From Desulfobacterales bacterium (GTDB lineage: Bacteria > Desulfobacterota > Desulfobacteria > Desulfobacterales > SpSt-501): DNA of 32,720 bases. Under the pieces are notes generated by a model. That model was not told the origin of the DNA. It saw only the letters and a program-made list of their open reading frames with translations, and ran no database searches. Both the position numbers and the translations under genes were made by a program. The stretch spans positions 1 to 32,720 of the forward strand of contig JALOOU010000030.1 of assembly GCA_025454255.1 (NCBI GenBank), read 5' to 3'. Position 1 is the stretch's first letter, and every line of letters starts with the position of its first letter. Shown in pieces: positions 1 through 32,720 of this stretch.

Positions 1-1
1 G

Positions 2-391
2 ATCCTCATCACCGGAATTCTGCACCGGGACTTCTCCATGACCAAGGCCATGGAGTCGGCCGCAGCCGACCAGATCAAGCGCATGCGGCGCTTCATGGGG
101 ATTCTGGACACGATGATCACGGTGGCCCCGCTCCTGGGGATCTTCGGCACGGTCATCGGCATCATCCACTCCTTCGAAGCCCTCGGTGCGACAGGGGCCG
201 AGCGGCCGGTGGAGGTAACGGCCGGAATCGCCCAGGCCCTGATCACCACCGCCGCCGGCCTGGGCATCGCGATCCTTGCGGTCATCCCCTACAACTTCTT
301 CGACAGTTTGTGCGAAGGGGCGGCGCTGAGGATTGAAAAATATGCCACGAGCCTCGAAATCGTTTATGAGAAGCTGGTCGGCGCACCCTAG
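2..391 (+). CDS. MotA/TolQ/ExbB proton channel family protein (5' partial)
   Basis: C-terminal part of an ExbB/TolQ-type inner-membrane subunit. These proteins form, with ExbD/TolR, a proton channel that energises TonB or TolA. The frame is open from base 2, so the true start lies before the window; the ATG at 38 is internal. Two hydrophobic segments are visible. The first contains the family-typical APLLGIFGTVIG stretch and the second is TAGIAQALITTAAGLGIAILAVIP, given here only as a landmark by its core ALITTAAGLGIAI. The short charged tail after the last helix fits the family. An ExbD-like gene follows 78 bases downstream and a tonB-like gene after that, so this is an ExbB role in a TonB system rather than a flagellar MotA. 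Whether it serves TonB or Tol cannot be settled from the fragment alone. Confidence 0.9.
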   Translation: MLITGILHRDFSMTKAMESAAADQIKRMRRFMGILDTMITVAPLLGIFGTVIGIIHSFEALGATGAERPVEVTAGIAQALITTAAGLGIAILAVIPYNFFDSLCEGAALRIEKYATSLEIVYEKLVGAP

Positions 392-469
392 CCGGTTGCA
401 TCGCTGGGCGGCGGATCTCGGCGCCGGCAGATGGCGGAGTCATCCGCCGGCGGCAGGAGGACGGCTCTG

Positions 470-886
470 ATGAAAATCAAGGTGCAGCGCCGCAAACGGG
501 TGCGCATCGAGATGATCCCCCTGATGGACCTGCTGTTTTTGTTGCTGGTCTTCTTCATGTACGCCATGCTCTCCATGGCGGTCCACCGGGGGCTTCCGAT
601 TCGCCTGCCCACATCGGATGCGACTGAAGCGGAGACGGACAGCACCCTTTCGGTCACGGTCAAGGAAGACGGGGCGATATACGTCGACCGTGAACCGGTG
701 GACCTCCGAGCCCTGACAGCCGTCTTGGCCGCCAGGGCCGGCGAGGCGGGCGCCCGCACGCCGGGGGTTATGATCTTTGCCGACCGCAATCTTGCCTACC
801 AGGATCTCTTCGGGGTCCTGGAGCAAATCCGTGCGGCCGGGTTGAGCCGTGTCTCGCTCCAGGCCGAACCGGGGCCGTCGCCGTGA
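470..886 (+). CDS. ExbD/TolR family biopolymer transport protein
   Basis: A 138-residue protein of usual ExbD/TolR size. It has a basic N-terminal stretch, one membrane helix (about residues 15-35) and a periplasmic domain. The helix starts with the family motif IPLMDLLFLLLVFF, and D20 is the expected proton-carrying aspartate. The ATG at 470 is preferred over an in-frame ATG at 431 because AGGAGG lies at 455-460 with good spacing, and because the extra 13 residues do not look like ExbD. The gene sits between an ExbB-like and a TonB-like gene and overlaps the latter by four bases (GTGA), which suggests translational coupling. The family acts as the channel partner of ExbB in the inner membrane, coupling the proton gradient to TonB. 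Confidence 0.93.
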   Translation: MKIKVQRRKRVRIEMIPLMDLLFLLLVFFMYAMLSMAVHRGLPIRLPTSDATEAETDSTLSVTVKEDGAIYVDREPVDLRALTAVLAARAGEAGARTPGVMIFADRNLAYQDLFGVLEQIRAAGLSRVSLQAEPGPSP

Positions 887-1680
887 AACGCTTGGCACCG
901 GCAGCTGCCGTCGCGGTCGGGCTGCATCTGCTCCTTTTCAGCCTCGATGTCGACCGGCGAGGCCTCCGCGACAGACACCCGCCGCCGCAGGGTGCGGTGA
1001 CGGTGAGCCTGGTCGCTGCAGCGCCGCGAGCGGAAAAAGCGAGCCTGCCTCCGGACGCGGATCGGCCGGAACCGCCCGGGAATAAGCCGGGCATGGCGCC
1101 AGTCCCGCAAGCGGCGCCGCTTCGGGCCATTCCACCGAAGCCGGATCCGGCGCGGACGGCGAAGGCCGCAGCGCCTCCCAAAACCCAAGCCCCGGCCGCG
1201 CCCGGGCCGCCCGACGCCGCCGGCCCCCCCTCTTCCAATCCGCAGGGCTCGAACGCGCCGGAGGCCTCCAGAGTCGAACCCCAAGCCGACGAAGAGGGCC
1301 TGCCGGCGGCGCGCCCCGCAGGTGGCCGGTTTTCGGCCGACGGGCTGCCATCCGCAGCGGCCCCGCAACCGCCCGCTCCCGCCGAACAGGAGGCAAGGGC
1401 CGAATACGAGCGCAACCCCGCGCCGGAATATCCCGGCAGGGCCAGGCAACTGGGATTTGAGGGCACCGTTCAGCTGCGGGTCAAGGTCAACCCCAACGGG
1501 GGAGTCGACGAGGTCAACGTCGCCGTCTCGAGCGGATATTCGATGCTGGACGACGCGGCGCTTCGCGCCGTAAAAACGTGGGTCTTCAAACCCGCCCGGC
1601 GGGGCGGCCAGCCGGTCGCCGCCTGGGTTCAGGTACCGATTCGGTTCGCGCTCGATCCGCCCGCCACCCGCAACCGTTAG
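883..1680 (+). CDS. TonB family energy transducer
   Basis: A 265-residue TonB-type protein. It has a short basic start and one membrane helix (about residues 5-19, with H15 inside it, resembling the conserved TonB helix histidine). A long Pro/Ala-rich periplasmic linker covers about residues 40-175. A TonB C-terminal domain covers about 178-260 and includes the typical NPxPEYPxxAR start, GTVQLRVKVNPNG and the late VFKPA motif. TonB carries energy from the ExbB-ExbD channel to outer-membrane receptors. The start is GTG at 883, overlapping the exbD-like stop. No receptor gene is in the window, so the substrate (iron chelate, cobalamin or other) is unknown. The linker's extreme GC content produces many false reading frames on both strands. 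Confidence 0.92.
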   Translation: MKRLAPAAAVAVGLHLLLFSLDVDRRGLRDRHPPPQGAVTVSLVAAAPRAEKASLPPDADRPEPPGNKPGMAPVPQAAPLRAIPPKPDPARTAKAAAPPKTQAPAAPGPPDAAGPPSSNPQGSNAPEASRVEPQADEEGLPAARPAGGRFSADGLPSAAAPQPPAPAEQEARAEYERNPAPEYPGRARQLGFEGTVQLRVKVNPNGGVDEVNVAVSSGYSMLDDAALRAVKTWVFKPARRGGQPVAAWVQVPIRFALDPPATRNR

Positions 1681-1703
1681 GCGTATCCCGCTGTTCGGGG
1701 GCG

Positions 1704-1728
1704 ATAAAAACCGCTCCGCCGGCGGCGC
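1704..1728 (-). terminator. Candidate terminator after the DUF502 gene
   Basis: Read on the minus strand directly after the stop codon at 1729-1731, a GC-rich stretch can form a short stem (CCGC with GCGG, extendable by a G-U pair) around a loop of about seven bases. It is followed by TTTTTATC. The stem is short, so this is a moderate call. It lies between convergent genes, where a terminator is expected. Confidence 0.4.
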
Positions 1729-2424
1729 TCATTTCGTCGTTGCGACCTCCGGGGGATGCCCCGCGTTGCGGCCGGGATCGGGCGGGGTGACCATGCCGGC
1801 GGAGACCACCATCTTGATCGCCTCCTCGATCGTCATCTCCAGAAAGACGAGGTCACGGCGCGGCACGAACAGGAGGAAACCCGAGGTGGGGTTGGGGGTG
1901 GTGGGCAGGAAAACGTTGACCACATCCTCCGCGAGCCGGCGCTGGACCTCGCCCTGGGTGGTGCCGCTGACGAACCCGATGACCCAGATGCCGGGCCGCG
2001 GGTATTCGAACATCACCACCTCGCGAAACGCCTGCGATTTTCCGGCCATCATGGTCTCGAAGAATTGTTTGAGGGCGCCGTAGATGCTGCGGACCACCGG
2101 CATGCGGTCCACCACATACTCCGAGGCCCTGATCACCAGGCGGCCGAGAAAATTGCGCGCGAACCAGCCGACCGCGGTGAAAAACACGATGGCGACGAGA
2201 AGCCCGATCCCCGGCACGGAGAAGGGCAGATAGGTGTCCGGGTTGTATTTGGCGGGCAGCAGCCGGGCGACCTTGGCGTCTATGAACTGCAGAAACGACC
2301 AGGTCAGATAGAAGGTGATGGCGATCGGGGCCGTGACCAAGACTCCCGCCAGAAAATAGTTGCGCAACCTTCCCAAAAGGGTCAGCTTGGGGTGGTCGTG
2401 AGGGGTGGCCCGCAGCGGGTTCAT
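1729..2424 (-). CDS. DUF502 family membrane protein
   Basis: A 231-residue protein matching the DUF502 family. Two hydrophobic segments (roughly residues 15-38 and 57-80) are followed by a soluble domain. Typical features are the RNYFLAGVLVTAPIAIT start of helix one, VPGIGLL before helix two, the RMPVVRSIYGALKQ segment and the PTTPNPTSGFLLFVP motif. The molecular function of the family is not established. The ATG at 2424 is used; a TTG at 2442 would add six residues, and neither has a strong ribosome binding site. It is the last gene of a minus-strand block, 73 bases after the AhpD-like gene, so it may be co-transcribed with it. Confidence 0.87.
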   Translation of the reverse strand: MNPLRATPHDHPKLTLLGRLRNYFLAGVLVTAPIAITFYLTWSFLQFIDAKVARLLPAKYNPDTYLPFSVPGIGLLVAIVFFTAVGWFARNFLGRLVIRASEYVVDRMPVVRSIYGALKQFFETMMAGKSQAFREVVMFEYPRPGIWVIGFVSGTTQGEVQRRLAEDVVNVFLPTTPNPTSGFLLFVPRRDLVFLEMTIEEAIKMVVSAGMVTPPDPGRNAGHPPEVATTK

Positions 2425-2497
2425 CGTCTTCTTGACCGGCAATAAGGGTTTCTCTGTGGCCGCTTCGGCCGCATGATGGCAAGGCGGCGCAGGTGCG

Positions 2498-2896
2498 TCA
2501 ACCCGGGTCGGGGGTCACGTCGGGCTCCACCTGGTAGGCGTTGGCAATGCGGTTGGTGCCGCAAAAGAGCTCGACCACCGCAATGATCTCCCCGATGGCT
2601 TCGTTGTCCAGCCCCAGCCGCTTCACGGCGGCACTGTGGGAGTGGATTCAGTATTCGCAGTTGTTGGTGATCGACACGGCGAGGGCGATGATCTCCTTGG
2701 TTCGCAGGTCGAGCTTGCCCGGACGCATGATGGCTTTCAGCTTCTGCCAGGCCGCCTCCAGGTGATCGGGGTTGACCGACATGGCCTTCCAGAAATTGGG
2801 CACGAAATCGATCTTCTTGGTGGCCATGATGTCGTCATAGACCGCCTTGACCTTGCCGGTCGCCTCCTTTTCGGAAACGGTGCGATACAGAGACAT
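2498..2896 (-). CDS. AhpD-like carboxymuconolactone decarboxylase family selenoprotein (Sec at in-frame TGA)
   Basis: A 132-residue AhpD-like alkylhydroperoxidase-family protein if the TGA at 2648-2650 is read as selenocysteine (U83). Conventional gene calling would stop after 82 residues. The frame continues for 49 further codons of convincing family sequence (IHSHSAAVKRLGLD, then GEIIAVVELFCGTNRIANAY) to a TGA at 2498. The AhpD active-site pattern E-x11-C-x2-C-x3-H is reproduced exactly as E68, C80, U83, H87, with the TGA at the second cysteine. AGGAGGT at 2904-2910 fixes the ATG start. The family reduces peroxides or acts as a thiol reductase; a selenolate should increase reactivity. The gene lies 51 bases after an MFS carrier gene. 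A sequencing error or a real nonsense mutation is the alternative, but the intact downstream family sequence and a hairpin after the TGA favour Sec. Confidence 0.87.
2613..2640 (-). promoter_or_regulatory. Candidate bacterial SECIS hairpin for the AhpD-like gene
   Basis: Starting eight bases after the TGA codon, the minus-strand RNA can pair CCCA (2640-2637) with UGGG (2616-2613). After a four-base bulge CAGU ending in an unpaired U, it pairs GCCGC (2632-2628) with GCGGC (2621-2617). The apical loop is CGUGAA. Bacterial SECIS elements lie inside the coding sequence just after the UGA and present a short upper stem, a bulged U and a small loop containing G and U for SelB. This structure has those traits. 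Folding was done by eye only. Confidence 0.55.
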
Positions 2897-2947
2897 GGAT
2901 ACGACCTCCTTGGCGATAGTGATGGCCGCAGAAACGAATCCGTCCGC

Positions 2948-4207
2948 TCAGCGGCGCGAAGCCGCCGCCGCATCGGGCCGTGCCGTTTTGACAAGCCCCA
3001 TGAACGCCAGCGCGCATGCGGCCATGAGCGCACAGGCGAGAAAGGCCCCTTCATACCTTCCGGTTGTATCCCGGATGGCGCCTGAGATCCAGTGGGTCAA
3101 GATGGCGCCCAACCCATAGAAGGGGGTCCAGGCGCCGGCGACCGTTCCCATCGCCTGGCGCGGAAAGTAGTCTCCGGCGCAGGCCCCGTAGATCGGAAAC
3201 GTGGCGCCGTAGAACACCGCCATGGCGGCCGTTATTGCGCACAGGGCGGGCCACGAGACCCCGCCGGGCACCAGCGCGGCGAGCAGGAGCGTGATGACGG
3301 CATTGGAGACCAGAATGGTGTGCTTGCGGCCGAACAGGTCCGAGAGCGGCAGCACGATCAGCACCCCCGCGATTTGAAAAAGCCCATGAACGGTGGCGAG
3401 CAGGCTCGCCTGCCGGATGGGGAACTGCAATTGGTGCACGGCGAAGTCCACCATGAAGGTGGTAAAACCGTAGAGCCCGTAGGAGAGGCAGAAGTAGGAC
3501 GCACCGATGATCCAGAAGTTGCGCTGCCTCAGGATCGAGGCCAGCGACGGCGGGCCCTCGACTGCGGCCGGCCGCAGCGGCGCGGGATCCTGCGGCCCCC
3601 ACGGACGCCGGCCGCGGTCGGCCGGATCGCTGCGCAGGAGCGCCGCGTTCGGCAGCGCCAGCAGCAGCGCCGCCAGCCCCAGAAAATACCATGCGTAACG
3701 CCAGTTGAAGTGCTCCACCACCCAGGGGAACACCACCCCCATGACCGCAAAGCCCAGCCCGTAGCCCGTCGACATGATCCCTAACGCCAGCCCCTTGCGC
3801 CGGATGGAAAACCAGCGCTGGACCAGCGTGATGACCGGCACCCACAGCCCGCTCGCCCCCAGACCGGTAATGCCGAAGGCGACGCAGGCCGCCCAGAGTT
3901 TCTCGGCCGACCCCAGCAGCAGGACCCCGGCGGCAAGCAGCAGCAGGCAGACGCTGATGACCCGCCGGGCTCCGAGCCGGTCGGTCAGGTAGCCGGTGAA
4001 GGGGGCGACGAGGATGTAGGTGAGCAGATAGGCGTTGTAGATGGAGCCGCCGGCGGTTCGGCTCAGCCCCAGTTCCCGGATCATCTCCGGCAAAACCACG
4101 CCGTAGCCCAGACGCACCGAGTAGTTGACGAAGAGGTTCACGAAACAGATCGCCAGCATGATCCAGGCCGGGTGAAGGCTGCTCGGATGGGCCACGGTTT
4201 GCTCCAC
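2948..4207 (-). CDS. Major facilitator superfamily transporter
   Basis: A 419-residue protein of normal MFS length with about twelve hydrophobic helices, the first starting near residue 14. The loop after helix two carries the MFS signature GYLTDRLGARRV, and a related DLFGRKH motif appears in the second half after helix eight. The segment WVPVITLVQRWFSIRRKGLALGI, recognisable by its QRWFSIRRKG core, resembles monocarboxylate or oxalate/formate-type carriers, so an organic anion substrate is plausible but not shown. The start is GTG at 4207 with no clear ribosome binding site. It lies 39 bases after the MBL-fold RNase gene and 51 bases before the AhpD-like gene, in the same direction. It is an inner-membrane secondary carrier of unknown substrate. 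Confidence 0.9.
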   Translation of the reverse strand: MEQTVAHPSSLHPAWIMLAICFVNLFVNYSVRLGYGVVLPEMIRELGLSRTAGGSIYNAYLLTYILVAPFTGYLTDRLGARRVISVCLLLLAAGVLLLGSAEKLWAACVAFGITGLGASGLWVPVITLVQRWFSIRRKGLALGIMSTGYGLGFAVMGVVFPWVVEHFNWRYAWYFLGLAALLLALPNAALLRSDPADRGRRPWGPQDPAPLRPAAVEGPPSLASILRQRNFWIIGASYFCLSYGLYGFTTFMVDFAVHQLQFPIRQASLLATVHGLFQIAGVLIVLPLSDLFGRKHTILVSNAVITLLLAALVPGGVSWPALCAITAAMAVFYGATFPIYGACAGDYFPRQAMGTVAGAWTPFYGLGAILTHWISGAIRDTTGRYEGAFLACALMAACALAFMGLVKTARPDAAAASRR

Positions 4208-4246
4208 GGCGGGCGGCAGAGCGCCGGGTGCGCCCGCCCTCTCGGG

Positions 4247-5827
4247 TCAATTCACGATCAGACTCTCTCCGCGGCGGGGAACGCAGACGCTGAAGCCCTC
4301 CGCCGTCAGCTCGCCGGCGAAGGAGAGCGCCTGGGCCTCCTCGCCGTGCACCAGGGCGATCCGCCCGACCTTGAGGTTGGACTGCTTCAGGAACCGCAGC
4401 ATCTCCTCCTTGTCCGCGTGGGCGCTGAACCCGCCGATCTTCACGACGCGGGCCCTGAGAGGATACTCCTTGTTGAAAAACTTCACCAGCGGCGGCGGAC
4501 CCTGGCGGCCGTCGGCCGCGTAGGCGGCCCCCAGCTCCTCGATGCGGCGGCCGAGGGTGTTCTGCGCCATGTACCCCACGATCAGAATGGTGTTTTTCTC
4601 CCCATGGATCTTGAACCGCAGGTGGTGCAGGATCCGGCCGGCTTCGCACATCCCCGAGGCCGCGATGATGATCTGCGGCCGGTCCTGGCGGTTGAGCGCC
4701 ATGGACTCCTCCACCGAACCGACGAAGCGAACCCGGTCGAAGCGAAACGGATTTTGGCCTTTGGATAGAAACTCGGTCTGGGCATCGCGGTCGTAGAGCT
4801 CGGGGTGTTCGGCGAAAACCCGGGTGAGATTGGTCGCCAACGGGCTGTCGACGTAAATCGGGATGTCGGGCAGTTTTCCCTCGTTGTGCAGCTCATGCAG
4901 CACGTATAGGAGCACCTGCGTGCGGCCGAAGGCGAAGGCGGGGATCAGCATGGTGCCTCCGCGTTGCACCGTTTCCGTCAAGACGTCCAGCAGCGTGGCT
5001 TTGAGGTCGGAGACCGCCTCATGCCGCCGTTCGCCGTAGGTGCTCTCCATGATCAGAAGGTTCAGGCAGCGATCCTCCTCGGCGAACGACAGGGTAGGGT
5101 CGTTTAAAATCGGTTTGCCGAAGCGGCCCAGATCGCCGGTGAAGCCCACGCGAACCGGCCGCCCGTTCTCCTGGAAGGTGAGGATGCTGATGGCCGAGCC
5201 CAGGATATGCCCGGCGTCGTAGAAGGTGCAGCGGGCTGCAGCGCCGATCGTGGCCGGGTGCCGATAGGGGGTGCCGTCGAAGAAACCGAGCGCTTTCTCG
5301 GCGTCGGCCAGGGTGTAAAGCGGTTTGACGCGTTCGATGCGCAACTCGTCCGCCAAACGGTTGATCGTTTCGACATCGAGCTCATGGCGGCCTTTTTTCA
5401 GGATCTTTTTGGCCGCCTCCCGGCGGGCGGAGGAGTCGTTGCCGGCCGCGCGGGGGACGCCGCCGTGAGAGAGCGCCGTGCGAACGCTTTTGTAGTTGAG
5501 GTAGTCTGCATCGGATTCCTGGATACTGGCCGAATCCGGCAGCAGATAGGCGCATGCCGATGCGGTCGCGCGGGTGCAGACGACGCGGCCGTTGAACCCG
5601 TTGGCGGTCAAGACCGGGATCCGGCCGGAGTGGTCGGTGTGGGCGTGGGACAGGACCAGGTTGGTGATCAGCGCAGGGTCGAATGGCAGGACCCTGTTTT
5701 TCTCCGCAGCCTCCCGCCGCCGGCCCTGGAAAAGCCCGCAGTCGAGCAGGATGCGCTCGCTTCCCGAGGCGATCAGGTGCATGGATCCGGTGACTTCCCG
5801 CGCAGCGCCGTAAAAGGTGATTTGCAT
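4247..5827 (-). CDS. MBL-fold beta-CASP ribonuclease-like metallohydrolase
   Basis: A 526-residue protein of the metallo-beta-lactamase fold with beta-CASP and Zn-dependent RNA-specificity C-terminal parts (YSH1/CPSF73-like). Metal-binding motif II is H61-A-H63-T-D65-H66. Further family motifs are FTGDLGR, the beta-CASP segment IPAFAFGRTQ, ASGMCEAGRILHH, GYMAQNTLGRRI and the late SAHADKEE. The family includes RNases that process or degrade RNA. The ATG at 5827 is preferred over an upstream TTG at 5854 because the MQITFYGAAREVTGS start is the usual family start and GAAAGG lies about ten bases before it. It is first in a minus-strand block leading to the MFS carrier. The actual RNA substrate cannot be inferred. 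Confidence 0.93.
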   Translation of the reverse strand: MQITFYGAAREVTGSMHLIASGSERILLDCGLFQGRRREAAEKNRVLPFDPALITNLVLSHAHTDHSGRIPVLTANGFNGRVVCTRATASACAYLLPDSASIQESDADYLNYKSVRTALSHGGVPRAAGNDSSARREAAKKILKKGRHELDVETINRLADELRIERVKPLYTLADAEKALGFFDGTPYRHPATIGAAARCTFYDAGHILGSAISILTFQENGRPVRVGFTGDLGRFGKPILNDPTLSFAEEDRCLNLLIMESTYGERRHEAVSDLKATLLDVLTETVQRGGTMLIPAFAFGRTQVLLYVLHELHNEGKLPDIPIYVDSPLATNLTRVFAEHPELYDRDAQTEFLSKGQNPFRFDRVRFVGSVEESMALNRQDRPQIIIAASGMCEAGRILHHLRFKIHGEKNTILIVGYMAQNTLGRRIEELGAAYAADGRQGPPPLVKFFNKEYPLRARVVKIGGFSAHADKEEMLRFLKQSNLKVGRIALVHGEEAQALSFAGELTAEGFSVCVPRRGESLIVN

Positions 5828-6073
5828 GGTGGCCGGCCTTTCGGTTGGGTGCAATGCGATTGCGTTGATAGGTAGGCAAGGTTCACCGGCATGTCAACCC
5901 CGCGGGTTCGCCTTGCGCCCGGCAGAGCCGGCGGTTGGTCCTTTAAAAATCGAACCACCTGTGGCATAGTCTGCCTCCGCGGCCGGCCGCGCGGGTGCCG
6001 CCGATAGCCTCCAGGCGCCCCGGCCGCCGGCCGCGATGCGTCCAATCGTCTCAGAGCGGAGGATCCTGTACGC

Positions 6074-6943
6074 ATGCCGTTTTTTCCCACCCTGCTGCCG
6101 GCGGCCGTTTTGCTGGGCGGGGTCTGTCTGCTTTTCGCCTTCTACCGTGAGATCCGGCAGCGGCGCCTGTCCGCCGCGCTCCGGCGCCCTGTCCCGCCGG
6201 CACGATCCGTCCCGGGCCAGGCCATCCTCGCTGAAATCGACCGCATCAACCAGGAGATCGGCGATTACACCCATGGCAGCCTCGCGTTCCTGGTGTTGTT
6301 CGTGGGGGTCGTTGTCGCTGCCGCGGCGTTCGCAGATCCACCGTCCCGCCCGCAGTCCTCCGCCTGGTCGGGAGGCGTGGGAGTGGTCTTTTTCGGCATG
6401 GCGATGGCCCGCATCCTCCGGCTGACGCAGGCGCGCAAGGAGCACCAGCGGCGCTACAACGGACGGATCGAGGTCGCCCGGGCCTTGAATGCGCTCGCGC
6501 CCGACGGATATCGCGTTTATCACGATGTGCCCGGCGAGGGATTCAGCCTCCACCATGTGGCGGCAGGCCCGCACGGCGTCTTTGCAGTGCATACCTCCAG
6601 CGGGAAAAAGCCGCCGCGGTCAACGCGGGTGGAGGATGCCACGGTCGCGTATAACGGGCATGCGCTTTTTTTCCCGCGCTGGAGCGATGATCACACCATC
6701 GGCCACGCCGAAGCGCGCGCGCAGTGGCTCTCGGAGAGGCTCGAACGCGCGATCGGTGAGGCCGTAGCCGTGAGGGCCGTGGTGGCCGTTCCCGGCTGGT
6801 TCGTCAAACGCACCACGCCGGAGGGCATCCCGGTGGTCCACCCCGGTCAGGTGGCGTCGCTCTTCAAATTCATTGCGCCGCGGCCTATTTCCGGCGAGAC
6901 GCTCGACCGGATCCTCCAGCACCTCGACCACGCCGCCCGCTAA
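6074..6943 (+). CDS. Membrane-anchored NERD (nuclease-related) domain protein
   Basis: A 289-residue protein. One helix lies near the N-terminus (about residues 6-23), followed by an Arg-rich stretch. A pair of hydrophobic segments covers about residues 74-118. A soluble domain from about residue 133 begins with the NERD-like pattern GRIEVARALNAL, followed by the YRVYHDVP strand and GPHGVFAVHTS, where NERD proteins normally read as a GxxGxFVIetK-like strand. The family is related to restriction-type nucleases, but its activity is mostly uncharacterised. In this copy the expected catalytic lysine region reads SSGKKPPR. A role in nucleic acid processing at the membrane is possible. The gene is divergent from the MBL-fold RNase gene and its stop overlaps that of the FabH-like gene on the other strand (TTAA region). 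Confidence 0.75.
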   Translation: MPFFPTLLPAAVLLGGVCLLFAFYREIRQRRLSAALRRPVPPARSVPGQAILAEIDRINQEIGDYTHGSLAFLVLFVGVVVAAAAFADPPSRPQSSAWSGGVGVVFFGMAMARILRLTQARKEHQRRYNGRIEVARALNALAPDGYRVYHDVPGEGFSLHHVAAGPHGVFAVHTSSGKKPPRSTRVEDATVAYNGHALFFPRWSDDHTIGHAEARAQWLSERLERAIGEAVAVRAVVAVPGWFVKRTTPEGIPVVHPGQVASLFKFIAPRPISGETLDRILQHLDHAAR

Positions 6944-8475
6944 ACCCGCCGCAAGAAGGAGCTGCGGGTCATCCCGGCCCCGACGGAGTCATACAGGATC
7001 AGACGGGCGGCCTGAAGCCCTTTCACGTTTTGGTTGACGGGAAAACCCTGAATGGTGTCGGGCTGAAGCGCCCCGCGCGCCAGATCGTAGGGCAGCCGCT
7101 GCATGCAGACGACCGAGCAGTTGCCGCGCACATGGATGTTGGTCACCATCTTTTCGGCCAAAAACCGGGCGACCGCCTCGCGCTGGGCCGGCCTGCCGTC
7201 CCCCAACACCTGCTCGAGCGTCAGCGGCAGCATGGCGAAGTTGGCCTGGTGTTCGATCAGCAGATCTATATCCGCAAGCGTCAGGCGGTGAGGGCCCAAC
7301 AGCGCCGAGAGATGCGTCTTGGCCCCGCGGGTGGCGTAAAGAAAAACCCCTTTCCCGTCCATGGTGCCGTAGACATCGTCCGCTTCGAATTTGGCTTCGA
7401 TGAAACTCGCAAAACACCCGTGGGTGCGGGTCAGCGTGCCGACGACCCCTCTGCCGGGGGCCGTCGGCGCCGGGGTCGTGGCTTCGATCAGGCTCAGGCG
7501 AACGGGCTCGCCGGGCTTGAGGAACACGGCGGCCATCCGGCGGTAGGTGCCCGAGGCGGTGTAGGCGGCGGCGATCCGCTGAACGGTGCGCGGGTCGCCC
7601 CCGGCGGTCATCAGATCGTAGCCGAAACCCGCACGATACCGCTCATACATCTCGAAGGCCGAGCGGAAATTTCCGAACGCCCCGGCTGCGGCCTCCTGCG
7701 GGAACAACCGCTGCATGAGGGCATGCTGAACCCGGGCGGCGGAGGCCGGAACTCGGCATTCGACCCTGCCCAGCTGGTTGTCTATCAAGATGCCGTCGAG
7801 CCGACCCTCGCGCGCCCAGGGCAGGAGTCCTGCGGCGATGGCGGCGATGAAATCATCGCCGGCCGCGAGCGTCGCTTCGGCCATCACACGGCCGGGCCGG
7901 CCCCCGCCGGCGAGCCCCCCGACGATGAGTGCGGTGGCCAGGGCGTCGTCGCCGAAAATGATGTGGCTGGTGTCGGTGGGCTTGAAGGCCTGGGCGCGAT
8001 GGATGTTCTCGGCGCCGACGACCACGGCGATGTCCCCGGGGGCAAGCCCTCCGGAGAGCGCCAGCAGGTTGAGCAGCTCCACGCTCACGTTGAAGCCGGG
8101 GCAGCCGGCATAGACATCCAACACCAGTGCCCCCGGGCAGGCGTTCCGGATGCGCTCATAAAGGATGAGGCTGGTCGGGCCGGGGTCGCGCTTGTCTTCG
8201 CCCACATTCGTGGCGGAAATCAGAACGCGGATGCGGCTCGGGTCGATGCCGGAGGTGTCGAGCAGGTCATGGAAGGCGGTGAGCCCGATGCGCGCATCGG
8301 TCGGGGCCGCCATGCGGGTGCGCACCCCGATCCGCTCCTCGATGCTCTGGCGGGTGACCGGGATCCCGCCCTTGAAGACCATGCCCCTGTTCTCGTAAAT
8401 CGAGTTGTCCACGAGCGTACCGCCGTTCCAGGCCCCCTGGGCGAGGATGTCCACTACGAAATCCGCAGCCGCCAT
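6940..8475 (-). CDS. FabH-like 3-oxoacyl-ACP synthase III family protein, unusually long
   Basis: A 511-residue thiolase-fold condensing enzyme of the FabH family, far longer than the usual 320 or so residues. The catalytic triad is recognisable: C125 in VYAGCPGFNVSVELL, H409 in LLIEHQANFAM and N452 in VRGNCSVVC. The N-terminal part (TRQSIEERIGVRTR) and the GDDALATALIVGG segment also fit. The extra length lies between the cysteine and histidine halves, in about residues 210-390. FabH enzymes start acyl chains from acyl-CoA and malonyl-ACP; relatives make hydroxymethylglutaryl-CoA or polyketide starters, and the substrate here is unknown. It begins 14 bases after the YchF-like gene, whose end carries its ribosome binding site (GAGAGGG), so the two are probably co-translated. 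The stops of this gene and the NERD gene overlap tail to tail. Confidence 0.85.
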   Translation of the reverse strand: MAAADFVVDILAQGAWNGGTLVDNSIYENRGMVFKGGIPVTRQSIEERIGVRTRMAAPTDARIGLTAFHDLLDTSGIDPSRIRVLISATNVGEDKRDPGPTSLILYERIRNACPGALVLDVYAGCPGFNVSVELLNLLALSGGLAPGDIAVVVGAENIHRAQAFKPTDTSHIIFGDDALATALIVGGLAGGGRPGRVMAEATLAAGDDFIAAIAAGLLPWAREGRLDGILIDNQLGRVECRVPASAARVQHALMQRLFPQEAAAGAFGNFRSAFEMYERYRAGFGYDLMTAGGDPRTVQRIAAAYTASGTYRRMAAVFLKPGEPVRLSLIEATTPAPTAPGRGVVGTLTRTHGCFASFIEAKFEADDVYGTMDGKGVFLYATRGAKTHLSALLGPHRLTLADIDLLIEHQANFAMLPLTLEQVLGDGRPAQREAVARFLAEKMVTNIHVRGNCSVVCMQRLPYDLARGALQPDTIQGFPVNQNVKGLQAARLILYDSVGAGMTRSSFLRRV

Positions 8476-8489
8476 CGGCCTTGTCCCTC

Positions 8490-9500
8490 TCAGACGTTAA
8501 ACCGGAAGTTGATGATATCCCCGTCCATGACCTCGTAGGTCTTTCCCTCTAAGCGAAACGTGCCGCGGCGGCGCGCCTCGGCCATGGAGCCGGCCGCCAT
8601 GAGATCCTCGTAGGCGATCGCCTCCGCGCGGATGAACCCTTTCTGGAAGTCGGTGTGGATGACGCCGGCGGCCTCCACGGCCGGGGTGCCACGACGAATG
8701 GTCCAGGCGCGGACTTCGTCGCTGCCGACGGTGAAAAAGGAGGCCAGCCCCAGCACGTCGTAGGACAAGCGGATCATCAGATCCATGGCGGAGGCATCGA
8801 TGCCGTATTCGGCCATGAAGACGCCGACCTCTTCGGCGCCCATGCGCGCGAGCTCCTGCTCGAGCTTGCCGCGCAGCACCAGGCAGCGCTCCCGGGCGGC
8901 CGTCTCGCCGATCACCGGCGGCCTGAGGTCGCCTTCGTCGTTGTTGAACACCACCAGGACCGGTTTGGCCGAAAGCAGCGTGAACCCCCTGAGAGTTTTG
9001 GAAGCGGCAAGCTCCGGCCGGTGCCGCAGGGGGACCTCCGTTTCCAGCAGGTTGCGGCTGTCGGTCAGCAGCTGGAGCTCTTCCGCGGGCGTCTTTTTTC
9101 CGCGGCGTTGATCGAGACCGATGCGCTCCAAGCGCTTTTCCACCTGCACCAGGTCGGAGAGGATCAGCTCCTGGTCGAGCGCCCGCAGGTCCTTGAGCGG
9201 GTTGCGCTCCGGCCCATGGTTGCGCACCACGTGGATCAGCGCATCGCATTCTTTCACGGCCAGCCACGGATGTTGGTCTTTTTTCGATCCCCCGGTCCCG
9301 GGCAGCAGGTACTCCACCTGGGCATAGATCGTCTTGCGCGGCTCGAACATGCGGCTCAACGCATCGACGCGTTCGTCGGGCACCCGGACCACGGCGATTC
9401 GATCCTCGCCGCGCAGGGCGGAGTCCGTTTCTTGGCGAGTGAGCGCCTCAAAGATCGTTGAGCGCCCCGCCAGGGGCAGCCCGATGATTCCCAGTTTCAT
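8490..9500 (-). CDS. YchF-like Obg-family NTPase with altered P-loop
   Basis: A 336-residue protein with the YchF layout: an N-terminal P-loop NTPase domain, a helical insert and a C-terminal TGS/DUF933 domain (GVIHTDFQKGFIRAEAIAY, GKTYEVMDGDIINFRFNV). The P-loop reads G7-L-P-L-A-G12-R13-S14, so the nearly invariant lysine is arginine. The base-recognition motif is NNDE, the NxxE form of YchF that prefers ATP, instead of NKxD. YchF/OLA1 proteins bind ribosomes and act in stress regulation. ATG at 9500 is chosen over an upstream start at 9509 because the MKLGIIGLP start is standard and AAAGGTG lies upstream. The adjacent downstream gene is the FabH-like ketosynthase. This may be a diverged paralogue rather than the housekeeping copy. 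Confidence 0.87.
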   Translation of the reverse strand: MKLGIIGLPLAGRSTIFEALTRQETDSALRGEDRIAVVRVPDERVDALSRMFEPRKTIYAQVEYLLPGTGGSKKDQHPWLAVKECDALIHVVRNHGPERNPLKDLRALDQELILSDLVQVEKRLERIGLDQRRGKKTPAEELQLLTDSRNLLETEVPLRHRPELAASKTLRGFTLLSAKPVLVVFNNDEGDLRPPVIGETAARERCLVLRGKLEQELARMGAEEVGVFMAEYGIDASAMDLMIRLSYDVLGLASFFTVGSDEVRAWTIRRGTPAVEAAGVIHTDFQKGFIRAEAIAYEDLMAAGSMAEARRRGTFRLEGKTYEVMDGDIINFRFNV

Positions 9501-9610
9501 CGACAACACCTTTTGTGCGGCAGCGGGCCCCGCGGCCGTGCAGGTTCCGCAGGGCGAGTGGCGGGTCGGCCCCGGGTCGAGGAGAGCGTTCGGGTCATCC
9601 CCATGATGCC

Positions 9611-10102
9611 CTATTTCCCCGCTTTGGCGAATTCGCTGAAATCAAATGTCCCCGAAGCGTCGAAGGGAAGCGACGGCGGCAGCAGCGCATCGCCCCCAAT
9701 CCGCAGGTGGCCCCTTGCCCGGTAGGCGATTTCGCCGGATGGGAGGATGCCGATCATGCTCGTGAGCATCCGAATCACGGACGAGTAGGTCTGCACCTCG
9801 ACCAGGTTGGATCCGTAGGCAGGGACGGTCACCGGATTGCTGGCAGCCCCGCTGGCGAAGGGCTGACCGTTGATCTCCAAGTCCAGGCTGACGGCGCGGA
9901 CCTCCAGATCGACATCGTTTGGGTTGATCACGCGCAGTTGCAGCATGAATGCGGTTTCCAGCCCGGAGCTCTGCTGGACCCGGATGTCGGCCAGCGAAAT
10001 GCGAGGCGGCTCCAGGCGTTTTCCGATGCCCGCGCAGCCCATCAGCGCCAGGATCGCCCCGCAGGCTGCGGCGGCCTTTGCGATGGAAGGGAAAGCGTTC
10101 AT
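9611..10102 (-). CDS. LEA type 2 (WHy-domain) family lipoprotein
   Basis: A 163-residue predicted lipoprotein. The signal peptide ends in the lipobox L20-M21-G22-C23, so the mature protein should be lipid-anchored in the envelope. The remainder resembles LEA type 2 / WHy domains: an extended beta-rich region with LRVINPNDVDLEVRAVSLDLEINGQPF, recognisable by the INPNDVDLEV motif, and later ALLPPSLPFDASGTFDF. The start at 10102 is supported by GAGGTG just upstream, which overlaps the end of the AsmA-like gene. It lies seven bases after that gene's stop, so the pair is an operon. The precise function is unknown; an envelope-lipid role alongside the AsmA-like protein is plausible. Confidence 0.82.
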   Translation of the reverse strand: MNAFPSIAKAAAACGAILALMGCAGIGKRLEPPRISLADIRVQQSSGLETAFMLQLRVINPNDVDLEVRAVSLDLEINGQPFASGAASNPVTVPAYGSNLVEVQTYSSVIRMLTSMIGILPSGEIAYRARGHLRIGGDALLPPSLPFDASGTFDFSEFAKAGK

Positions 10103-10109
10103 TCGCACC

Positions 10110-12062
10110 TCATTTTTTCCCGGGCAGGATGTTCCTGAGCACCCCGCCGGCCTTCTCCTTAAGCGGTGTGCCGCCCGCAGCACCCGTTGGGGGCAGAATG
10201 CCCTTCAACTGGTCTCTGGCCAGGGATTCGAGGTCGGGGCGGAATACGGGGCTGGCGAAGCTGCCCGACACCAAAACGGGAACGGACAACCCGGTACGCT
10301 CCTTGGCGTCGCCCTGGCCCTTGATGGTGCCGACGAGCTTGGGCTCCACCCTGAAATCCAGTATTTCCCGTACGAGATCGGCGCTCCCGGCGGCTTGCAG
10401 CCGCAAGAGCGGGGAGCGCAGCAGCGCCTCGGGGGTCCTGAACACCCCGTTTTGAATGGTGAAGGGCACGGCCAGCTCCGAAAAATCGGTGCGCGGCTTG
10501 GGCCCGGAGGGGGCCTCGCCCGCAAACGCCGTTTTCACGTTGCGCACCATGTTGGCCAAGTCGACCCCCACGACGGCGCCGTCTGCGAAATCGATGCGGC
10601 CCTGGCCGTTTAGCGACTGCTTGAGGCTGGCCGGATCCTCTCCGGCCAGCGAAAGGCCGAGGCGAGCGCTGGCGGCGCCTTCGATGAAATCCTTTCCGAC
10701 CAGGTCCTTGAGCAGCGGGTTCGCCTGCACCTGGTCGACCGCCAGCTGAACCTCGGTGACCGGGCGTTCACCCTTGACGTTTACAACGGCCTTGCCGGAC
10801 GCGCGCCCCTGATAGAGTTTGAGGTCGAAGGGGTCCGCGGAGAGGACGCCATCCCGGGCGAAAATCTTGAGGGTTACATTGTCGACCTTGGCCTTGGCGA
10901 CAGCGAGTCGGCCGATTTGGATCGTTCCATCCATGACCAGTCTGCGCAGCGGCCCGTAGTCCGTTTTTGCATTCGCGGCGACCGCGGGGGATGGTGCCGG
11001 CCCAGCCGTTTTCGCTTCGGCCGGCGGGGGCAGGTAGCGGTCGAGGTCGATCTGATCCAGGCTCAGTTCAAAGGCGACGCTGGGCCTGTTGAACTCCTTG
11101 GCCGTCAGGTTGAAGTTCACTTTGGATTGGTCCAACTCGAGCGTGCCGTCACTCAGCCTGAAACTGTCTGCCCCAGCCTTAACCGCTGCCTTCAAACTCA
11201 ACCGTTCCAGGGCGTTGGGATCCGCAGTCGCCGGCGGGCTCAGGCCGAACTCGGCCAACAGCTTGCGCGGCGAGAATTCCGCCACATCGATCGCGGCCTC
11301 CGCACGGGGACCGGCGAGCAGGTTTTCCAGGGCGCCCGTGGCCAGCAGCTTGAGCTGGCCGGCAGCCTCCACCGTGAGCTGTACAGGGACCCTGCCCTTG
11401 CCGATGTTTTCTCCCACCGGTCCGAAACGCCCTTGCGCCGAGACCGGTTTGCGATTGACTGCGGCACTCAGAGAAAATTCAACGGGCCGGTCGAGGGTCA
11501 CATCCTTCAGGCTCAGGTTGACGCCGGAGAGGTCGTGCCGGCTGCCTTTTTTGTGGTCGATCAGCGCGATGCCCCCTTCGCGAATGCTCACCTCACCGGC
11601 CGCCAGGGATTGGAACGGCAGCCCGGTGCCTGGGGCGGCAGGTTTAGCCCCTGCCGCCGGCTGGGATCCGAAGTCGTAGTTGACGCGGCCGTCTTTGTTT
11701 TTGACCAGAAAAACAACGGGGTCGGAAACCACCAAGCGGTCGACGCGAACGTCGCGAAACAGCAGGGGCAGCAGTTTCACCCGAACCTCGAAAGCCTTGA
11801 TGGTCACGAACTCCGGCTCGGCGAAACCCGCCGGATTACCCAGCCTAAGCTCCTCAAACGAAACCCCGGCCCAGGGGAAAAGGGAGAGACGAACGTCACC
11901 GCCCACTGAAAAAGTGCGGCCGGTGGCCGCAGAGACCATTTTTTCGAGCGGCTCGCGGAAGGCCCTGGCGTCGATGAACCGTGGAATGATCAATAGGGCG
12001 GCAATTACGGTTACGACCAGGAAAAGCAGAGCGATGCCAACCCATTTTACGGCCGATTTCAA
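10110..12062 (-). CDS. AsmA family protein
   Basis: A 650-residue AsmA-family protein. One N-terminal membrane helix (about residues 6-27) precedes the conserved start of the AsmA domain (IPRFIDARAFREPLEKMVSAATGR, identified by its LEKMVSAATGR core). A long beta-rich periplasmic region follows, with the C-terminal AsmA part containing SLNGQGRIDFADGAVVGVDLANMVRN, identified by its GRIDFADGAVVGVDLA core. AsmA-like proteins are inner-membrane anchored and bridge the periplasm; several act in phospholipid transport to the outer membrane. The start is TTG at 12062 immediately before the membrane helix, with GGGGGAC upstream; the next ATG would remove the helix. It is co-oriented with the LEA2 lipoprotein gene seven bases downstream. 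Ala/Pro-rich stretches near the middle look like linker insertions. Confidence 0.88.
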   Translation of the reverse strand: MKSAVKWVGIALLFLVVTVIAALLIIPRFIDARAFREPLEKMVSAATGRTFSVGGDVRLSLFPWAGVSFEELRLGNPAGFAEPEFVTIKAFEVRVKLLPLLFRDVRVDRLVVSDPVVFLVKNKDGRVNYDFGSQPAAGAKPAAPGTGLPFQSLAAGEVSIREGGIALIDHKKGSRHDLSGVNLSLKDVTLDRPVEFSLSAAVNRKPVSAQGRFGPVGENIGKGRVPVQLTVEAAGQLKLLATGALENLLAGPRAEAAIDVAEFSPRKLLAEFGLSPPATADPNALERLSLKAAVKAGADSFRLSDGTLELDQSKVNFNLTAKEFNRPSVAFELSLDQIDLDRYLPPPAEAKTAGPAPSPAVAANAKTDYGPLRRLVMDGTIQIGRLAVAKAKVDNVTLKIFARDGVLSADPFDLKLYQGRASGKAVVNVKGERPVTEVQLAVDQVQANPLLKDLVGKDFIEGAASARLGLSLAGEDPASLKQSLNGQGRIDFADGAVVGVDLANMVRNVKTAFAGEAPSGPKPRTDFSELAVPFTIQNGVFRTPEALLRSPLLRLQAAGSADLVREILDFRVEPKLVGTIKGQGDAKERTGLSVPVLVSGSFASPVFRPDLESLARDQLKGILPPTGAAGGTPLKEKAGGVLRNILPGKK

Positions 12063-12098
12063 AATGTCCCCCGATCAGGTGTCCGGTTGATTGAACGT

Positions 12099-12258
12099 TG
12101 AGGGGCTCGCAAAAAGTCCCTGACACGGACGACGTTGTAAAGGGTCCAGGATCGAGGCGCGCAACCTCCGCGTCGCCAAACGGTTCCCGCCAGGGCGGGA
12201 ACGCAGCGACCGCGGGATGAAGCGCAACGCAGATAGTGGGGTTTTTACGAAGTCGTCA
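12099..12258. repeat. MITE-like element with imperfect terminal inverted repeats
   Basis: The left end starts TGAGGGGCTCGCAAAAAGTC and the complement of the right end starts TGACGACTTCGTAAAAACCC. They share the pattern TGA-N5-TCG-N-AAAAA-N2-CC over about twenty bases. The interior holds a strong hairpin at 12183-12202 (GTTCCCGCC with GGCGGGAAC). There is no coding potential. Such short non-coding elements with inverted ends are typical of dispersed intergenic repeats, but only one copy is visible here, so mobility is an inference. Together with the bases up to 12553 it fills the 491-base gap between the AsmA-like gene and the next gene. Confidence 0.5.
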
Positions 12259-12476
12259 CCGGTATCGGTTGCTGATCTCTTTTAACTCGGCAACCCGTCG
12301 ATAACAAGCGCAAATGCAGCGCGCGGTAGCTGTTCCGCCGCTGCCCCTGAGTTGCCGAGGTTTTGTGTAAGCATGGGCTACCATATGCATCATTTGGCGG
12401 CAGTTCAACCAGTTAGAGCCTTTCGCTTTTGATCCTTGAGGATCAATTGCATCTACATGTTGGGGCATAGGGTTAT

Positions 12477-12505
12477 TTGACACACAATTGGAAGAGTGTT
12501 ACGAT
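12477..12505 (+). promoter_or_regulatory. Sigma70-type promoter for the NrdD-type zinc protein gene
   Basis: A perfect -35 box TTGACA (12477-12482), a 17-base spacer and a -10 box TACGAT (12500-12505, four of six) lie 49 bases before the start codon at 12554. The surrounding 300 bases are clearly AT-richer (about 48 percent GC by hand count over 12241-12540) than the neighbouring genes. This is one of the best promoter matches in the window. Confidence 0.6.
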
Positions 12506-12553
12506 AAGTACTCAATTCACAGATGAACATACGGGAAGGGAGACCAAGGCCTC

Positions 12554-12889
12554 ATGATGACCATCGCGAGACTGCACGACCTGTTTGAATCTCACGCCGG
12601 CAGCACCACGTTGAGCTTTGAAGGCAGGTGCCACGATTGCCAGAAGGATATGAATGTCATGGTGGCGTTAAGCCCGGAGGGTTTTGACATCAGCGGCGGA
12701 GCGCTCTTCGAACCGGAGCCGGACAAGTTTTTCACCAAGTGCGACGAGTGCTACCGCAGCTCCCCCCGGCTTTCCGGCTATCAAACGTGCGAGGTCTACA
12801 GCCGGGTGGTAGGGTATCTGCGCCCCGTTTCCCAGTGGAACGAGGGCAAGCAGGCGGAGTTTGCCGACCGAAAACACTATCGGGTCTGA
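12554..12889 (+). CDS. Stand-alone NrdD C-terminal-like zinc domain protein
   Basis: A 111-residue protein whose C-terminal third resembles the extreme C-terminus of class III anaerobic ribonucleotide reductase (NrdD): CEVYSRVVGYLRP (79-91), W95-N96-E97-G98-K99 and AEFADR (101-106). Two CxxC pairs, C26/C29 and C63/C66, could bind one zinc ion, as the four cysteines in NrdD do, though spaced differently. No glycyl-radical motif and no catalytic NrdD domain are present. It may help assembly or activation of a reductase encoded elsewhere, or be a repurposed zinc domain. The start at 12554 has GGGAAGGGAG and AAGG upstream; an ATG at 12557 is equally possible. It has its own promoter and probably its own terminator, so it is a single-gene unit. 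Confidence 0.72.
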   Translation: MMTIARLHDLFESHAGSTTLSFEGRCHDCQKDMNVMVALSPEGFDISGGALFEPEPDKFFTKCDECYRSSPRLSGYQTCEVYSRVVGYLRPVSQWNEGKQAEFADRKHYRV

Positions 12890-12905
12890 GAATCGAAACG
12901 ATTGA

Positions 12906-12943
12906 GGGGCTCGCGTTCACCGAAGCGCGCCCTTGTTTTTCTT
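12906..12943 (+). terminator. Candidate Rho-independent terminator after the NrdD-type gene
   Basis: GGGG (12906-12909), two unpaired bases and CGCG (12912-12915) can pair with CGCG and CCC (12926-12932) across a ten-base loop. The run TTGTTTTTCTT follows directly. It lies 17 bases after the stop codon, between convergent genes. The bulge lowers certainty. Confidence 0.5.
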
Positions 12944-12971
12944 ATCGTCAACCACCCCCGCCCATGGCAGG

Positions 12972-14414
12972 TCATTGCCTGCGGCCGGCCAGGGCGCTCT
13001 GGAGCTTTTCGGCCAGCGCGCCGAAAGACCCCTTTGTCGACGGGGAAAAGCTCTGCCAGTCGCCCTCCTCTCCCGCGTTGGCCGGGACCAGCGAGATCCG
13101 GCGCTTGGGCACGTTGACCTCCTCCACCGCTACCAAAACGGTCTCTCCCTCGCGGAGTTTTTCCAGCGCTGCGGCCGCCGCTGACCTCCGAATGGCCCCC
13201 AGGGGAAGCAGGCCGGTGATGCCGGGCGCCAAGCGCACAAAAATACCGAACTTCTCCCTTTTTTCAACCACCCCTTCCACCCGCTTACCGGCCGGGAACC
13301 GCTCGATGGCCTCGGCCCACGGGTCGCCTTCGGCCTCTTTGAGGCTCAACGCGATGCGACGCTTCTCCAGGTCCACGGCTTTGACGGAAACCGTGACCGT
13401 ATCCCCGGCCGTCAGCAGCTCCTCCACCTTCATCACCCGGCGCGTGTAGCTCATTTCGCTGATGTGAATCAGCCCTTCAAGCCCCGGGGCGATTTCCACA
13501 AAAGCGCCGAAGTTCATGCAGCGGGTGACGCGCCCCTTGACCACATCCCCCGGCCGCAGCTTTTCTTCCGCGCTGAGCCAGGGGTCCTCCTCCAATTGGC
13601 GGATGGACAAGCCGATCTTGGCCGGCTTCTCCCCCGCAGCCGGCTCGATGCCGAGCACCTTGACGCGCACCCGATCCCCGGGGCTGAGAACCTCCTCGGG
13701 AAGCGCCGTCCGGGAGTAGCTGATCTCGGAGACGTGGACCATGCCCTCCACCCCGGGGGCGAGTGCAACGAAAGCACCGTAGGGCATCAAGCGCGTGACC
13801 TTGCCGTCGAGCACGTCACCGGACTTCAGCGACTCCATAAATTTCTTTTTCTGCGCCTCCAGCTCCCGGCTCAGCAAGCTGCGCCGGGAGACCACGATGT
13901 TGCGGCCCTTGTCCTCGAAGCGGGTGACCAGGAATTGATAGGTCGCGCCGACGTGGGAGGCGGGGTCCTGCACCGGGACGATGTCGATCTGGCTGATGGG
14001 GCAGAAGGCCCGACGCTGCATGATGTCGACGATGAAGCCCCCCTTGCAGGGCTCTTTGACCTTGCCCTCCACCGGGGCCTTCTTTTGGTAGGCCTCCCGC
14101 AGGGCTTGGGCCCCGCCGGCGCCGGAGACGGCTCGGGAAAGCCTGATTTCGTTTTCGCCCACGGCCGCCACGTAAAGCTCAAGCTCGTCGCCCTCGCTGA
14201 GACCCAGGCGTCCCTCGGCATCGAGGAGCTCCGCTTTGTCGACCACGGCGTCGATCTTCGTGCCGGTGTCGACGAAGACCGTGTCCTTGCCGATCGAAAC
14301 GATGCGTCCCTTGACCCGGTCGCCGATGCGGACCTCGACGGATTTCTCCACGCTGTAGGCGTCGAGCAATGCAGCAAAACTCTCTTCAGTGGATGGTTCG
14401 GTTTGTTCGGTCAT
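12972..14414 (-). CDS. Multi-S1-domain RNA-binding protein (ribosomal protein S1-like)
   Basis: A 480-residue protein built of five S1-type OB folds, at roughly residues 28-98, 108-178, 196-272, 285-358 and 370-440, ending in a short Ser/Lys-rich tail. Domains three and four carry the clearest S1 signatures (YGAFVALAPGVEGMVHVSEIS and FGAFVEIAPGLEGLIHISEMS, differing at a few positions). Ribosomal S1 normally has six domains and about 550-570 residues in related bacteria, so this could be a short S1 or a paralogue used in mRNA binding or translation control. GGGAGGCAGGG lies before the ATG at 14414. Upstream, GGGCAG and CTGCCC (14445-14463) form a small inverted repeat around CGATCGA, which could be a regulatory hairpin. 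Confidence 0.85.
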   Translation of the reverse strand: MTEQTEPSTEESFAALLDAYSVEKSVEVRIGDRVKGRIVSIGKDTVFVDTGTKIDAVVDKAELLDAEGRLGLSEGDELELYVAAVGENEIRLSRAVSGAGGAQALREAYQKKAPVEGKVKEPCKGGFIVDIMQRRAFCPISQIDIVPVQDPASHVGATYQFLVTRFEDKGRNIVVSRRSLLSRELEAQKKKFMESLKSGDVLDGKVTRLMPYGAFVALAPGVEGMVHVSEISYSRTALPEEVLSPGDRVRVKVLGIEPAAGEKPAKIGLSIRQLEEDPWLSAEEKLRPGDVVKGRVTRCMNFGAFVEIAPGLEGLIHISEMSYTRRVMKVEELLTAGDTVTVSVKAVDLEKRRIALSLKEAEGDPWAEAIERFPAGKRVEGVVEKREKFGIFVRLAPGITGLLPLGAIRRSAAAAALEKLREGETVLVAVEEVNVPKRRISLVPANAGEEGDWQSFSPSTKGSFGALAEKLQSALAGRRQ

Positions 14415-14578
14415 GACAGCCCTGCCTCCCGGTTGATAATGATCGGGCAGCGATCGACTGCCCGCAGCGCCTACTTACCAGCCCTGGAGGCCCGATTCAA
14501 GCTCAAAGCATGCGTCGGAAAGGGCCCGCGCCGATGTCCGGCCCTTGACCCCGAAACGGCAAGCGCTGGCTGCAGGAG

Positions 14579-14607
14579 TTGTCTTTTTACCGGTTCAACC
14601 TTATTAT
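14579..14607 (+). promoter_or_regulatory. Candidate promoter for the htpX-like gene
   Basis: TTGTCT (14579-14584) and TATTAT (14602-14607) are separated by 17 bases and match sigma70-type boxes at four and five of six positions. They lie about 30 bases before the start at 14637, in the divergent intergenic region with the S1-like gene. Confidence 0.45.
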
Positions 14608-14636
14608 TCTGGAAAATTCGATAAAGGGTGGACGAC

Positions 14637-15572
14637 ATGGGCAACCAAATCAGGACCACGTTGCTGCTCGCGCTGTTGACCGCATTGATCGTGTTGATCG
14701 GCAACTGGCTCGGCGGGCGCCAGGGGATGATCCTTGCGCTGCTGGTGGCGGCCGGGATGAACTTTTTTAGCTACTGGTTTTCGGACAAGCTGGTGCTCAA
14801 GATGTACCGTGCCCGGGAGGTGGGGCCGCGGGAGTCACCCGAGCTCTACGGGATCGTGCAGTCTCTCTGCCGCAGCGCCGGTCTGCCCATGCCCAAAGTC
14901 TACGTGATTCCCCAGGAATCCCCGAACGCCTTTGCCACGGGACGGGATCCGCAGCATGCGGCGGTGGCGGTCACCGAGGGGCTGCTCAAGCTCATGGGCC
15001 GTGCAGAGTTGACCGGGGTCCTCGCGCACGAATTGGCCCACGTCCGCAACCGCGACATCCTGATCGGCAGCATTGCGGCGACCATGGCCGGGGCCATCAT
15101 GATCTTGGCCAACATGGCGCGGTTTTCGGCGATTTTCGGCGGCGGCCACCGCAGCGATGGGCAGAACAGCGGAGGCGGCCTGGCGGTGATCGCCCTGGCG
15201 GTCATCGCCCCGATGGCGGCGATGCTGATTCAGATGGCGATCTCCCGCTCGCGGGAGTACCTGGCGGATGCCTCTGGCGCGGCGTTTGCCGGCACGCCGG
15301 AGGGGTTGGCGAGCGCGTTGGAAAAACTCGGGGCGTATTCCAAGCGCCTGCCGATGGACGCAAGCCCGGCGACCGCGCACATGTTTATCGTCAGCCCGCT
15401 TTCGGGCAGCAGTCTGATGAGCCTGTTTTCAACCCACCCTCCGCTGGAGGAGCGCGTCGCCCGCCTGCGCGGCACAGGCCTCCGGGGAGCACCCCCCTCT
15501 TCGGCTTCAGGGCCCGGCAGCGGTCAGGACCAGGCCCGGGCCGCATGGGACCGTCTTGCGGGTAAACCGTAA
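14637..15572 (+). CDS. HtpX-like membrane zinc metalloprotease
   Basis: A 311-residue M48 family protease. Two N-terminal membrane helices (about residues 8-24 and 30-48) and two more after the active site (about 142-160 and 178-200) surround the zinc motif H131-E132-L-A-H135. The third zinc ligand is expected in the [11 protein letters not shown] segment, as in HtpX. HtpX is an inner-membrane protease that removes misfolded or damaged membrane proteins. ATG at 14637 is preferred over a GTG at 14628 because AAAGGGTGG lies at 14623-14631 and the shorter start matches HtpX. It is a single-gene unit with a candidate promoter, divergent from the S1-like gene and convergent with the cysteine-rich gene. 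Confidence 0.94.
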
Positions 15573-15581
15573 GCCGAGCGG

Positions 15582-15773
15582 CTATTCTTCAGGTCGGCGC
15601 CCCTTTTCGCGGGGGCATACGGCGGAGGTTTTTTCCCGGCAGAGGCTGCAGCGCTCAGCGCTGCAGTACTGGCAGTCGAAGCAGTCCCGGCAGGCGTGTT
15701 TTTTAGAACGTTCCGCGCAGGGTTCGGGAACATAGACGATGCCGCGCACCCCGGGGATTTTGACAAAGGCCAC
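15582..15773 (-). CDS. Small cysteine-rich protein (63 residues)
   Basis: A 63-residue protein not assigned to a named family. Eight cysteines (19, 28, 31, 34, 37, 42, 45, 53) are concentrated in residues 28-45 as C-x2-C-x2-C-x2-C-x4-C-x2-C, which suggests one or two zinc sites or an iron-sulfur site. The N-terminus MAFVKIPGVRGIVYVPE is not a signal peptide and there is no membrane helix, so it is probably cytoplasmic. The start is GTG at 15773, supported by GGAGGAG a few bases upstream; the longer open frame upstream is Arg/Pro-rich and looks non-coding. It lies 112 bases downstream of the thioredoxin reductase gene in the same direction and could belong to the same transcript. Confidence 0.65.
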   Translation of the reverse strand: MAFVKIPGVRGIVYVPEPCAERSKKHACRDCFDCQYCSAERCSLCREKTSAVCPREKGRRPEE

Positions 15774-15885
15774 GCCGCCGCTCCTCCGATTTAAAATCCG
15801 CGGCGGAATCAAACCGGCCTGAGCGCATGCGCCTGAGGGGTGCCGAGCCTGCGGCCGGATCGTTTTCCCGCAGCGCTTTTCCGCC

Positions 15886-16866
15886 TCACGCCCGGCCGGC
15901 CGCCGGATTCTCCGGCAGCGCGCACTCCAGGGCCGCTTTGCGGGTTTCCACATAGTGGGCCGCCGCCAGCGCCGCGGTGCATCCGTCGGCGGCCGACAAC
16001 ACGATCTGGCGCGCATACTTTTCGCGCAGATCGCCGATCACGTAAATCCCCGGCAAGCTCGTCGCACATTTCTCATCGGTCACGACATAGCCATCGGCGT
16101 TCTTCTTGATGCCGGCGGGCACGAGACGGTTGTTCGGATCGAACCCGATAAAAATAAACAACCCGTCGGTGGCAAGTTCGGAGGGGAGACCCGTTTGCGT
16201 GTGTTGGAGTTCCACGGCGGTGACGCCGTTTGCGTCCGCCTTGATGGCCGTCACCACCGAATTCCAGCGGAATTCGATCCGGCACTCGGCTTTGGCCCGC
16301 TGCTGGAGAAGGGCCCCGGCCCGCAGCTTGTCGCGCCGATGAATCACGACGACCTTGGCGGCGAGCTTGGCCAGGTAGAGGGACTCTTCGATGGCCGAGT
16401 CGCCCCCGCCCACCACCGCGACGTTCTTGTTGCGGAAAAAGAATCCGTCGCAGACGGCGCAATAGGACACGCCGCGCCCGTAGAACTCCTTCTCGCCGGG
16501 CACCCCCAACTTGCGCGGACTGCCCCCGGTGGCCAGAATGACGGCGTGCGACGTGAGGCACGCGCCGCCGGCCAGGTGCACCGTGTGGTAGTCCAGCCCC
16601 GGTTCGACGGCGGCCACCTCGTCCGCACGGATCTCAAGCCCGTAGGACTGGGCATGGCTGAGCATTCTCAGCGACAGCTCGGAGCCGCCGATGCGCTCGT
16701 CCCCGGGCCAGTTTTCCACGGCGTCCGACAGGTTCACCTGCCCGCCGGGCGCCGCCATCTCCACCAGAACGGTCTTGAGTGCGGCGCGCATGGCATAGAT
16801 TCCGGCGGTCAGCCCCCCCGGGCCGCCGCCGATGATGACGAGATCGTGCATCTCGGAGCAGTTCAT
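15886..16866 (-). CDS. trxB: Thioredoxin-disulfide reductase
   Basis: A 326-residue low-molecular-weight thioredoxin reductase. The FAD-binding GGGPGG motif is at residues 13-18 and the redox pair is C136-A-V-C139-D. The NAD(P)H-binding GGGDSAIEE motif and the VIHRRDKLRA segment follow, the latter with the HRR pattern typical of NADPH preference. The C-terminal FAD segment is GIYVIGDLREKYARQIVLSAADG, identified by its GIYVIGDLR core. The enzyme reduces thioredoxin or a similar small redox protein in the cytoplasm. ATG at 16866 follows AAGGGG. It starts 14 bases after the class IV aminotransferase gene and is probably transcribed from the same promoter. The same frame stays open much further upstream, but that part is a shadow of the aminotransferase gene. 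A ferredoxin- or flavodoxin-type partner cannot be excluded. Confidence 0.93.
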   Translation of the reverse strand: MNCSEMHDLVIIGGGPGGLTAGIYAMRAALKTVLVEMAAPGGQVNLSDAVENWPGDERIGGSELSLRMLSHAQSYGLEIRADEVAAVEPGLDYHTVHLAGGACLTSHAVILATGGSPRKLGVPGEKEFYGRGVSYCAVCDGFFFRNKNVAVVGGGDSAIEESLYLAKLAAKVVVIHRRDKLRAGALLQQRAKAECRIEFRWNSVVTAIKADANGVTAVELQHTQTGLPSELATDGLFIFIGFDPNNRLVPAGIKKNADGYVVTDEKCATSLPGIYVIGDLREKYARQIVLSAADGCTAALAAAHYVETRKAALECALPENPAAGRA

Positions 16867-16880
16867 TCGGTCCCCTTTTT

Positions 16881-17726
16881 TTACTGGGCTGCGGCGGCCA
16901 GGCGATTCGTCAGCTCCTCGAAGGCCTGCATCAGGACGAGAGTGCGGGCGCCGGGTCTGCCGCTGCCGATGGTGTCCTTGTCGACCTGCACGATGGGGAC
17001 GATTTTGCGGTTGGAAGAGGTGATGAACGCCTCGTCGGCCGAGGAGAGCTCCGCACGGAGGATGTCGCGGATATCGACCTGAAAACGCTTTTCGGCCAGC
17101 TCCAGGACTTTTTGGCGCGTAATGCCGTGCAGGATGTTTTCGCCGGGGGTGACAAGGGTGTCGCCTCGGAAGAAAAACAGATTGCTGGTGGTGCCCTCGC
17201 GGACCCGGCCCAAGGAGTCCATGTAGACGACCTCGATGGCCCCCTTGCGGCGGGCTTCGGCCAGCACCATAATCGCCCGGGTGTAATCGATGGTCTTGGC
17301 GGCGGGAATCGTGCGGGTGTGGGTGACGGTGATGATCTTGGCACCGTCGGTATACCACGCCGGGGGATACTGGTTGACCGGCGCGACCATGATGGCCATC
17401 CGCGTCTTGCCCTGCGGGGTGATGAAATCGGCGCTGGGGCCTCCGGTCACCAGGATGCGGACATTGGACTCCACCGGCGGGTTGCGCCGAAGGGTCTCCT
17501 GCACGAGGTCGCAGATTTCGGTTTCGGTCCAGGGCAGCTCGATGCCGATCTCCCGCACCGAGCGGAACAAGCGGCGCACATGGTCTTTGATGAAAATGGG
17601 TTTCCCGTGATAGGTGCGCATGAAGTCGAAGCACCCGTAGCCGCGCAACAGCCCGAGATCATTTACCGGGAAAACCGCCTCCGCCTCCGCAACGAACTTT
17701 CCATCGACGTAGTACACATTCGCCAT
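16881..17726 (-). CDS. Class IV aminotransferase (branched-chain or D-amino acid type)
   Basis: A 281-residue PLP fold-type IV aminotransferase. K144 in AAKTIDYTRAI is the expected PLP lysine and E177 in VREGTTSNLFF the conserved pyridine-nitrogen glutamate. The NDLGLLRGYGCFDFMRTY start, with Arg at position 28, is typical. Members include branched-chain aminotransferase (IlvE), D-amino acid aminotransferase and aminodeoxychorismate lyase; the length and TRAIMVLAEARRKG segment best suit an aminotransferase, but the substrate is not resolved. A strong promoter lies upstream, and GAGAGGA precedes the start. trxB follows after 14 bases. Confidence 0.9.
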   Translation of the reverse strand: MANVYYVDGKFVAEAEAVFPVNDLGLLRGYGCFDFMRTYHGKPIFIKDHVRRLFRSVREIGIELPWTETEICDLVQETLRRNPPVESNVRILVTGGPSADFITPQGKTRMAIMVAPVNQYPPAWYTDGAKIITVTHTRTIPAAKTIDYTRAIMVLAEARRKGAIEVVYMDSLGRVREGTTSNLFFFRGDTLVTPGENILHGITRQKVLELAEKRFQVDIRDILRAELSSADEAFITSSNRKIVPIVQVDKDTIGSGRPGARTLVLMQAFEELTNRLAAAAQ

Positions 17727-17771
17727 AGAACCTGATTTCCTCTCTTTCTGTGGGGGGTTATATCAGCTTCG

Positions 17772-17800
17772 ACTATATGCTCTAAAGGGCTTTCTGGCAA
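17772..17800 (-). promoter_or_regulatory. Sigma70-type promoter for the aminotransferase-trxB unit
   Basis: On the minus strand TTGCCA (17800-17795), a 17-base spacer and TATAGT (17777-17772) match consensus at five of six positions each. The expected transcript start would leave a leader of about 40 bases before the ATG at 17726. This is the most convincing minus-strand promoter in the window. Confidence 0.65.
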
Positions 17801-18120
17801 GCGCAGAATGGCCGCAACCAGGCTCTCGGAGCGCCCCCCCCGGCGCCCTCCGTGGCAGGGCCCCCCGCTCGGGCCGCAGAGGCTCCGCCACGCCGGGCGC
17901 GAGGCGGCAAGCGGGCGCGCGGCCAAGCCCCGTATAGAAGTGGTTTCCTAACCCCGCCTGACGGCTGGGGGTCCCGCCGTGGCGGGATTGCAGGCCTCTC
18001 GGACGTGCTCACAACATAGGAAGGTTGCGGCGCTTTCGATTCGGCCTCCCGTCTTGCCCGCCCGTGATCCGAGGTTGGAAAACCTCTTCTAAAGACTTTT
18101 CCAGAAAAGGCCGATAGCAA
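17801..18120. other. Intergenic region without a supported gene
   Basis: This is most of the 498-base gap between the aminotransferase gene and the GspE-type gene. The left half is extremely GC-rich. A hairpin at 17972-17987 (TCCCGC with GCGGGA) shares its core with the hairpin inside the repeat near 12183. The right half, about 18060-18110, holds short A/T-rich inverted repeats such as CTTTTC with GAAAAG. Reading frames here lack family similarity and ribosome binding sites. No confident promoter for the downstream gene was found. Confidence 0.5.
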
Positions 18121-18158
18121 GACCGACGTGGCGGCTCCGCCGGAGGGCCACGTCGGTT
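18121..18158 (+). promoter_or_regulatory. Strong hairpin upstream of the GspE-type gene
   Basis: CCGACGTGGC (18123-18132) pairs perfectly with GCCACGTCGG (18147-18156), extended by an A-T and a G-U pair, and a small inner stem CTCC/GGAG sits in the loop. There is no following T run on either strand, so it does not look like a simple terminator. It ends about 66 bases before the start codon and could be a leader structure or an mRNA boundary. Confidence 0.45.
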
Positions 18159-18224
18159 CAACGAAACCCGGGTGCCCCCGACTTCGGCCGCATCCGCAAC
18201 CCCAGTGGAAAAAGGAACGAGCCT

Positions 18225-20138
18225 GTGACGCCTCACACCCAGGCGGCTGCGGCCGCCAGCGGCCCGGCCCGCAGCGGCGACGCATCCGCCCCGCACAACA
18301 TCGTCGAACTGCTGATCGATGCCGGCGACGTGAGCCGCGATCAGCTGGGCTATGCCCGGAGGGTGCAGGCCAAGCTCGAAGTCCCGCGCCCGATCCTGGA
18401 GGTACTGAAGGACCTCAAATTCATCTCCGATGAGCAGATCAAGGCGGCCGTCCGGAAAAACCCCTCGCCCATGTGCCTGGGGAACCTCCTGGTGGAACTC
18501 GGGCGGATCCGTGAGGACGACCTGCGTGTGGCCCTGACGATCCAGGCGGAGCAGGGGTCGGGCAAGCGCTTGGGCGAGATCTTGCTCGAACGCCGCCTCA
18601 TCGACGAGCGCTCCCTGATCGAGGTGCTCTCGCTGCAGATGGGCTTTCCCTACGTCGAGCCCGATTTCACCGAAATCGACCCGCGGTTGTTTTTGAAGGC
18701 CCCCGCCAAATGGTACGAGACCCACCGCTTCGTACCCGTCCGCATGGACGACGGCAAGCCGTTGATCGCCTTCGCCGACCCGATGGACAAAGCCGCCCTC
18801 AATGCGGCGCGCGAAGTCTTCGGGCCGGCCTTCACCACCGCCATCGCCCGCCAGGGCTCCATAGACCGCGCGATCAAGCGCGCCCAACGCACCAAGCAGC
18901 GCGAACGCATCTCGCCGTCGGACGAGGGCTCCATCATCGCCATGGTCGACGGCATCATTCAAGCCGCCGTCGAACGCAAGGCGAGCGACATCCACATCGA
19001 GCCGCTCAAGGAGCACATTCGGGTGCGGTTCCGCCAGGACGGCGTCCTGATTCACTACGACGACTTCCCCTCCCCCCTGCACGGCGCCGTGACCAATCGG
19101 CTGAAGGTCATGTGCGACGTGGACATCACCGAAAAGCGGCGGCACCAGGGGGGACGCTTCTTCGTCGATCAGGCGGACAGCCAGCTCGACCTGCGCGCGT
19201 CGTTCTACGTGACGGTCCACGGCGAAAAAATCGTCCTGCGCCTGCTGAACCGCCAGGGCCTCCTGATCCACATCGAAGAGGTGGGGATGTCGCCGCGCAT
19301 GCTCGAGCGCTTCAAGGAAGACGCCCTCTACCTGCCGAGCGGCGTCATCCTCATCACCGGACCGACCGGATCGGGCAAAACGACGACGGTATACAGCTGC
19401 ATCAACCACATCAACGACCCCCAGACCAGCATCATCACGGCCGAGGAACCCGTCGAATACGTGATCGACGGCATCTCCCAATGCTCGATCAACCCCCGGA
19501 TCCAGCTGACCTTCGAGGAGACGCTCCGGCACATCGTGCGCCAGGACCCGGATGTGATCGTCATCGGCGAAATCCGCGACAACTTCTCGGCCGAGGTGGC
19601 GGTCCAGGCGGCGCTGACCGGGCACAAGGTGATCACCACCTTCCACACCGAGGACAGCATCGGCGGCCTGGTGCGCCTGCTGAACATGAACATCGAAGCC
19701 TTTCTGATCTCCTCGACCGTGGTGAGCGTCATGGCGCAGCGGCTGCTGCGCAAGGTCTGCAGCGACTGTGCCGTGCCCTACCGCCCCACGCCGCTGGACC
19801 TCCAGCGCCTCGGCTACGGTCCGGCGGATGTCGCCCAGGCCCGGTTTCAGAAAGGCCAGGGCTGCGCGCAGTGCCAGTACACGGGCTATCGTGGCCGGGT
19901 CGGCATCTTCGAGCTCCTGATCCTGAACGAGGACATCCGCAATGCCATCATCGATCACAAGACCAGCCAGGAGATCCGCCGCATCAGCATCGACGCCACC
20001 GGGCTCACGACCCTCCTGGAGGACGGCATCGTCAAGGCGGCCTCCGGCGTGACCACCATCGAAGAGCTGTTGCGCTGCCTGCCCCGGCTGCAGCGGCCCC
20101 GACCGCTGCCTGAACTCCAACGACTGCTGGAGGTGTGA
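18225..20138 (+). CDS. GspE/PilB-type secretion ATPase with MshEN-like N-terminus
   Basis: A 637-residue hexameric-motor-type ATPase of the GspE/PulE/PilB family. The N-terminal region has two tandem MshEN-like segments. The first starts C84-L-G and ends at Q107; the second starts R115-L-G and ends at Q138. Each has the L/I spacing seen in c-di-GMP-binding MshEN domains, but the first lacks the usual Arg. The ATPase domain has Walker A GPTGSGKT (379-386), the aspartate-box and Walker B region DVIVIGEIRD (443-452) and a four-cysteine zinc motif (C512, C515, C547, C550). Such ATPases power pilus assembly or type II secretion from the cytoplasmic face. No pilin, platform or secretin gene is in the window. 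The start is GTG at 18225 after AAAGGAA. An HDOD gene follows two bases downstream. Confidence 0.93.
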   Translation: MTPHTQAAAAASGPARSGDASAPHNIVELLIDAGDVSRDQLGYARRVQAKLEVPRPILEVLKDLKFISDEQIKAAVRKNPSPMCLGNLLVELGRIREDDLRVALTIQAEQGSGKRLGEILLERRLIDERSLIEVLSLQMGFPYVEPDFTEIDPRLFLKAPAKWYETHRFVPVRMDDGKPLIAFADPMDKAALNAAREVFGPAFTTAIARQGSIDRAIKRAQRTKQRERISPSDEGSIIAMVDGIIQAAVERKASDIHIEPLKEHIRVRFRQDGVLIHYDDFPSPLHGAVTNRLKVMCDVDITEKRRHQGGRFFVDQADSQLDLRASFYVTVHGEKIVLRLLNRQGLLIHIEEVGMSPRMLERFKEDALYLPSGVILITGPTGSGKTTTVYSCINHINDPQTSIITAEEPVEYVIDGISQCSINPRIQLTFEETLRHIVRQDPDVIVIGEIRDNFSAEVAVQAALTGHKVITTFHTEDSIGGLVRLLNMNIEAFLISSTVVSVMAQRLLRKVCSDCAVPYRPTPLDLQRLGYGPADVAQARFQKGQGCAQCQYTGYRGRVGIFELLILNEDIRNAIIDHKTSQEIRRISIDATGLTTLLEDGIVKAASGVTTIEELLRCLPRLQRPRPLPELQRLLEV

Positions 20139-20140
20139 GC

Positions 20141-21004
20141 ATGGGGTCCGCCCCGTCGTTCATCGAGATCGTCGAAAACCGCATTGCCGGCAACCGCGTA
20201 CGACTGCCGGTGTTCAACGCCACGGCCATCCGCGTCCAGCAGGAGGTCGGCCAGGAGGACCCGGACCTGCGCCTGATCGAAAGGCTCATCGTCAGCGACC
20301 AGGCCTTGACCGCCGAGGTCCTGCGCTTCTCGAACTCCTCCTTCTACAAGGGGCTCTCGCAGGTAACCTCGGTGCGCACCGCCATTGTGCGGCTGGGGAT
20401 CAACGAGGTCGCCAACATCGTCATGATGGTGGCCCATGAAAACCAGTTTCGATCAAAGGATCCGTTTTTGAACGGCGTCATGCGCAAGCTCTGGTGCCAT
20501 GCGCTGGGCACCGCCATGGCGGCCCACTGGCTCACGCGGCACTGCGGCCTGCCCGGGGTCGCCCATGAGGCCTTTTTCGCCGGCCTGCTGCACGATGTGG
20601 GCAAACTGTTCATCCTGACGGTGATCGACGACATCCAGCATTCCGGAGAACTCTCGGTCAAGCCTCCCGTCGCGCTGCTGATGGAGGCCATGGACGACCT
20701 GCACGCGACCCACGGCTACGCCCTCATGCACCACTGGAATCTGCCGGAAAAGTACAGCCGCGTGGTGCGCGACCACCACGCGGAACCGATGGAGGCCGAA
20801 AACCATCTGATGATGAGCGTACGCCTGGCGAATCTGACCTGCCACAAAATGGGCATCGGCCTGCGCCAGAACCTTACGCTGATGCTGGCGGCCACGGCCG
20901 AGGCGAGCGAACTGCACCTTTCCGAGATCGACATTGCCCGGCTGGAAATCATGCTGGAGGATTCCCAGGCGTTTGGTCTCAAGGAGTCACAGGCCCCCAA
21001 ATGA
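20141..21004 (+). CDS. HDOD domain protein
   Basis: A 287-residue protein made almost entirely of an HDOD domain, a divergent HD-like fold used in bacterial signalling. Typical features are LPVFNATAIRVQQ near the start, LIVSDQALTAEVLRFSNSSFY, TSVRTAIVRLG and the retained GLLHDVGK motif. HDOD proteins often lack hydrolase activity and act as protein-interaction modules in c-di-GMP, chemotaxis or stress pathways. ATG at 20141 is chosen over a GTG at 20135 because GGAGG lies seven bases before it. The gene starts two bases after the GspE-type stop, so the two products are probably made together and may interact. The C-terminal quarter (QNLTLMLAATAEASELHLS) is a helical extension. Confidence 0.92.
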   Translation: MGSAPSFIEIVENRIAGNRVRLPVFNATAIRVQQEVGQEDPDLRLIERLIVSDQALTAEVLRFSNSSFYKGLSQVTSVRTAIVRLGINEVANIVMMVAHENQFRSKDPFLNGVMRKLWCHALGTAMAAHWLTRHCGLPGVAHEAFFAGLLHDVGKLFILTVIDDIQHSGELSVKPPVALLMEAMDDLHATHGYALMHHWNLPEKYSRVVRDHHAEPMEAENHLMMSVRLANLTCHKMGIGLRQNLTLMLAATAEASELHLSEIDIARLEIMLEDSQAFGLKESQAPK

Positions 21005-21060
21005 ACCCATCGATGCGAAACCACGGTCGGCCCGTCCTCGTGGCGAGCATCCGCCTCCCC

Positions 21061-21085
21061 CGGCGGCGCCCGTCGGGCGCCGCCG
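21061..21085 (+). other. Perfect 11-bp hairpin between the HDOD gene and the next gene
   Basis: CGGCGGCGCCC (21061-21071) and GGGCGCCGCCG (21075-21085) are perfect inverted copies around a three-base loop. The hairpin sits seven bases before the ribosome binding site of the gene at 21104. No T run follows, so it may act in mRNA processing, partial termination or expression balancing within the transcript rather than as a full terminator. Confidence 0.6.
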
Positions 21086-21103
21086 CGGGCCGGAGGGGGC
21101 GCC

Positions 21104-22288
21104 ATGCCTGAGGGCCTGCGGCCCCCGGCCGGTGTGCAACGGGTCGATGCCAGGGTGTGGGTCGTTTCGGAGCCGGAGCCGGTGCGGATGGACCCGGAAT
21201 CCTTCGACCCCGAGGCCGACCGCGGCGGGGTCAAGGGGTGTCGACTGTCGGAGCTCGGCCGCTACCTGCTTCACCCCGGCCCGGTGGAGATCCGCAAGCG
21301 GCTGATCGGCTGCGAGGTCCACCCGGCGCGGCGCGCCCCCGCCCGCTGGTGGCAGCGGGTGCAGGCCGGGCTGCGCCGAAGCGCTCCGCGCAAACAGGCC
21401 GACGTCATCCTCTCCGGGCTCCGGTTGAAGGTGCCGGCCATGGACGACCCGGACCTGGAGCTCCACCTCCGGCGCCTCGTCGACGAACTGCGCGGCTACG
21501 ACCCCTTCGTCAAAAAAATTGCGCGGCTCAAGACGGAGCGCCTGGCGCACCTCATCGGCATCTGCGAGGACATCGGCGGCGGGTATTCCTACTTGAAGCT
21601 GCAGGGATCCCTCGAAGAGAAGATGCGCTACCTCACCGCCCATGTCGGCCGCGAGGTTCGCGTCACCCTGCATCGCGCCCATCTGTCCGAGGGCCTCTTC
21701 GACCTGCGCGGCTTCCCGCCGGCCGCCTTCAACCCGTCCAACGCCTTCCGGCTGGTGAACTACACGCGGGGCGGGGAACCGGCCGCCTGCGTCCTGAACG
21801 CCTTGGGCAGTGTGGACTTCCGGCTGGCCGACCCGAGCGCCCTCAGATACCTCAGCCTGCTCGAACATACGCTCACCGCCAACCCGGACCTCCAGCGCGC
21901 CCTGACCGGATGCTTTTTCGGCAAGGCGCGCGCGGTGCGGCTGTTCTTCAACAAGGCGCTGGAGGTGGATTACGCCAAAGCCGGGCTGCCGGCGCTCTAC
22001 CGTTCCATTTTTCGGCCGGCCGATCTGGGCGACGGCGGGCGCAATCTCATCAAACCGGTGTTGAACTTCGGGCAAACAGCGGTATCGCTGAGCTATCTGC
22101 CTGCAACCGATACCGGCGAGGAGAAGCTGCTGACGCAAATCTCCATTTTGCACGACCTGCGGGCGCTGGACCCCCTGCGCAAGAGTCTGCCCAACGTGTA
22201 TGCGGAGATCAGCCGCCGCGCGTTCAGCTTGGAGGCCGGCCGCTTCTACCTCCTCGACTCGATCACGGGAGCGACCCATGGCCAATGA
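21104..22288 (+). CDS. Unrecognised 394-residue protein between HDOD and LonB genes
   Basis: This protein was not recognised. It is 394 residues, soluble, without a signal peptide or clear membrane helix, and rich in Arg and Leu. Visible features are a Pro-rich start, a basic patch at about residues 68-97 (HPARRAPARWWQRV, RRSAPRKQ), a helical region with LRRLVDELRGYDPFVKKIARLK, identified by its DELRGYDPFVKKIARLK core, and a C-terminal region with ILHDLRALDPLRKSLPNVY. GGAGGGGG at 21092-21099 supports the ATG at 21104. The end overlaps the LonB-type gene by 11 bases, so they are likely translationally coupled. This suggests that it is a partner, adaptor or substrate-recognition factor of the protease, but that is inference from position only. 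Confidence 0.82.
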   Translation: MPEGLRPPAGVQRVDARVWVVSEPEPVRMDPESFDPEADRGGVKGCRLSELGRYLLHPGPVEIRKRLIGCEVHPARRAPARWWQRVQAGLRRSAPRKQADVILSGLRLKVPAMDDPDLELHLRRLVDELRGYDPFVKKIARLKTERLAHLIGICEDIGGGYSYLKLQGSLEEKMRYLTAHVGREVRVTLHRAHLSEGLFDLRGFPPAAFNPSNAFRLVNYTRGGEPAACVLNALGSVDFRLADPSALRYLSLLEHTLTANPDLQRALTGCFFGKARAVRLFFNKALEVDYAKAGLPALYRSIFRPADLGDGGRNLIKPVLNFGQTAVSLSYLPATDTGEEKLLTQISILHDLRALDPLRKSLPNVYAEISRRAFSLEAGRFYLLDSITGATHGQ

Positions 22289-24611
22289 GTACCGCGCGGG
22301 GGATTACGAGTGGATCCGGGAGCTGTTGGAGTATCCCCGGGCCCTCGAGGAGCGGCTGCGCTTCTTCGAAGACACCGCCAGCATCGCCATCCCCTCTGAT
22401 CCGATCGAACGGGTCATTTTTCAGGGCCGGGCCAAGCTGTGCATCCGCAAGATCGCCCAGAACCGCGGGCACATGCTGATGGTCGGCCGCCCCGGCACCG
22501 GCAAATCGATGCTGGCGGAGATGTTCAAGGAGGTTCTGGACCGATCCATCGGGGATCTCCTGCGCCCGCGGGAGTCCATCGTGGCCTATCCCGGCAAGGA
22601 CAAAAACCATGTTCGCATGGCCTATGAGCGCCCGGAAAAAATCGAACGCGTGATGGAGACGCTGCGCCAGGCGCTGGAAACCGCGCAGACCAACAGCGAG
22701 GAGTTCAGCCTGGAGGAGGAGATCCGAGCGGCGCGCCGGGTAAGGTGGGGGCTGCTGGCGGCCGCGCTGTTTTTAGGAGGGGCGGGGGTTTTCTTTGCGC
22801 CCCTGTTGCTGGCGGCCGGATTGGCCGGGATGGGGGCTGTTTTCATGATCGTGCAGGGCAACCATCTGCGCGCCCAGGAGAAGATCCAACGCGAGGCCGG
22901 CCCCGGACTGCGCCAGGATGTCAAACACCTGCACGATCTGATGCCCGAGGTGCTTTACGACCCCCGCCAGGAGCGGGAGCTCATGGCGCGGGTCTCCGAG
23001 CCGAGCGCCCGCAACATGAAGGGCGGCTTTCGCCACGACCCCTACCAGTCCGGCAACCTGCACACCCCCTGCCACAAACGCGCCTATCTCGGCGCCCACG
23101 CCACGGCCCCCATCATCTACATCGACGAGCTCAAAACCTTGGTCAAGATGGGCTACATGGCGGACCTGCTGGAGATCATGCAGAACAAGCGGTACATTTT
23201 GGAGGGCGGCGTGCATGGCGGCAGCGGCGCCGCCGACCGGTCGGAAACCCCCTTGCGGGCCGACAATCTCATCGTGGCCTGCTGCAACCACGATACGCTC
23301 GCCTATCTCCAGCAGGAGGGCGACGGGGCCTTTCTGTCGCGCATCGAGGACAAAGGCGAAATCGTGTACATGGAAAGCGCCGTGGCCGAAACCCCCGAAA
23401 CCGTCCGGCATGTGGCGCAGTATGTCAAGCAGGAGATCGTCAACTTGGCCAACGAGTTCCGGCGCAACTGGGGGGAGTTGATCGCGCGCGAGGGCCACGA
23501 CAGCGTCCGCCGCCGCAGCGAGCACATTTTCGGCAAATATCTGCCCCCGAACTTTCGGCTGCAGGAGCGTGAGTTCTCCCGCAGCGCCGTCATGGAGATC
23601 GTCAAGGAGCTGCGGTGCCGCGCCTCGGACGGGAAGCTGAGCAGCATTCTGCGGCCGATCAACGGGATCATCCGCTCCGCGGAGTTCGAGGCCATTCTGG
23701 AGAACTCGGCGCGGGTGGAGCCCGCGCATGTGCGCAAAGCGCTGGAGGAGCACCTGAGTTTGGAGGGCAATCTTTCCCGGGAGATCGGGGAACACAAGAA
23801 GTACCTCAAGAAATTCATCACCTCGATGACGGACTCCATCGGCTACGTCGTCGGCTTGGCCGTCACCTACGCCCAGTCGAGCGGCCAGATGATCGGCCAG
23901 CCGCTGCCGATTCACTGCCAGATCACGGTGGGCAGCGCCGACAGGGTCGCCGCCCCGGGCAAGATGGGAGAGATCGCCAAGGCGGCCGCTCAAAACGTCC
24001 GGGCCTCGATCAAAAAGGTGTTGAAGACCATCGGAGCGCCGAATGTCGGCTACGAGATGCATGTGGAATACATCCAGGCCCACGGCGGGGTGGAGGGCGA
24101 CAGCGCCTCGGTTGCGATGGATATCGCCCTGATTTCGGATTTCATCCAGCAGCCCGTCAACCAGCGCTTCGGGGTCACCGGATCCCTCACGGGCGACATC
24201 ATCCTTGCGGTCGGGGGGGTAACCGAGAAGATCCGCTCGATCATGGACTCCGACCTGGGCATGGAAGGGGCCTGCATCCCCTGGCTGAACAAGCACGACA
24301 TCGAGCCGTTGCTCGTGAACGCGGAGGCGGAATACACGCAGCAGGGCGACATCCCCGGCATCCGCATCTTTCGGGCGCCGGGGCGGCGGGAACCGTTCGA
24401 CATCTACTTCTGCAAGACCAAGTTCAATGCCTACACCATCCTCATGGGCCTGAATCGGGAGCAGGTCGAGGCCCGCATGGTCGCACGCAGCCGCAAGGAT
24501 CTCGAGTTTCTCAAGAACCTGGCGCCCGACGCGGCGCGGTCCCCCGACGGCCCCCCCGACCCGGGGCCGGGGTCCCGGCCGTTGCCGGTTGCGGCCGAAG
24601 AGCGGCGCTGA
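22278..24611 (+). CDS. LonB-type (archaeal-type) membrane ATP-dependent protease
   Basis: A 777-residue fusion of an AAA+ domain and a Lon protease domain in the LonB arrangement. Walker A GRPGTGKS is at 70-77 and Walker B IDE at 282-284. A hydrophobic insertion of about 40 residues (about 157-197) between them should anchor it in the inner membrane; this insertion is the hallmark of archaeal LonB and of bacterial relatives. The protease domain has the Ser-Lys dyad S609 (in EGDSASVAMD) and K651 (in GGVTEK), 42 residues apart as in Lon, though the usual GPSAG is GDSAS. The N-terminal substrate-binding domain of LonA is absent. ATG at 22278 follows GGGAGC; an open frame from 22200 is only an extension. 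It is the last gene of the run beginning at 18225. Confidence 0.9.
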   Translation: MANEYRAGDYEWIRELLEYPRALEERLRFFEDTASIAIPSDPIERVIFQGRAKLCIRKIAQNRGHMLMVGRPGTGKSMLAEMFKEVLDRSIGDLLRPRESIVAYPGKDKNHVRMAYERPEKIERVMETLRQALETAQTNSEEFSLEEEIRAARRVRWGLLAAALFLGGAGVFFAPLLLAAGLAGMGAVFMIVQGNHLRAQEKIQREAGPGLRQDVKHLHDLMPEVLYDPRQERELMARVSEPSARNMKGGFRHDPYQSGNLHTPCHKRAYLGAHATAPIIYIDELKTLVKMGYMADLLEIMQNKRYILEGGVHGGSGAADRSETPLRADNLIVACCNHDTLAYLQQEGDGAFLSRIEDKGEIVYMESAVAETPETVRHVAQYVKQEIVNLANEFRRNWGELIAREGHDSVRRRSEHIFGKYLPPNFRLQEREFSRSAVMEIVKELRCRASDGKLSSILRPINGIIRSAEFEAILENSARVEPAHVRKALEEHLSLEGNLSREIGEHKKYLKKFITSMTDSIGYVVGLAVTYAQSSGQMIGQPLPIHCQITVGSADRVAAPGKMGEIAKAAAQNVRASIKKVLKTIGAPNVGYEMHVEYIQAHGGVEGDSASVAMDIALISDFIQQPVNQRFGVTGSLTGDIILAVGGVTEKIRSIMDSDLGMEGACIPWLNKHDIEPLLVNAEAEYTQQGDIPGIRIFRAPGRREPFDIYFCKTKFNAYTILMGLNREQVEARMVARSRKDLEFLKNLAPDAARSPDGPPDPGPGSRPLPVAAEERR

Positions 24612-24689
24612 CGCGCCGCGGCGCCTTCACTGGCACCCGGGACGCCACGGACCCGCGGCCTCTCTCGCTGCCGGCCTTGCCCACCGGCG

Positions 24690-26150
24690 TTACGGGTGCT
24701 CCCCGCTTGCCACCGAGGCGAGCAGGGCCGCCAGGAACCCCTGCAACCGACAAAACGACGGCACGTGCAGCCGCTCGCTGGGGGAGTGGGCGTTTTCGGT
24801 CGTGGGCCCGACGGAGATCATGTCCATGTCCGGGAAAATGCCGCCGATGATGGCGCACTCGATCCCGGCGTGAATGGCGCTGACCCGGGGCTCGGCGTGG
24901 TAACGCTCCCGATGGAGCCGCCGGCAGCGCGACAGCAGGGCCGATCCCGGGTTCGGGGTCCAGGGCGGATACTCCGATTCGGTTTCGCAGCCGCCGCCGG
25001 CGAGAGCCGCGATCGCCCGCACCCCCTGCGAGGCTGCGTTCAGGGCCGCCTGGCTCATGCTGCGCTGGCTGGTAATCACGCGCAGCCGGTCGCTGTTCGC
25101 ATCCGCCATGGCCAGGTTGCAGGAGGTGAGCACCACGCCCTCGAAGTCCGGGGAGAGCTGCGCGACGCCGTGCGGCAGCGCCAGCAGCAGATGCACCAGG
25201 GCCGCCGCCTCCGCGGCGCCCAGGGCCGCGATCCGGCCGGCAGGGGCCTCTTCAGGGCGGACGGTGACCTCGAGCGCATGCTCTGCGGCGAATTCCCCGC
25301 GGAACAGCGCTTGGCACTCCGACGCCCGCTGGCGCAGAGCGTCTGTCCGCCCCGCCGGACAGGCCAGCCGCGCAAAGGCATCGCGGGGGATGGCGTTGCG
25401 GCGCGTGCCGCCGCCGACCTCTATGAGGTTCACCTCCCCGTCTGAGGCAAGCCCAATCAGGGTGCGCGCCAAGAGCTTGAGGGCATTGCCACGGTGCCGA
25501 TGGATGTCGATGCCCGAGTGGCCGCCGCGCAGGCCGCCGACCTGCAGGCGCATGATCTGCTTGCCGTGGGCGACCTCCGTCCGGCTCAAGGCGCGGGTGA
25601 TGGTGACATCCCGCCCGCCGGCGCAGCCGACCGTGAAGACCCCTTCGGTTTCGGAATCCAGGTTGACGAGGAGGCGGCCATGGACGAATCCGGGCTGGAG
25701 CTGCTTGGCGCCGTTTAGTCCGGTCTCCTCCTCGACCGTGAAGAGAAGCTCGAGCGGCGGCCGCGCACTGCCGGCCTCCTCGGCGAGGACCGCCCCCAGC
25801 GCCAGCGCCACGCCGTTGTCGGCCCCCAAGGTGGTGCCGTCCGCGCGGATCCAGTCGGCCTCCCGAATCAGCCGGATCGGGTCGCGCGAAAAATCGTGCG
25901 GCGATTCGGGGGTCTTTTCGCACACCATGTCGAGATGCCCCTGGAGGACGACGCCTGGCGCACGCTCGCACCCGCGTGAGGGCGGCACCGCGATCCGCAG
26001 GTTGCCGGCCCGGTCGGTCTGTGTTCGGAAACCGCGCGCGTCCGCCCAGGACTCAAACCAGCGCGTAAGCGCCCCCTCGTTTTTCGAGCAGCGCGGAATG
26101 CGGCTGATCGTTTCGAAAATCTCCAGCAGTCGATGGGCGGCAGCGTCCAT
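24690..26150 (-). CDS. pepD: Aminoacyl-histidine dipeptidase (PepD-type M20 peptidase)
   Basis: A 486-residue M20 metallopeptidase matching PepD in length and motifs. Metal ligands are expected at H72 in LQGHLDMVCEK (with D74), D111 in LGADNGVALAL and E140-E142 in FTVEEETGLNGAKQL; a C-terminal ligand is expected near IHAGIECAIIGG. It hydrolyses Xaa-His and related dipeptides in the cytoplasm. The ATG at 26150 is preferred because GGAGGA lies upstream and the length then equals the family norm; the frame stays open to 26555 without similarity. It stands alone on the minus strand, convergent with the LonB gene and divergent from the second HDOD gene. The dipeptide ABC importer at 28506-32720 could supply its substrates, which is only a contextual suggestion. 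Confidence 0.92.
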   Translation of the reverse strand: MDAAAHRLLEIFETISRIPRCSKNEGALTRWFESWADARGFRTQTDRAGNLRIAVPPSRGCERAPGVVLQGHLDMVCEKTPESPHDFSRDPIRLIREADWIRADGTTLGADNGVALALGAVLAEEAGSARPPLELLFTVEEETGLNGAKQLQPGFVHGRLLVNLDSETEGVFTVGCAGGRDVTITRALSRTEVAHGKQIMRLQVGGLRGGHSGIDIHRHRGNALKLLARTLIGLASDGEVNLIEVGGGTRRNAIPRDAFARLACPAGRTDALRQRASECQALFRGEFAAEHALEVTVRPEEAPAGRIAALGAAEAAALVHLLLALPHGVAQLSPDFEGVVLTSCNLAMADANSDRLRVITSQRSMSQAALNAASQGVRAIAALAGGGCETESEYPPWTPNPGSALLSRCRRLHRERYHAEPRVSAIHAGIECAIIGGIFPDMDMISVGPTTENAHSPSERLHVPSFCRLQGFLAALLASVASGEHP

Positions 26151-26239
26151 AGCAGATCCATCCTCCGTGGCAGAGTGCCCAGCGGCCATCTTATGAGCGG
26201 ATCCGCCGCCGGTGTCAAGCCATGCGATCGGATTGGACA

Positions 26240-26267
26240 TTGACTTGATCGCGTGGATTGGCATAAT
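26240..26267 (+). promoter_or_regulatory. Sigma70-type promoter for the second HDOD gene
   Basis: TTGACT (26240-26245), a 16-base spacer and CATAAT (26262-26267) match consensus at five of six positions each, in an AT-richer patch between divergent genes. The predicted leader is about 65 bases. Confidence 0.55.
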
Positions 26268-26340
26268 CGTCCCCAGCAGGGCGCCGGTGCACCATCTGCC
26301 GAAAAACGATCCTGATCGCCCTTGACCCACGGACTCGGAA

Positions 26341-27228
26341 ATGGCGGACACCCCCCACTCTTCCGGCGGCGGCCCGGCCGCCGCGGGCGACATCAAGAGC
26401 CAAGCCCTGCGCAGCCTGGTCAAACTCTCCCCGCGACCGCTGGTCATTCTCAGGGCCCGAGAGGTTTTGGCGGACCCGAATGCCGGGCTGCGGGATCTGA
26501 CGAACATCATCGAAGACGACCTCGCCCTTGTGGCCAAGGTGCTGGCGCTCGCCAACTCCGCCTACTTCGGCATCGGCGGACAGGTCTCCTCGGTTCGGCA
26601 CGCCGCGGCCCTGCTGGGCTTCCAAACGCTGGGGGAGCTCATCACTCTCTCCGCCTCCGCCCTGTGGTTAGGCTGCGAGTTGACGGCCTATCGCCTCAAC
26701 GCCCGCCGGGTCTGGGCGCACTCCCTAGCCACGGCGCTCTGCGCGCGCCGCATCGCCGCAACGCGATTCCCCGAAATCGCGGCGGACGCCTTCGTGGTCG
26801 GCTTGCTGCACGATGCCGGCAAGGTGATTCTGGAACCCTTTCTGCAACAGCGCCAGGCGCAGCTGGACGCCGTGTGCCGACCCTTGGCGCCGGTCACACG
26901 GGATGCCGAGCGGCAGATCCTCGGCATCGACCACGCCGAGATGATGGCGCGTGCCTGCCGGTTCTGGCGTTTCCCGGAGTCCCTGACGCAGGCGATCCGT
27001 TTCCACCACAGCCCGGCGCTCCCGGCGCAAAGCGCTCTGGCCCACATCGCCCACACGGCCAACGCCGTCGCCCACAGGGCAGAGGCGCTGCCGGGGCAGG
27101 TCGAAACCATCGCGGTGGAGGCGGAGGCTCTGGATTTTCTGATGATCGATCGCGAAGACCTGGACCGGCTGCAGGCCGACATGATCGCTGGGGTGAGAAA
27201 GCTCGAAGGTGAACCCGATAACGCCTGA
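26341..27228 (+). CDS. HDOD domain protein (second copy)
   Basis: A 295-residue HDOD protein related to, but clearly diverged from, the one at 20141. After an Ala/Gly-rich 17-residue start comes the HDOD domain: KLSPRPLVILRAREVLADPN, IIEDDLALVAKVLALANSAYF, SVRHAAALLGFQTLGEL and GLLHDAGKVILEP. The NSAYFG and SSVRHA stretches are the most typical. The final 50 residues form a helical tail. It probably acts as a regulatory or scaffolding protein. It has its own promoter and lies 103 bases before the HD-domain gene, with a small inverted repeat (GGGGGAA with TTCCCCC, 27278-27295) between them, so the two may be only partly co-expressed. Confidence 0.92.
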   Translation: MADTPHSSGGGPAAAGDIKSQALRSLVKLSPRPLVILRAREVLADPNAGLRDLTNIIEDDLALVAKVLALANSAYFGIGGQVSSVRHAAALLGFQTLGELITLSASALWLGCELTAYRLNARRVWAHSLATALCARRIAATRFPEIAADAFVVGLLHDAGKVILEPFLQQRQAQLDAVCRPLAPVTRDAERQILGIDHAEMMARACRFWRFPESLTQAIRFHHSPALPAQSALAHIAHTANAVAHRAEALPGQVETIAVEAEALDFLMIDREDLDRLQADMIAGVRKLEGEPDNA

Positions 27229-27277
27229 GACACTCCCGGCCGCGGCCGAGCGAAGTTAAAACCCCGCCGGCGGCGGT

Positions 27278-27295
27278 GGGGGAACCTCTTCCCCC
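27278..27295 (+). other. Intergenic hairpin between the second HDOD gene and the HD-domain gene
   Basis: GGGGGAA and TTCCCCC form a perfect 7-bp stem around a four-base loop, about 50 bases after the HDOD stop. No T run follows, so it is not a clear terminator; it could limit read-through or protect mRNA ends. Confidence 0.4.
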
Positions 27296-27331
27296 GGCTC
27301 CCTCCGGTGGACGCAACGGTTGAGGTGGGCC

Positions 27332-28492
27332 ATGCCCTTTTACGATCTGACGGAATTCTTCAAGCTCTCATCGGTGCTGAACTACAACCTCAGCGCGGCA
27401 TCGCTGAACCGGTACAACGTCATGCTGTACATTCTCGCCGGCAAGCGGCTGGATGCGGATGAGCGCATGGACCGGGAGAAAAAGAGCCTGATGATGGAGG
27501 CCTTGGGGTATCTCTTCAGCGCCTACAGCCACAAGCGCCGGCGCCTCGGGCCCATGGCCGTGCTGCATCCGCTGCGGGCGGCCGCCTTGATGACCCGGGC
27601 CCAACCCGAGGCGAGCCTGGTGAGCCTTCTGACGGTGCTGTTCCACGACATCCTGGAGGACGTCCAGTCGGTGGATTTCGCCGCGCAGGAATGGAAGGAG
27701 ATGGAACAGCGGCTCTTTGAGCTGCTGGCGCACCTGGCGCCGGAGGAGGAGCGGCAACTGATCCGGCGGCTGGAATGCCTCACCCGCACCAAGTCGGAAT
27801 CCTACTACCGCTACATCGGGCGCATGTTGGACTGCTCCTCCGTCTTCTCCGACGTGGTGGACATCAAGTTGGCCGACCGCCTGGACAACACCCTGGACAT
27901 GCGCGTCGACCTCGAGGACCCGCTCGTCGGGATCGACTGCTTCCAGAGCCTCTTTCAGCTGCTCTTCGTCCATGACCATCCCGGCTACACACCGGCGAGC
28001 GAGCACCAGCCGAGCACTCCCATGAACGGCTCGCGGCGCCTTTACCAGCTTTTCAAAAACGCGGTACTGCTTTCCCTGATCCGGCAGCCGGCGGTCCCCC
28101 CCGGCGGTCCCGCGCGCCGGACCCTGTTCAACGCCGTGGCGGACGCCAGTCTCCGGGAGGCCCAGCGCACCCTGATGCACTTGATCGGCTACCACCTCAA
28201 GGACCACCGGATGCAGCGCGACTTGGTGCTTGACGCCATGGACTACTGCTACAGCGGCCGCAGCGACCTGGTGACGCGGCCCGACGGCCAGCGGCTGCTC
28301 GACGGCCTGTTTGCCACCTATTTCGCCCCCGCCGACGGCAAAATTCTAAGCCAGCAGCTGGACAGCCTCTACCAGAACAAGCCCCTGATGATACAAGGCT
28401 CCATTGCCTTCATCGTCATTTTTCTGCGCTTCCTCCACGATCCGGCCTACTTCGTGCGGGGCATCAGCATCGAGGGGATCACCGCGGACTGA
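27332..28492 (+). CDS. HD-domain protein resembling the RelA/SpoT hydrolase domain
   Basis: A 386-residue protein. The N-terminal half carries the motif set of RelA/SpoT-type HD hydrolases: H79-P in VLHPLRAA, H105-D106 followed by E109-D110 in LFHDILEDV, and K179-LADRLDN186. These would hold the metal ion that cleaves (p)ppGpp in SpoT. No synthetase, TGS or ACT domain follows; the C-terminal half is helical and unrecognised. It might be a free-standing alarmone or nucleotide hydrolase, or a related enzyme with another substrate. GAGGTGG lies just before ATG 27332; a TTG at 27320 is less likely. It ends 13 bases from the convergent ABC ATPase gene. Its position beside an HDOD gene suggests a shared signalling role. 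Confidence 0.78.
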   Translation: MPFYDLTEFFKLSSVLNYNLSAASLNRYNVMLYILAGKRLDADERMDREKKSLMMEALGYLFSAYSHKRRRLGPMAVLHPLRAAALMTRAQPEASLVSLLTVLFHDILEDVQSVDFAAQEWKEMEQRLFELLAHLAPEEERQLIRRLECLTRTKSESYYRYIGRMLDCSSVFSDVVDIKLADRLDNTLDMRVDLEDPLVGIDCFQSLFQLLFVHDHPGYTPASEHQPSTPMNGSRRLYQLFKNAVLLSLIRQPAVPPGGPARRTLFNAVADASLREAQRTLMHLIGYHLKDHRMQRDLVLDAMDYCYSGRSDLVTRPDGQRLLDGLFATYFAPADGKILSQQLDSLYQNKPLMIQGSIAFIVIFLRFLHDPAYFVRGISIEGITAD

Positions 28493-28505
28493 CGGCCGGC
28501 GGCGG

Positions 28506-29459
28506 TCACTGCAGCGGGAAGTGGCACTCCACCCTGCGATCCCCGTCGGTGGCAGGCGGCGGCTGGCGGCGGCAGATCTCGCGGGCGTGCGGGCAGCGGG
28601 GGTGGAACGTGCAGCCCGGGGGCGGGGCGATGGGGTTGGGGTAGGCGATCCCCAGGTGGGTCTCCGGAAGACCCTTCTCGGGTTCGGGGGTCAGGACCGA
28701 ATCCAGCAGGGCGCGGGTGTAGGGGTGGCGGGGGCTTCGGAAAAGGTCGGCCGTGGGGGATTCTTCGACGATGCGGCCCAGGTACATCACGGCCACCCGG
28801 GAGGCCATGTGTTCGACCACCGAGAGGTTGTGGCTGATCAGAAGGTAGGTGAGGCCCAGCTCCGCGCGCAAGTCCAGCAGAAGGTTGAGGATCTGGGCCT
28901 GGACCGACACGTCCAGGGCCGAGGTCGGCTCGTCGCACACCACGACATCCGGATGCATGATCAGGGCCCGGGCGACCGCCACGCGCTGGCGCTGGCCGCC
29001 GGAGAGTTGGTTCGGGTAGCTGCCGGCGAGCCGGGGGGGCAAACCCACCACCGCCATGATCTCCGCCACCCGCTGCGGCCACTCGGCCTTGGCCCCCACG
29101 CGGTGAACCCTTAGCGGCAGCGAGATGATGGAGGCTACGGACTTGCGCGGGTTCAACGAGGCGTAAGGGTCCTGGAAGACCGGCTGGACGCAGCGGGCGA
29201 GTTCGCGGCGCGGGATGGAGGCTGTAGGCCGCTGATGGTAAAGGATCTCCCCGCTGGTGGGTTGCTCCAGTCCGAGTATCAGTTTGGCCGCTGTCGTTTT
29301 GCCGCAGCCGGACTCCCCCACCAAACCGAAAACCTCTCCCTTGGCCACCCCCAGCGTGACGCCGTTGACCGCCTTGAGGTCACGTTTGCCCCGCAAGAGC
29401 CCGGTGCCGACGCGATAGGTCTTGGTCACGTCGCGGATCTGGATGAGCGGATGTTCCAT
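28506..29459 (-). CDS. Peptide ABC transporter ATP-binding protein (DppF/OppF type)
   Basis: A 317-residue ABC ATPase. Walker A is GESGCGKTT, the signature is LSGGQRQRVAVARAL, Walker B is VVVCDEPTSALDVS and the switch histidine is in LLISHNLSVV. The C-terminal oligopeptide-transporter extension has the cysteine pattern PPGCTFHPRCPHAREIC, which in relatives binds a metal or an iron-sulfur cluster. With the DppD-like ATPase it should form the heterodimeric motor of a dipeptide/oligopeptide importer. It starts six bases after the DppD-like stop, with no clear ribosome binding site, so translation is probably coupled. Confidence 0.94.
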   Translation of the reverse strand: MEHPLIQIRDVTKTYRVGTGLLRGKRDLKAVNGVTLGVAKGEVFGLVGESGCGKTTAAKLILGLEQPTSGEILYHQRPTASIPRRELARCVQPVFQDPYASLNPRKSVASIISLPLRVHRVGAKAEWPQRVAEIMAVVGLPPRLAGSYPNQLSGGQRQRVAVARALIMHPDVVVCDEPTSALDVSVQAQILNLLLDLRAELGLTYLLISHNLSVVEHMASRVAVMYLGRIVEESPTADLFRSPRHPYTRALLDSVLTPEPEKGLPETHLGIAYPNPIAPPPGCTFHPRCPHAREICRRQPPPATDGDRRVECHFPLQ

Positions 29460-29465
29460 TTTAGA

Positions 29466-30467
29466 TCACGACCATGCCGCGCGCTTCGCCAAACAGCTCT
29501 CCGGGCTCAGCAAGCAGCGATAGGCCCGGCCGGCGGAGATCTCCCGCAGGGGGATGCTCCCGCCGATACAATCATCGACGGCATGGGGGCAGCGGTTGCG
29601 GAACATGCATCCGCCGATATTGCCGATCGGTGTCGGCACCATGCCGGAAATGGAGCCCAGGTGTTTGCCGGGTCGGGTTTTGCCCGGCACCGGCAGACAG
29701 GCCAGCAGGCCCTGCGTGTAGGGATGCAGGGGGTGGCGAAAGATTTCCCCGGCGCTACCCGTTTCCACCACCCGTCCGCAGTACATCACCGCCACCCGGT
29801 GGGCGATCCGGGCGACGATGCCCAAATCGTGGGTGATGAGGATCATCCCCATGCCGAACTCCGCCTGCAGCGAGGACAGAAGGGACAGGATCTGGGCCTG
29901 GATCGTCACGTCGAGCGCCGTGGTCGGCTCATCGGCAATCATCAGGGCCGGATCGCACATCAGGCTCATGGCGATCATGACCCGCTGGCGCAGTCCGCCG
30001 GAGAGTTGATGCGGGTATTGCCGCAGGCGGCTTCCCGCCGCGGTAATACCGACTTTTTCCAGCAGGAACACGGCGCGCTCGCGGGCCGCATGCCGCGACA
30101 CCGGCCGGTGGCGCCTGAGGGTCTCTTGCAATTGGTTGCCGATGGTGTAGCAAGGGTTGAGCGATGTCATCGGCTCCTGAAAAATCATGGCCATGCGGCG
30201 GCCGCGAAGATCCGCCATGCGGCGGCCGCTCAAGCGCTGGAGCTCTTCACCCTCCAGCGCCAAGCGCTCGGCGCGACGCACGCTCCGGGCCGGCAGAAGG
30301 TCCATGACGGCCAGGGCGGTGAGCGATTTTCCGCACCCCGATTCTCCCACCAGGCACACGGTTTCACCCCGCTGCACGTGCAAACTCACCTCCTGCACGG
30401 CGCGCAACACTCCCGCCGCCAGGGGGATATCCACATGCAGGGCGTCGATGTCGAGCAACAGGGTCAT
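29466..30467 (-). CDS. Peptide ABC transporter ATP-binding protein (DppD/OppD type)
   Basis: A 333-residue ABC ATPase. Walker A is [12 protein letters not shown], the signature is [15 protein letters not shown], Walker B is [14 protein letters not shown] and the switch histidine is in LITHDLGIV. The oligopeptide-transporter C-terminal domain includes [20 protein letters not shown] at 30467 is preceded by GGAGGG and overlaps the permease stop by four bases (ATGA); the frame is open further upstream, but that region belongs to the permease gene in another frame. It pairs with the DppF-like ATPase in the cytoplasm. Confidence 0.94.
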
Positions 30468-31351
30468 GCACGACCCTCCGGGGCGGTAATGTCGCGGATC
30501 CCGTCGCCGATCAAGTTGATGGCGAGCACTAGCAGGGAGAGCACCGTGCCGGGGATGACGATGACCCACGGGCTGAAGAACATGAACTCTTTGCCTTCGG
30601 CGACCATGAGCCCCCAGGAAGGCAGCGGCGGCTGGACGCCCATGCCCAGAAACGACAGGGCCGCCTCCAGCAGAATCGCGTGGGCGATCTCCAGGGTGGC
30701 CACCACGATCAGGTTGTTTAGCACGTTCGGCAGGATCTCCGAACCCAGGATGCGCAGCGTGGAGCAGCCGATGACCTTGGCGGCGTTCACATAGTCCATG
30801 CCGCGCAGCTGCTGCGTCGAGGCGCGCATCACCACCGCAAAACGGTCCCAGATGAGCAGCCCCAGCACCCAGATGATGACGTTGAGCGAGCCGCCGACGA
30901 GCGCGACCACCGCCAAGGCCACCAGCACCACCGGCATCGACAGGCGGGCGGTGATCAGAAACCCCACCACCATATCGACCCGCCCTCCGAAATAGCCGGC
31001 CGCAACCCCGAGCGTCGTGCCGATGATGCCTGATATCAGCATGGCTGCGCCGCCGATGAGAAGCGAGATTCGAGCGCCGTAAACCAGCCGGCTCAGGTAG
31101 TCCCGACCGAGGTTGTCCGTCCCCAACGGGTGCTCCCAACCGCCGGTTGCATGCCAGACCGGGGGGATCATGCGCCGGGAAAGATCCTGGTGATACGGGT
31201 CAAACGGCGCCAGCGCAGGTGCCAACAGCGCGGTTGCACTGATCATGAGCAACACCGCAGCCCCGATCAGAAACCCCTTGTGCGCCCGGGTGCGCCGCAT
31301 CAAAATCCGTCGCGGGGAGGGATAGGTGATCTCAGGGATGAGGTGCGGCAT
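30464..31351 (-). CDS. Peptide ABC transporter permease (DppC/OppC type)
   Basis: A 295-residue inner-membrane permease. An N-terminal helix (about residues 26-50) lies before the periplasmic stretch PFDPYHQDLSRRMIPP and HPLGTDNLGRDYLSRLVYGAR, both typical of DppC; the GTDNLGRDYLSR core is diagnostic. The BPD-type permease domain follows with about five further helices. The usual EAA-type loop is recognisable near ANAAKVIGC-like sequence VNAAKVIGCSTLRI. The start at 31351 has GGAGGG two bases before it, a short spacing. It follows the DppB-like gene by 12 bases and overlaps the DppD-like gene. Confidence 0.93.
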   Translation of the reverse strand: MPHLIPEITYPSPRRILMRRTRAHKGFLIGAAVLLMISATALLAPALAPFDPYHQDLSRRMIPPVWHATGGWEHPLGTDNLGRDYLSRLVYGARISLLIGGAAMLISGIIGTTLGVAAGYFGGRVDMVVGFLITARLSMPVVLVALAVVALVGGSLNVIIWVLGLLIWDRFAVVMRASTQQLRGMDYVNAAKVIGCSTLRILGSEILPNVLNNLIVVATLEIAHAILLEAALSFLGMGVQPPLPSWGLMVAEGKEFMFFSPWVIVIPGTVLSLLVLAINLIGDGIRDITAPEGRA

Positions 31352-31363
31352 GTCCCTCCAATC

Positions 31364-32281
31364 TCAATGAACCCGGATGCGCGGGTCTAAAAAGGCGTTC
31401 AGGAGGTCCGCGAAAAAGGTCAACACCACATAGAACATGGAAACCATCAGCACAATCGCCTGCACCATCGGCAGATCCGAGCGGGCGATGGACTGATATC
31501 CCAGGAAGCCCACCCCGTTGATGGCAAAGACGGTCTCGATGACGAGCGAGCCCCCCAGCATGAAGCCGAACTGCACCGCGGCCAGGGAGACCACCGGGAT
31601 GATGGCATTGCGCAGGGCATGCTTGAAGAGGACGCTTGCCGGCCGAAGCCCTTTGGCGCGGGCGGTGCGGATGTAGTCGGATGCCAGCACCTCGATCATG
31701 CCGGAGCGGGTCAGGCGCATGAAGGCCGGGGTGGCGTAGTAGCCGAGCGCGATGGCGGGCAGGATGAAATGCCGCCAGGTGTCGCTGCCCGAAATCGGCA
31801 GCGTGCGCAGCATCACCCCGAACACGATGATCAGGGCGAGGCCGAAGAAGAACGAGGGCATCGCCTGGCCGAGAACCGAAATGGTCAGCGCCAGCCGGTC
31901 GATCCAGCTGTTCGGCCGGACGGCGGCGAGAACACCCAAGGGGATCGCCAGCGCGACGGCGAACACCAGGGCGCAGCCGCCCAGGGTCAGGGTGACCCCC
32001 AGGCGGCCGCCGATGATCGCGCTGACCGGCTGCTTGAAATAGGGGGACTCGCCGAAGTCCCCCTGCAGGGCGCGGGCGATCCAGTGGGCGTATTGCACCA
32101 GCAGGGGCTTGTCCAGGCCGTACTGTTCGCGCACGAAGGCAATCTGGGACTCGGTGGCGCTCTCGCCCGCGAGCGCCGCCGCCGGGTCCCCGGTCAGCTT
32201 CAAGAGCAGGAAGCTCATGAATGAGACCGTGGCGGCGACGAGCGCGGCCACCAACAGGCGTTTAAGGGTATACGCAAGCAT
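31364..32281 (-). CDS. Peptide ABC transporter permease (DppB/OppB type)
   Basis: A 305-residue inner-membrane permease with the DppB layout. It has a first helix (about residues 9-29) with the KRLLVAALVAATVSFMSFLL core, then GDPAAALAG and REQYGLDKPLLVQY, which are typical DppB landmarks. Five more helices include the EAA-type loop DYIRTARAKGL. It forms the translocation pore with the DppC-like permease. The start codon is ATG at 32281 with a weak ribosome binding site. A strong hairpin lies between it and the upstream binding-protein gene, a common way to make the binding protein more abundant than the membrane parts. Confidence 0.93.
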   Translation of the reverse strand: MLAYTLKRLLVAALVAATVSFMSFLLLKLTGDPAAALAGESATESQIAFVREQYGLDKPLLVQYAHWIARALQGDFGESPYFKQPVSAIIGGRLGVTLTLGGCALVFAVALAIPLGVLAAVRPNSWIDRLALTISVLGQAMPSFFFGLALIIVFGVMLRTLPISGSDTWRHFILPAIALGYYATPAFMRLTRSGMIEVLASDYIRTARAKGLRPASVLFKHALRNAIIPVVSLAAVQFGFMLGGSLVIETVFAINGVGFLGYQSIARSDLPMVQAIVLMVSMFYVVLTFFADLLNAFLDPRIRVH

Positions 32282-32303
32282 CAGCCAAACCGAAATCGAC
32301 GCC

Positions 32304-32339
32304 GCTGGAGGGCGCCGTTGCCAAGGCGCCCGCTCCAGC
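32304..32339 (-). other. Intercistronic hairpin between binding-protein and permease genes
   Basis: GCTGGAG (32304-32310) pairs with CTCCAGC (32333-32339), and GGCGCC (32311-32316) pairs with GGCGCC (32325-32330) around an eight-base loop with a small bulge. There is no clear T run on the minus-strand side. This resembles hairpins that stabilise the upstream binding-protein mRNA or cause partial termination in ABC importer operons. Confidence 0.55.
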
Positions 32340-32400
32340 CTTTCAGCCAGGTGAAGGCGGGGCCGGCCCGACCCGGCCGCCGCCCGCTTGGGTCACTGCC

Positions 32401-32720
32401 CTATTTCCACTTCGTCAGGAAAAAGCGGGGCACCGCATCCACGTGCGGCGTGAAATCCAGGTCCTTCGTGAACGCGTAGTTGGCGACATAGGAAAACAGG
32501 GGCGCCCAGTAGGCCTGCTCCGCGATGCGCTGGAGCGCCTTCGAGTAGGCCGCTTTGCGGACCGCGGGATCCACGCTGGTGTCCCCTTCGATCAGCCAGT
32601 CGCGCACCTGAGGGTCGCGGGCGAAATCGACCTTCTCGAACTTGAAATAGTGCCCGGTGATGGCGGACATGTCGTTCATGCCGTAGGAGCCCCAGGTCAT
32701 CTTGAAAAACGGGGTCTGGT
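32401..32720 (-). CDS. Peptide ABC transporter substrate-binding protein (C-terminal part)
   Basis: The C-terminal 106 residues of a family 5 extracellular solute-binding protein, cut by the window edge. The order gene, then DppB, DppC, DppD, DppF is classic. Typical family landmarks are the helix DPAVRKAAYSKALQRIAEQA with its YSKALQRIAEQAYW core, then the APLFSYVANYAFTKDLDF segment and a short C-terminus. In the intact protein a signal peptide and a periplasmic two-lobed fold that binds peptides, nickel or glycosides would be expected; which ligand cannot be told from this fragment. The frame is open to the window end. Confidence 0.87.
   Translation of the reverse strand, partial: QTPFFKMTWGSYGMNDMSAITGHYFKFEKVDFARDPQVRDWLIEGDTSVDPAVRKAAYSKALQRIAEQAYWAPLFSYVANYAFTKDLDFTPHVDAVPRFFLTKWK

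Follow-up and report, generated by a model that had tools for sequence, protein, structure and literature searches.

A predicted selenocysteine-containing AhpD-like protein encoded through an in-frame TGA in a Desulfobacterales genome

We study a gene whose reading frame passes through an internal TGA in a 32,720-nucleotide stretch of a Desulfobacterales genome (here called the window, meaning the whole stretch analysed). The gene lies on the minus strand at 2498..2896 and comprises 132 codons plus the stop: it opens with an ATG, reaches the TGA at codon 83 (2650-2648), continues for 49 further codons and ends at a second TGA (2500-2498). A Shine-Dalgarno sequence, AAGGAGG (2905..2911, minus strand), stands 8 nt 5' of the ATG, and GGAG-containing sites also precede 10 of the 11 other TGA genes printed, the 10 being those with readable upstream sequence. 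Translation of the frame bears out the original prediction as to the frame itself, the position of the TGA and the codons that follow it; its expectation that standard annotation would yield an 82-residue protein lacking the active site also holds, since a plain listing of open reading frames gives 82 amino acids only (2896-2648). The read-through product, with U scored as Cys, matches the Pfam CMD family (PF02627) at 74.3 bits (cut-off 23), compared with 34.9 bits for the 82-residue stump. The TGA (2648..2650, minus strand) stands where the second residue of a CxxC motif is expected and is read here as a predicted selenocysteine (Sec). Its partner thiol is Cys80 (2657..2659, minus strand), and the predicted proton-relay residues Glu68 and His87 are encoded at 2693..2695 and 2636..2638 on the same strand, Glu68 being the counterpart, judged from the spacing of the motif, of Glu118 in M. 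tuberculosis AhpD.

The neighbouring genes supply context only. Upstream, across a 51-nt gap, lies an MFS transporter gene (2948..4207, minus strand; PF07690, 193.3 bits), followed by a gene for an MBL-fold RNase-like protein with Beta-Casp and RMMBL domains (4247..5854, minus strand); downstream, across a 55-nt gap, lies a DUF502 gene (1729..2442, minus strand; PF04367, 121.5 bits). The arrangement of the MFS, selenoprotein and DUF502 genes on one strand with such short gaps is compatible with one transcript. When nine neighbour proteins of the window are compared with 18 family loci, several of which are short, strong matches appear in just one locus (L052, from the same genus); L045 gives a single weak MFS-like match at 26% identity, and the other 16 loci give no match to these proteins, including the 10 kb loci around the Sec genes of two congeners (L038 and L039). 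The original prediction had placed the novelty of the locus in its MFS and RNase setting, a claim that fails because that setting is absent beside the gene in both congeners. We rejected the gene neighbourhood as a clue to function on the same ground, and with no conserved neighbour it gives no pointer to a partner. Elsewhere in the window we note a 111-residue protein with two CxxC motifs (12554-12889, plus strand) that matches PF13597 at 48.5 bits, covering the C-terminal end only of anaerobic ribonucleotide reductase, and two HDOD-domain proteins (20135-21004 and 26341-27228, plus strand) 5 kb apart with Lon-like and M20-peptidase-like genes between them.

The protein scores 52.9 bits against the AhpD core domain model TIGR00778 (cut-off 27.8; U as Cys). 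To place its residues we aligned it with 36 homologues chosen from 120 listed, a set from which Trp-bearing rows are absent, and in these 37 sequences Glu68, Cys80, Tyr82, Cys/Sec83 and His87 are invariant (U as Cys). The predicted spacing E68-x11-C80-x2-U83-x3-H87 was thus right, and it matches by spacing the five-residue proton relay described for AhpD (PMC3141380); that paper names both AhpD cysteines as catalytic and designates neither as peroxidatic or resolving, and the original prediction's placing of selenocysteine at the resolving-cysteine position is thus unsupported. AlphaFold2, given the Cys-substituted read-through product and the 36 chosen homologues, returns a best model of six helices with a mean pLDDT of 94.3 (the five models score 94.3, 93.9, 93.4, 76.2 and 71.1), in which residue 83 falls early in a helix spanning 81-93. 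The nearest solved structure is 2ouw (TM 0.90, rmsd 1.3, 39% identity). The window genome encodes three more CMD-family proteins, all free of in-frame stops, and a 1-cysPrx_C (PF10417) protein. A thioredoxin-reductase-like gene with a CAVCDG motif lies in the window at 15886-16884 (minus strand), 13 kb from the selenoprotein gene. We considered the TGA at 15886 as a second read-through site and rejected it, as the thioredoxin-reductase-like domain is complete before this TGA (the stretch beyond was read by eye).

To ask how codon 83 varies in the family we collected 98 loci, 18 of them from drawn genomes (the window's own gene included) and 80 from genome contigs. The codon is TGA in 20 of the 98 and TGC or TGT in 77, with one locus (L088) not covering it; position 83 is therefore TGA or Cys in all 97 covering loci, in line with the alignment test that the original prediction had proposed. 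Codon 80, by comparison, is never TGA and is TGC or TGT in all 97 loci that cover it. Seven loci were reached by both searches, as matched by position and sequence (TGA loci L038, L039, L044, L046 and L052 are L021, L022, L025, L026 and L028; Cys loci L041 and L042 are L023 and L024), which leaves 15 distinct TGA and 75 distinct Cys loci. Among the 15, L048 begins at a contig end and one copy from a congener (L052:5001-5322, the same as L028) is broken: it keeps the TGA, and a 71-bp deletion directly 3' removes the hairpin described below and shifts the frame, so that this copy is a pseudogene or a misassembly. The named TGA records are metagenome-assembled genomes labelled Desulfobacterales, Desulfosarcina, Deltaproteobacteria, Desulfohalobiaceae, Syntrophomonadaceae and Planctomycetota, and their phyla are Thermodesulfobacteriota, Bacillota and Planctomycetota.

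A protein search gave 2651 matching proteins, and among the 120 of these that were listed, 110 have CxxCxxxH, nine (P0013-P0020 and P0111) carry Trp at position 83, and in one (P0029) the stretch is missing. The nine Trp entries probably stem from metagenome contigs to which genetic code 4 was applied. One listed protein, P0044, is a 94-residue database entry that begins at Met41 and shares 97% identity with the window protein across 93 columns; available as protein sequence alone, it has Cys at codon 83 and we count it against the Sec reading.

If the codons beyond the TGA are translated, they should evolve as protein. We estimated dN/dS from counts of synonymous and non-synonymous differences that separate the window gene from nine other TGA genes, and find values of 0.04-0.23 on the 3' side of the TGA in 9 of 9 comparisons and of 0.08-0.27 on the 5' side in the seven comparisons that could be computed (synonymous change is saturated for L043 and L047). 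Judged from these substitution counts, purifying selection 3' of the TGA is about as strong as it is 5', and the low ratios past the TGA argue that the downstream part is kept as protein.

Decoding of TGA as Sec in bacteria calls on a SECIS element, described as a hairpin with a small apical loop containing a guanosine (PMC1088965). Soon after the TGA the window gene has such a hairpin, with a G in its small apical loop: the predicted apical stem-loop, GCCGC-CGTGAA-GCGGC (2617..2632, minus strand), lies 16-31 nt after the TGA within a folded element at 2607-2646. Its minimum free energy is -20.2 kcal/mol, a stability equalled by 13 of 200 dinucleotide shuffles; of 5000 synonymous recodings that leave the peptide unchanged, 1.46% are as stable and 522 retain all five apical stem pairs. 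This suggests that the single-sequence fold is only moderately unusual, too weak alone as proof of a SECIS, and we judge the hairpin to be more than chance because of the comparative evidence between genes. Of 15 Sec loci, 12 have all five stem pairs (with a loop variant, CGTGCA, in L049), versus 0 of 12 Cys loci, the latter a chosen subset. The three exceptions are L028, where the hairpin is deleted, and L029 and L031, two distant Sec genes with a different hairpin whose loop nevertheless carries G25-T26 (counted from the T of TGA) as in the main group; against 200 shuffles the fold of L029 is ordinary (41 equally stable) and that of L031 less so (5 equally stable). Column covariation between the main hairpin and those of L029 and L031 was tried and proved unusable, as the stems are in different register, and we therefore used synonymous-codon conservation in its place. 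In 11 gap-free TGA genes, 277 of 320 synonymous comparisons (87%) are identical at the hairpin codons 89-94, as against 2241 of 4591 (49%) in the gene background with codons 84-98 excluded, and the best of 126 six-codon windows is codons 88-93 (276 of 290, 95%); these comparisons are pairs of related genes and so non-independent. When the 11 Sec genes are set against four selected Cys genes, agreement at codons 89-94 is 82 of 205 (40%), compared with 1599 of 3103 over the rest. The SECIS-like hairpin of the original prediction is thus upheld, more by codon conservation among TGA genes than by its modest fold. Rfam at gathering thresholds gives no match within the window, and an exact search of viral contigs for the SECIS pattern found nothing.

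The window genome, a 4.1 Mb draft of 194 contigs that is 87.3% complete, encodes the machinery that Sec decoding needs. Each of the four genes named in the original prediction is present above its family cut-off: selA (622 bits), selB (364.9 bits), selD (376.2 bits) and the tRNA-Sec gene selC, which scores 74 bits against a gathering score of 47 and whose anticodon, read by eye from the alignment, is UCA; an ARAGORN run on the same genome left this tRNA uncalled. The selD gene contains one in-frame TGA, read as GAGUASK, which makes it a second Sec site in the genome. At the selD locus (L015), an open stretch further on resembles a YedF-type protein. Sec is often carried by SelD itself (PMC2398784).

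Taken together, the exchange of TGA and Cys at codon 83, the selection downstream, the conservation of the hairpin codons and the Sec machinery make Sec decoding the best reading of this gene, and the selenoprotein reading proposed at the outset is supported on all four counts. We consider it very likely, on sequence comparison, that this AhpD-fold gene has its codon-83 TGA decoded as selenocysteine by the organism's own SelA, SelB, tRNA-Sec and SelD, directed by the predicted SECIS. Were the TGA instead a true stop, leaving a pseudogene or an 82-residue stump, the open reading frame listing of 82 amino acids would be the correct one, and the congener copy broken by a deletion and frameshift directly 3' of its TGA would fit as a further case of decay. 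Such a stop is hard to reconcile with purifying selection that is about equal on the two sides of the TGA, with a TGA shared by 15 distinct loci whose named records span three phyla, with Sec machinery in the genome and with a conservation of hairpin codons that is seen between TGA genes but not in comparisons with Cys genes; we hold it to be extremely unlikely. We find it just as improbable that sequencing or assembly error has replaced a real TGC or TGT, for although the window comes from a draft genome in 194 contigs and the near-identical P0044 has Cys, TGA stands at this codon in other assemblies too, and the window's apical hairpin is common to 11 other TGA loci and absent from the 12 Cys genes examined.

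The TGA might also be decoded as some other residue, such as Trp through a suppressor resembling genetic code 4, and W does stand at codon 83 in nine of the 120 homologues listed. Those entries fit contigs translated with code 4, however, and the selenoprotein gene itself terminates in TGA, as does the thioredoxin-reductase-like gene at 15886, where the domain is already complete. Trp would furthermore destroy the CxxC motif at a position where the other codons seen among the loci are those for Cys, and tRNA-Sec and SelB are present; of the readings considered we give this one the least credence. A last alternative keeps Sec and adds a switch, in which the Sec form is made with selenium and a truncated form with a role of its own without it. 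UGA can terminate translation whenever Sec-tRNA is scarce, which speaks for such a switch, but the stump would break off where the second active-site helix begins (modelled as residues 81-93), and we regard a functional truncation as highly unlikely.

Returning to Sec decoding as the preferred reading, we now consider how Sec and Cys forms are distributed. A homologue (E <= 1e-20) is carried by 17 of 291 genomes drawn from the order, nine with a TGA copy and eight with Cys only; one of the nine (G066) carries both a Sec and a Cys copy (L031 and L037). Seven genomes drawn from the window's own genus divide into three with the TGA gene intact, one with it broken, two with Cys and one with no match. 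Wider draws at E <= 1e-25 added no homologue, 389 genomes of the class returning the same 17 and 395 of the phylum the window's own only. Across 18 genomes, namely these 17 and G190, selA is above cut-off in every one and selB in all but G174, which is 80% complete; loss of these two genes therefore does not explain the Cys forms.

We built a tree from 92 chosen rows of loci and listed proteins, leaving out duplicates as well as short loci and those that come after L072. When eight Trp entries are taken presumptively as Sec and P0029 and P0044 go uncounted, the Sec/Cys label changes five times on this tree (bootstrap range 4-6). A first labelling that took ten ambiguous proteins as Cys gave 10 changes and was dropped, since eight of the ten have Trp at 83 and P0029 has a deletion. 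A single clade of all 22 Sec rows is rejected (AU p 0.00024), and one of the 19 core Sec rows is not (AU p 0.455). On this tree, then, the predicted Sec forms do not make one clade. The tree is short (132 columns) and unrooted, so that gain and loss are indistinguishable on it, and one old gain of Sec followed by several losses may be compatible with it. A 2006 survey counted 15 Sec/Cys events in four families (PMC1794560). We entertain, tentatively and without preferring it, the idea of a small AhpD-core subfamily, single-domain and scoring under the cut-off of the nearest curated family, that switches freely between Sec and Cys. In it Sec would have arisen on two or more occasions, using two distinct SECIS hairpins, and the Cys forms of the genus, found in selA/selB genomes, may include reversions from Sec to Cys, a kind of change described chiefly in FdhA and SelD.

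Selenocysteine AhpD-like proteins were already known, as the original prediction had recognised. A 2005 report described CxxU forms from the Sargasso Sea (PMC1088965), AhpD-like selenoproteins were among the most frequent families of the GOS set in 2008 (PMC2398784), and a 2026 review lists CxxU AhpD-like proteins under TIGR01926, PF02627, NF041047, NF041238 and NF041537 (PMC13188914). With the AhpD-like selenoproteins of COG2128/TIGR01926 (GOS AhpD-like 1), as these three sources describe them, the window protein shares the CMD/AhpD core, Sec in place of the second CxxC cysteine and a predicted SECIS downstream. It differs from them in being a 132-residue single-domain protein that matches TIGR01926 over residues 5-93 only and below cut-off (70.8 bits against 81.8, U as Cys). 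That it belongs to the known CxxU AhpD-like selenoproteins, as a short form with one domain, is well supported. The CMD-like selenoprotein of the review (PF02627, for example MBW1767730.1) is alike by description in its PF02627 domain and CxxU motif (PMC13188914), and the two proteins may belong to the same subfamily. The GSU3128 family of distant AhpD homologues (NF041047) is AhpD-related and has Sec at the same motif position, but the window protein, at 24.5 bits against a cut-off of 110, is no member. The R. rubrum AhpD core protein 2ouw is similar in length and fold and has Cys where the window protein has Sec. M. tuberculosis AhpD (1gu9/1knc) has the E-x11-C-x2-C-x3-H relay motif in common with it and matches in sequence at 24.1 bits, yet the window protein does not belong to AhpD proper (TIGR00777, 26.9 bits against 191.95).

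What was computed here is the frame, the TGA/Cys exchange, the codon conservation of the hairpin, the selection downstream of the TGA, the set of machinery genes and a predicted fold; actual Sec insertion, a peroxidase or adaptor activity, the electron donor and the substrate are inferred. In the mechanism we propose, the predicted SECIS hairpin would direct Sec insertion at codon 83 and so create a C80-x-x-U83 redox pair. If the protein works like AhpD, protons would be relayed by Glu68, Tyr82 and His87, and the U83/C80 pair would alternate between selenol/thiol and selenenylsulfide; peroxides would be reduced by the protein directly, or its electrons handed to a peroxiredoxin. The thioredoxin-reductase-like protein (15886-16884) is a possible candidate for the electron donor.

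These results bear on how such genes are found and used. Plain gene calling drops the active site of this AhpD-like protein, and metagenome databases contain Trp-at-Sec entries that resemble code-4 misreadings. What this analysis adds to the known family is modest: the window's genus contains both Sec and Cys forms while retaining selA and selB, and the Sec forms do not group as a single clade. With such closely related natural pairs, drawn from a single genus in which Sec-form and Cys-form genomes alike encode selA and selB, the chemistry of the two residues could be compared directly within the same AhpD-like scaffold.
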